Shown piece after piece: positions 1 through 64,000 of a stretch of DNA of 64,000 bases. The number at the start of each line of letters is the position of its first letter. Positions within the stretch are counted from its first letter, which is position 1. The notes beneath the pieces are model-generated. The model was not told the origin of the DNA. It saw nothing but the letters and a program-made list of their open reading frames with translations, and ran no database searches. The position numbers and the translations under genes are program-made. Where the stretch lies: assembly GCA_963978895.1 (NCBI GenBank), contig OZ022240.1:19735406-19799405 (forward strand), given 5' to 3'. The stretch is from Erpobdella octoculata. Taxonomy: Eukaryota > Annelida > Clitellata > Hirudinida > Erpobdellidae.

Positions 1-2062
1 TGTGTCGCAATGAAAAGAACTGGATCCTGAAATTGAAAATATAACTTTGAGAAGTTTTAAAAAAATGTTGTAAAATTAATTATATGACAACAAACTGGCT
101 GTTCGGTCCAAGTAGAATATGCCAGTCTTGTGATTGAATTGGATTGTTGTCAAGTATTAATGCTCTGTTGAAATACATAGAAAATCAATGTCATTTGTTG
201 TTAATATTTTCCAAAAAAAATTTTTGATAAGAATTTCTTGAATTTAATTTTGTAATGAACAATCAGAAAGTTGATAAAATAAAAATAAATTAAATAGACA
301 AACTTGAGGCTTGTTGATTGGTTGACATAGCATGACAGCTGTTCTAAAGTTAAATCATCCAGGCCAACTCTCCACAAGCTAAACATTATAACTAATTTTA
401 AAAATTATCATTTTTTATGCTTAAAAATATACACCTTTCACGATGAAATCACCACCAATAATAAGCTTAAATTTTTATAGAATTTTAATGGTTTAAATAT
501 AATTTTGAAACCTCACTGATCAGATTTAAACATAACAATAGGTTTTTTTAAGTTATAAAGCTAGTATGTGAATGTGACAAAATTAAAAAATATACTAAAT
601 TCTAAATAAGAATGTAGAAAACAAACTGACTTTATTGTGTGTAGTTTGCTTTGAGATGTGAAGCACTGATGTAATATTGTTAACATTTTGCTGTCAACCA
701 GCCAGCCTGAAAACATATGCAAAAATTAGACATTTAAAAACACTTTTGATAAACTGTGCCTCAACTAAAATTTTTCAAATTTAAACAGCTGCTTTGGAGA
801 GTTATCCAAGACACTTTCAAAAAAATTAAATTGCCTTAGTCGAAACATTTTATATATAAATAAAATAATTTAATCAAATTAAATGTAAGCATAATGGAAC
901 TTCAAAACTTTTATCCTGGATCATGTCATGAAAACTGAACTTGTGTGCAAAATTTGGGAATGATATAACACAATTTAGTATATATGCTTTGATGATACAC
1001 GCATGCGCTAGTCTTATCTGCAACTTTGAAGATGTAAAGGAGCCCTGAGGTGTTTCACAAAAGGGTGCTTGAAATTCAAAAACTTTAACTTTAACATACA
1101 CACATTAATGAGCTAAATAAAGCACTGTAAAAAAATAACTAAAAAGCTATGTGAAAAAATGTTAGCAAAAATATTTTTTATTTATATAATAATTACAAAA
1201 ACATATTAATTATTATGCTTATTCTAATTAAAGTTGAAATTTTCACACTAATATATCAAATAGCATCATCTCACTTTTTATGCACACCTCAGTAATGTTA
1301 GTCATATTTTCCTGGTCTGTTGATTCAACACGAATGCAGGGTTTGAAATAATCTCTGCCTGTTTTTACCAAGAAAGTTTTTGGGGCATTTTCTAAAAAAC
1401 AAATGACAATATAATAAATAGTTATCCATTGACCATTATTTCTTAAACAACTTTCAACTAACTATAACATGTCTCACAGGATTTGTTCTAAAATGTTTAC
1501 ATGTAAAATTTTCATCATAACTATTAACTGAAACTTTTATCAAATACTTTCCAGTAACCTACCATCAGATCCATCTTTTTCAGCTGGAGAAACAACAACT
1601 TCTCGATCGACAGTTGAGAACAAACGAATATCTTTCTTACTCATTCTGCTGGACTTATTTCTTTCCTCTGCCACTGTGAGAAAAGTTCCAGTTTGCTGCT
1701 GCTTTTGATCATTGCGATTCGCAAGACATGGAAGAAGTAATATCTGAGGCACATAAAGAATCTCTGCTTGTTTGCAGAGGGTTTCAAAGTCGGTTTTGAA
1801 ACTGCCAGAACAGACATATAGCTCTGCTAAACATAAGAGAATCGAATTAATATTTTAAATTCTTATTAATTATCAACAAAATATTAATTTAAAACCAAAA
1901 CTTTTACTCATAACAATTAAATATAAATAGACTGTCTAAAAAATCAATAAGCATTTTAAAAAGCTTACTTCCAGCTTTTTCTTCTGCTATTGAATCATGT
2001 TCAGAAGATGTAGTTGACAAAGGTACTTTTTCTTTTGTATTTTTTTCTTGTTTTTTAACCAT
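1..2062 (-). CDS. LRRC71: LRRC71-like leucine-rich-repeat protein, first six exons (3' end outside window)
   Basis: Spliced gene read from the minus strand. Exons are 2062-1969 (ATG at 2062 in AACATGG context), 1823-1563, 1391-1275, 706-631, 378-304 and 26-1 (partial). Each junction has GT/AG ends, for example donors GTAAGC, GTAGGT, GTGAGA and GTCAGT, and the codon phases 1,1,1,2,2 agree across every intron, which supports the model strongly. The product begins with a Lys/Glu-rich tail. It then has YVCSGSFKTDFETLC, which resembles the CSGVLETDFAELC segment I recall from vertebrate LRRC71, then DYFKPCIRVE and ITEVCIKSWLVDSKMLTIL. The first leucine-rich repeat reads INLWRVGLDDLTLEQL. LRRC71 is known mainly from ciliated cells; its biochemical role is poorly defined. 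Exon 5 uses a weak donor (GTTTGT), and exon 6 rests on only nine codons. The family call is from remembered similarity, not a search. Confidence 0.83.
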
Positions 2063-2640
2063 GTTAGCAGTTCTTTTAAAAATTAAAAAAACTTAAGTCC
2101 TAGTCTAGTATTTCTAAGTCTAGTGACTCTTCTAGTTAGTCTGTTAGTCTAGTTGGCAGTTTTTAGTCTCCCTACTGCCCTACGGCCTACTGGCTCTATC
2201 TAGGAGTCTAGTAGTCTATGGTGTCCTAGTTGTCTAGTCCTGGTCTGGCCATTTAGTGAAGCTAGATTAAATTATTTTAGTTTTGTATGTCAATAGTCTA
2301 TAACGAGTTTAGTAAGTAGTTATACTTTTCCGAATCTTCCGTGAACAAATATACTACGAAACATGAGACAACATTGTCATAAATAAGTTTTTATAAATTT
2401 TCTATGAAATAACAATTTTCTCAACAGAAATGTCGATAAATGAACATAGACGCCTAGACGCCCTCACTAAACTTTTAAAATCCTAAAACTTTTATTTTTA
2501 TTCAAGAAAACATGCATAATGCTTGCTCGCCGTTTCTATTGACGACGAAACAAAACTTGATTTTCCATGAGTACCTATGTGAGCGCCGTGAGCGGTTACG
2601 CATAAAAAAGAGCGGAGCCTGTGGTTATCAGATTTTATAA
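2063..2640 (-). promoter_or_regulatory. Probable 5' UTR and promoter region of the LRRC71-like gene
   Basis: Lies immediately upstream of the LRRC71 start codon and contains no credible reading frame. Positions 2095-2250 are an irregular tract in which TAGTCTAGT-like words recur about a dozen times with no fixed period. Positions 2500-2630 are richer in G+C than the surroundings and could be the core promoter or an untranslated exon. I see no clear TATA box and no full RFX X-box, which would be expected for a ciliary gene. Boundaries are inferred from position only. Confidence 0.35.
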
Positions 2641-2643
2641 GAA

Positions 2644-2980
2644 ACTAGCGGAGATACCCGGCGTTGCCCGGGTTTTTAGAAGTTTTTCTAATGTTTGTCT
2701 CTTTCTCTGCCGTTTCCTTTCCCACTTGCTTTCCCGTTTTCGATTGTTTTCCCGCTCCCGGTCGCTTTCCCGCTCCCGGTCGTTTTCCCGCTCCCGGTCG
2801 TTTTCCCGCTCCCGGTCGCATTCCCGCTCCCGGTCGCTGTTCCGTTCCCGCTCATGCTTGCTCTCCCGTTCCCGCTCACGCTTGCTTTTCCGTTCCCGCT
2901 CGCTGTCCGTTCCGGGTCGCTTTCCCGTTTCTATAATAGACAAACTAACCCACAAACATTCATGTATATATATATATATT
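2644..2980 (-). mobile_element. HelB non-autonomous Helitron, 3' part (inverted copy)
   Basis: Begins at ACTAGCGGAGATACCCGG, the complement of a Helitron 3' end (short GC hairpin then CTAGT). It continues through an 18-bp minisatellite at 2745-2850 (unit, read on the minus strand, GGGAGCGGGAAAGCGACC) and ends near 2980 in an AT-rich stretch with the AACATTCAT word seen at other HelB 5' ends. No transposase is encoded, so movement would need an autonomous Helitron in trans. All open frames here are produced by the minisatellite. Confidence 0.7.
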
Positions 2981-2984
2981 CTTA

Positions 2985-3355
2985 GCAAATCTATTTTACG
3001 TTTTATGGGCTAAAAGAAGTTATGAAAGACACAACCTTGAGAGTCAAGTGGAATTAAAAGAAAATGAGCGTGAACGGGAACGGGAGAGCAACCGTGACCG
3101 GGAATGGGAGAGCAAGCGTGACCGGGAACGGGAGAGCAAGCGTGAGCGGGAACGGGAAAGCGACCGGGAACGGGAAAGCGACCGGGAACGGGAAAGCGAC
3201 CGGGAACGGGAAAGCGACCGGGAACGGGAAAGCGACCGGGAACGCGGAAAGCGACTGGAAGCGGGAGAGCAAGCCTGGAAGGAAACGGGAGCAAGAGAGA
3301 AAATCGATAACAAAACTTCTGAAAACCCTGAGCAACGCCGGGTAACCCCGCTAGT
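2985..3355 (+). mobile_element. HelB Helitron, plus-strand copy with minisatellite
   Basis: From about 3029 it carries the HelB internal word CACAACCTTGAGAGTCAAG. A minisatellite of GGGAACGGGAAAGCGACC units follows at 3070-3290, and it ends GCAACGCCGGGTAACCCCGCTAGT-like at 3355. The segment 2995-3028 is shared with DNA at 17655-17680, so it may belong to a HelB subtype. Together with the inverted copy at 2644-2980 it forms a large inverted repeat. Confidence 0.7.
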
Positions 3356-3637
3356 AATTTATAAAGAAAACTGTAAGGCTTGGTAAAACCTGGTGAATAT
3401 TTTAAAAATTAAAAACCTGGCGAATATTTTAAAAATTAAAAATCTTAGAAAAATCTTTCCAAGGATATTTATAAAAAAATTTGTGACGGATTTCAAATTC
3501 TCTATATTTGATTCCCCTTGATTCTCAAGGTTGTGTGAAAATTTCATTACGATCGGATGAATGGTGTAGCAATGCATAAAGGACATATATACATATATAC
3601 ATATATACATACAAACATTCATTTTTATATATATAGA
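3356..3637 (-). mobile_element. HelB Helitron 5' end (inverted, truncated)
   Basis: Read on the minus strand, it starts TCTATATATATAAAAATGAA at 3637. It runs through ATGTCCTTTATGCATTGC, the Helitron B sub-terminal block seen again at 9140, 9760, 10600 and 18480, and through the CAACCTTGAGAATCAAGG word near 3530. It loses similarity around 3475. The 3' end and minisatellite are missing. The TC start and A/T-rich 5' end fit Helitron 5' termini. Confidence 0.65.
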
Positions 3638-3639
3638 CT

Positions 3640-3762
3640 AGTAAAGGAAAAAACGAGTTTATAAACACAAAATTTTATTTCAAATACACTCGATTTAGAA
3701 ATACGAAAGATGTTCAAATTAAATTTCTTTCTTTCTTTTTTTTAATAAATTATGTATTGTCA
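3640..3762 (+). repeat. Dispersed repeat D, left part of copy 1
   Basis: Starts AGTAAAGGAAAAAACGAG and stops at TATTGTCA. Its continuation (TCCAATATAAAG) lies at 6589, beyond a HelA Helitron pair. Uninterrupted copies at 7261-7520, 41560-41836 (minus) and 44430-44660 (minus) show the joined order, so the split is certain. The family is about 255 bp with no coding capacity. I see no tRNA-like box A or B and no clear inverted ends; its class is unknown. Confidence 0.75.
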
Positions 3763-5143
3763 TCTATCTATATATATAAAAGAACATGTCCTGACTGACT
3801 GACTGATAATCAACGCCGAGCTCAAACGCCTCATCCTAGGAACGTGAAATTTGGAACTTATATTACTTTTATAGCGTAAACATCCGCTAAGAAAGGATTT
3901 TTGAAAATTTTGTTCCTGAGGGGAAAAAACTGGAAAACAAACTTTTTTCTAAAACAATGTATATTTCGAAAACCAAAAATGAGATTCTTTTTAAAAAATA
4001 AAAAGAAAATTGGGTTATTTGGTTTTTAAAGTAGCTGCTACTCAAAAACTGTTAATGCTACAGGAGTAAAAATTAGTATTTAGTTTCTACTCCAAAAATA
4101 ATGAAATACGTGTTTTAGCATTTTTTGAAAATTTGGTTTCCAGGACTTCAAATGTGGGGTGGAAAATACTGAAAATAGGGCTAATTGTCTTTTATAGTAA
4201 CTGCTACTCAAAAACAGTAAATACCACAGATGTAAAAATTATTATTTAGTTTCTTTTCTAAAAATAAAGATAAACGTGTTTCACCATTTTTTAAAAATTT
4301 GGTTTCCCGGACCTCAAATGTGGGTTGGAAAATTGGGTTATTTGGTTTTTAAAGTAGCTTCTACTCAAAAACTGTTAATGCTACAAAAGTAAAAATTAGT
4401 ATTTAGTTTCTACTCTAAAAATAATGATATACGGGTTTCACAATATTTTGAAAATTTGGTTTCCAGGACTTCAAATGTGGGGTGGAAAATAGGGTTATTT
4501 GTTTTTTAAAGTAACTGCTACTCAAAAACTGTAAATACCACAGATGTAAAAATTAGTATTTAGTTTCTATTCTAAAAATAAAGATATACGTGTTTTACCA
4601 TTTTGTGAAAATTTGGTTTCCAGGACCTCAAATGTGAAGTGGAAAAGGGGTTATTTGATTGAGTATTGCTACGCAAAAAATGTGATGTGAAAATTAGTAT
4701 TTTGAGGTTTTGGGCCGGTTAAAATTAGATGAGTTCAGTTTACCACCGGATGGACGGGCCAAGCCGTTATTTTAGGATTTTCATACGGCCCTGCCCAAAC
4801 CTTAAATCAAGGTGGAACGGGCCGATATTTTTAACCAAGTATATAGACATTTGAGTGATTTTAGGGTGTTCACACGGGCCGGGCTAAACCTGAAGTCAAG
4901 GTGGGACGGGCCGAAGTTTTTCATCAAGTATATAGAACTTCTAGGCCTGTAAAAACGGGCTGGGCCCATATTAGACGGGCCGTGCTGGGCCAGGTATTTC
5001 GGTTTTTGAAACGGGCTGGGCCAAGTTGTCGACGGGCGAGCCGAGACCTAAAAAAATAATCCGTGCAGTGGGTACTCTACTACGTATGCACGGTTCAAAT
5101 TCTCTAATTTCATGCGAGCGAAGCCGCTACGGGCACTGCTAGT
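3763..5143 (+). mobile_element. HelA non-autonomous Helitron, copy 1
   Basis: Starts TCTATCTATATATATAAAAG, followed by ACATGTCCTGACTGACTGAC, and ends in a GCCG/CGGC hairpin and GGGCACTGCTAG(T). The interior has several near-repeats of a ~170-bp block (TTTGGTTTCCAGGACCTCAA, then CTGCTACTCAAAAACTGT). A G+C-rich 3' section repeats GACGGGCC words. No protein is encoded. Insertion is between A and T (left flank GTCA, right flank TCCAAT), as expected for Helitrons. Confidence 0.82.
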
Positions 5144-6588
5144 ATATATATAAAAGAACATGTCCTGACTGACTGACTGACTGATAATCAACGCCGAGCT
5201 CAAACGCCTCATCCTAGGAACGTGAAATTTGAAACTTATATTACTTTTATTGCGTAAGCATCCACTAAAAAAGAATTTTTGAAAATTTTGCTCCTGAGGG
5301 AAAGAAACTGGAAAACAACCTTTTTTTTAAAACAATATATATCTCGAAAACCAAAAATGAGGAGATTTTGAAATTTGGTATATGGATTCTTCTTGAAAAA
5401 TAAAAAATTAAGTGTTTCACCATTTTTTGAAAATTCGGTTTCCCGGACCTCAAATGTGGGTTGGAAAATTGGGTTATTTGGTTTTTAAAGTAGCTGCTAC
5501 TCAAAAACTGTGAATGCTACAGGAGTAAAAATTAGTATTTAGTTTCTACTCCAAAAATAATGAAATACTTGTTTTAGGATTTTTTCAAAATTTGGTTTCC
5601 AGGACTTCAAATGTGGGGTGGAAAATAGGGTTATTTGTTTTCTAAAGTAACTGCTATTCAAAAACTGTAAATACCACAGATGTCAAAATTAGTATTTAGT
5701 TTCTATTCTAAAAATAAAGATATACGTGTTTTACCATTTTTTTTAAAATTTGGTTTCCAGGACCTCAAATGTGGGGTGGAAAATAAGGTTATTTGGTTTT
5801 TAATGTAACCGCTACTCGAAAACTGTAGATGCTACAAGAGTAAAAATTAGTATTTGGTTTCTACTCCAGAAATAATGATATACGTGTTTTACCATTTTTT
5901 TTTAAATTTGGTTTCCAGGACCTCAAATGTGGGGTGGGAAATAGGGTTACTTGGTTTTTAAAGTAACTGCTACTCAAAAACTGTAAATGCTACAAAAATA
6001 AAATTATTATTTAGTTTCTACTCTAAAAATAATGATATACGTGTTTCAACATTTTTTGAAAATTTGGTTTCCAGGACCTCAAATGTGGAGTGGAAAAAGG
6101 GTTATTTGATTTTAAAATAACTGCTACTCAAAAACTGTAAGTGCTACAGATGTGAAAATTAGTATTTTGAGGTTTTGTGACGGTTAAAAGTAGATGAGTT
6201 CAGTTTATCAACGGACGGACGGGCCAAGCCGTTATTTTAAGTTCTTCATACGGCCCTGCCCAAACCTTAAATCAAGGTGGGACGGGCCGAGATTTTTAAC
6301 CAAGTATATAGACATATTAGTGATTTTAGGGTGGTCAAACGGGCCGGGCTAAACCTGAAGTCAATGTGGGACGGGCCGAAGTTTTTCATCAAGTATATAG
6401 AACTTCTAGGCCTGTAAAAACGGGCCGGGCCGTGCCGGGCCAGGAATTTCGGTTTTTGAAACGGGCTGGGCCAAGTTGTTGACGGGCCGAGCCAAGACTT
6501 AAAAAATTGATCCGTGCAGTACTCTACTATGTATGCACGGTTCAAATTCTCTAATTTCATGCGAGCGAAGCCGCTACGGCACTGCTAG
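5144..6588 (+). mobile_element. HelA non-autonomous Helitron, copy 2, directly abutting copy 1
   Basis: Same family and orientation as the preceding copy. It starts ATATATATAAAAGAACATG at the T of the previous CTAGT and ends GCCGCTACGGCACTGCTAG at 6588. The two units differ at many positions and in the number of internal blocks, so this is not a fresh duplication. It could be a rolling-circle head-to-tail dimer or a second insertion at the exposed CTAG/T end. Confidence 0.8.
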
Positions 6589-7260
6589 TCCAATATAAAG
6601 TTATGCTGAAAGTTTCAGCTTCCTAGCTAACATAGGCGCCCGCAGGGGTAAGGGGGCACTTGCTCCCCCTGGATTGATTAAAAAAAAATTAGACAAAAAT
6701 AGACCAATATTTTTTAATTAAAGCATTTATAGTTACTTGTAACAACTTCCTTCCATTGTCATATCGATATCATCATCATCATCATTATCTTCGGAAATGC
6801 ATTTGCGATGCTCTAATTTTGCTTGATTTCACCTCTTATTTTCAGACAATCTTCCTAGCTTATTCTGCAAAACCTTAATGATACCAAATTTCTATCTAAC
6901 AATGACAGTTTGGCTGTGTCTGAGATATGAACCTCTCCAACTAAAGCATTTTTGTAATTTTCAGCGTGTTTTTAGAACATTTGTGATTTTTTTGTTATGA
7001 TGTAAAATAAAATAAAGTTAACTGAAAATTGTACTCTATATACCAAATTTTAAACAAAAAATTTCAAAAATTTTCTTGGGGCTCATTGAGCCCCAAGAGC
7101 CTACACAACTTTTGGAAAAAAAAACGGGAGATAGAATTTGAGAAAAGAGACAAAGAAAAAAATAAAAATTTCTGCGGGCGCCCATGCTAGCTAGTCAAAA
7201 AGCTGGTTAAATTCTACTTGCAAGATTTGCGTACAGAGAAAGACACACACACAGATTGTA
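6589..7260 (+). repeat. Dispersed repeat D, right part of copy 1 (itself split by a MITE)
   Basis: Resumes at TCCAATATAAAG and runs to 6630. It continues from 7187 (CTAGCTAGTCAAAAAGCTGG) to about 7259 (ACAGATTGTAAC). The interruption is the MITE at 6631-7186. Removing both insertions restores an ordinary family D copy. Confidence 0.7.
6631..7186. mobile_element. hAT-type MITE with 14-bp inverted ends
   Basis: Inverted termini CATAGGCGCCCGCA (6631-6644) and TGCGGGCGCCCATG (7173-7186) match at 13 of 14 positions. They are flanked by an 8-bp target duplication, CTAGCTAA (6623-6630) and CTAGCTAG (7187-7194). At 556 bp with no open frame it is a non-autonomous DNA transposon; the 8-bp duplication points to the hAT superfamily. 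Confidence 0.82.
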
Positions 7261-7520
7261 ACAAGTAAAGGAAAAACGAGTTTTTCAACACAAACTTTGA
7301 TTTCAAATACACACGATTTAGAAATACGAAAGATGTTCAAATTGTTTTTTTTTTAATTGAATCGTGTGTTGTCATCCAATATAAATCTATGCTGAAGGTT
7401 TTCAGCTCCCTAACTAGTCAAAAAGCTGGTTAAATTTTATTTGCAAGATTTGCGTACAGAGAAAGACACACACACATACACACACAAACAAAGATTGTAA
7501 CCTAAATAAAAGTTTGTAAA
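7261..7520 (+). repeat. Dispersed repeat D, uninterrupted copy 2
   Basis: Runs AGTAAAGGAAAAACGAG ... GTTGTCATCCAATATAAA ... GAAAGACACACACACA ... GATTGTAACCTAAATAAAAG. It follows copy 1 head to tail. This copy gives the undisturbed sequence used to define the Helitron and MITE target sites in copy 1. Confidence 0.75.
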
Positions 7521-8247
7521 AATGATAATGAACAAATTACTCAAGCAAATACAAAACAGCAGTAGTCTGACAAATCGTTTACTTTGAGATATTATTTAAA
7601 ACAAGGAAAGGAAAAAACGAGTTTTGCGATAATCAAAATAAAGATAGTTTAACAAGTTTCTTATATTTAATCTTTGTCTCTTTATGCGCGCCACGGAGTT
7701 GGGCAAAACATTAGTTTAATAAAACTGGTGCCTGGTACGGTCTAAATCGACTTACATAACACAAATTTATGTTTTAATAAATTAATTTGGATATTCTAAA
7801 ACTAATCAGTAAAGCATTTCTACCACAGGATGCCCTCACATGTATACAAGTTTAAATACTTCATGTATTTGGTATAAGCTCTGCCATTTTTGCAAATATT
7901 TTTGTGAAAAAAGAAACAAATTGCAGGCAGAAGCTATAAAGTTGTATAGCGAGATTACTGAAAAATTGGAGATATGAAAACACGTGGATAGAATTTCATT
8001 CAGGTGACTACAAGATTTTCCATGGAATGACATGCATTGCATGCTTAGTGCTTATATTATAATTATTAAAAGATAGACTAAGGAGATGTCGTCAAATGTT
8101 AAATGTTAAATAAGCTTAACATAAGTTCCTAAATAAAAAAATTAAGTGAGTTTAATTTAAGCACTTTGTCACAAAATATATTTCCTGATTCAAAGTAAAT
8201 TTTAGTAAATGATTTGGCACCAAACTAGCTGATAGCTTATCTTACTA
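7521..8247. other. AT-rich DNA without a recognised gene
   Basis: Apart from a short repeat D 5' fragment near 7602-7632 (GGAAAGGAAAAAACGAGTTT), I see no coding frame, RNA gene or element end here. Confidence 0.5.
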
Positions 8248-8690
8248 GAGAAAGCGATCTCGAATGTCAGTTGAGATTTTGTCGAATTTTTGTCTTCCGA
8301 AGACAAGACGGGCCGCTTCTTCCATCACAGACTGCAACTTGTTGGTTAAAAACAACTCCAACTCCAGCCAACAGGCTTGCTACAGTAATCAAGCTTGCTA
8401 GTGATAAATGCATGTACAAGTACAAGGGCTGAACATGCCTAGGCAAAAAGGGAACGACGGTTTGGATCGCAGTTGTCGAAGCTGATAAATTGATTTCTGG
8501 CAGATGCGTTGTAATAGGGGTTTCATGGTTAATTGGGTGTTGAGGTGTATTTCAGGATTGCAGACGCTAGACTAAAAGACGACAAACTGGTCACCTTAGC
8601 TAGCTACTTGACTTTTTGAAGGTGCTGGCGGCTGCCTAGCCAGACGAATTGAGTTTTGTCAGAGTTCAGTTTCAGTATCAATTTAAAGAA
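8248..8690 (-). pseudogene. CR1/L2-type LINE reverse transcriptase C-terminal fragment, decayed
   Basis: Read on the minus strand in shifting frames it gives LNSDKTQFVWLG, then IYQLRQLR, then LTNKLQSVMEEAARLVFGRQ and KFDKISTDIRDR. These are, in order, the thumb-region landmarks after the YxDD box in CR1/L2 LINEs. Several frameshifts and stops make it a dead fragment. No 3' tail is visible. Confidence 0.72.
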
Positions 8691-8736
8691 ACTAGGTAGT
8701 TGTAAGGCAATTAAGGTGCTCGTTAAAATCAAATTA

Positions 8737-8840
8737 TCTATATATATATAAATTAGATTATGTATGTATGTCCGGATGTGATCTATGCATTGCTACACCA
8801 TTTATCCGATCGTAATGAAATTTTCATGTAAAATCACTGA
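8737..8840 (+). mobile_element. HelB-related Helitron 5' fragment
   Basis: Starts TCTATATATATATAAATTAG. It contains the HelB sub-terminal block CTATGCATTGCTACACCATT and CCGATCGTAATGAAATTTTC, then loses similarity. It is only the first ~100 bp of the element. Confidence 0.6.
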
Positions 8841-8862
8841 TTTTACGATCAGTTTCCTATTG

Positions 8863-9015
8863 ATAAACGTTAAAGGATTTAGAAAATTTATTAGGGATAT
8901 TATTATTAAGAGATTTGAAGGTATAAATAGCCTTAACAAAGCTTCATTTTATATTTTCCAATAAACTGCAAAACCATTCTATTGAGCCCGGTATACGATT
9001 TGGTGATATCGTAAC
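8863..9015 (+). repeat. LTR fragment, same family as 31605-31745
   Basis: Shares ACAAAGCTTCATT, TTCCAATAAACTGCAAAACC and ATACGATTTGG with the segment that follows the dead Gypsy integrase at 31605-31745. AATAAA lies inside, as expected of a polyadenylation signal in an LTR. Probably the remnant of a solo LTR; the 5' boundary is not visible. Confidence 0.5.
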
Positions 9016-9018
9016 AAT

Positions 9019-9023
9019 ATAGT

Positions 9024-9109
<86 letters not shown>

Positions 9110-9112
9110 ATA
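9019..9112. repeat. (TA)n microsatellite
   Basis: About 90 bp of TA dinucleotides with single-base interruptions, leading straight into a HelB 5' end. Confidence 0.95.
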
Positions 9113-9736
9113 AATGAATGTTTGTATGTATATATGTATGTATGTATGTCCTTTATGCATTGCTATAGCATTCATCCGATCGTAATGAAATTTTCACACA
9201 ACCTTGAGAGTCAAGGGGAATCAAATATAGAGAAAAAAAATTTGAAATCCATCACAAAATGAGCGGAGCGGGTGAGCGAGCGGGAACTATATATATATAC
9301 ATATACACATGCATATACATACATAAATGTGCGGGAACGGAAAGCCAACTGAAAGCGAAAGATCGAGCGGGAAAGGGAAAGCGACCGAAAACGGGAAAGC
9401 GAACGGGAACGGGAAAGCTACCGGGAGCGGAAAACCGACCGAGAGAGCGAAAGCGACCGGGAGCGGAAAAGCGACCCGGAACGGGAAATCGACCGGGAAC
9501 GGGAAAAAACCGGAAACGGGAAAGCGTCTAGGAGCGGGAAAACGGCCTGGAGCGAAAAACCGACCGGGAACGGGAAAGCGACCGAGAGCGAGAAACCGAC
9601 CGAGAACGGGAGAGCAAGCTGGAACGGGAAAGCAACCGGGAGCGGGAAAACAAGCGGGGAAGGAAACGGGAGCGAAAGAGACAAGCATTAGGAAAATCTT
9701 TAAAAACCCCGGGCAACGCCGGGTACCTCCGCTAGT
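9107..9736 (+). mobile_element. HelB Helitron with minisatellite, near full length
   Basis: The 5' block is ATGAATGTTTGTATG and GTCCTTTATGCATTGC, followed by the CAACCTTGAGAGTCAAGG word. Positions 9345-9660 are degenerate repeats of an 18-bp unit close to GGGAACGGGAAAGCGACC. The 3' end is a GCCCGGCGTT-type hairpin and CTCCGCTAGT at 9736. No transposase. The long open frames across this part come from an 18-bp, stop-poor period, not from genes. Confidence 0.8.
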
Positions 9737-10579
9737 ATATATAAATATATATATATATATGTCCTTTAGGCATTGCTACACCATTCATCCGATCGTAATG
9801 AAATTTTCACACAACCTTGAGAGTCAAGGGGAATCAAATATAGAAAAAAAATTTTTGAAATCCGTCACAAAATGAGCGGAGCGGAGCGGGTGAGCGAGCG
9901 GGAACTATATATATATATATATATATGTATGTGCGTATGTATGTGTGTATGTATGTATGTGTATGTGCATGTATGTGTGTCTGTGTTTATGTATGTATGT
10001 ATGTATGCATGTATATGTTTTTTACAATATTTCGGCACTGATTGCTTATTCAAAGTATGTATGTGTGTGTATGTATCTATGTAGGTATGTAGGTATGTAT
10101 GTATGTATGTATGTATGTATGTATGTATGTATGTATGTATGTATGTATGTATGTATGTACGTACGTACGTACGTATGTATGTATGTATGTATGTAGGTAT
10201 GTATGTATGTATGTATGTATGTATGTATGTATGTATGTATGTATGTATGTATGTATGTATGTATGTATGTATGTATGTATGTATGTATGTATGTATGTAT
10301 GTATGTATGTATGTATGTATGTATGTATGTATGTATGTTTGTATGTATGTATGTATGTATGTATGTATGTATGTATGTATGTATGTATGTATGTATGTAT
10401 GTATGTATGTATGTATGTATGTATGTAGAATCGTATCTAGGGGGGGGCAACTGAGAGCGAAAGAATGAGCGGGAAAGCGACAGGGAACGGATAACGACCT
10501 GGAGCGGGAGCGCAAGCGGGAAGGAAACGGGAGCGAAAAAGAAACGCATTAGGTAAACGTCTAAAAAAACCCCGGGCAA
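9737..10579 (+). mobile_element. HelB Helitron copy carrying a giant (ATGT)n tract, 3' end lost
   Basis: Sub-terminal block at 9760-9835 and the minisatellite-derived 3' section at 10440-10560. The copy is cut inside the terminal hairpin (CCCCGGGCAA then TATATATG), where the next HelB copy begins. The 3' section including TAGAATCG and GATCTAGG-like words is shared with 12860-12990. Confidence 0.7.
9927..10427. repeat. (ATGT)n microsatellite of about 500 bp
   Basis: Nearly pure ATGT/GTAT repeats. Interruptions are clustered at 10020-10060 (a unique insert TTTTTTACAATATTTCGGCA) and at 10157-10172, where four GTAC units replace GTAT. Open in several frames on both strands but not coding. Confidence 0.95.
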
Positions 10580-11170
10580 TATATATGTATGTATGTATGT
10601 CCTTTATGCATTGCTACACCATTCATCCGATCGTAATTAAATTTTCACACAACTTTGAGAGTCAAGGGGAATCAAATATAGAGAAAAAAATTTGAAATCC
10701 GTCTCAAAATGAGCGGAGTGGAGCGGGTGAACGAGCGGGGCTATATATATATATATATATACATAAATGAGCGGAAACGGGAAGCCAACTGAGAGCGAAA
10801 GATCGAGCGGGAAAGGGAACGCGACCGAGAAAGCGACCGGGAAAGGGAAAGCAACCGGTAGCGGAAAAGCGACCGAAAGAAGAAAAGTGACCGGGAGCGG
10901 GAAAGCAACCCGGAACGGGAAATCGACCGGGAGCGGGAAAACAACCGGAAACGGGAAAGCGTCTGGGAGCGGAAAAACAGCCTGGAGCAAAAAACCGACC
11001 GGGAACGGGTAAGCGACCGGGAGGAAAAACCGACCGAGAACGGGAAAGCAAGCAGGAACGGAAAAGCGACCGGGAGCGGGAAAACAAGCGGAGAAGGAAA
11101 CGGGAGCGAGAGAGACAAGCATTAGAAAAACCTTTAAAAACCCCGGGCAACGCCGGGTACCTCCGCTAGT
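10580..11170 (+). mobile_element. HelB Helitron with minisatellite, near full length
   Basis: Same order as the copy at 9107-9736: GTCCTTTATGCATTGCTACA near 10599, a short TA tract, a degenerate 18-bp minisatellite at 10790-11100, a hairpin and CTCCGCTAGT at 11170. It abuts the previous copy directly. Confidence 0.8.
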
Positions 11171-11180
11171 ATATATATCT

Positions 11181-12808
11181 ACTAGCAGTGCCCGTAGCGG
11201 CTTCGCTCGCATGAAATTAGAGAGTTTGAACCGTGCATCATTTTTTTAGGTCTCGGCTCGGCCCGTCGACGAATTAGCCCAGCCCGTTTTAAAAACCCAA
11301 ACTCCTGGCCCGGCACAGCCCGTCTGAATTAGGCCCGGCCCATTTTTACAGGCCTAGAAGTTATTATTATTATTATTAAATGTAAATTTATAATGCGCTT
11401 TTTTTAAAAAGTCACAAAAGCGCGTAAGTTCTATATACTTGATGAAAAACTTCGGCCCGTCCCACCTTGACCTCAGGTTTGGCCCGGCCAAACTGAAGAC
11501 CCTAAAATCACTAAAATATCTATATATTTGATGAAAAACCTCGGCCCGTCCCACTTTGATTTAAGGTTTGGCCTGGCCCGTGTGAAGACTCTAAAATAAC
11601 GGCTTGGCCCGGCCGATGATAAACTGGACTTAGCTACTTTTAACCGGCACAAAACTTCAAAATGCTAATTTTTACATTTGTAGCACTTTCAGTTTGTGAG
11701 TAGCAGTTATTTTGAAATCAAATAACCTTTATTTCCACCCCACATTTGAGGTCCTGGAAACCAAATTTTCAAAAAATGCTAAAACACGTATTTCATTATT
11801 TTTGGAGTAGAAACTAAATACTAATTTTTACTTCTGTAGCATTAACAGTTTTTGAGTAGCAGCTACTTTAAAAACCAAATAACCCAAAAAATGATGAAAC
11901 ACGTATATCTTTTTTTTTTTTGAGTAGATACTAAGTATTAATTTTTACATCTGTGGCAATTACAGTTGTTGAGTAGCAGTTACTTTAAAAACCAAATAAC
12001 CCTATTTTCCACCCCACATTTGAAGTCCTGGAAACCAAATTTTCAAAAAATTGTGAAACCCGTATATCATTATTTTTAGAGTAGAAACTAAATATTAATT
12101 TTTACTTTTGTAGCATTAACAGTTTCTGAGTAGAAGCTACTTTAAAAACCAAATAACCCAATTTTCCAACCCACATTTGAGGTCCGGGAAACCAAATTTG
12201 TAAAAAAATGGTGAAACACGTATATCTTTATTTTTAGAAAAGAAACTAAATAATAATTTTTACATCTGTGGTATTTACTGTTTTTGAGTAGCAGTTACTA
12301 TAAAAGACAATTAGCCCTATTTTCCACCCCACATTTGAAGTACTGGAAACCAAATTTTCAAAAAATGCTAAAACACGTATTTCATTATTTGTGGAGTAGA
12401 AACTAAATACTAATTTTTATTCCTGTAACATTAACAGTTTTTGAGTAGAAGCTACTTTAAAAACCAAATAACCCAATTTTCCAACCCACATTTGAGGTCC
12501 GGGAAACCGAATTTTCAAAAAATGGTGAAACACATATCTTTTTATTTTTAAAAAAAAATCTATATACCAAATTTCAAAGTTTTCTCATTTTTGGTTTTCG
12601 AGATATACATTGTTTTAGAAAAAAGTTTGTTTTCCAGTTTTTTCCCCTCAGGAGCAAAATTTTCAAAAATCCTTTTTTAGCGGATGTTTACGCTATAAAA
12701 GTAATATAAGTTCCAAATTTCACGTTCCTAGGATGAGGCGTTTGAGCTCGGCGTTGATTATCAGTCAGTCAGTCAGTCAGTCAGGACATGTTCTTTTATA
12801 TATATAGA
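11181..12808 (-). mobile_element. HelA Helitron, inverted copy
   Basis: Begins ACTAGCAGTGCCCGTAGCGG (complement of the HelA 3' end) and ends TTCTTTTATATATATAGA at 12808 (complement of the 5' TCTATATA end). The internal blocks match HelA copies 1 and 2. The GACTGACTGACTGACTG sub-terminal run is at 12763-12783. Confidence 0.8.
11363..11427 (-). mobile_element. Tiny LINE 3' tail insertion inside HelA
   Basis: The HelA copy at 12996-14545 lacks these ~70 bp, so they are an insertion. Read on the minus strand they are an AAGCGCATTATAAATTTACA tail ending in ATT triplets, typical of severely 5'-truncated CR1/L2 copies. An AAGTT word flanks both sides, a possible target duplication. Confidence 0.55.
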
Positions 12809-12995
12809 TGTATGAATGTATGTATGTATGTATGTATGTATGTATGTATGTATGTATGTATGTAGAATCGGATCTAGGGAGGGGGAACTGAGAGCGGGAA
12901 AGCGACAGGGAATGGATAACGACCGGGAGCAGTAGCGCAAGCGGAAAGGAAACGGGAGCGAAACGCATTAGGTAAACCTCTAAAAATATGTATAT
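12809..12995 (+). mobile_element. HelB Helitron fragment between two HelA copies
   Basis: An (ATGT)n tract (12812-12862) is followed by TAGAATCGGATCTAGGGAG and a short GC-rich minisatellite remnant up to GGTAAACCTCTAAAAATATG. Matches 10380-10572 of the HelB copy above. The terminal hairpin and CTAGT are missing. Confidence 0.6.
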
Positions 12996-14545
12996 ACTAG
13001 CAGTGCCCGTAGCGGCTTCGCTCGCATGAAATTAGAGAGTTTGAACCGTGCATCCATAGTAGAGATCATTTTTTTAGGTCTCGGCTCGGCCCGTCGACAA
13101 ATTAGCCCAGCCCGTTTTAAAAACCCAAACTCCTGGCCCGGCACAGCCCATCTGAATTAGGCCCGGCCCATTTTTACAGGCCTAGAAGTTCTATATACTT
13201 GATGAAAAACTTCGGCCCGTCCCACCTTGACCTCAGGTTTGGCCCGGCCAAACTGAAGACCCTAAAATCACTAAAATATCTATATACTTGGTGAAAAACC
13301 TCGGCCCGTCCCACTTTGATTTAAGGTTTGGCCTGGCCCGTGTGAAGACTCTAAAATAACGGCTTGGCCCGGCCGATGATAAACTGGACTTAGCTACTTT
13401 TAACCGACACAAAACTTCAAAATACTAATTTTTACATTTGTAGCACTTACAGTTTGTGAGTAGCAGTTATTTTGAAATCAAATAACCCTTATTTCCACCC
13501 CACATTTGAGGTCCTGGAAACCAATTTTTCAAAAAATGCTAAAACACGTATTTCATTATTTTTGGAGTAGAAACTAAATACTAATTTTTACTTCTGTAGC
13601 ATTAACAGTTTTTGAGTAGCAGCTACTTTAAAAACCAAATAACCCAAAAAATGATAAAACACGTATATTTTTTTTTTTTAGTAGATACTGAGTATTAATT
13701 TTTACATCTGTGGCAATTACAGTTGTTGAGTAGCAGTTACTTTAAAAACCAAATAACCCTATTTTCCACCCCACATTTGAAGTCCTGGAAACCAAATTTT
13801 CAAAAAATTGTGAAACCCGTATATCATTATTTTTAGAGTAGAAACTAAATACTAATTTTTACTTTTGTAGCAATAACAGTTTTTGAGTAGAAGCTACTTT
13901 AAAAACCAAATAACCCAATTTTCCAACCCACATTTGAGGTCCGGGAAACCAAATTTGTAAAAAATGGTGAAACACGTATATCTTTATTTTTAGAAAAGAA
14001 ACTAAATAATTTTTACATCTGTGGTATTTACTGTTTTTGAGTAGCAGTTACTATAAAAGACAATTACCCTATTTTCCACCCCACATTTGAAGTCCTGGAA
14101 ACCAAATTTTCAAAAAATGCTAAAACACGTATTTCATTATTTTTGGAGTAGAAACTAAATACTAATTTTTACTCCTGTAGCAGTAACAGTTTTTGAGTAG
14201 AAGCTACTTTAAAAACCAAATAACCCAATTTTCCAACCCACATTTGAGGTCCGGGAAACCGAATTTTCAAAAAATGGTGAAACACGTATCTTTCTATTTT
14301 TCAAAAAAAATCTATATACTAAATTTCAGAAAAAAATTTTTAGAAAATTATTTTAGAAAAAAGTTTGTTTTCCAGTTTTTTCCCCTCAGGAGCAAAATTT
14401 TCAAAAATCCTTTCTTAGCGGATGTTTACGCTATAAAAGTAATATAAGTTCCAAATTTCACGTTCCTAGGATGAGGCGTTTGAGCTCGGCGTTGATTATC
14501 AGTCAGTCATCTGTCAGTCAGGACATGTTCTTTTATATATATAGA
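12996..14545 (-). mobile_element. HelA Helitron, second inverted copy
   Basis: Bounded by ACTAGCAGTGCCCGTAGCGG at 12996 and TTCTTTTATATATATAGA at 14545. Very similar to the copy at 11181-12808 but without the LINE tail insertion. It has a different 5' section near 14320-14345. Confidence 0.8.
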
Positions 14546-16520
<1,975 letters not shown>

Positions 16521-16529
16521 CAGTATACC

Positions 16530-17450
16530 GGCACTAAATTTTCAGATATGCCAGCTCTATTAAAAAATACTCGTCATTTTGAAGAGACTGTGAAACACAT
16601 GCACCCTCAACGGACACTCCCGAAAACCCGTCATCCACCTCTTCACCACGTTTTATCCGGTGCGTTCGGACGGAATCATGGCAACTGGATAAATAACCAT
16701 CGTCATACACAACATCTGTTCGATCAACCAGACTATCACCAGGCAATCCCTACAAGCACCATGTATCTTGAGTTTTTAATCCCTGCAACAAGTCATCTGT
16801 AGATGAGGCGCCTTTTATATCACCATCACTGTTACATATTTCAAAGGCTTGGGAGGAAAAAACATAAATTTAACAGATATTGGCTGTCTTCTCAAACTGC
16901 AATTGAAGTGGCAAACTTGTAGAAGAGTGAATTTCTTTGCATTTATAACTGAGCAACATGCTATCTGTTATGGAGTTGCCTTTTAAATCACTATCATGGT
17001 TATTTTCAACAGATGCATGTGAGGGAGAGAAACAGTTATCAACATCAATATTAACGTCATCAGCAGTCACGACCTTGAACAAACAACTTTCTTTTGCATT
17101 TGTGTCATTTACGTGTCCAGATGTTTTCAACAGAGACAGCATTTTCAATCTGATGTTCCATAGTGAGTTGAATATCTGCAGACTACAGGCGTGGTTGTGC
17201 AACCCCTGATTTGACTGGATCAGAACAAATCAAAGTATTAATACCATTGGTTGATTCTATTTGACTTAACATCACCAACATCAGATATATTGAACAAAGA
17301 CAATATGCCATCTATAAAATCTTTTTGCATATTAATTCTGGGTTTTTCCTGAGAAATATACAAAGCTTCAGACAATTTGAGACAAATCGAACAATGCTCT
17401 TTACGCAAAATCTCATTGTTGTTGTCCAATATCTTTCTGTCAAGACGGAT
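16530..17450 (-). other. Coding-like but unassigned segment between two TA tracts
   Basis: Minus-strand frames at 17429-17238, 17202-16870, ~16855-16750 and 16746-16534 have ordinary amino-acid composition, unlike the surrounding low-complexity frames. One acidic motif recurs loosely: DSDLKGNSITDSMLL near 16960 and NSDGDIKGASSTDDLL near 16810. Stops and frame changes separate the parts, so this looks like a decayed or intron-split fragment. I do not recognise the family. It could be host sequence carried by a Helitron, since elements flank it on both sides, but no element boundary proves that. Confidence 0.35.
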
Positions 17451-17457
17451 CTGATGT

Positions 17458-17460
<3 letters not shown>

Positions 17461-17521
<61 letters not shown>
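17461..17521. repeat. (TA)n microsatellite
   Basis: About 60 bp of pure TA repeats next to a HelB 3' end. Confidence 0.95.
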
Positions 17522-17523
<2 letters not shown>

Positions 17524-17665
17524 TAGCGGGGTTACCCGGCGTTGCTCGGGGTTTTCAGAGGTTTTTTATGATTTTTCTCTCTTGCTCCCGTTTCCTTCCC
17601 CGCTTGCTCTCCCGTTTTCGTTCCCGCTCATTTTTTCTTTTCCTCTCTTTCATAACTTATTTTAG
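17522..17665 (-). mobile_element. HelB Helitron 3' end, inverted
   Basis: Starts ACTAGCGGGGTTACCCGGCG, the complement of the HelB 3' end, and continues with TTGCTCCCGTTTCCTTCCCC. The minisatellite is nearly absent. How far the element extends to the right is unclear; CATAACTTATTTTAGCCCAT near 17650 is shared with the HelB copy at 2995. Confidence 0.65.
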
Positions 17666-18060
17666 CCCATAAAACGATGTGCATCCAGTTGTTATATCAA
17701 GACATCCTTGATTTGCTAAAAGTTGCTTGAAGCCTTCAAACGTTGTTACGTAAACAAAATTTGAATTTTATTACGCAATAACCTTCGATGGTCGTACATA
17801 GGAACTTTTGGCCTGGAAAGTTAAGAAGGGGAAAAAGTTAAGAAGCTTTGGACTCCTTCTTCGATCCCCCGGCTCAGAGGGCCAAAAAACCTTCCGGGCC
17901 AAAACTGCCTATACATGATCATTGCATACATTTTCGAAGCACTGTTTACAATTGAGTAACAGGCATTACTTGCTAATGGACTTCTTAATATTAAGAAGTC
18001 CATGACTTGCTTCCCAGTCTTGCATAATGTGACCGATTGCGCGTTATTACAAATTATTAA
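17666..18060. other. Spacer with a perfect 28-bp palindrome
   Basis: No gene recognised. Positions 17976-18003 are a perfect palindrome with half-site ATGGACTTCTTAAT. A closely related imperfect palindrome lies at 47039-47079. Confidence 0.6.
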
Positions 18061-18061
18061 G

Positions 18062-18466
<405 letters not shown>

Positions 18467-18929
18467 TATGTGTGTAAGTCCTTTATGCATTGCTTCACCA
18501 TTCCTCTGATCGTAATGCAATTTTCACACAAGCTTGAGAGGCAATCGGAGAAGGTTTTTGTGAACGAAAACGGGAACTGCAGAATGAGCGGTAACAAAAA
18601 GCAAGCGGAAACGGAAAAGCAAACGAAAGCGAAAGAACGACTGGGAAAGGAAATGCGACCGGGAACGGAGGGCAAGCGGGAGTGGGAAAGCGACCGGGAG
18701 CGGGAAAGTGACCAAGAGCGGGAATGCGACCGGGAGCAAGAAAGCGCCGGGAGAGGGAAAGCGACCGGAAGCGGGAAAGAGATCGGGTAAGTTACCGGGA
18801 GCAGGAAAGAGACAGAGAGCGGGAAAGCGTCAGGGAGCGGGAAAGCGTCCGGGAGCGGGAAAGCGGCAGGAAGCGGAAAAGCGAACAAAAGCGGGAAAGC
18901 GACCGAAAGGGGAAAAGGACCGGGAGCGG

Positions 18930-19766
18930 TGTCACGGTTGTCTCTATCGTTGATTGTAATTTTGAGCTGAATAACTTTATTGCGCGGACTAGGCGAAGAG
19001 CGCGATGAAAAACGCCGACTAGAGAGGTAGCGTCGGTTCGCTTATTAATCAAACTCGCTCGTTTTTGGTGTGCTTTTAGTTCTAGCGTCTTTCCTATTAA
19101 GTTTTCGATAATTTTTAGTACGTTGTATAGATATTGTGTAGTCCTTTATTTGTACCTAATTTTATCGATTTCGGATGAGTATTAAATAAGTTGTAGCGTG
19201 AAATGTAACATATTTTAAGCACACTTTTTTGTAAATTTGTTGAGTGCTGACGTAAGCGCTTTTGTTCTGCGTTGTGATTGGCTCTTTAAGTAATTATCAT
19301 AATTCCTTTTGACTAAGTGTCGTTTCTAGCCATTTGTATCGTTGCTAATGTAAAACCTTTTAGTATATCAAATTATAAAACGAATTATCTGTTTGGAAAA
19401 GGAGTTTAGTTTAATAATATTACTTCTTCGCGGTGATTTTGTTGTATATTGCCTTTGTAAACTTTTGTGTGTCAAACGGTCACGTGGGGCTAGTCAAACG
19501 GTCACGTGGGGTTAGTCAAATGGTCACGTGGAATTAAAGTTGCATTAGGATTGGTGGTTTTTGTATATTAAAATTGACACGTGTGCTAGGCTATATAAGG
19601 AAATTTTGCGATTGGAATTTTAGTTCTCTTCTTCGTGCGATTTTGGGAGGTAAAGCTCTGTCCGATTAGTGTCGTTTGTGTTATATTAATAAACTGTTGA
19701 ACCTTGTTAGTCTCGAATCAGTTGTTTCGTCGTCAGGCATCAATACCCGAGCAGAATCCCGTCACA
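18930..19766 (+). repeat. 5' LTR (837 bp)
   Basis: Bounded by TGTCACGG at 18930 and CCCGTCACA at 19766. U3 signals include TGACGTAAGC (CRE-like, near 19248), GATTGGCTC (inverted CCAAT, near 19277) and a 22-bp tandem triplication with CACGTG. A TATA box is at 19592 and a polyadenylation signal AATAAA at 19688-19693, 70 bp before the LTR end. This gives a normal U3-R-U5 layout. Confidence 0.9.
19471..19599 (+). promoter_or_regulatory. LTR enhancer and core promoter: E-box triplet plus TATA box
   Basis: Three copies of GTCAAACGGTCACGTGGGG place CACGTG at 19481, 19503 and 19525, exactly 22 bp (about two helical turns) apart. A fourth CACGTG is at 19578 and CTATATAAGG at 19591. CACGTG with a 5' T (TCACGTG) is the preferred site of USF/MITF/TFE-type bHLH-zip factors. 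The same triplication is at 24595-24655 in the 3' LTR. Confidence 0.65.
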
Positions 19767-19768
19767 TT

Positions 19769-19786
19769 TGGTGTCAGAAGTGGGAT
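19769..19786 (+). promoter_or_regulatory. Primer-binding site, tRNA-Leu type
   Basis: TGGTGTCAGAAGTGGGAT begins two bases after the 5' LTR. It is complementary to the 3' end expected of an animal tRNA-Leu (…CCCACTTCTGACACCA), the primer for minus-strand DNA synthesis. The tRNA assignment is from memory. Confidence 0.75.
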
Positions 19787-20024
19787 CGGGTCATCGTTTT
19801 TGTTCAAAACTGTTGCGAATCGTGTTGATTTTAGTGAACGATATTCACCGAACCGAATATTTTAGTGAACAATTTTCGACGAACCGAATATTATAGTGAA
19901 CGATATTGAACGAACCGATTATTTTATCGAGCGAACCGAACATTTTATTCGACGAACTGAATATTAAGAACGAATCGAACATTTCGAAGAAACGTTGAAG
20001 TTAGACACGACTAGTTACGTTAAC

Positions 20025-21245
20025 ATGGACAAATTTGATGCAGAGAAACAAGCTGAGATAAAAAGAATTCCGACTGAACGTTTGATTATCAAACTCAAGG
20101 CAACAGGAAAATCTGAAGAAGAAGTAGAAAACCTGACAAGACCACAGATATTAAATTTATGGGCCGAAATGTTATCGAAAGGAAAAATTGAAGCAGAATC
20201 GCGTAGTGTCACTCCAACCGAAGAATTTATGACAGAAGCATCAAAGTTTGAACAATGGAGGATTTCACAAGAACTGAAGATAAGAGAACAAGAATTACTT
20301 CGTTTGCAAAAGAAAGACGAAGAAGAACTAAGACTCAAGGAAGAAGAACTCGAAAGACTACGAAAGAAAGACGAAGAAGAACTCGAAAGACTATGAAAAA
20401 AAAACGAAGTAGAACTTGAAAGACTACGAAAGAAAGATGAAGAAGAACTCGAAAGACAACGAAGGAAAGATGATGAAGAGTTAAAATTTAAAAAACAAGA
20501 ACTGAGAATTAGAGAATTAGAACTATCAAGATGGCAACAGAAGACTGAAGAAGATAGACATTTCCGCGAAAAAGAGTTAGAATTACAAGAAGAGAATGTA
20601 CTGCTTCGACAAAAGAGAGATGAAACTAGAGCTGCTAAAAAGGACTCGTTAGTATTCAAAATTAAGATGTATGGTGATGCAATGAAAAATGTAATGAGGA
20701 AATTGCCTGATGATCCGAGTGAGATTCCGAGTTTCTTCGAACATTTAGAAAATTGTTTTGTTATATATGAAGTTGATACAGTTATAAAAGTAAAACTTCT
20801 CCAAATGTGTCTTAATGAAAAGGCAAAGTCTTTGATTTCGAGATTGTCATATGAAGATTTGGATGATTATGAAACCGTAAAACAATTTTTGTTAGATGAA
20901 TTTAGAATAAGTCCGATAAAGCTGCGTGAACATTTCTACACTATAAAGAAACAAGCTAATGAAACTTATCAACTATTTGCTTCAAAGCTAAGAAATTCGT
21001 TCATGTATTATCTCCAAAGCCGGAACATAAAGAATGAATTCGACAAACTGGTAAACTTATTGATTGCTGATCGTATGAAGGAATTATTACCACGTGGGTG
21101 TTTGAACTACATTCTATCTCAAGAACAGGAAGGATGGTTGAGTTTTGATTAGCTTTCCAAATCAGCTGACAACTTTACGGCCTCTCACGAAAGAGATGAA
21201 TTTACAAGAAAAGAACCCAAACCAGGAACAGAGTACAGTTACCCA
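20025..21245 (+). pseudogene. gag polyprotein with nonsense mutations
   Basis: The first ATG after the primer site (20025) opens a frame that stays in phase to about 21245 but is broken by TGA at 20394 and TAG at 21150. The N-terminal half is a long charged coiled coil made of repeats of KKDEEELERL. The TGA arose in one repeat (CTATGA where neighbours have CTACGA). The C-terminal half (KLPDDPSEIPSFFEHLENCF to LPRGCLNYIL) looks like the capsid domain of Ty3/Gypsy elements. After the TAG the same frame still reads gag-like (LSKSADNFTASHERDEF), then a frameshift leads into the zinc knuckle. Capsid assembly would not be possible without readthrough. Confidence 0.8.
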
Positions 21246-22132
21246 TGAAACGATAAGACCGGCTCGACAAATGATGGAGAGAGCAATCGATCACAGGCCA
21301 AATCGTCAAACATTGGACAAGGCAAAAGATGAAGCAATGAAAAGGGGTCTTTGCTTTACCTGCCGAGGTCGAAGACATTTGGCAAAGAACTGTCCAAACA
21401 GAAATGCTGCCAAGATATCATCATGTTCAGTTATTAGTCAAGCAAATAGAAACGTAATCGAACCATCGAATGATAATCAAGAAAATTGCTTCAAGGCGAA
21501 CGAAATTTTCAAAAGATCTTTCGTCCAAGTGAAAATAGAGGGTCTGGAACCGCAATCAGCACTTATTGATGGAGGAGCTGAAATCTGCTGCATCCACACC
21601 AATCTCGTCGAACCATTAGATGTGCCGGTACAAAAACAAATTGCTATATCAGGGTTCAAGGGTGAATCAACAGTGGTAGACGTGGTATGTTTGAAAATAA
21701 AGCCGGGTGATGAAGACGAAAACCGTTTAGTAAACATTAGTCCTATGGTCAAGGTATGGTTTGCTGTGGTGCCGGACTTGAATGAAATGGTTATCTTAAC
21801 ACCTTCGGTAGTGGAACTTCTTGACAGTATGAAGACCTACAATGTTCTCTCAAGCGAATCAACAGTAATTTCAAATAAAGTTGAAAACGAAGACCAGAGT
21901 AACAGTGAGCAGGAATTCTGTGAAGTATCAGCAATAGTGGATGTGAACAAGGAGTCTACCGACATCAAGACCGCGCTGGTTGAAAAGGTTAATAGGACGG
22001 CCGACGTGAGTGAACTGATAGCTGAACAAAGGAATTGCCCATCTCTTCTAAAATACTGGGAGCTAGCAGAATGGAACAAAAAGGGTTTTTACATTGAAGA
22101 TGGCCTATTTCACCACAAGAAAAGCTTATATG
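21246..22132 (+). pseudogene. Zinc knuckle, retropepsin-like protease and start of integrase
   Basis: Part of a frame open from 21145 to 22917. CFTCRGRRHLAKNC (Cx2Cx4Hx4C) is the nucleocapsid knuckle. The protease domain follows, with active-site segment ALIDGGAEICCIH: the Asp is present but the usual Ser/Thr after it is Gly, which should impair catalysis. Next, ELIAEQRNCPSLLKYWELAE and KGFYIEDGLFHHKKSLYG resemble the stretch before the HHCC zinc-binding domain of Gypsy integrases. At about 22133 the reading switches in frame to spectrin. Confidence 0.8.
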
Positions 22133-23647
22133 GAGCTCATGAAATCCAAAACTTTAATAGGGATTCCGAGGAAACAATCGCATGGATGATCGAGAAAGAC
22201 ACATTGTCAGCTGATCATTACGGTAGAGACCTTCCCTCAGTCCAAGCGCTTCAACGCAAGCATGAAACTCTAGAAAGGGATCTCGGAGCTGTTGAAGAAA
22301 AAGTAAAAACATTACAAGAAGAAGCGGCCAGACTTACAGAAGTTCACACAAATCAGAGTGAAGACATCACTGGGAAGCAATCAGACATGTTTAACAACTG
22401 GCAGCGATTAATTGAGAAGGCCTCCAACAGACAAAACTATTTGATTTCGTCAAATTACCTTCACCGATTCCTGTCTGATTACAGATACTTGATTAGTTGG
22501 ATTTCCGATACCAAGGCTATCATTTCTGCTGATGAGCTTGCGAAGGATGTGGCTGGTGCTGAAGCTTTGTTGGAAAAACATCAGGAACACAAGGGGGAGA
22601 TTGATGCTAGAGAAGATAACTTCAGAAGCACGGCTGAAGCTGGTCAGAAGCTGTTAGATTCAAATCATCCAGCAGTGCAAGAAGTTAAGGAGAAGCTTGT
22701 GACTCTTGCCAATGAAAAGACTAGTCTGCTGGAGTTGTGGGAAGTGAAAAGAATTTTGTATGAGCAATGCATGGATCTTCAGCTATTTTACAGAGATACG
22801 GGACAAGCCGACGCATGGATGACCAAGCAAGAGGCGTTCCTGGCTAACGATGACTGGGGAGACTCATTGGATTCGGTTGAGGCACTGATCAAGAAGCATG
22901 ATGATTTTGAAAAGTGACTTGCTGCCCAGGAGGAGAAGATAAAAGCTCTCGATGATTTCGCTGGAAAACCGGTTGAAAGTGGACGAAACTAAAATCTGGA
23001 TCAATGAAAAACTGAAAGCTGCATCGGATGAAGAATATATTGACCCTACTAACTTGCAAGGAGAGTTGCAGAAACATGAAAACTTTGCATCATAATTGCA
23101 AGCCATCCAAGCTCAAATTGAATCAATAACCAAATCTGGAGAGGAACTCATCGCAGAAGATCATTATAATAAGGAACATATCAGAGAACGTCTCGGTGAT
23201 ATTATTGGATTGTGGCAGAGACTTGTTGATCAGAGTGATAGAAAAGGATCAAAATTGAAAGAAGCAAATGACCAACAGCAGTTCAATAGAAATGTTGAAG
23301 ATGTAGAAGTTTGGTTAGGTCAGATCGAAGGACAGCTGACATCTGAAGATTATGGAAAGGACCTCACAAGTGTTCAGAACTTGCAGAAGAAGCATGCCCT
23401 CTTGGAGGCCGATGTTGCAGCAAGACAGGACAGAATCGATGGAATAAAACAAGCAGCTGAGCAATTCGTCGAGACTGGACACTTTGATGCCGACAATATC
23501 AAGGCCAAACAGTTGCAACTTGCAGAGAGTTATGCTGCTCTTCAGGAGCCCATGCAGTTGAAACAATTGAAGTTAAAAGACGCACTCAAGTTGCAGCAGT
23601 TTTTCAGATATAGCGAAGACGAAGAAGACTGGATGAGAGAAAAAGGA
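22133..23647 (+). pseudogene. Intronless alpha-spectrin segment captured by the retroelement
   Basis: Begins AHEIQNFNRDSEETIAWM and carries six helix-A tryptophan segments at spectrin spacing: ETIAWMIEK, YLISWISDT, QADAWMTKQ, TKIWINEKL, VEVWLGQIE and EEDWMREK. That is about five repeats from the N-terminal half of the alpha chain, before the SH3 domain; SLDSVEALIKKHDDFEK and GKDLTSVQNLQKKHALLEAD are diagnostic. Alpha-spectrin is a submembrane cytoskeletal rod. No intron is present over 1.5 kb. Defects are TGA at 22915, an internal deletion with frame change near 22970 costing roughly 60-70 codons, and TAA near 23092. No poly(A) tail and no target duplication flank it, so it was not pasted in by a LINE. 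Confidence 0.88.
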
Positions 23648-23760
23648 ACACGATCGCCGACTTCCTCTCACGCGCTACCGACGATGAACCATGAATCAAC
23701 CTCAGTGTCTCGATTCATCTGGATACCAGGACGGACGATGAAGACAAGGTGAGCCGATAA
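23647..23760 (+). pseudogene. C-terminus of the element's pol (RNase H end)
   Basis: NTIADFLSRATDDEP from 23647 resembles the NVVADALSR signature at the end of Ty3/Gypsy RNase H domains. A TGA, then about 20 more codons, lead to TAA at 23758. It is out of frame with the spectrin segment and sits only 35 bp before the 3' LTR, so RNase H would be the last pol domain. Confidence 0.55.
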
Positions 23761-23782
23761 CGAAGAATCCGTTATCGTCTTT

Positions 23783-23793
23783 GAGAAGGGAGG
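23783..23793 (+). promoter_or_regulatory. Polypurine tract
   Basis: GAGAAGGGAGG lies two bases before the 3' LTR start (TATGTCAC at 23794) and would prime plus-strand synthesis. Confidence 0.8.
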
Positions 23794-24296
23794 TATGTCA
23801 CTGTTGTCTCCATCGTCGATTGTAATTTTGAGCTGAATAACTTTATTGCGCGGACTAGGCGGAGAGCGCGATGAAAAACGCCGACTAGAGAGGTAGCGTC
23901 GGTTCGCTTATTAATCGAACTCGCTCGTTTTTTGTGTGTTTTTAGTTCTAGCGTCTTTCCTATTAAGTTTTCGATAATAATTTTAGTACGTTGTATAGAT
24001 ATTGTGTAGTCCTTTATTTGTACCTAATTTTATCGATTTCGGATGAGTATTAAATAAGTTGTAGCGTGAAATGTAACATATTTTAAGCACACTTTTTTGT
24101 AAATTTGTTGAGTGCTGACGTAAGCGTTTTCGTTCTGCGTTGTGATTGGCTCTTTAAGTAATTATCATAATTCCTTTTGACTAAGTGTCGTTTCTAGCAA
24201 TTTGTATCGTTGCTAATGTAAAACTTTTTAGTATATCAAATTATAAAACGAATTATCTGTTTGGAAAAATAGTTTAGTTTAATATTATTACTTCTT

Positions 24297-24538
24297 TTTT
24301 TTTTTTTTTATGATAGTTTAATGTCCTTATACATAGTATTTTTAGACATGGGGAATGGGAGGGAAGGGTGGGGGTGGGGAGGAAAAAAAAGGGAAGAAGA
24401 AAAGGAAATAAGAAGAGCCAGAAAATTGCTAAATAATAACACTTTAGGAAGAGGAAAAATTCAGTAGAATATGAATCTAGAATACTCTTTTTCTTCCTTT
24501 TTCCTCTTCCTACTATAACCGTTCCTGGATTGCCGTCC
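24297..24538 (-). mobile_element. 5'-truncated LINE, 3' UTR only
   Basis: Reverse complement of the 3' end at 28520-28757: poly(T) at 24297, then GGGAATGGGAGGGAAGGG, ending CCGTTCCTGGATTGCCGTCC. Flanked by a 13-bp duplication ATTATTACTTCTT (24284-24296 and 24539-24551). It is thus a separate TPRT insertion of the same LINE family, opposite in orientation. Confidence 0.88.
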
Positions 24539-24744
24539 ATTATTACTTCTTCGCGGTGATTTTGTTGTATATTGCCTTTGTAAACCTTTGTGTGTCAAAC
24601 GGTCACGTGGGGCTAGTCAAACGGTCACGTGGGGTTAGTCACACGGTCACGTGGAATTAAGGTTGCATTCGGATTGGTGGTTTTTGTATATTAAAATTGA
24701 CACGTGTGCTAGGCTATATAAGAAAATTTTGCGATTGGAATTTT

Positions 24745-26352
24745 CCGATACACATTTTTTTTCCTCGTTCGCGTTGATGTTGTTGCCAGCTCTCCGAATC
24801 TTGTTTTATCGCTCTCTTGCACGTGTTGTAAAGTGTCGCCGGTCTCATGGGGCCGAAAAAGAAGTTAAAGTTTAACCAGCCTTCGAGAAACATCATCGAA
24901 GAAGCATGGGCTCAAGCTTCCGACAGTGAGGAATCTACTCCTCCCCAGAAGAAAACCAGTTCTGCAGAAACACCGCTGACATCTGCCGCCAACAGAACAC
25001 TACCGTTAGACATAGAGAAAATCATTGCTGAAACCTTCACCCCTGCAAAGATCCTGGCAAGCTTCAAGAGCATTTCATCAGTCAAAACAGGACCCAGCCA
25101 ACAGAACAAGCAACAACAACCAACGACAGAAGAACCCAATGAACTGATCGAACTCTTAATCTTGACGGATATGACCAAGATAGATCCCTTCCAAATCGAA
25201 GGCAGCCTATCCAAATACCTGAACCGAAAGCCAGTGATTACCGGCAAGGGTAAAAAAATTCAAGTCCTTGTGTCAAGAACTGAAAATGAAAAAATGAAAA
25301 ACATACAAGAAATAGCCGGATATCAGGTTAGAGTACTAAATAAACCATTAATTAAGAAGATAAAAATGATTATTACCGGTGTTCCACTGGAAATTTCAAT
25401 AGATATCATAACAAAAAACTCTGGATGCTCCGCAGCAGTGCGGATAAAGAAAAAAATTGATGGAAGGTTTCAGGAGACCACCGCGGTCATCCTTACTTAC
25501 GAACCGGATCAGAATCCTCCGAACTATGTTAAAATATCCTTTTTGAACTTTCGGGTCAAGGAGTACCTCCCTAACCCAGTTAGATGTTTTAACTGTAACC
25601 AATTCGGGCATGTGGCTAAATATTGTAAGGCCAAAACCTCTTGCCCTAGGTGTGCCGGAGAGCATGAGCTAAAAAACTGCTCAACGCCACAACTAGAACC
25701 TTCTAAAAAGATATGTGCCAGCTGCCAGTCTCCTGACCACAGGACAGGAAGCGAAGAATGCCCCAAGTGGCAGAAAGCCAAAAGAACTATCGAGATTGCC
25801 ACATCAAGGAAAACATACTCAGAGGCGCTGAAAAGCGGTTTTAAAAAAACTACAGAGGCCGAGATCAAAGACAAAACACCTGAAATTCAAAAACAAATAA
25901 CTAGGATTGCCGAAAAGACTGACGTCCTGAAAAAGAAATCCACAGGAAAAACACCAGAGGCAGACACGGTTGCTAAATTGCTAACCATGATTGATCAGAT
26001 TTTGCAGGTGCTGTCCACGTTGGTCAACCAAAAAGACGAACACCACAACCAAGAAATTGCAGCTTCAAAGACTGCAGCAGCCATTCTCCCTGGCTCCGGG
26101 ATTGAGGAATCAGCTGGAGAATGGCAACAATGATGTGCATCCAAAGAAAGAGAGGGAAGAAGAAGAAGATGAAGAATTTTTTAGATATATTTTCTGACAT
26201 TTTTCTTTTTCCCTCTCCAAATGGACATTTTTATTTTTATTGTATTTTTATTTTTATTGTATTTCTTTCCTTCTTTCTTTTTTTTATGTTCCGTCTAAAA
26301 ATACAATGTATAAAGACGTTAAACAATAATAAAAAAAAAAAAAAAAAAAAAA
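24745..26352 (+). mobile_element. ORF1-only LINE derivative, unit A
   Basis: Has a 5' UTR that includes GATGTTGTTGCCAGCTCTC, one open reading frame (24847-26133), a 220-bp 3' UTR and poly(A). It is flanked by ATTGGAATTTT (24734-24744 and 26353-26363). No endonuclease or reverse transcriptase is present, yet the 5' end is full length, because unit B has the same start. This is a half-LINE, mobilised in trans. Confidence 0.85.
24847..26133 (+). CDS. LINE ORF1 protein with three CCHC knuckles (unit A)
   Basis: 428 codons from ATG in GTCTCATGGGG. N-terminal MGPKKKLKFNQPSR is basic and the middle region has an RRM-like block around MIITGVPLEISIDIITKNSG. Three zinc knuckles are CFNCNQFGHVAKYC, CPRCAGEHELKNC and CASCQSPDHRTGSEEC. 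This is the ORF1/Gag-like nucleic-acid chaperone of I/Jockey-group LINEs, which packages the RNA. The last residues, PGSGIEESAGEWQQ, are encoded by DNA resembling the 3' UTR of the full element (see 28480-28510), so the C-terminus was created by the deletion that removed ORF2. The frame is intact. Confidence 0.85.
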   Translation: MGPKKKLKFNQPSRNIIEEAWAQASDSEESTPPQKKTSSAETPLTSAANRTLPLDIEKIIAETFTPAKILASFKSISSVKTGPSQQNKQQQPTTEEPNELIELLILTDMTKIDPFQIEGSLSKYLNRKPVITGKGKKIQVLVSRTENEKMKNIQEIAGYQVRVLNKPLIKKIKMIITGVPLEISIDIITKNSGCSAAVRIKKKIDGRFQETTAVILTYEPDQNPPNYVKISFLNFRVKEYLPNPVRCFNCNQFGHVAKYCKAKTSCPRCAGEHELKNCSTPQLEPSKKICASCQSPDHRTGSEECPKWQKAKRTIEIATSRKTYSEALKSGFKKTTEAEIKDKTPEIQKQITRIAEKTDVLKKKSTGKTPEADTVAKLLTMIDQILQVLSTLVNQKDEHHNQEIAASKTAAAILPGSGIEESAGEWQQ

Positions 26353-26363
26353 ATTGGAATTTT

Positions 26364-27948
26364 CCGTTTCCTGTTGATGTTGTTGCCAGCTCTCGGAATC
26401 TCTGTTATCGTTAACTCACACGTGTTGTGAATTTTCGCTCAGTGACATGGGGCCAAAAAAGAAGGCCAAGTTTAACAAGCCTTCAAGGGACATCGTCGAG
26501 GAAGCATGGAGACAAGCTTCCGACAGTGAGGAAACCACTCCTCCACAGAGAAAGACGTTCGCATCAGAGCAACCGCCGACACCTGCCGTCAGGACAACAC
26601 CATCGATAGATGTTCAGAAACTCATTGCCGAAACCCTTACTCCTGCCAAGATCCTAGAAAGCTTCAGGAGCATAGCTTCAGCCAAAACAGGACCCAGCCA
26701 ACAGAACTTGCAACAACATCCGACAGCTGAAAACCATCCTGAAGAAACTGTGGAGTTTATTCTACTGAACGAACTGAACAAGATCAACCCTTTCAAAATT
26801 GAAGAGAGCCTTTCAGGTTTTCTCAAACGACAACCAGAAATTACGGCCAAAGGAAGAAAATTAAAGATCCTAGCCACCAAAAGTGAGAGGGAGAAACTAG
26901 AACAACTGAAAGAAATAGCCGGTTACCAGGTCAGTTTCCTTAAGCCTTTTGTTAAGAAAACAAAATTGATTATTACCGGGGTTCCGACAGAAATCTCATT
27001 AGAAACAATTATCGAAAAATCCGGGTGTGCCGCAGCTGTACGAATTAAGAAAAAAATAGATGGGAGATTTCAGGAATCCACTGCGGTCATCCTCACCTTT
27101 GAACCGGACCGGATCCCTCCGAAGCATATCAGAATATCATTCTTAACTTTCAGACTGAAGGAATACATACCGTACCCGGTAAGATGCTTCAATTGCAATC
27201 AATACGGACACGTGGCCAAGTATTGTAAGGCCAAAACTTCTTGCCCTAAGTGTGCCGGAGAGCACGAGCTAAGAAACTGCTCAACACCAGAGCTAGAACA
27301 ACCTAAAAAGATATGTGCCAGCTGCCAGACTCCTGACCACAGGACAGGCAGCGAGGAATGCCCCAAGTGGCAGAAAGCCAAAAAAGATATCGACACTGCG
27401 ACATCAAAAAAAACATACTCAGAGGCGCTGAAAAGCGGTTCTAAACAAATTACAGAGACCAAGATCCAAGACAAAACACCTGAAATCCAAAATCATGTAA
27501 CCAATATTGCCGAAAGGACTAACGCTCTGAAAAAGAAAGCCACAGGAAAAACACCAGAAGCAGACACGGTAGCCAAATTGCTAACCATGATTGATCAGAT
27601 TTTGCAGGTGCTGTCCACTTTGGTCAACCAAAAAGACGAACACCACAACCAAGAAATTGCAGCTTCAAAGACTGCAGCAGCCATTCTCCCTGGCTCCGGG
27701 ATTGAGGAATCAGCTGGAGGATGGCAACAATGATGTTCAACCAAAGAAAGAGAGGGAAGAAGAAGAAGATAAAGAATTTTTTAGATATATTTTCTGACAT
27801 TTTTCTTTTTCCCTCTCTAAATGGACACATTGATTTTGATTTTGATTTTTTTTTGTATTTCTTTCTTTCTTTCTTTTTTTTTATGTTCCGTCTAAAAATA
27901 CAATGTATAAAGACGTTAAACAATAATAAAAAAAAAAAAAAAAAAAAA
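26364..27948 (+). mobile_element. ORF1-only LINE derivative, unit B
   Basis: Same structure as unit A: the related 5' UTR GATGTTGTTGCCAGCTCTC at 26373, ORF1 at 26447-27733, 3' UTR with TCTAAAAATACAATGTATAA, and poly(A). It is flanked by ATTGGAATTTT (26353) and GATTGGAATTTT (27949). It abuts unit A with one target copy between them. Confidence 0.85.
26447..27733 (+). CDS. LINE ORF1 protein with three CCHC knuckles (unit B)
   Basis: 428 codons, the same length as unit A's product. Knuckles are CFNCNQYGHVAKYC, CPKCAGEHELRNC and CASCQTPDHRTGSEEC. The N-terminal two-thirds has diverged clearly from unit A, whereas the last ~63 residues differ at only one position. The two units are therefore distinct sublineages sharing one 3' module. 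The frame is intact and may still be translated. Confidence 0.85.
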   Translation: MGPKKKAKFNKPSRDIVEEAWRQASDSEETTPPQRKTFASEQPPTPAVRTTPSIDVQKLIAETLTPAKILESFRSIASAKTGPSQQNLQQHPTAENHPEETVEFILLNELNKINPFKIEESLSGFLKRQPEITAKGRKLKILATKSEREKLEQLKEIAGYQVSFLKPFVKKTKLIITGVPTEISLETIIEKSGCAAAVRIKKKIDGRFQESTAVILTFEPDRIPPKHIRISFLTFRLKEYIPYPVRCFNCNQYGHVAKYCKAKTSCPKCAGEHELRNCSTPELEQPKKICASCQTPDHRTGSEECPKWQKAKKDIDTATSKKTYSEALKSGSKQITETKIQDKTPEIQNHVTNIAERTNALKKKATGKTPEADTVAKLLTMIDQILQVLSTLVNQKDEHHNQEIAASKTAAAILPGSGIEESAGGWQQ

Positions 27949-27966
27949 GATTGGAATTTTAGTTCT

Positions 27967-28467
27967 GGTAACGAAGCTGCTGATCGACTTGCTAAAAGTG
28001 CGATCAAGCATGCAGAAGTCGAACTTGTGATCGAGAGAGAACTAGTAGACTTCAAGAGGGCCATCAGGAAAGAGATAATGCGTGAGTGGCAAAAAAGATG
28101 GGATGAGGAATCCCATAGCCGCCATTACTGGTCTATTGAGTCGAAAGTCTATCAAAAAATCAAGTTCGCCACAACGCCCCGGTGCAAGGAAGTTGCCATT
28201 ACCAGACTCCGTCTAGGTAAATGTCGACTGAACCATTACTTAAAAATTTTGGACTTGCATGATATGGGTTTGTGCGAAACTTGCAGGAGTCCGGAAACTG
28301 TTGAACACTGGGTGCTCAACTGCAGGGCAACAGGTCATCCTAGAACCAAGATGAGAAGAATCTGCAGACGTTTCAAGCAAGAACCCACCCTGCCAGTCGT
28401 CTTAAAGTCTCCACGATGCCAGGACGTCATCTACTCCTGGATCAAGGATCACAACATCGTGCTGTGA
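27967..28467 (+). pseudogene. LINE ORF2 C-terminus: RNase H end and HCCC finger
   Basis: GNEAADRLAKSAIKHAEV is the last helix of a LINE RNase H domain. A basic region and the finger CETCRSPETVEHWVLNC follow, and the frame ends at DHNIVL before TGA (28465-28467). An RNase H domain after reverse transcriptase is typical of the I group and relatives. Open but truncated; it would need an upstream fusion to be translated. Confidence 0.8.
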
Positions 28468-28757
28468 TCAACGACTGGCCATCCAGCTTAATCCGGGATT
28501 GAGGATGACAGCAGGACGGCAATCCAGGAACGGTTATAGTAGGAAGAGGAAAAAGGAAGAAAAAGAATATTCTAGATTCATATTCTACTGAATTTTTCCT
28601 CTTCCTAAAGTGTTATTATTTAGCAATTTTCTGGCTCTTCTTATTTCCTTTTCCTTTTTCCTATTTTTTTTCCTACCCACCCCTACCCTTCCCTCCCATT
28701 CCCCATGTCTAAAAATACTATGTATAAGGACATTAAACTATCATAAAAAAAAAAAAA
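27967..28757 (+). mobile_element. 5'-truncated LINE with ORF2 C-terminus, unit C
   Basis: Starts within ORF2 at GGTAACGAAGCTGCTGATCG, ends with a 290-bp 3' UTR and poly(A), and is flanked by GATTGGAATTTTAGTTCT (27949-27966) and ATTGGAATTTTAGTTCT (28758-28774). Its TCTAAAAATACTATGTATAAGGAC tail corresponds to the tails of units A and B. This long duplication reaches further into the LTR than those of A and B, so C is the oldest of the three. Confidence 0.85.
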
Positions 28758-29013
28758 AATTGGAATTTTAGTTCTCTTCTTCGTGCGATTTTGAGAGGTA
28801 AAGCTCTGTCCGATTAGTTTCGTTTGTGTTATATTAATAAACTGTTGAACCTTGTTAGTCTCGAATCAGTTGTTTCGTCGTCAGGCATCAATACCCGAGC
28901 AGAATCCCATCACAAGCGGGAAAGCGACCTGGAGCGGGGAAGGAAACGGGAGCGAGAGAAAAACGATAGAAAAACCTCTAAAATTCCTGGGCAACGCCGG
29001 GTACCCCGCTAGT

Positions 29014-29234
29014 TATATAATAATTATTTTCTACTTTTTTGTTTTTCTCCATTGCCATCTAGCGAATGTAATGAAAACCTAATGCGCTTGTGAGATCAAA
29101 ATTATTATTGGTGATAATGTATTTTAAGGCAAATAAGGCGCGCGTAAAATTAAAATTAAATTATTTTCAACTGTTTATTTTTTTTTGCTATATGGCTGCG
29201 GATCACTTTATATACCACTATCACCACCAGCTTA
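29014..29234. other. AT-rich spacer
   Basis: No gene or element recognised between the HelB end and the next LINE fragment. Confidence 0.5.
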
Positions 29235-29737
29235 TCCATGGACTCAGAGCTTAATATAAAAGTTAGTAGGGCTTTTGCAACGATGACCGGACTATCTCAG
29301 AAAGTGAGGAACAACAAAGTACTGACAATATCAACCAAGGTTGCCCTGTATCGCGCGTGTTTACTAAGCACCCTCCTCTATGCCGGTAGAGCCTGGGTCC
29401 TATATTTCAGGCAGAAGAAACGATTGTGCGCATTTTACAGGCGTTTTCTACGACGCATACTCGGAATTTGATGGCAGGATTGTGTTCTAAAAAATGTAAT
29501 GTTACAGCGTGCTAAAGTTTTATGCATGACAATTCCCATTCGCCAACGTCGACTCAGATGGCTGGGATGTGTGAGCAGGATGGAGGATGGCAGAATTACT
29601 ATACTCTGAATTTGCCACAGAGAAACGCTTTGCAGACCGACTTCATCTCCAATTCAAAGATGTCTGCAAGTAAGACCTCAAAACCCTGATCATAGAAGCA
29701 AATGGCTGGGAGGATCTTGTCAGAGACATATCTGGCT
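29235..29737 (+). pseudogene. LINE reverse transcriptase C-terminus, left part
   Basis: VSRAFATMTGLSQKVRNNK, STKVALYRACLLSTLLYAG, YRRFLRRILGI, then after a TGA (29469) RQRRLRWLGCVSRMEDGRI. These are ordered landmarks of the thumb and tail region of a common animal LINE group. The sequence stops at 29737 inside the tail, where the hAT element begins, and resumes at 32128. Confidence 0.75.
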
Positions 29738-30129
29738 CAGGGCCGTAGCAGAGACATGTCTAGCCAGAGACAAAAATTTACCGAAGACAAATCAATCTTT
29801 TGCTATAGGCGCAAAAAACCTACAACACCTATATGTGTGTGTAGCACCCAAAAATTAAACTTTTCTAAAGCTTATTTTGATTTCACTCTTGCTTTTCCTT
29901 TTTTTCAAATATAACCTACCCCACCAACAGCTATGCATTTAAATGTAATAATAGGGTATTGAAAAGACTTGAAAACTTTATTTATTTAAAGGCTAAATTA
30001 ATTCGTCGATGTCCTGATGAATCCCAGCGCTGCGAAATCTTCAAAAGGCCAGGGCAGGGGCGCAGCCAGAGGGACCCGAGGATCTCGGCCCCCCGAAACC
30101 TTGCCAATGTTGATGTTGAAGTGACGCGT

Positions 30130-30334
30130 GTGCCCGTGATTTCTTCACCACTTGCCCCTTTTTTCCGCGACAGCCGAGAGATCCTTCTCAGCAATGCGCA
30201 TACTCAAATCTGATCTACGCACCACAATGGGCCAGACAAGGCTAAATGGATTTGCCCAGATGACTATCAATCGCAACATTAACATTAATGAAGAAACCGT
30301 CATCGACATTTTTCGCAGAAAAAACATCGGCTGA
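30130..30334 (+). pseudogene. hAT transposase C-terminal dimerisation domain
   Basis: SATAERSFSAMRILKSDLRT and MGQTRLNGFAQMTINRN form the conserved hAT dimerisation motif (the ERxFS block and the RLxxLA block). A base change in the upstream poly(T) shifts the frame relative to the sister copy at 53640. The catalytic domain is missing. Confidence 0.78.
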
Positions 30335-30544
30335 ATTTTATAATGTAATTTACTGTTACAAATTAAATGTCTTATGGTTTGTTATTACTAATTATTGCTG
30401 AAACTGTCGTTAATCTTTGACTTTTGTGGGTCTAAAATTTCTCTGTAAAACTCCTTACTAATCAGTTTCCCCGGAAACAACCGTAGCACTTCCAAAAAAC
30501 GAGTTTTCCGGAGCGTCAGGGGAACATCTGGGGACGAATAAAAC

Positions 30545-31555
30545 GTTGGACAAGATTTGCCAAAGGTTCTATTGGGTATATTGTAAAATTGATGTAGAAG
30601 AATAGTGTCGAAAATGTGATACCTGTGCCGCTTGTAAAGGACACGTTAAAACAAAGGGCCATTTACAACAGTACAATGTAGGTGCCCCTTTTGAAAGAAT
30701 TTCTATAGATTTGGCAGGTCCCTTTCCAGTGTCAAAATCTGGCAATAAGTACATTCTTGTTGTAATAGATTAATTTACAAAATGGCCAGAGGTGTTTGCT
30801 ATACCTAATCAAGAAGCAGTGACAGTTGCCAATGTTGTTGTGGATGACTGGGTTAGTCGCTATGGAGTACCAATGGAGCTTCATTCTGATCAGGACAAGA
30901 ACTTCGATTCACAACTGTTTAGAGAAATGTGCCGTGTTTTAGGAATACACAAAACCCGCACAACTGCCCTACACCGCCCACAGTCTGACGGTATATGGTG
31001 GAACGATTTAACCGAACTATTCAACAACATTTGTCTAAGATGATCGGTGAAAATCAAGTAGATTGGGATAAACTCATTCTGTTATTCCTGATGGCTTACA
31101 GAGGATCTACTCACAATACGACGGTCACACCAAGTAAAATGTTATTTGGACGGGAGATACGACTTCCATGCGATCTCATGTTTGGAAGTCCAGGAGACAC
31201 AGTAGAATCGGAAAGCGAGTATGCTGCACAATTGCGGGCTCGATTAAATTAAATTCATTTTGTAGCTCGAAATAGGATCAAGGCAGCCTGCGACAGAATG
31301 AAAACTCGGTATGATCGACAATCAAATATGAAAAAGTTTAGAGAAAAGGACTTGGTGTGGTTCTACAATCCACAATGCAAAATTGGGAAATCACCTAAAC
31401 TTCAACAAGACTGGGAAGGACCATATCGAATTATTAAAAAGATCAAAGATGTCATCAACCGGATTCAAAAGGGCCTAAAATGAAAGTAATTCATGTCGAC
31501 CGTCTTGTCAAGTATTATGGAGGCAATGAAGCTGTTCGGGACGAACAGAATTAAT
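30545..31555 (+). pseudogene. Ty3/Gypsy integrase, broken
   Basis: Zinc-binding remnant CRKCDTCAACKGH, then the catalytic core: Asp in ERISIDLAGPFP (near 30708), Asp in LHSDQDKNF (near 30890) and Glu in MVERFNRTIQ (near 31001). The C-terminal part has MLFGREIRLPCDLMFG, DLVWFYNPQCKIGKSPKLQ and a final VIHVDRLVKYYGG. Defects are stops near 30600 and 30771, a frameshift between the second Asp and the Glu, TAA near 31250 and a frameshift near 31460. Order and spacing are those of a normal integrase, so it decayed in place. Confidence 0.88.
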
Positions 31556-31604
31556 GAGATAATTATCGCTGATTTTATTATCTATTTCCGCTCGATTGAC
31601 TTTA

Positions 31605-31745
31605 CAGAATTTAAAACGTTATGCTAAGGGACATAATAGCAGGTATAAAAAGACTTATCAAAGCTTCATTCTTATTTTCCAATAAACTACAAAACCGTTC
31701 CAATGAACCCTTATACGATTTAGCAATATTACTACAACATGATAT
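31605..31745 (+). repeat. 3' LTR fragment of the broken Gypsy element
   Basis: ATCAAAGCTTCATTCTTATT, then TTCCAATAAACTACAAAACC, follows the integrase stop by 50 bp. It matches 8863-9015, supporting its identity as an LTR with a polyadenylation signal. Confidence 0.55.
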
Positions 31746-32127
31746 AATTATAATATCTCATTGATCTAAAATGACGATCAGTGAAATTAATTGTTTAATT
31801 TTTTCGGGGTCGGAAATAATTTTATTCCGATCTTCCGACAACCGATAAAAACCGAAAAAACCGACTTTTCTGGGACGTTCCATGCTTAGTGCTAGTGTGC
31901 ACTCTCATCATACAGCGTAACCGACAGTGTGAAGTGTTAAACTCCCTCGTTCTGACTTGTATGACTAGAGCTCCACTACATAGAAACCAATAGTAAACTA
32001 ATCATTAGATTATTCAAGTCGAGGCCAAAAGAACCCAAATACATTTTATATTTATTTGAAAACAATTTTTTGGTCAAATCTCTACCTAGGACACGCCCTC
32101 GGTGTCCTCTTTCTGGCTACGGCCCTG

Positions 32128-32360
32128 GTCTGGCTGAAGACAGGTATTGACCTCCAGACTGAACACAGGCGAGGAAAAACTGCAAATGATCGGCCAGCCA
32201 CTGATTCTGTCTTGTGTCAGACATGCGGTAGATGCTGCCACTAGTGCCACTCACGTGTGGGCCTGTTCAGCCACTATAAAAGCTGCAAGGCCGAGAGAGC
32301 ACAGTTTCCTAGGGCACTAATTTCCGATGTCTCACTTGACTAATGGAAGCCAACACACAA
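32128..32360 (+). pseudogene. LINE C-terminus, right part, with zinc-finger-like motif
   Basis: LKTGIDLQTEHRRGKTAND, then CQTCGRCCH and CHSRVGLFSHYKSC after one stop. These resemble the finger that ends the same LINE group's ORF2. It continues 29235-29737 once the hAT element is removed. Confidence 0.68.
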
Positions 32361-34048
<1,688 letters not shown>

Positions 34049-34462
34049 TCTATATATATAAAAGAACATGTCCTGACTGACTGACTGACTGATAATCAAC
34101 GCCATGTTTAAACGCCTCATCCTAGAAACGTGAAATTTGGAACTTATATTACTTTTATAGCGCAAGCAATCACTATGAAAGGGTTTTTGAAAATTTTGCT
34201 CCTGAGAGGACGAAACTTAAAAACAAACTTTTTTCTAAAACAACACATATCTCGAAAACCAAAAATGAGGGGCTTTTGAAATTTGGTATCTAGATTCTTC
34301 TTAAAAAATGAAAAAATACGTGTTACGCCATTTTTTGAAACTTTGGTTTCCAGGGCCTCAAATGTGGGGTGGAAAATAAAATTATTTGTTTTTTTAAGTA
34401 ACTGCTACTCAAAAACTGTAAATCATGCAGATGTAAAAATTAATTTTCAGTATCCACTCAAA

Positions 34463-37156
34463 TTATGACATTGTGACAATTCCAAAGGGTTTTAAAACCA
34501 TTGAAGTAGTATGTATTGACTTGATATGGCAGGACTCTTCTTGCAGAGTTATTGGGTACTACCGACCTGGCGGTTCGGATGTTACTGCAACTGATTATTT
34601 TCTTACTAGCACTAAATGCTTATTTTCTTTATGCTCTGTTAACAAATTAGTTGTACTCCTTGGTGATTTCAATTTGCCTGATGTTGATTGGAACCACTAC
34701 CATGTCCCAGACAACCTAATTTACAAATCTTTTATAGATTTTGTCAATAATAATAATTTTCAAAAGTTTGTAGGCCTTCCTACTCGTGAATCAAATATTC
34801 TCGATCTTGTACTATCTAACTCCAATACTTTTATTTTTGGCATGCAGTCAACCATCCCTATAAGTACCACTGATCATAATGTTATTATATTCAAATTCCC
34901 TTGCCCTGGAATGCAACACCATTATGTGAAACAATCTTTCTTTAATTTTGGTCAAGCTAACTATTATGATTTCGAAACGTATCTTTCAAATATTGAATGG
35001 TCAAACCAGTTCCAGAAACTCTCTACTGTTGATGAATGTTGGAATTATCTGCTTTCAATTATCAACAATGGTGTGCAAATGTTTGTTCCTCTCACTTCTA
35101 TATCGACCATAAAAACTTCAAACGTCCAATACCCAAAGTACATAAGAAGTATGCAAAAGAAGAAAGCTCGTTTGTGGAAACAATGGAAAACCAGCTTATG
35201 TCACGCCGATAAAGCAAAATATACAATGACTGCTAAACAATGTTCCACTGAAATTAAAGCTTATCACGCTAAGAAAGAAAAAGAAATGATCCAAAAAAAT
35301 AATTTAGGTAGCCTTTATAACTTTATTAACAAAAGACTTAGTACACACAGCCAAATTTCTGCTCTGCGTCTGCCTGACGGTTCCATCACTAACTTTCTTC
35401 AAGAAATAGCATCTGTTTTTAATGATTTCTTTGCCACAGTGTTCACTTGTGACAATGGAAGCAACCCAACACTCAGCTCTAAAATTTCCGCTGACAACGT
35501 GGCACCACTTACGACTATAGATTTCAGCCCGGCCATAGTTTTAAACGCTCTCAAGAAACTAAAACCTAGCACTTCTTCCGGTCCTGATGGTTTACCCAAT
35601 TTGTTACTAAAGCGTTGCGCCAATTCATTAGCTTTACCACTAAGTATAACATTTGAATACTCTTTTAAATCTGGATTCCTACCGCAGTGCTGGAAAAAAG
35701 CCTATGTTTTGCCTATTCATAAAAAAGATTCTTCAACTGATCCAAACAACTATAGGCCAATCTCACTTACCTCAACTTCCTGTAGAGTTATGGAACGAAT
35801 AGTCAATAGCAAAATTGTCGATTTTTTGATTAGTAACTCCTTAATTTCTAAACATCAACATGGCTTTATCAGAAAAAGATCATGGACGACGAACATACTT
35901 GAATGCTTACATGATTGGACTTCCAGCCTTCAGGCCAGAGCTGTGACGGATGTTATATACTTTGATTTCCGTAAAGCCTTTGACTCAGTTTCACACGCTG
36001 AGCTTTTAACTAAACTAGAAGCCTATGGTCTTGCTGGCAACCTTTTTAACTGGGTCAAAAACTTCCTGACTGGCCGGAGTCAATGTGTAAAGCTATACAA
36101 CAATGTATCTCCAGAAAAACCTGTAACAAGTGGAGTTCTAGGCCCTACTTTATTTTTGCTTTTTATCAATGACGTTGTTGATAATTTTGATAATCTGAAT
36201 GTTACTGCAAAACTATATGCTGATGATATCAAGATTTACTCCTGCCGTTCAACAACCGAACCCAATAACGACTTAAGCAGTGCTGTCTCGAGACTAGTAG
36301 AGTGGAGTACAAAGTGGCAGCTCAACATCGCAGCCGATAAATGCTTCGTTTTTCAAATCGCTAATAACAAAAATGCGATGGTAACTTCATACTCTATTGA
36401 CAACAATAATCTCAAGGTTGTTGACTATATTAGGGATTTAGGCGTTGTAGTTGATAGTAACCTACGGTTTGATAAGCATATTTCAACAATAATTCATAGA
36501 GCCCAAGCAAGAACTCGTTTAATTTTAAGATGCTTCCACTCTCGCGACAAGCAGCTTATGAAGACGGCTTTTTGTGTATACGTCCGACCGTTATTGAAAT
36601 TTTGCAGTGAAGCCTGGTCGCCTCACCTAAAATATTTGTGTGACGACATAGAAAAAGTCCAGCGATCTTTCACTAAAAGACTGGAAGGTCTCAAAAACGT
36701 CTCTTACGTAAATAGACTGAAAGTTCTCAACCTGCAGTCATTGAAGCAACGCCGTCTTAAAATTGATCTGTTGCTGTGTTATAAATTTATGCACCAGTTT
36801 GTCGACACCCTACTGACCAAGGCACTGATACAATCTTCAAGCCACCGTACAAGAGGCCATCCCTACAAGCTTTACAAAATTTCATCCTCGTCTGACTGGG
36901 TCAAGTATTTCTTCACCAACAGAATAGTGGAAGCTTGGAACAACTTGCCTCCTAGTGTTGTGACGACCAAGTCTTCAGAAGCTTAAAAGAACATCTCGCT
37001 TCGTCTTCAATTGGTTCCTAACTTTTTTTAGTTATTTTGCAATTTATGTTTGTTTTCTTATTTTTTTGGTTTTTTTTAATGTTTTTGATAGTATTAGTGG
37101 CACTATGTGTCCTTCTGTCTTTTTTGAAAAAAATATAAAAAAAATAAATAAATAAA
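34463..37156 (+). mobile_element. CR1-type LINE, 5' truncated
   Basis: Begins inside the endonuclease domain and ends in an (AAATA)n tail, AAATAAATAAATAAA at about 37142-37156. It lies inside a HelA copy. The reading frame is described separately. A 3' tail made of a short tandem repeat rather than poly(A) fits the CR1/L2/Jockey-like groups. Confidence 0.82.
34473..36986 (+). CDS. LINE endonuclease/reverse transcriptase, N-terminally truncated
   Basis: 837 codons without a stop. Endonuclease C-terminal part: VVLLGDFNLPDVDW and TTDHNVIIF. Reverse transcriptase: SSGPDGLPNLLLKRC, AYVLPIHKKDSS, NNYRPISLTS, VIYFDFRKAFDSVSH (motif A) and LYADDIKIYS (motif C, YADD). C-terminal thumb: RDLGVVVDSNLRFDKHIS and SWTTNILECLHDW-type fingers landmarks. 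Motif B is damaged: the usual SGVPQGSVLGP reads SGVLGP, so the conserved Gln and Gly are gone, an in-frame loss of about five codons. There is no authentic start codon because the 5' part was lost. The enzyme would primarily copy LINE RNA at nicked chromosomal DNA, but this copy is probably inactive. Confidence 0.88.
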   Translation: MTIPKGFKTIEVVCIDLIWQDSSCRVIGYYRPGGSDVTATDYFLTSTKCLFSLCSVNKLVVLLGDFNLPDVDWNHYHVPDNLIYKSFIDFVNNNNFQKFVGLPTRESNILDLVLSNSNTFIFGMQSTIPISTTDHNVIIFKFPCPGMQHHYVKQSFFNFGQANYYDFETYLSNIEWSNQFQKLSTVDECWNYLLSIINNGVQMFVPLTSISTIKTSNVQYPKYIRSMQKKKARLWKQWKTSLCHADKAKYTMTAKQCSTEIKAYHAKKEKEMIQKNNLGSLYNFINKRLSTHSQISALRLPDGSITNFLQEIASVFNDFFATVFTCDNGSNPTLSSKISADNVAPLTTIDFSPAIVLNALKKLKPSTSSGPDGLPNLLLKRCANSLALPLSITFEYSFKSGFLPQCWKKAYVLPIHKKDSSTDPNNYRPISLTSTSCRVMERIVNSKIVDFLISNSLISKHQHGFIRKRSWTTNILECLHDWTSSLQARAVTDVIYFDFRKAFDSVSHAELLTKLEAYGLAGNLFNWVKNFLTGRSQCVKLYNNVSPEKPVTSGVLGPTLFLLFINDVVDNFDNLNVTAKLYADDIKIYSCRSTTEPNNDLSSAVSRLVEWSTKWQLNIAADKCFVFQIANNKNAMVTSYSIDNNNLKVVDYIRDLGVVVDSNLRFDKHISTIIHRAQARTRLILRCFHSRDKQLMKTAFCVYVRPLLKFCSEAWSPHLKYLCDDIEKVQRSFTKRLEGLKNVSYVNRLKVLNLQSLKQRRLKIDLLLCYKFMHQFVDTLLTKALIQSSSHRTRGHPYKLYKISSSSDWVKYFFTNRIVEAWNNLPPSVVTTKSSEA

Positions 37157-37256
37157 GATATACATGTTTCACCATTTTTTTGAAAATTTGGTTTCCAAGA
37201 CCTTATATGTGGGTTGTAAATAGGGTTATTTATTTTTTTTAAATAACTACTAATCT

Positions 37257-37625
37257 CGATGGCAGTGATCCCACCTCCTACCGTCCGATCTTAAATTTCT
37301 CTGTATTATCTAAGGTGCTGGAGAGGTTGGTTCTTGATAGAATTACAGAACATCTACATTCTAATAATCTCTTCCCGACACATCAATCGGCTTACCGACG
37401 GTTCAACTCAACGGAGACGGCAGTGCTCAGGGTTTTCTCCGACATTCTGGGTGCGCCGATGATAGAAAATTAACTCTACTAGTTCTTCTGGATCTTTCGG
37501 CTGCTTTTGATACTGTCAATCACCAGATTTTTCTTCAAAGACTCAGATATATTTTTGGATTTGATGGGTCTCTCCTCAAGTGGTTCCACTCCTACCTCAC
37601 CAATCGTAAATGTCAGGTGAGAGAT
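37257..37625 (+). pseudogene. Second LINE reverse transcriptase fragment
   Basis: SYRPILNFSVLSKVLERLVL, PTHQSAYRRFNSTETAVLR, then after a frameshift LLLDLSAAFDTVNH-like DNA (37480-37520) and LKWFHSYLTNRKCQV. This covers the fingers to motif A of a CR1/L2-type enzyme. The family differs from the element just upstream. Confidence 0.72.
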
Positions 37626-38070
37626 CATTTAGCAGAGATATCATCCCCCTATATGCATCAGACGAGTTTAAACGTACCTCCGAAGCACATGTTGTGACCA
37701 ACAAAAGATATCTTTTGTTTTAGTTTCTTTAAAATATTTTTATAAAAGTATTTTTCGCATTGATTTCATTAGAAACTTTTATTTAGGTTACAATCTATGT
37801 TTGTGGGTGTGTTTGTGTTTTTCTCTGTACACAAATCCTGCGTTTTATGATTGAACTTCTCTTATTCAAGTCTAATGTTTACATACAATTTTAATATTAA
37901 AACAAACCCTGAACGAAATACCATCATAGTTGTAGAGTTGGAGAAGCAACGGCACAACCTGCCCCAGACCAAATCTTTTTCTTCGGAAAAATTGTTTGTC
38001 TTCCCAGAAGAAAAAAATATTGGATCTATAAATAATTTTTTTTAAACAAAGTACAACTATCTATAACTCA
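37626..38070. other. Spacer with a repeat D 3' fragment
   Basis: Positions 37775-37845 (ACTTTTATTTAGGTTACAAT, TTTTTCTCTGTACACAAATC) are the minus-strand end of repeat D. No gene recognised. Confidence 0.5.
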
Positions 38071-38496
38071 GTGGCGTAGCGAGGAAATGCAAAAAGAGAC
38101 AACTATTCCCGCGCAGTATTGAAAAAGTGCCTAAAGCCTTTCAGAGAAGTAAATTTTTTCGGAAAAGTACTTGCGACTACGCCCCCGGTCATTAGCTGTT
38201 TTTAAAAGACGCCATTTCAGCAAAACCTTGGGGGGCAACTTGTTTTCAGTGCCCACCATTTTTCTCAAATATTTTTGCAACCTTTGCACAAGAGGTCCAC
38301 TTCACCCTCATATGGCCCACTCAAACCTTACAAGCTTCCACTTTTAAGAGCGTTTTTAGGAGGCCCGAAACTACCTTAAGAAATTCTACTCAAAAGTCAG
38401 AAAGATTATGGCTTCTCTGCTCCCCAATTGACAACTCTCCATTCAATGGATGCAATTTTATACCCCGGACGCCAAAAATCCTCGCTACGCCACTGC
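38071..38496. mobile_element. hAT-like MITE with 16-bp inverted ends
   Basis: CAGTGGCGTAGCGAGG at the left and CCTCGCTACGCCACTG-type complement at the right end are inverted copies. About 425 bp, no open frame. The interior shares GCTTGGGGGGCAAC-like and AGTGCCCACC words with 42115-42435. The flanking 8 bp do not match well, so the target duplication has decayed or the boundary is slightly different. Confidence 0.7.
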
Positions 38497-41365
38497 ACTA
38501 ATCCCGGTTATTGACCATTTTTTGAAAAAGTTTTTCAGAGACTAATAAAAATATGATAAAAACGTTTTACCCCCTTGCCGGTCTCAGACTTGGTGACTTT
38601 TTGGACAAATTGATTTGTAATTTGTATGCTGGCTTTGCCCCAACTCCGGGAAAATGGGAACTTTACGCCTCTAGACAACATTTGATTGTATAAACAAGGC
38701 AATAAGATCTTACACACAGGTTTTAAATGCTAGTAGCAAACAACATTATTGATATAACAAACAGTCAACAGCAAAATCGAGACAGATGTTTTTTGAGAGA
38801 TTCACTGAACTTTTGCGATCCTATCTCTTCGGCCGGCGGCTTGAAATACCTCGTGACTTGGGCTACCATGCTCTTACGATGAATATGAATAAATATAAAA
38901 TTTAAAAGAAAATGCAAAAAACAAACCCACTTATAATGACCATAAATGCAAATGAAAATAAAGTTAATTTTGCGTCGCTTATAAGTTCTTAATGCTAGTT
39001 GAAAAATCAATTATTTGTGAAACAATTAATTGTAAACAGATTTAATAATTTATGTTGTAGCTCGTTTTATTAGTTTAAAACTAAATGCGAGCGTTTTTTA
39101 AGGTGCGCATAAAACTTTTAATAAATTAATAGTTTAAAAGAGTGAATAGTGTATTAGAGTGATAGTAATTAATATGGCAGTGCTATTCATTTATTCGATC
39201 AATCAGCTGTTCTCGATTAGAGAAACACTAGAAATTCAATTTGAACTCTGACCTTATGCGTGTTTGAAAGGCCCCCGGGCTGTGTCGTTGCCTAGGCGTA
39301 AGTCCAAGCAGGTGTAAAATATTCGGGTCAAGTTGACCTATGAACCGACCCGGATTTTCGGCCAATCACCAGGCGCGTGCGCGTCCATTGTTTTTACTTT
39401 TTCTTCACTGAGATGGTAATTTAGAGATGCTCTATCAGTTCTAAGTTATCTAAGATTGCAGTCCTCACACTGCAAGTGTCGTTCAGATAGCTGAGCTGCT
39501 ACTGCTACGAATGTTGTTTCTACTGCAACAGCAATGCACCACAACTACATCATAACTCATATATCCGCTTCAGCAAAATGCGAAACTACATCCTGGGATT
39601 CCTGCCATATTCCATGCAATATTGATCAGAGAAGGTCTAATGGAAAGAATGAAGTTGATGGCCATCGGGCATTTATTAAAATTACGTCTCAAATCTGCGT
39701 GTTTGTTGTGTGCGCATATGTATGTGTATATTGTGTACGTATGTGTAAGTATGTGTCTGTGTACGTATGTGTAAGTATGTGTCTGTGTATGTTTGTGTAT
39801 GTAGGTTTGAGTGTGTGTGTGAATTTGTTTGTGTACTCTTCTTTTATTCTTCGCGGCTGAGTCTTCCCTTGAACCTTCTCACCGAGTGATAAATAAATTT
39901 TCGCACTGTCATTTACTTTGCAGACTTTTTTAGGAAAAAGTTTAAAATTATTTTAGGAAACATTAATTCAAAACATTAAACGTCTATTTCCATACCAAAA
40001 AGCAAATTTAATGTACTTGAATTATTGGTTAAAGCGACAAGCATTTTTCTACGCTGTAACTTATAAAAATTTAAGCAAGTTTTTAAGAAAACACAAAACT
40101 AGAAACAACAATATTTTGTTTCTTACTTTTACTTAATAATAAACACAGACATGCTTCTTATTTGTCTTTGTGTACTATTTAATCACTATAAAGAACAAAT
40201 CATCTTTTCATGAAGCCCCAGGCCACTGATCCCTGTGACCATTGGCTCGCAATGCTGACCACATTTTACGTCTCCATTATACAAAGTGGAAAAGTGGAAA
40301 TGTGTTTCTTATGTTAGTCTGTGCGTCAGCTATCATCAACAGCTTTTAAGAAGTATGCGAGAAGCAGCTTTATAGAAGTATCTGTTTTATGCTATATAAA
40401 AGTAAACTTGCAGTTTTCTGCTGTTTATATAGTAAACAATCGTAAGTTCTCACAATGTAGAATAACAACAACAACAAGGTAACAATATTTAAAAAAAAGT
40501 ATTTTTCGGACAGCTTGATTTTATATTCGACAGAATATTTTTACATTTAAACAAAATTAAAAGCCGCATGGTTTTATTCGTTGTTGATGTCTGAATGTTC
40601 TTCCTGTCTCTTTGTCGGCCCGTCCGACATCCATTTTTCGTAGCACTTACCAACCAACACTTACCAACCAACTACTAATACTTACCTACGAATACTTAGC
40701 GAGCGTCAAAATGGTGTTAAAACACGTTCGTCACAAACAGACTTCCTTCATACAAAATATGATGGGCGGTCATGTCTCTCTTTGATTATTTTCTCCGCTT
40801 TAATGGTTTCATCGCCTCTCCTCTACGATGCCGAACCCTTTGTTTGTCGTACTTTCTTTCTTTTTCTTTTTCTTTCTATTTCTTTTTCTGTTTTTTCTTA
40901 GTCTATTTTTAGAAAACTGTACTAAATCAATTTTTTGCTTTCAGTTAAAAGTTTAAAACAGAAATAATCGTTTAATTCGGCACAATTCTGAAATCATATG
41001 AATGCTTATTATTATGTCTGCTAAAGGCAGTAAATTACATAGATGCAATTATTGGATCAACTAATATTAATTAAAACAAAAATATAAACGGTTAACTTTT
41101 AAACAACACCGCTGAAGCACCGTGTGGTGAATGTCATGTTGGCATGCTGCCATGACAGGAATACAAATGTATATTAGGTACGAGAAGAAGTGACTTTTTG
41201 AAGATCAAAAGCAAAATAATAAAGCGATTTTTAAATAGCTTAAAACTTTCTCCTCAATAAAGACTACCTCACTGAAAATCGTGTTCTAATTGCTTCAGTG
41301 GTTCGGATGTGATAAACAAACAAACACCTCAAATAAACAAACACATTTGTTTTTTTTTATTTAAA
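38497..41365. other. Low-repeat interval without a recognised gene
   Basis: I see no convincing coding exon, RNA gene or element. Positions 39700-39840 are a TGTGTATG-type low-complexity tract. The segment 39190-39620 stands out and is listed separately. Confidence 0.45.
39240..39400. promoter_or_regulatory. Candidate regulatory block: AP-2-like, X-box-like and CCAAT motifs
   Basis: A compact patch richer in G+C than its surroundings. GCCCCCGGGC (39271-39280) fits an AP-2-type GCCNNNGGG site. GTTGCCTAGGCG (39287-39298) is close to an RFX X-box. GGCCAATCACC contains CCAAT, and GCGCGTGCGCGT follows. Motif matches of this length arise by chance; no transcript evidence is available. Confidence 0.25.
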
Positions 41366-41530
41366 ACTAGCGGGGTTACCCGGCTCTGCCCGGGATTTTT
41401 AGAGGTTTTTCTTTCGTTTTTCACTTTCTCGCTTTCTTTTTCTCCTTCTCCTTCTCCTTTCTTTCTTCTCCTTCTCTCGCTCCCTTTTCATTCCCCGCTT
41501 ACTCTCCCGTACCCTTTACCATTTAAAAAA
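41366..41530 (-). mobile_element. HelB Helitron 3' end, inverted
   Basis: ACTAGCGGGGTTACCCGGCT with TGCCCGGGATTTTTAGAGGT is the complement of the HelB terminus. It continues in a CTTCTCCTTCTCCTT tract in place of the usual minisatellite. Confidence 0.68.
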
Positions 41531-41559
41531 ACAACTTCCTGTTAGCCATAATGAATTTC

Positions 41560-41836
41560 AGTTTTTTACAAACTTTTATTTAAGTTACAATCTCTGTTTG
41601 TGTGTGTGTGTCTTTCTCTGTACACAAATCTTGCAAGTAAAATTTAACCAGCTTTTTGACTAGCTAGAAAGCTAAAACTTTCAGCATAGCTTTATATTGG
41701 ATGACGCAATACATGATTCAATACAAAAACAAAAAAAACTTAATTTGAATATTTTTCGTATTTCTAAATTGAGTGTATTTGAAATTAAAGTTTGTGTTAA
41801 AAAACTCGTTTTTTCCTTTACTTGTTTCGTTTCGTT
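41560..41836 (-). repeat. Dispersed repeat D, full copy (inverted)
   Basis: TTTATTTAAGTTACAATCTC ... ACTAGCTAGAAAGCT ... TTGGATGACGCAATACATG ... CGTTTTTTCCTTTACTTGTT. Same order as the copy at 7261-7520. Confidence 0.75.
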
Positions 41837-42114
41837 TTTAACCACAATATTCAAAGTAGTACTTCGGATATAGATTATATCGGAAATCAAATTTTAGCAA
41901 TAAAAAACGTGTGACAAAAATAATTAAAATTACAAAGTTGTAAAGAATGTTAAAAAAGACAAAAACAAGTAGCTTTTTCTATAATATTTTGGTAAATTAA
42001 AACAAATACATTTAAATAAAAATTCCATTTCATCATGCTTAATTACCGCAAAATATATCCTTATTTCCACAGTAATCCCGCAACGTTTGTTTCCATCACC
42101 GCAGTATAGGGCAG

Positions 42115-42435
42115 TATAGGGAAGTTATTTTAGGAAAAGCTTGGGGGGCAACATGTTCTCAGGGCCCACCAATATTTTACAAAATTCAAATATAATCGAA
42201 ATCCTCTTTTCATTTTTTCTGCTAACAATCTGATGACCGGGTGGGAGTAGTTGCAACTAATTTTACAAAAACGGTCCGCTCAAACCTCTGAAGCTTCAAC
42301 TTTACACTTCTCAGAACATTTTTGGAACCCCATTGCTATTTTTAGTGACATAAAATTACGTAAGGGGGCTCACTCGAAATTCAGGAAAAAGCAAGGGACC
42401 GCCTGCCCCCCATCGAATTTACGTCCCTGTCGCTT
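42115..42435. mobile_element. MITE-like repeat related to 38071-38496
   Basis: Shares AGCTTGGGGGGCAAC, GCCCACC and CGCTCAAACCT-type words with the MITE at 38071 and ends TTTACGTCCCTG, reminiscent of hAT-type right ends. The left terminus is not clear. Confidence 0.45.
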
Positions 42436-44030
42436 TAATACCGTAACTTCATCGCCATATTACAAAGGTATTCCGTTGGAAAAACCGTAAATTACGAAAA
42501 ATTCCAGTTGTTGCTTCCCCATTACAGTGAACAAGTGAACACCTACTGCTCCTATTTCCTTCAATATATTCCGACAAAACAGATCAAAACATAACAGAAC
42601 TACATAAAACACAAGTTCTGGACGGTTTCAAACAATTTCTTAAATCACGACAACTTGAAAGGTAAGCATTTGTGGAATTGTTTCTCAATTTAGCTACAAA
42701 TTTTGATTTTTTTTTAAATTTTATCTTTTATCTGTTAATTAGAATATAAATTTTTTAAATTATTGCAAATTTGTTATTTAAACTTATCGAAACTCATTTA
42801 ATCTTATTTAAAGTTATTTAATCTTATTTAAACTTATTTAAACTTATTGCTATTGGCAACGTCATGACTGTCTGCATTATTTAAAACACGGTTTTCTACT
42901 CACACATGCCTCGTGAGAATTCATTTGTTGTGTTGAGAAATACTGAAGGTATTTAATCATCATCATCATCATCATCATCAAGAAAATATGGAATTGTATA
43001 AACAATAACTTTGTCTCATTTTATTCTTCAGCTTATACAGCAGTTCAATATCAAACGAAAAAAACGTTTTATCAATTTGAAGTGAGAGCTGTGCGAAAAC
43101 ATTGTTGCCATTTTAGGTTTTCATGAATTGTTTGAGATGATTTAATAATTTAAAAAATGCTTTATAAGACATTTACTTTTTTTATCTTTGAAATCATTTT
43201 GTTAAAAAACTGCTTTAATTTTTAACGTTATTTAGGTTTCCCCATTAACGTCAATTTTTGTTAAATAACACAAGAATTATCTTTGTGTGGGTCCAGGTAT
43301 CAATGAGATAAATATTCATAATTTCAGAAAACTATTGAAAAGCTGGAAAAAAATTGCTATCTGACAACTACTTAAACGGAAAGGTTTGGAAACAAACTGA
43401 ACATTTTCATTCAGGTCAGTTAATTGGTCAGTAACTGGTCAAGTGTGATGCGAAAAAACCACTGGGACCGTCGGCCCTTCTACAACCCGATGATTTCTGA
43501 CAGCACAAGTGTCATTGTTTGCAGACATCAGTCACTAGAAGTGTATTCGAATGTAGTATAATTCTGACACCACAATTGTTTTCTCGCATTGTTGAGTTGT
43601 TGGTGTTGCGCTGTACGCTTAATTTGCTTTGAGGGTTTGCCTAATTGGGAGAGTTACGAGTGAATGCAGTGGCACGATGAATTCTATTATTCCGATTATC
43701 AATTTTTACGCACTGGAAACTTATTTTTTAACTAATTTGTGTCCTTTCAGTGAAAGTTTCAAGAAAAAGCTAAATTGTTCAGCATACAAGAAATCAACAA
43801 TTGATGCATATGAGTTTTTTGTTTTAATAAATAAAGCAGAAATAAATGTTACAAAAGATAGCAAGCGACAGATAGGAGTGACCAAACATATTATACTTAT
43901 CTCGCATGGATGGACATTTATATCTTGAGGGATGTGTCATGTCGGGAGACGGCCTTGTTGTCATAAAGATGATGTGAGTGAAAGAAAGTATTTGTTGGAA
44001 CACCATCGTACCATGAGTTCACGTCAGCTA
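42436..44030. other. Spacer without a recognised gene
   Basis: Contains a short (ATC)n run at 42957-42980. A 99-codon plus-strand frame at 43629-43928 matches no family I know. No splice or start context supports it. Confidence 0.45.
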
Positions 44031-44035
44031 CTAGG

Positions 44036-44191
<156 letters not shown>

Positions 44192-44429
44192 CTGGAAAAA
44201 GAAGGAAGAACAGGAAAGTAGTTATGTTGAAGGAATAATTCGAAACGTCAAACCTCATGTGTTCACACATCGTTCTCATCTTCTCATTGCACAGTTTTGG
44301 AATTTCTTTCATATCTGTTTAAAGTTTTTTGAATTTCAAATAAAGTTAAGGAACCACTTTTGGAAAGTAAACCTTGGGAGTTCAAGGAGCGGCTCGCGTT
44401 TGGTGCAAAACAAATTATAAAACTTTTTT

Positions 44430-44660
44430 TTCAAACTTTTGTTTGTGTGTACGCAAATCTTGCAAGTAAAATTTGACCAGTTTTTTTACTAGCTAGAGAG
44501 CTGAAACTTTCAGCATAGCTTTATATTGGATGACAATACATGATTCAATTTTGAAAAAAAAAACTTAATTTGAATTTGAACATCTTTCGTATTTCTAAAT
44601 CGAATGTATTTGAAATAAAAGTTTGTGTTGAAAAACTCGTTTTTGCCTTTACTTGTTATT
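44430..44660 (-). repeat. Dispersed repeat D, inverted copy
   Basis: ACGCAAATCTTGCAAGTAAA, ACTAGCTAGAGAGCTGAAAC, TTGGATGACAATACATGATT and CTCGTTTTTGCCTTTACTTG match the family in minus orientation. The microsatellite-like end is shortened. Confidence 0.75.
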
Positions 44661-44734
44661 TACTAGTCTTATATTAGTTTGCTTTATGAGGTTAATCTTT
44701 TAATCGTTTAATCGGACTGTCTGTAGTCCAAGGG

Positions 44735-44845
<111 letters not shown>

Positions 44846-44927
44846 TTTATAGTTATATATAAATATATTATGTTTTATGTTTTAAAAAATGTGAAGATTA
44901 AAAAGAAGAAAATACAAATAAATAAAA

Positions 44928-45062
44928 AAACTTTTAAAAACTAGTCTTATTACGCACTACAAAGTAGAAAATAAAATCGTACGTCAAATTGATCATCTTG
45001 TTGTTCGCCATAAGACTAGGGTGCTCGCTAAGTCCATAATAAGACTAGTTTTTAAAAAGTTT
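44928..45062. mobile_element. Short palindromic element with ~27-bp inverted ends
   Basis: Left arm 44928-44954 (begins AAACTTTTAAAAACTAGTC) and right arm 45035-45062 (ends AGACTAGTTTTTAAAAAGTTT-type) are inverted copies with about 25 of 27 positions matching. The unit is 135 bp in total. Probably a tiny MITE. No other copy is seen in this window. Confidence 0.5.
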
Positions 45063-46541
45063 ATTTAATTATTTTTTTATTTTTTCACTTAGCTCTATGA
45101 TGGTTACAGTGAAAAAAAGAAAAAAAGAAATGTGAGAGAGAAAGAAAGAGAGAGAGAGAGGAAGAAATCAAGAGAATGAAAATAAGAAATGAAAGAGATA
45201 CAAGCAAGTCATTTAATTGTGTCCATCTACCACTTGATACCTGTTTGATGTCATCTGACGCGGAGAATCTGTTGCAGCATCCCGCATAAATGTTTCTTCT
45301 TCACTTTTTCGTCTTTCCCTCTTTTTCCAGCTGTACATCTCCTTCTATGTTGTTTCAATTCTATTTATGAGTGGTTCAGTCCTAAAAAGCTGCTGGAGTT
45401 GCTGAAAAATTGATGTTGTTCAATGAAGCAGAAAAAGTTGAAAGGTCTGAAGAAAAGATACGGGATGATTTTTGCTTGAAGATGATAATGGTGATGATGA
45501 TGATAATGGTGATGATGATTATAATGGTGATGATGACAACGATAAAAATAATGTTGGTGGTGGTGATGGTGATTATGATAATAATTATTAAGAAATAATA
45601 ACAATAATAATAGTGGTGGTTGTATAATGATGATGATGATTATTATGAGTTATTAATTTCTAAAATATTGTTACTATTATTGATATAATTTTTTTTATAT
45701 CTTATGAGCTCTCAATTTATAACAACTTTTATAGCAAATTGTTTTTTGTACACCATCATTACCATCATCATTTTATTGTCTGTTTGTCTGTCTTTCTTTC
45801 TTTCTTTCTTCTTTATCTCTCTTTTTTTCTCTCTTTATCTTTTTTTCTCTACCTCATTTTCTTCCTCTCCTTCTCTTTCTATCTCTTTTTCTAGTCCACG
45901 GGACTTGGGGCGACTGACTTCTTCCATCTAATGAACCGCATTGTTCAATTATCATTATCATAACTACCACCTTCTATTGTTATCAGTGCCATCCTGTCAT
46001 GGCTCGAAGTAATATAAGGTGTGTAATTTACTGTATATAACAAATATTTTACTGTACATTCACATTGATACTAGAAATATTGGTATTTTAAAACAGTTCT
46101 AACAAATAATATAAATATAATTATATAGCAAATATCGAATGACCAATAGTATGCATTGAAATACACAAATAATTTCCTAATTTCATGCAAAATAAAAAAG
46201 TGCAATTTAGCAAACTGACGAACTTATAAACAAGAAACACATAAACATGTCAAACTAAATATATATCCATATATTATTGACAAGTTAACATAAATACATC
46301 TGAACATATTAACAACATTTACATATACACATACAAACAAACATACAAACAACATGTATGCATACAAACAAACATACAAACAACATGTAGGCATACAAAC
46401 ATGTGAGCGACATATACCTACCTACTTACAAATATATAAACAACACACAACAGTTGTTGTCCTGCAGGCAGCCAAGTGAGGCATGACTGATTTCCGTAAG
46501 AAAAGTTAGGTTGGTTCGTGACTTTCTTCCTTTCCTTATCT

Positions 46542-46548
<7 letters not shown>
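45063..46548. other. Spacer with simple-sequence DNA
   Basis: 45480-45650 is rich in ATGATGGTG-type triplets, 45780-45900 is a pyrimidine-rich tract, and 46325-46400 repeats ACAAACATAC. No gene recognised. Confidence 0.5.

Positions 46549-46591
<43 letters not shown>
46549..46591. repeat. (CT)n microsatellite
   Basis: 43 bp of CT repeats. Confidence 0.9.
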
Positions 46592-46596
<5 letters not shown>

Positions 46597-47809
46597 TTTC
46601 TTTCTCTCTTCCACCTTTTTTTCATAATTGTATTTATTTTCTTGTTATAGTTTTAAAATGTCACATTTTTCTGCAAGCGACAACTGACTGATCACTGCTA
46701 AAAAAATACAAGACAGTCCTATGGTCATCAAATGTAGTTATCAACTGTACTGCAATAAAGAAATACTAAAAAATATTTATATATAAAAAGGGAGAAAGAA
46801 GCATGACAAGAAAAAGAGAGAGAAAGAGAAAGAAAGAGAAAATTAGGAGAGAGAGAAAGATGCTAAGAATAAAAAGGAGAGAATATGAAAGGTATAATTT
46901 GAAGTTATGAAGACGGAATTGCCCAGAGCTACTGAAGCTAATTGAATCAAACGTTGCTTTGTAGCACTTTTGGCACACGTGCACTTTTACAATCACGTAC
47001 AAAAGTTTACGAATGCCGACAAATTGTAACTTTGTTTCATGGACTTCCTAATATGGGTAGTGTATATTAAGAGGTCCATGCTTTGTATTAACCACTGCCT
47101 GGGTGGTCTTTGTGAGTGCATCTGTTGATGTATTGAAAAATATTCATTGCTATTAGACATCGAAATTCTCATTAAAAATTTAAGAAAAAAATTTAATTAC
47201 TGTAAGGGACAAAGACTTAAAATTAAAAATATAATATTATTAAAAAAATAAAAATATGCTTTTATAAAATGTTCTAGGTAGTACAAAATAAATTTAAAAA
47301 AATATATAAAAGCGTGGAGAGCTTTCTTTTGCACTCCTACAATTGCAACGATTGCACCCCACGATTAATCTATTCTATACTTTTTAGAACATTTTAAAAA
47401 AGCGAATTTTTTTAATTCCATTTAATTTTTTTGCTTTAATATCCACATTTGGTATAACGTGAATCTGTGTGAAATTTCAAATTTTCTTTTTTAAGTTATT
47501 CTTTTATTTATTTAAAAACTTAATCAATCAGTTAAACAAATTTCTGAAATTAATTCAAGCAGTTAATTTAATAATGAACAACAACGCTTATTTACCTAAA
47601 TAAAATTTTCTGAAAGTTTAAAAAAATTAATTCATTATTTTATTTTCATTATTTTTTAATCAGAATAATTATTATTTCTGCACTTTTTAGCAAATAAGTT
47701 TTTTTATATATTAACTTCAAATTTTTTAAATTATTTCATTTTTTAAATAAATAATAATATTAATTTTTTAATTATGATGTAATAATTTAAATTTTAAATA
47801 GCCTTTTTT
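46592..47809. other. AT-rich spacer with an imperfect palindrome
   Basis: 47039-47079 pairs ATGGACTTCCTAATAT with ATATTAAGAGGTCCAT around a 9-bp loop, related to the perfect palindrome at 17976-18003. No gene recognised. Confidence 0.5.
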
Positions 47810-48244
47810 TAGGGGCGGATCCAAGGAGGCGAGTGGTCGCGCCCCCATTGTGGATTAGTTAAAAATAATTTACCATATATATTTATGTAATTTACATTAA
47901 AAAAATGTAAATTATGTACATAATATTTATTAATAAACTTATAAATAAAATCAATTTTAAATAAAAGTAAATTTAGTAAAGAATTAAGCTCTCAATCACT
48001 GTATACGCTCGTTTCAAACATAAAAACATTGATGGATTCCCATTTATAGCACACACATTTTTACCATTATTGGGTAGTTACATTTAAAATTTTTGTTATA
48101 GGGGGCAAATCCATTATACACGAATAAATTTGTAAACATTGGTATAAAAATTGTCAAAAAATTTTTAGGAGTGGGACTTTTCTTGCCCCTATGGGCGGAA
48201 TTTATGGATGCGCCCCCCTTAACAAAATTCTGGATCCGCCCCTG
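47810..48244. mobile_element. hAT-like MITE with GGGGCGGATCC ends
   Basis: AGGGGCGGATCCA (from 47811) and TGGATCCGCCCCTG (to 48244) are inverted copies. The flanks CTTTTTTT and CTGTTTTT match at 7 of 8 positions. No coding capacity. Confidence 0.68.
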
Positions 48245-49785
48245 CTGTTTTTTATTTTCTACAAAAAATCAAGATATTTTTGTTACGTCGTGACTTTTAA
48301 AACCCATTTCCTGAATTTCAAAATTTCTCACTTTCCTTTTTATTTTTTTATTGCAAACCAAAAAGCGAATTTTTATTCAAAGAAAACTTTCCATCTTTTC
48401 TGTGATTTTCTGAAAACCTAACGACGCGATTGCCCCAAGCTATTCGCTTTCTCATTGGCTGACAAATCATCCGCCCACGTGGCTAATTAGTCTTGATGGA
48501 CATTTAGCGGATTTTTCAGGAACCAATAGGAGGGCTGCATGGTCAAATATCTAAATTCCATACTGTCCTTTTGAAACCGGCCAATGAGAGAAAAGAAAAA
48601 TTTTAGTAATGTTTTCCAGGTCACAGAGTTATCTGGGAAAGCTTCCATTTTGTTTTGAACTCCAACAATTTCATAGAGAAGTTTTTTTATAGCTTCATAA
48701 AACAAATAAGCAAAATGGTTTCATCTTTTCAAGATGACATTCGATTCAGTTAGCAGACTGCAATGTCAGATTATTATCAAGATTGTTAAAACTAAATATA
48801 TCAATATATATATATATATAATTGAAAATTGTTGTGGAATATAAAATTTGAAGTAATAATTAAAAATATTAAGCAATAAAAGATGTCAACATGTTATTTG
48901 ATTGTTCTAAATAAGTTAAATAAGACCATTTTGATTGAAGGATTACTTCCATCTCACCAGGTTTGTTTCAAATTTTCTTTTATTTTCGAGTTAATAAAAT
49001 TTTATTTTTTCCTAATTTGTTGAAATTTTAAAATATTTTAATTGTTTTTTAGTCTAAGAAGTGGAGTTGGACAAAACCATTTTCAGACTATCTTGTAATT
49101 TGTAATAATTATTTTTTCAACTTACAACGTTCCAATTAATGATTTATTACTAAACATTGAAAAAATATCTCAATCTTTTTTATAGACTAAATTGGCCCTC
49201 TGTGCGCCAAATAAAATCTGCTTTTTAACAATTTTAAGGTTTTTAGTTTTATCTGTTATGTTATTAGAGTCATTTTTGAGCATATTATTATAAAATGGTT
49301 TGTTGACGGCAACATGTAACCAGAGGTTTTTGAAAATTAAAAAAAATATTCTTAAGTTTCATTGAAGAAAATACACCTATTTTATTAAAAACATGTTTGT
49401 TGTGTTTAATTCGAAATTATCTCGTTCTGCTTATATTTTAAAATTTAGAATACAATTTTACTGATTTCAACTAAAATTGAAGAATTGTGTCAAAACTTGT
49501 CTATATTAAATTAAACTAAAAGTAAATATAATCTTCAATCTTCAATAACAGAAATATGACCAATAATCAACCATTCATATTTTATGTCCTATATAAAACG
49601 TTTCATATACATTTTTATGTAAAATTTATTCAGTTTGTAGGTTTGTTAGAAATTTTTATTGCGATGTTAGGTGGACATGCAATCATCACTGTTTAATTTC
49701 CATCATTTATAACAGGACACAAATGATCACCTGTAATTTACAAAATAAGGAAAACAATATCTTTAAAAAATCATATAGATGGTGA
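48245..49785. other. AT-rich spacer without a recognised gene
   Basis: Apart from the motif cluster at 48440-48600 I see nothing supportable here. Confidence 0.45.
48440..48600. promoter_or_regulatory. Candidate promoter-like cluster: three CCAAT boxes and a CACGTG
   Basis: ATTGG at 48454-48458 (inverted CCAAT), CCAAT at 48523-48527 and 48581-48585, and CACGTG at 48477-48482, in non-repetitive sequence. NF-Y-type promoters often have CCAAT boxes spaced some tens of bases apart. It lies 3.8 kb before the first recognised TFAP2 exon on the same gene side, so it could serve an upstream TFAP2 exon. This is inference only. Confidence 0.25.
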
Positions 49786-49789
49786 ATGA

Positions 49790-50640
49790 GAAAGTTTTTG
49801 AACTTTAAATGCAGAGGTATGTGGTTGGCAAATGACATATCCATCCGTCGTATGCTTGCTTTACTCTTTTAAGTTCTCGGTCGTAATTGACCAGATTTGT
49901 ATGTTGTTAACTAGAACACTTTGGACACAAGTTTTGTACAGTTTTTTCATGTTAAATATTGCACCACTGGTAGTTAAGATTAATTTTTTAATTTATCCCT
50001 GTGTCTTCTGCACCTCGTCCTGCACTTAGTTTGTCACCCAAGTGACTGGACTTGGTCAAACACTCCACCTTTACGTCTAGCTCAATATCAGCCTCATCCA
50101 GCCTTTCTTTCTGATCAGAACTACCAGTCACAGATCTCTTACAGCGGAAGCCAACAAAATCTGTCTAACTACTCAAAATTCCGCTTCATCTTTTATGCAC
50201 CGAACTCTTACAATCCACACAACTAATAAACTTTCGAACCACCATCTTCTCTGTTCACACCGCATAGCCATTTATTTAATTTTTCAGCTGTCCTTTTCCT
50301 TCCCGACATCTTATGATTTTTATCTTAACAGCATTCATCCTATGCAGCTAATAAAACCAGATCATCGGCATATGATCCCATGGGCAGTTTGTTCTGAACT
50401 TTTTAGATACGGCCTCTCTAATACAATGAAAAACAGCGATGAACTGAGAACTGAACCCTAATAATCTGTTGCCGCCTCCATGCTCTGAAACCATCACTTT
50501 TTCCCATTCACTCTCATCACTGTCACTGCATTATCATACATACATGGGAAATATTCATCCATACCTAAATTTGTCATCTCTAAATGCCCACCAAAATCTT
50601 TTTCAGGGTACCGATACCAATCGAACGCTTTGATAAATTG
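49790..50640 (-). pseudogene. Very old LINE reverse transcriptase
   Basis: Read on the minus strand from 50640: a segment around DLGMDEYFP, then GSYADDLVLLAA (motif C, YADD) near 50370, a zinc-finger-like region with KMSGRKRTAEKLNKWLCGVN, then KVECLTKSSHLGDKLSAGRG near 50060 and SVLVNNIQIWSITTENL near 49890. The order fits the RT core to thumb of one LINE group, with many stops and frameshifts. Confidence 0.65.
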
Positions 50641-52435
50641 AAAAAAAGACGGCTGGTGAGGTTAGTGAATAAAAAAGTTATGTGATTTAGGAACCAAGGA
50701 TGTACTACGTGACTGGTGAATGAATAAGTAAGAAGTTTGTTAAAAAAAAGTGTGAAGTTGGCGAATGAGAAATAATGTGGTTAGTGAATGCTGAGGTGTT
50801 CGTTCAGGAATGAAGTTTGTGTTTACTGTTATTACAAATGAATAGGTGTGCATCTTAAGAAAAATAACCATAAACAAGTGAAGCAAAAACAAAGTTTTTT
50901 TAAAACACACTTTTATATTTTTTTACTACATAAACAACAAACATATTAGATAGACAATAAATAGTTTGACGAAAATATCACAAATAATTATTTATTTAAA
51001 TTTTGTCCAATCGATCCGAAAATTTTATAGAATGCATTATTAATTAGTTCGGAGGTATCTTTAAATTTTGAAGTCTCTAGCTCATTGGTAAGTTTAAAAT
51101 CGATTGCAAAATTGGACGACAGACAGAGAATTCAAGTTAAGTCAAAGTGTGTAAAAAAACAAAACGTTTTATACAAAACACTGTGTATTATTTTAAGTTT
51201 ATAATTAATTATTGGCAGTTTTACAGCTTAAAAAACCATCAAATTTATATGAGAGTTTTTTTTCATATTTTTCTTTGAAACAAAATTAAAAATTATTTTT
51301 CTATTTTATTTCATTAAATGTTATTGTTTTCCTCATTTTGAAGTAAAAAACTTGTGAAATTCAAAAGGAAAAATCCAAAACAGAAAATGCCGAGTGTCTG
51401 AGTTTGACAGATCCAGATAAGATTAACGAGATTAAGAGGGCGTGGTCATTTTGAGTGAGTGAATAAATGGGTGGATGTGTGAGTGAATTAGTGGGTGGAT
51501 GTGTGAGTGAATTAGTGGGTGGATGTGTGAGTGAATTAGTGGGTGGATGGATGAGTGAATTAATGATTTAATGAGTAAGTAAATAGTAGTATAAAAAAGT
51601 ATAAAACTATGTCACCAGCCCGTGAAAAATAGAGGTAAATAATAAATTAATAGTTTCGTTAAAACATTAAAAAAATAATTAAAGAAGTAACATTTAAAAT
51701 GTTTCAAAGCACATCCGGTAATTAGTAATCATCATCATCACCACCAATCATCAGGCACGCCTTATCGATTCGCAAGCAAACGACCTGAGGGCGAATGAAT
51801 AACCTCCATTCATTGGAGCGTGGAGAGTTACAGAGATTGAAGAAGTATTCTTTCTTTTGATGAGAATCAATCAGTTGAATTGTGTTTTTCAGTTGTCCAC
51901 ACAACATGCATACATACATACTGTATTACACAAACACACACTCACACACACACAAGCATACATGGCTGAACAAATAGCTACTCCGTCAGTGCGCATGTCC
52001 AGTGTTCCGGCATGCGCGAAAACATGCGTCGTTGAACTGCGGGGTTTCCGATTCTCCACTTGGCAAATTTCCAGAAGAGAAATTAAGAAAAAAGTTCATA
52101 ACCTTTGTATGCTATTTGTCAATGTTGGTTGGTTCAATTTAAAATTATAAAAATAATATATTCACTTTCTTTATATATTCCGTAAAATGCGAACCGGTTG
52201 GCAGATTATTTTGCAACTTGAACACAAACCACTACCTGATCATGTTCCTTAAATGCATCGAATTTTAATAAAATTGGTTCAGGGGTTTAAATTTGACGTC
52301 GATACAGACATACATATAATCATTTTTATAAATTAAATTGTTCATCAAATATGCAGGATGTGTTTGATACGATTCATGCGACATAACTGAATTTTACAAT
52401 TCCAACATCTCCACCACTTTGATTGATCTCACAAA
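50641..52435. other. Spacer upstream of the TFAP2 exon
   Basis: Contains a 24-bp minisatellite at 51456-51560 (unit GTGGGTGGATGTGTGAGTGA + ATTA). The untranslated part of the TFAP2 exon and its acceptor or promoter should lie near 52160-52435 but cannot be fixed from sequence; an in-frame TGA at 52424 closes the frame before the ATG. Confidence 0.45.
51456..51560. repeat. 24-bp minisatellite
   Basis: Four imperfect copies of a GTGGGTGGATGTGTGAGTGA-ATTA unit. Confidence 0.85.
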
Positions 52436-53068
52436 ATGCACGGGGATTTCCAGCCACCCTATTTTCCTCCCCCTCACGGACACCCTCTACAAGCCCCTCC
52501 CATTCAAGGCGTTGATTTCCAGCCTCAATATCATCCACATCACACTCATCACCCATCTCATCACCACTCACACCACCACCACCTGATGACTCAAGATCCA
52601 TACTCTCTACATTTCAATCACTCGTCATACTACGGAAGCGGAAGTGGCTCTGTTGGCAACAGCGTCAGCAGCGGCAACGTCATCGGTGGTAACAACGGCT
52701 GCAGCACGGGTGGCAACAGCAGCTTTCCATATTCTTCCCATCACAACTTGATCGATAGTTACTGTAGTAGTGGTAGCGGTGGCGGCAGTGGTGTCGGCGG
52801 CACGAACGTCAACAACGGACGATTGAGTTCTTTCGGGGCATTCGACGTGAGACGTGTAACCAATGGCAACTCCAACAACGGAAATCTTCATCTCTTGACG
52901 CAGCAAAATCAGCAACAGTTGCAACAACAAGACCAACAAAATGGTCAGCATCATTTTCACCACCATCACACCATCGACCTTTCGCGTGACCCAACCACTC
53001 TTTTTGGATTGGCTAGCGGAGGAGCCGGAGGAGGAGTTATCGGTCTTGATGATGATCTCATTATGCAG
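52436..53068 (+). CDS. TFAP2: TFAP2 (AP-2) transcription factor, N-terminal activation-domain exon
   Basis: ATG at 52436 (CAAAATGC) opens 211 codons to a consensus donor CAG/GTAAAA at 53068. Retaining the intron would add two codons and stop at TAG. Residues 3-13, GDFQPPYFPPP, match the PY motif region (ADFQPPYFPPP) of vertebrate AP-2. A His-rich run, DPYSLHFNHSSYYG, a Gly/Ser-rich stretch, a Gln-rich run and a second His run follow, ending GLDDDLIMQ. AP-2 factors bind GCC(N3)GGC-type sites as dimers and control ectoderm, neural-crest-like and sensory development. This exon holds the transactivation domain only. Low-complexity runs make its own similarity weak apart from the PY motif, but the DNA-binding exon at 63666 confirms the gene. 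An upstream coding exon, as in vertebrates, is possible as an alternative start. Confidence 0.83.
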
Positions 53069-53224
53069 GTAAAATAGTAATTATTTTTTTAATTAATTAA
53101 TTATTCCAATTATGAAATGTGGACCTAATTTCACGTAAATAGCTTAAAATAAATTATTTTTTATTCTTACCAACAAGTGATACTATGAATAGTAACATTT
53201 ATTTGTTAATCAAACTATTTACTA

Positions 53225-53295
53225 GAAGTAAGTAGATAATACCAGACGTTGCCCAGATTTTTTTTTATTTTCTCACAGTATTTCTTTCCTTCCTT

Positions 53296-53338
<43 letters not shown>

Positions 53339-53510
53339 TTCTATTTGGTTCTTTTTCTTTATTTCTTTTTCTCTATTTCTCTATTTCCCTATTTCCCTAT
53401 TTCTTTCTCTCTCTTTTCCTCACCCCCAGTAATTGTTATTTTATTTTCGAAAAAGAGCCTGCCTGCACCAGCCGTTTGCAACCCAAGCTAGACCACTGGG
53501 TTAATTGCCA
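53225..53510. repeat. Degenerate HelB-like end and (CT)n tract
   Basis: AATACCAGACGTTGCCCAGA resembles the HelB terminal hairpin with several changes. A CT microsatellite at 53301-53335 and CTATTTCCC repeats follow. The Helitron reading is tentative. Confidence 0.4.
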
Positions 53511-53639
53511 TTTCTATTATTTCTCTAATAATTCGTGCGCTCTGCACATCTCCATTGTTACGTAATTTCAATTGTGTCTGCGCCACACTTTCTTATTGGC
53601 TGACCCCGCTCAGGCTAGTTATATATAAGGTTGAGCTGG

Positions 53640-54105
53640 AAAGCCAAATGGTCGAATGTCCCATTGTCAGAGCGGCCACATACCGCAGTTGATGTTCTGC
53701 AACATTGTCAATATTCCATCTACCCGCAAATAAATACGCTGCTGAAACTCTTCACCACTTGCCCCCTTTCTTCCGCGACAGCCGAGAGATCCTTCTCAAC
53801 TATGCTCAGACTCAAATCTGATCTACGCACCACAATGGGCCAGACAAGATTGAATGGGCTTGCCCAGATGACCATCAATCGCGATGATTGAAGAAGCCGT
53901 CATCGACATTTCTTCGCAGAAAAAACGTCGGCTGAATTTGATATTTTAATTTACTGTTTCAATTTAAATGTTTTATAATATGTTATTACTAATTATTACT
54001 GAAATTTTCTTGATTTTTGTGGGTCGTAAATTTGTCAGAAAACTCCTTACTAATCAGTTTCCCCCCTCCCGCAAAAAAAAACTTTCTGGCTGCGCAGTGG
54101 AATAA
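53640..54105 (+). pseudogene. hAT transposase C-terminus, sister of 30130-30334
   Basis: LSERPHTAVDVLQHCQYSIY, then PLSSATAERSFSTMLRLKSD and GQTRLNGLAQMTINR, is a better-preserved dimerisation domain than the copy in the other hAT element. Downstream non-coding DNA (TTTTTGTGGGTC, AACTCCTTACTAATCAGTTT) also matches 30420-30470, so both come from one family. The catalytic domain is missing. Confidence 0.78.
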
Positions 54106-54985
54106 CTAAAAGATTTGTTAAAAATTGCTTAAAACCCACTTCAAGCTTTGTAAGGCAAATTTCATTTAAATTTTGTTACGCTATAAAATTTCATGTTCGT
54201 AAATAAGGGCCTGGAGTTAGTGTTTTGGCCATAAAAAGTAAAACAAAGAACAATTTCTTTAAAACTCATCCATCTTTTTATGCTCTTGGAAAACTACCTC
54301 CATGACAAATTTTGCTCAAATTAGCCCAGCAGTTTGGGTTTATATAAAAGACAAGCTGGCAGTCATTTTTATATGTAAAGATTAATTAATTAATTATTTC
54401 ATTCATTCATTCCAGAAGTGTCCGTGCGTTCATTTTGAGGGACCCAACCCACCACAAGATCGAAATTCCTGACCCAACCCAACCCAACACAACAACAACA
54501 ACAATTCTGAAAACAAGCATACTAACATGTAAAAATTTTAAAATACATCAAGAGTGGCTCAGAATGCATGCACCATCTAATCAGGGGCGTCATTTCAGCA
54601 AAACCTTAAATGGAGTGTGTAAAAAAATTTATAAATCCCACAAATTCCAAAATGTTACTTTTCTCATGCTATATTTTTCTTCCAAAAATAGCGGATAGCC
54701 GGAGAGGGGGTAGAAGTAAATACTTTTAAAAATATTTATCCAAACTTCACACTTTTTCTCCAAAAAAACTGGGACTGAAGAAAAAGGTAAGTTGTAGCTA
54801 GTGATGGATTTATGGGAGGACCCACATCGTGTGCCCTCGTTCATCAGTTGATTTTGGAGGCAAAAGTGTTTAAGGTTTTTACACAAATCATCAGCTCTGT
54901 TTGGTAGAAAATTTACAGATATGATTTTATAGAGGCGTATTCCTTATAGAGGTGTGCACGATAAATATTAACTGTCCATTTCAAC
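54106..54985. other. Spacer without a recognised gene
   Basis: A CAACCCAACC-type tract at 54448-54515 and CAGGGGCGTCATTTCAGC at 54588, which looks like a MITE left end with no partner found. Confidence 0.45.
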
Positions 54986-54989
54986 AAGT

Positions 54990-55345
54990 ATATCTTGGTT
55001 TACTTTAAACCAATCACGCATATTCAATGATTTTTCCATCCTTTTGCGTCTGCCAGCTGTCAAAATCCTAAAAAAGCTTGCGAAGCTGGTGCCGATATCA
55101 GATCCAACGCAATCAGAGGACTGAAGTATTCAGCTGTTGCTTCTGGTACAAGAACTCAATTGAGGAGAGGCTGTAATTATATGGGGATGAGCTGACTTCT
55201 TTAATATATTGTGTGAGATAGTTTTTTAGGAGTACAGCATCCACATCAAGAACCAATTGCCTTGTTGACTGTCCAGCCAGTTTTGCTGAAAGCAGGGGAA
55301 AATCTTTCATTGTTGAGTGGACGGTCGACAATTGCGGTTGACTTG
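54990..55345 (-). pseudogene. hAT transposase C-terminus (second hAT family)
   Basis: Minus strand: a 72-codon open stretch (55331-55113) and, in an overlapping frame, IALDLISAPASQAF, a frameshift, then LTAGRRKRMEKSLNMRDWFKVN. These correspond to the APASQAYVER and TAGKRNR blocks of hAT dimerisation domains. The ER-FS core between them is deleted. Confidence 0.65.
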
Positions 55346-55764
55346 ATGGCTGCTTATGTAGATAGGGTTGGAATTTAACTTATACACATAAAATATGTTT
55401 CAACTGAAAACAAATTACATAAATAAGTTAAAATCAAGTATTTCTAAAAAATTTATCATGCTAGCTACATTATCGAGAGTACTTATACTATCAACTATAT
55501 TACTATATAATCTTTTAGTAAAGTATACTATAGTAGCAAGGTATTTAAGGCCACAAGGCTGAATCGGAAGATCACACAGGCTCCAGTGAGACTGGAAGAG
55601 ACTGCGTCAAACAGTCAAAAGAGTTACCATTAGTTCATGCTTTACCAGCAATTTTTTAATTATAACTAGCATTTTAAATAATTCTGTATATATAAAAAAA
55701 TGCATAAATGTGAGCACAAGCTAACAACCCTTCATTTAGCAGCAAAGTCATTTTATGCGAAAAT

Positions 55765-55960
55765 ATGCTTATTTAGTTTGAAGAAAACTTTCATCTCAAA
55801 AGATTTCTTCATTCGATTACGACGCAAAAAATCCGCTCAACGTACGCCTGAGAGTTTGGTGCTGTAACCAAATCTTGGACAAGCATGAACAGTTTACTGT
55901 AGCACCGTTTCTTATCTTTCCAGAAGTCAAGCGCATTGTCTTAAGCAATATTGTCACCAT
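55765..55960 (-). pseudogene. hAT transposase C-terminus, second remnant
   Basis: Minus strand: ALDFWKDKKRCYSKLFMLVQ, DLVTAPNSQAYVERIF, then after a frameshift RRNRMKKSFEMKVFFKLNK. Same domain as 54990-55345 but a different break point, so these are two copies rather than one split copy. Confidence 0.7.
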
Positions 55961-58234
55961 CCATAATGTACCAATTTAGTTGACCTAGAACATTACCAAT
56001 ATTGCTGGATTCTGTAGAAATATCAGAAATTCTAAGTTTATCATTAAGAAACTTGAAACGCTAGAGAGCTATGCGATAATCTATATAAGCATCATTTCAA
56101 AAAATTTCTGACTGTGTTAATGAGAGCGAGCGGAAACTTCCTAGCATTCAGCAATAATTCTGAACTAAAAAACAGGGATGGATTCAGTAAGCAAGCTGCT
56201 GTTGGAGCAGCTGTAGCGGATTTAAGGGGGGCGCCCCCGTTCCGCCCTCCAATAAACATTTTTTATTTATTTATACAATTTGTGGTTATCTGGATATAGC
56301 TTGACGCATCTTTTCTATTGTTCGTATAAGCGGAAAGGTCGCATAATGCATTTTTTTAGTAAAACATAAAATTAATGGTTAATACCTCTTATGCTAAGGT
56401 TTTGGTACACGGGGACAAAGTCCAGCAAATGCGCTCCTAGAAATTTCTTCTAAGAATAGCTGATGACCCGGGGATGGAGTCGCAGGTACTTTTTTCAAAA
56501 TTTTTCCAAAATATCATGGACTTATGTCTTTAACAATTGCTGATAACTGGGAGTAGTCGTAAGTATTTTTTCAAGCAATTTCGGCGCTCCTTTCAAAAGG
56601 CTTTTTGTGCTCCTTCCACAAGACGTGCAATCGCGTAACTATGGTTTTTGGCACCCGGGGAAAGTCTAAAGCCCAGTTCACACTGACGAGTTTTTGCTGG
56701 TACCAGTCGTTTGGCATCCGAATCTGGAGTGTGTGTCACGAAAAACGGTTCCAGAAATTATGTTACTGCTTTGTCTGAAATTATGATACGTTTGAAGTTA
56801 GATTTGGGCTTTCGCTTAAGTAACTCAGCTTTAAAAAAACCGGCAAATTGTGTCATGGTCTCTGGCACCAATTAAATTATCATAATCTATACAACAGTTT
56901 AGGCGAACAGGAGCTAGATGAAAAACCGGTCAGTGTGTACGCACCTAAAGGAATGCGCCCCTAGAAAATTACATCTGTTAACTTTTCCTCCAAAATAGAT
57001 GATTTCCGGGAGGGGGCAGTCCTAAGTACTTTTCTCAAATTTTTTTCGAAAAACACACTTTTGCATCAAAAAATAACTGATGACCGAGGGGGACGTATGC
57101 GTAGGTACTTTTTTTCAAAATTTTCCCAATACTTTATACACTTTTGCTTCCACTGATATTGCATCCCCCTTTGGCGCCCCCTGGCCAAAAGCGCCCGGGG
57201 CGGCTGCTTCCTTCCCCTCATTACATTACTAGACACGTGTTCCAATGCTCCTAGCTAGGCTTCTATAAAAATTTAGTAAAGTGAAGATTCACAATGCATA
57301 TTTTCTTTGTGAAAATGCATGGCGCCCATTGATCTCAGAATTCTGTATTCGCCCCTGAACAGGAATTATATTTTCTGAATCTGGTTTGAGAACAAATTCA
57401 AATCAATTTTTTAAATCCTTAATCATAATTCTGGCAAGTTTATTTGATCTTTTCTATTGTTATAAATGACATTCTAGGTTGAACAACGTCAACAACGACT
57501 TTCAACAATTTTTGCTCGTAAATTAATTTTCGTTGTTATTTTTATTCAGTTTGATTTTTTTAAACTTTGTATTATTCAATTATCGCTCGCAAATTAATTG
57601 CTCCATAGGCGTGAGAGAACTTTATGCGGTGAGGGGGCAAGTCTGGTCTGTCCAAAAAAGTATTAATAATCCAATGTCTAAAAAAACCCACAGGTACTTT
57701 TCCCAAAGATTTTTGCTGCTTGGTAACTCTGGGTCCCTATCGGTCTTTCATCCCCTGCGCCTGGGCCCAGTGAGTCCATTCAGTAATCCGGCACTATATG
57801 TATATATGTATGTTTGTAATTTCGTGTAAAGCTGTTAGGTGGCGCTGCAATAACAAAATCTACTCACAGCCTCACTCACTAACTCAGTCTGGAACGCTGA
57901 CACGTGGTTCAACAAAGTCAACGTTTAATAAGCCCATCCTTATGCAATCATAATGAACATTGTAATCCAGGGGCGCAACTAGGGGGGACAGGAAGGGCTT
58001 GCGCCCCCAGGCCAAATCGGAGGGCCCTGCAATTTTTCCAAATTCGATTAGTTTTTCTTTGGGTGGTGGGTGCTACATTTATTCATAAACTTATTTTTTT
58101 AACATTTGCTACAACTGGTTTAAGACTGAGTTTGACTATCTTCAGTTTGCAGTCTTTCTTTTCTTTCATTAATAAATTATTAAAGATTTTGTATTTCTTA
58201 CAAAATCACTCAAAGTTTCCCACAGTTGTGGCGT
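55961..58234. other. Intronic spacer with MITE-like G+C-rich patches
   Basis: GGATTTAAGGGGGGCGCCCC at 56219, TTGGCGCCCCCTGG at 57171, ATTCGCCCCTG at 57348 and CAGGGGCGCAACTAGGGGGG at 57968 resemble hAT-MITE ends, but no pair with a target duplication could be assigned. No coding exon recognised. Confidence 0.4.
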
Positions 58235-59519
58235 AGATGATCTGGATCCTTATATCATTCAAATTAGCCAATATTTTGTCCTATATTATCAACGTCTAAC
58301 TAGTTACTGGTACCTTTCCTAATAAACTTAAAATTGCAAAAATAGTCCGAATATATAAATCTGGCTGTAAATCATCTGTCTGTAATTATAATCGTATATA
58401 TTTTCTAAGTGCAAATTCAATAATTAATGATTTTCAATTTGGTTTTTGAGCTGGCTATTCCAGCTATATGCCAATAATGCAGATGTATGACCACGTCTTT
58501 CAAAACTTAGAAAATAATTATTTTTGTATAGGTATATTTTTTGATTTGAGCAAAGCTTTTGATACAGTGAATCATGAAATTTTACTAAACAAATTGCACT
58601 ATTATGGTGTTTGCAATGCAGCTATTAAATGGTTTGAGAGTTACTTTTTAATAGAAAACAATATTCTATAAACGCAGGTGTTCAACCCTAAATAAAATAA
58701 CTTGCGGAGTGCCCCAGGGCTCAATATTAGGTCCACTTTTGTTTATCCTTTATATTAATGATATTGTCCATTCGACAAAGTTTTTTAACTTTTTTCTATT
58801 TGCAGATGACACAAATGCACTAGCAGCAGATAATAATCTTAAGGACCTAATTAGTAAAACCAATACCGAACTGAAATTAGTTTCGGACTGTTCAAAAGTA
58901 ATAAACACTCACTTAATGCAGCAAAAACTAACTTCAGAGCATTCCACAAACATCGCTCTACGCTTATGCCAGCAGCCTCTATAGACATTTTTATCGAAAA
59001 CTCTCGGATAATTAATGTATCTTTCACTAAGTTTCCAAGTGTATATATCAATGAATTTCTTACATGGGATATATAAGTAGTGTAGGTAAAAAAGTTTCTC
59101 GCAATATTGGTGTTCTCTACAAGTCTTCTTATCTATTAAGCAAATCTACTTTACTTACTATTTACTACTCTTTTATCTATCCTTACCTCAACTATTGTAA
59201 TATTATATGGTGCCCAGCATCCAAGAAAGCAAGAAGACAATTGTCAACCCTGCAGAAACGGTGCATAAGAGTCATCTTCAAGGCACCCCGTTTTGCTTCT
59301 ACTTCCACATTTTTTGACCAAGGACAATTGTTGAAATTGTACCAAATTTATATTTATCAAACTTTAATTTTTATGTTTAGATGTTTTAATAATGAAATAC
59401 CCGCAATATTTACAAATTACTTTATTTTATCAAAAAATGTCCATTCTAACAACCTACGTATTGATAATGTTAGAATAGGTACTTATAAAACTAATCTTCG
59501 AAAATATTTCATTAAATAG
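58235..59519 (+). pseudogene. CR1/Jockey-like LINE reverse transcriptase, frameshifted
   Basis: FFDLSKAFDTVNHEILLNKL (motif A) at 58525, GVPQGSILGPLLFILYINDI (motif B, intact) at 58705, FLFADDTNALAADNN (motif C, FADD) at 58790, then the thumb region at 59064-59519 (YPYLNYCNIIWCPASKKA, LQKRCIRVIFKAPR). Frame changes near 58440, 58670 and 58900-59060. The element ends after a 300-bp 3' region near 59815. Confidence 0.82.
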
Positions 59520-59852
59520 GACTGAAGATTTGGAATAATGCGTTTGCAAATCTAAATATGTATTCTTTACAAACCTTCTAAGAGTCAGCAAAGGTTTTCA
59601 GTGTAAATAAAAACTTAGATTGCTATACAAACATCTTATTATAATTTTACCTCAATTTTTTCAGATTTTTTTATGACATTTTCAGTTTTCTGTTGACTTT
59701 TTTTCATTTTGATTTTATTATGACTTTGTATTGACTTTATTTGTTTTGAGTGATTACAACATTTTAAGGTTGATTGTCTCCTTTCATCAATCTTGTTGAA
59801 TTAATAAACGTTAAAAAAGGATACCAAAAAAAAACTGCAGACTGAAAATAGT

Positions 59853-61338
<1,486 letters not shown>

Positions 61339-61976
61339 TCTCTCACTCACTCACTCACTCACTCACTCACTCACTCACTCACTCACTCACTCACTCACTC
61401 ACTCACTCACTCACTCACTCCGTCACTCACTCCGTCACTCACTCCGTCACTCACTCCGTCACTCACTCCGTCACTCACTCCGTCACTCACTCCGTCACTC
61501 ACTCCGTCACTCACTCCGTCACTCACTCCGTCACTCACTCCGTCACTCACTCCGTCACTCACTCCGTCACTCACTCACTCACTCACTCACTCACTCACTC
61601 ACTCACTCACTCACTCACTCACTCACTCACTCACTCACTCACTCACTCACTCACTCACTCACTCACTCACTCACTCACTCACTCACTCACTCACTCACTC
61701 ACTCACTCACTCACTCACTCACTCACTCACTCACTCACTCACTCACTCACTCACTCACTCACTCACTCACTCACTCACTCACTCACTCACTCACTCACTC
61801 ACTCACTCACTCACTCACTCACTCACTCACTCACTCACTCACTCACTCACTCACTCACTCACTCACTCACTCACTCACTCACTCACTCACTCACTCACTC
61901 ACTCACTCACTCACTCACTCACTCACTCACTCACTCACTCACTCACTCACTCACTCACTCACTCACTCACTCACTC
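61339..61976. repeat. (CACT)n tract of about 640 bp with a 12-bp higher-order block
   Basis: Pure CACT repeats, except that 61409-61570 is built of about 13 units of CACTCACTCCGT. Open in several frames because the period is 4 with no stops; not coding. Confidence 0.95.
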
Positions 61977-62639
61977 TTTAAATTACTTCAGTCTTTTTAG
62001 AAAAGATAGACATGAGAGATGATTAGATAATTGAGTTTTGATTTACGTCCCATGTGAGAGTAGGTGAGAACGTGAACTTTGTGATTCCAAGTAAAAATAT
62101 TTGAAATGTTTACATGTTCGACTTTTACTAGCGACTTAATATCAGCTATTATTTCTAATTTATTTATTTATTTAACCGTTCTGTTCATCCCATCAAACAG
62201 CGTGTGGTAAAAAATGAGCTTAATACAGATGAGTGACAGGGCTAACTTACTAGTCTCTGAATGCCAAGTTTCCAACCTCACTTAAGGGAATGACGGAAAA
62301 CCGTTAATTAAGAAGAGAGACTAGTGTGAAAATCTATTACTCGTTTATATAATTTTTTATAGACCATAATCCATGGAGCAATATGGTACTTGACGAATGA
62401 AGGCATCGTCACTGTTCATGGACCCCATAGTTACATTGAAAAACTATAACTCCATTGATATTTTGAGCCATTGTTCTAAATTGTTAATGTTCATAAAATT
62501 GAACCCTACTGGCGGATCCAGCCAAATTTGGAGGAGGGGGAATTTTGAAGCGGAATACGTAATGTTATTACAGCTCTCAGAACCATAAAATTTAAATTTT
62601 TAAAAGGATCAGAGGTTTTATCTGACGGAGTTGTTAGTT
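61977..62639. other. Intronic spacer
   Basis: ACTGGCGGATCCAGCC at 62507 resembles a hAT-MITE end. No gene recognised. Confidence 0.4.
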
Positions 62640-63085
62640 TGACGACTGGAAAATGAAGGTTTATAGAAAAAAGTGTTCCGTTTTAAATGTGGGAAAAAAT
62701 CAACACAATTACAAGCTGGCCGACACAGAGGGTGCAATTCATATACTTCCAAGGGTGGATGTAATAAACGATTTAGGTATTATGTTAGACTCTAAATTGC
62801 AGTTTAAAGAACACGTCTTCGGCAGAATAATTAAAACCAATGCAATGACTGTTGACAAGGAGCTTTAAACACTTGTCAGGTAAAGCTTTTGTGGGTTTAT
62901 ATAAATCCTTGGTTAGGTCTCAGCTGGAGTACGTGGTACAAGTATGGAACCCATATAGGCGAATTTTAATAGAAGCACTAGAAAAGGTACAGAAAAGGGT
63001 CACAAGACAGATGCACCCGTGCCAAAAGTTACCATATGAGGGGAAATTGAACTTGTTTTCTTTGAGGTACAAAAGATAATGAACG
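62640..63085 (+). pseudogene. CR1/L2-like LINE reverse transcriptase C-terminal fragment
   Basis: KCSVLNVGKNQHNYKL, VDVINDLGIMLDSKLQFKEH, then in another frame FVGLYKSLVRSQLEYVVQVW and LEKVQKRVTRQM. This is the typical thumb sequence of L2/CR1 LINEs, broken by one frameshift near 62860. Confidence 0.75.
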
Positions 63086-63665
63086 GATCCCATACTCATT
63101 GCCTCCCCTTCCAAATTCTAAACCCACACCTCGCCTCATATTTGCCTGATCACTGAAATTGAACTTCATGAAACAAAACTTGCAGGTTTCTAATCAGATT
63201 GCTGCAATTTGCAAGATCATACGTGTTTCAAGTTGGATTATTTCTTTGCTGTGAATTTTTTTTAAATAAATATCTGCTGATATTTCAAATGATGTTTCAC
63301 GTCCATTTGACTTAAATGTTTGAAAATTGAGCCAAAAGTGGCGCCTTCGCTTCTGCCATGTAACTCAATTACAAACCAATCTCGCTAAGCCAATAAAGCG
63401 GCAAGCAAGGAGAAAATGCGGTGCGCTTTCGTCTCGCTAGATGGCAGTTTGACGGAGGTGTGAAATGGCGTAGAATGAACAAACGAACGAACGAACGAAA
63501 GAGCAAACACATGAATGAGAGAACGATTAAACTATATGATAAAAAATAAGAAAAGAAAAGTTATTAATAAAAACTTAAGCTTTAATAAACTTTAAATAAA
63601 CATGTAATAGGTATAATAAACTCTATTTTATTTTCGTTTCACTTTCTGTTCATTTTCATACACAG
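63086..63665. other. Intronic DNA before the TFAP2 DNA-binding exon
   Basis: A short AACGAACG repeat at 63477-63500 and a strong pyrimidine tract at 63624-63660 before the acceptor. No other feature. Confidence 0.5.
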
Positions 63666-63870
63666 TTCGTAACAAGGATCATAACAAGGAGCACCACTTG
63701 TCAGGGGGTCCTGGTGGAATTTCTCCTTCCGACGTTTTTTGTACCGTTCCAGGACGTTTGTCGCTTCTCAGCTCGACAAGTAAATACAAGGTAACCGTTG
63801 CAGAAGTACAGAGAAGGCTTTCTTCTCCAGAGTGTCTCAATGCTTCTCTTCTGGGTGGTGTTCTGAGGAG
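63666..63870 (+). CDS. TFAP2: TFAP2 (AP-2) exon: start of the DNA-binding region
   Basis: 205-nt exon from acceptor TACACAG to donor GAG/GTCAGA. After about 20 variable residues it reads [20 protein letters not shown] and [18 protein letters not shown], then [12 protein letters not shown]. This is nearly invariant from vertebrates to insects and opens the AP-2 basic DNA-binding region. It begins in phase 1 (two bases, TT, completing a codon; GTT would give the Val found here in vertebrates) and ends in phase 2 at VLRR, the position where vertebrate genes also have a splice site. The donor has C at +3, a weak form, but reading through gives residues foreign to AP-2. The helix-span-helix exons lie beyond the window. 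Confidence 0.95.
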
Positions 63871-64000
63871 GTCAGACAGTGCTTTTAGCTATATATTGAG
63901 TATTTGCTTTTGTGGGTGGTTATATTTTGAGAATTTGTTTTGCGTGTGGTTATATATTAACTACAAGTATCAGAGCCCGTTGGACGACAAGCATAAAAAA
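63871..64000 (+). other. Start of the next TFAP2 intron
   Basis: The frame stays open to the window end by chance, but its translation ([12 protein letters not shown]) does not resemble AP-2, which should continue with a Lys-rich KSKNGG-type segment. Two TTTGTGGGTGGTTATA/TTGCGTGTGGTTATA near-repeats at 63908-63955. Confidence 0.6.

Follow-up and report, generated by a model that had tools for sequence, protein, structure and literature searches.

The locus examined here raises the question of how a segment of an alpha-spectrin gene came to lie inside an LTR retrotransposon, and whether the resulting chimaera has moved since. It is found in a window of 64,000 nucleotides from the leech Erpobdella octoculata, the window being the whole stretch of DNA that was analysed. 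We are highly confident of the overall answer, namely that a Gmr1-like element captured a spliced alpha-spectrin segment a single time by template switching and that the product spread later. Features are on the + strand unless indicated otherwise, the target-site duplications having no strand.

The LTR element spans positions 18930-28914 of the window as one unit, with alpha-spectrin inside. Its 5′ LTR (18930..19766, 837 bp) is bounded by TG..CA, and its 3′ LTR (23796..28914) is composed of the pieces 23796-24296, 24552-24744 and 28770-28914 plus target duplications, two later LINE insertion events having interrupted it so that its outer parts lie at 23796-24744 and 28760-28914. The initial annotation had described a single unit with matching LTRs, and the two LTRs indeed align, with 485/501, 198/204 and 153/156 matches when compared piecewise; the 837 sites contain 15 transitions and 8 transversions, a K2P distance of 0.028. 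Two nucleotides past the 5′ LTR starts a primer-binding-site-like TGG... stretch (19769..19786) with a putative tRNA identity, and a polypurine tract (23783..23793) adjoins the 3′ LTR. Within the window, ARAGORN detected no tRNA and an Rfam search gave no match. The 5-bp target duplication that had been annotated is present as AGCGG on both sides (18925..18929 and 28915..28919); these flanks sit in an 18-bp repeat, where a 5-mer would match between two random sites by chance in about 1.9% of cases. The element therefore shows the TG..CA LTR pair, primer site, polypurine tract and target duplication by which LTR retrotransposons are recognized.

The surroundings of the element are rich in other repeats. 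Positions 24745-28759 hold three LINE-like units arranged head to tail, all with the same 10-bp target TTGGAATTTT (at 24735, 26354, 27951 and 28760). In each of the first two, a single ORF1-like frame (433 and 451 aa) leads straight into a 3′ end and poly(A), and by eye these units appear to be ORF1-only; a zinc knuckle was matched in the first (E=0.00056), and the second gave no Pfam match. The coding parts of the units are 74-78% alike and their 3′ ends 99%. A LINE 3′ end in inverted orientation (poly-T), about 245 bp long, lies in the 3′ LTR at 24286-24551, with the 11-bp duplication TATTACTTCTT. Around the LTR element, a Helitron-like setting extends over 15509-29013, with a Pif1-type helicase end at 15509-16228 (PF21530, E=1.5e-15), the 18-bp tandem repeat that harbours the LTR element, and a hairpin ending in CTAG|T at 29012, a putative Helitron end. 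Since further Helitron-like ends occur at 3345 (+), 17523 (-) and 41367 (-), the helicase and the end at 29012 need not belong together. Elsewhere in the window there are a non-LTR element frame of 849 aa (34437-36986), open throughout, in which endonuclease and RT domains are recognized (PF14529, PF00078), and a His- and Gly-rich open frame (52427-53077) that has no Pfam match and seems similar to the N-terminal region of AP-2-type transcription factors.

Between its LTRs the element has, in this order, gag, zinc knuckle, protease, a stretch leading into the integrase zinc finger, the spectrin part, the final RNase H codons and the polypurine tract. The gag region (20025..21206), identified from ORFs and from blastp matches of two pieces to the related element protein P0001 (E=1.29e-12 and 9.15e-71), is broken in the window copy by stops at 20394 and 21150 and by a frame change before the zinc knuckle. 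The CX2CX4HX4C knuckle itself (21352..21393) was found by reading and aligns with relatives. For the aspartic protease (21514..21711), both Pfam matches (PF13650, E=0.00025; PF00077, E=0.0018) are just under the curated cut-offs, and the motif ALxDxGxEICCI is invariant in relatives. The lead-in to the H2C2 zinc finger of integrase was placed, by comparison with relatives, at 21980..22119; the element sequence stops about a dozen residues ahead of the point where the Pfam domain of this finger starts in relatives. On the other side, the C-terminal RNase H codons (ADFLSRATDDEP) occupy 23646..23691, out of frame with spectrin. Both flanks could thus be identified in the window, in agreement with the proposal that spectrin lies between the protease/integrase start and the RNase H terminus, and alpha-spectrin stands in place of the integrase core, RT and nearly all of RNase H.

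That the inserted part is alpha-spectrin, as initially annotated, is borne out by Pfam, by Helobdella and by exons of the same genome; its limits, first given as 22133-23647, had to be corrected to 22118-23645. It falls into a first part (22118..22980; Helobdella residues about 252-539, or 251-539, 85%) and a second part (22982..23645; residues 586-806, 83%), with Pfam Spectrin E-values of 2.9e-51 and 1.1e-37 for the two pieces. Between them, host exons and a gap in the protein alignment reveal a 137-base internal deletion with a change of frame (22980..22982), which is private to the window copy, as none of the other 14 copies has such a gap. Stops are present at 22915 in the first part and 23093 in the second. 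Over 1525 bases, DNA identity with the alpha-spectrin exons of the same genome is 96.5%. The alpha type is preferred over beta (6.1e-195 versus 6.2e-118), the best match being to alpha and to the host gene. The nearest of the 240 spectrin proteins listed is that of the leech Helobdella robusta (84.8% over 446 residues), followed by P0012 (77.1%) and Owenia (69.3%). For spectrin trees, 42 of 120 matches were taken first, and later 39 of 41 proteins hand-picked from the 240, Strigamia and Bulinus being left out of the 39-row tree by a coverage filter. Element and spectrin queries had no match in viral_contigs, genome_contigs or plasmids; none of 10 related element proteins matched spectrin, and none of the 240 spectrin proteins matched a piece of the element.

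To locate the donor, as the initial annotation had suggested, we searched the genome from which the window was taken (386 Mb, 94 contigs), and this one genome is the scope of all genomic counts given here. The spectrin piece had at least 63 matches: a near-complete, unbroken set at 84-93%, a broken-up set on contig C10, and weak ones. Fourteen unbroken loci and the C10 region were examined. The alpha-spectrin donor gene lies on C10, where the captured 1665 bases correspond to 12 exons without any stop; two further C10 blocks matching other spectrin repeats were left out of the exon set. All 11 donor introns in this segment are GT..AG introns of 82 to 1494 bases, and all 11 are absent from each copy examined, the window copy included, so that the stretch is intronless as first described. 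The copies are 95.7-97.1% identical to the donor. Because 11/11 introns are missing, capture passed through spliced RNA, which upholds the earlier view that the joining took place at the RNA or cDNA level. It also makes it highly improbable that a break inside the element was repaired by filling it with DNA of the spectrin gene. In animal TIR elements, filling of gaps at 1-36 bp of microhomology is on record (PMC8277862), and short shared bases are found at both junctions here, but such a repair would have needed a spliced, processed DNA copy beforehand.

The same genome also holds copies that have the lead-in but not spectrin, as revealed by a 201-base junction search together with a protein search that gave at least 138 matches. 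In three of these (L047-L049), the lead-in is followed by integrase (about 67-71% to P0002) and then the RT start, all within 1.7 kb. Three others (L050-L052) run from RNase H into the same 3′ end as the spectrin copies, at 96-99% and next to the polypurine tract, and have the same RNase H C-terminal end as the window element at 23646..23691; a fourth stretch (L053) had no match to the element 3′ end. Taken together, these two sets establish the order PR-IN-RT-RNase H, with integrase upstream of RT/RNase H, within the element's own family, and integrase precedes RT in P0002 and P0005, too. This domain order defines Gmr1-like elements (PMC3587641), and on domain order we assign the family to the Gmr1-like Ty3/Gypsy elements. 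Measured against P0002 and P0005, the spectrin copies lack about 2.6 kb of pol. In P0005 the end of integrase comes almost immediately after the protease and is itself followed by RT, and an integrase-deleted derivative of this kind may exist elsewhere.

The relatives made it possible to define both switch points. At the 3′ junction, the 7 bases GAAAAAG (23639..23645) are common to the host mRNA and the spectrin-free relatives; beyond them similarity was not above chance, as scores equally high were reached at 404-640 of 1835 host positions. At the 5′ junction, the exact overlap between host and spectrin-free relative is limited to the 2 bases AG (22118..22119), and an imperfect likeness continues downstream over about 27 bases. 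With three relatives, the host site ranked 1, 1 and 2 among 1755 host positions, none of 2000 shuffles was as good for any of them, and in the reverse comparison the true site scored 9 and no other site among 1670 positions more than 5. Microsimilarity of the type known from LTR-mediated retrocopies is thus present at both junctions. These features, which also speak for the template switching proposed at the outset, fit strand transfer during reverse transcription, at a short identity on the 3′ side and at a longer similarity on the 5′ side.

Processed pseudogenes made by LINEs carry poly(A) and a 7-20 bp duplication. A further possibility would be that such a pseudogene of alpha-spectrin landed in the element, that pol was then deleted and that the result spread. 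LINEs are active nearby and the introns are missing, as this would require. However, neither poly(A) nor a 7-20 bp duplication surrounds the window spectrin, just as the initial annotation had noted, nor is there a 10-15 bp duplication like those of the local LINE inserts; moreover, the spectrin segment is truncated at both ends, and both ends fall at bases common to the element. We regard this origin, too, as very improbable.

In the template-switching reading, a Ty3/Gypsy element with the order gag-PR-IN-RT-RNase H captured, once, a segment of its own host's spliced alpha-spectrin mRNA. Reverse transcriptase, copying from the 3′ end of the element RNA, would have switched to the spectrin mRNA at GAAAAAG, within the last RNase H codons, copied 1665 spectrin bases across 12 joined exons, and returned to the element RNA just ahead of the integrase zinc finger, where the two RNAs are alike over about 27 bases; this is the order of switches that we infer. 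The product retained LTRs, leader, gag and protease and lost the IN core, RT and nearly all of RNase H. Its spread to at least 15 places would most likely have used the enzymes of IN- and RT-bearing relatives in the same genome, both this help in trans and expression being steps that we infer, and the window copy is a later, decayed family member.

The 15 spectrin-carrying copies examined (the window and 14 further loci) are a minimum for the dispersed family. The order gag, protease, spectrin is found in 14/14 further loci and the leader in 13/14, and none of the 14 has a match to integrase or RT at E 1e-8; the chimaera probably moved in trans. Of the 15 copies, 11 have an unaltered 5′ junction, and a 201-base query across it hit at least 12 genome places, one of which (C5:29310047) is beyond the examined loci. 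The 3′ junction is direct in 12/15, the exceptions being one copy with about 310 extra bases, one truncated and one without a tail. A spectrin fragment (C5:32779108-32779326; query 187-259, 90%) was also observed about 13 kb from another copy. Occurrence of the same junctions on many contigs speaks against the concern, raised in the initial annotation, that they might be chimeric artefacts, and an assembly or library chimaera can be given virtually no weight.

Both outer ends could be read in the window copy and in 2 of the 14 others, which are flanked by the perfect 5-bp duplications CAAAC and ACAAT and so differ from the window copy. LTR K2P distances range from 0.004 to 0.027 in the eight other copies for which 150 or more sites could be compared, so that the LTR pairs of nine copies, window included, diverge by 0.4-2.8%. 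The shared junctions combined with three different target duplications indicate that the chimaera moved repeatedly after one capture; mobility after capture, another mark of LTR-mediated retrocopies, and the recurrence of junctions in dispersed insertions that had been predicted for a mobilized element are therefore both found. Several independent captures, or the spread of one copy by segmental duplication and not by transposition, are very unlikely. Four of the 15 copies lack the standard 5′ junction, which could suggest separate events, but three of these carry one and the same deletion and the fourth a separate one; segmental duplication is opposed by the differing target duplications and LTR ages. 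The common deletion, 165 bases in length when measured by hand and in frame, extends over the 5′ junction in L035, L036 and L045 and marks these as a subfamily of the spectrin element, a younger one.

Mean dS and mean dN between copies amount to 0.054 and 0.037. These values exceed the LTR divergence of any dated copy, which implies that the line replicated after capture. An earlier reading in which capture and the window insertion were about equally old, based on a conserved-column excess of 0.056 (0.025-0.091) versus 0.030 from the LTRs, was dropped, since the other copies make capture the older event. The earlier 42-row tree suggested a long branch, and relative-rate counts were significant with one of four outgroups. 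Pairwise dN/dS of spectrin copies versus host is 0.22-0.56, and pooled pN/pS between copies is 0.69 (78 pairs). We do not deduce constraint on the spectrin part from dN/dS, since host-side synonymous change and transition bias enter there.

Change types were instead counted in 14 of the 15 copies, L038 being left out for its scrambled second half. Private spectrin changes comprise 49 synonymous, 163 missense and 7 stops (ratio to neutral 1.16), and shared changes 25 synonymous, 64 missense and 1 stop (ratio 0.89, p=0.63); changes confined to the host (10 and 4) have a ratio of 0.14 and are constrained. As missense and synonymous changes occur in neutral ratio, private and shared alike, the spectrin part is, to judge by its sequence, a passenger. 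In gag and the PR-IN lead, counted in 11/15 copies, the shared changes are 8 and 6 for gag (ratio 0.28, p=0.03), which look constrained, and 13 and 20 for the lead (ratio 0.55, p=0.11), where constraint is less clear. The gag versus spectrin comparison has p=0.06, so that this contrast in constraint is suggestive only.

Stops in spectrin are fewer than expected, both shared (1 versus 5.2, p=0.034) and overall (8 versus 15.4, p=0.030), these p-values being uncorrected for several tests, and the frame is unbroken from gag start to spectrin end in 3/15 copies. This weakly hints that an open frame was maintained. The open frames, the in-frame shared deletions and the deficit of stops could mean that gag, protease and spectrin are produced as one fusion protein, which benefits the element or is encountered by the host. 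We consider this unlikely, against a background in which the spectrin amino acids change freely. If it were true, the outcome would be a rod-tagged particle protein, or RNA that silences the host's spectrin gene.

Switching of template between the RNA of LTR elements and cellular mRNAs has been described (PMC5408686, citing Tan et al. 2016), and LTR-mediated retrocopies in several metazoans are attributed to Tan et al. 2016 (as cited in PMC5408686, PMC8277862 and PMC9674220). The initial characterization of such events in animals as rarely documented is thus too strong for the mechanism. There, as here, host mRNA is joined to LTR element RNA at microsimilarities; amplified LTR-made retrocopies are also on record, CG17604_r being named as amplified by further transposition (PMC8277862). 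The present case differs in that a single annelid genome displays the donor exons, the two junctions, relatives with pol and 15 copies, and in that the element is Gmr1-like and has retained gag and protease. The nearest worked cases are maize Bs1 and Pxyfem. Bs1 (PMC13317346, PMC5408686) is likewise an LTR element with cellular gene segments inside, but its segments come from three genes and its hybrid ORF is reported to be transcribed and translated, whereas the spectrin element has a segment of one gene. Pxyfem of Plutella xylostella (PMC9674220) shares a partial host cDNA joined to LTR gag, multiple copies and template switching; it is described as clustering on the W, with LTRs not found and a regulatory role, unlike the dispersed LTR units seen here. 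With Gmr1-like Ty3/Gypsy elements (PMC3587641, PMC8556966), the family shares integrase upstream of RT, seen in L047-L049 and P0002/P0005, but its spectrin copies are without IN core and RT; within the polychaete set of PMC8556966, the Gmr1-like clade was reportedly not found. Among the titles and abstract openings listed by one literature search, none concerned a captured spectrin, and we do not claim absence from print. The capture process is already known in animals and plants, and the spectrin element is a new and unusually complete case of it.

In defective retroviruses that carry oncogenes, pol is replaced by host cDNA, the LTRs and the packaging part are kept, and help is given in trans. 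The spectrin element resembles them in the replacement of pol by host cDNA and in its LTRs, but it is a germ-line retrotransposon with no sign of cell-to-cell passage or effect, and may be viewed as their germ-line counterpart. One genome displays the donor with its introns, enzyme-bearing relatives free of spectrin, both switch points and dispersed products of different ages. An animal LTR element can thus swap its pol genes for host coding sequence and still spread, and the spectrin family provides a natural count of how such passengers evolve.
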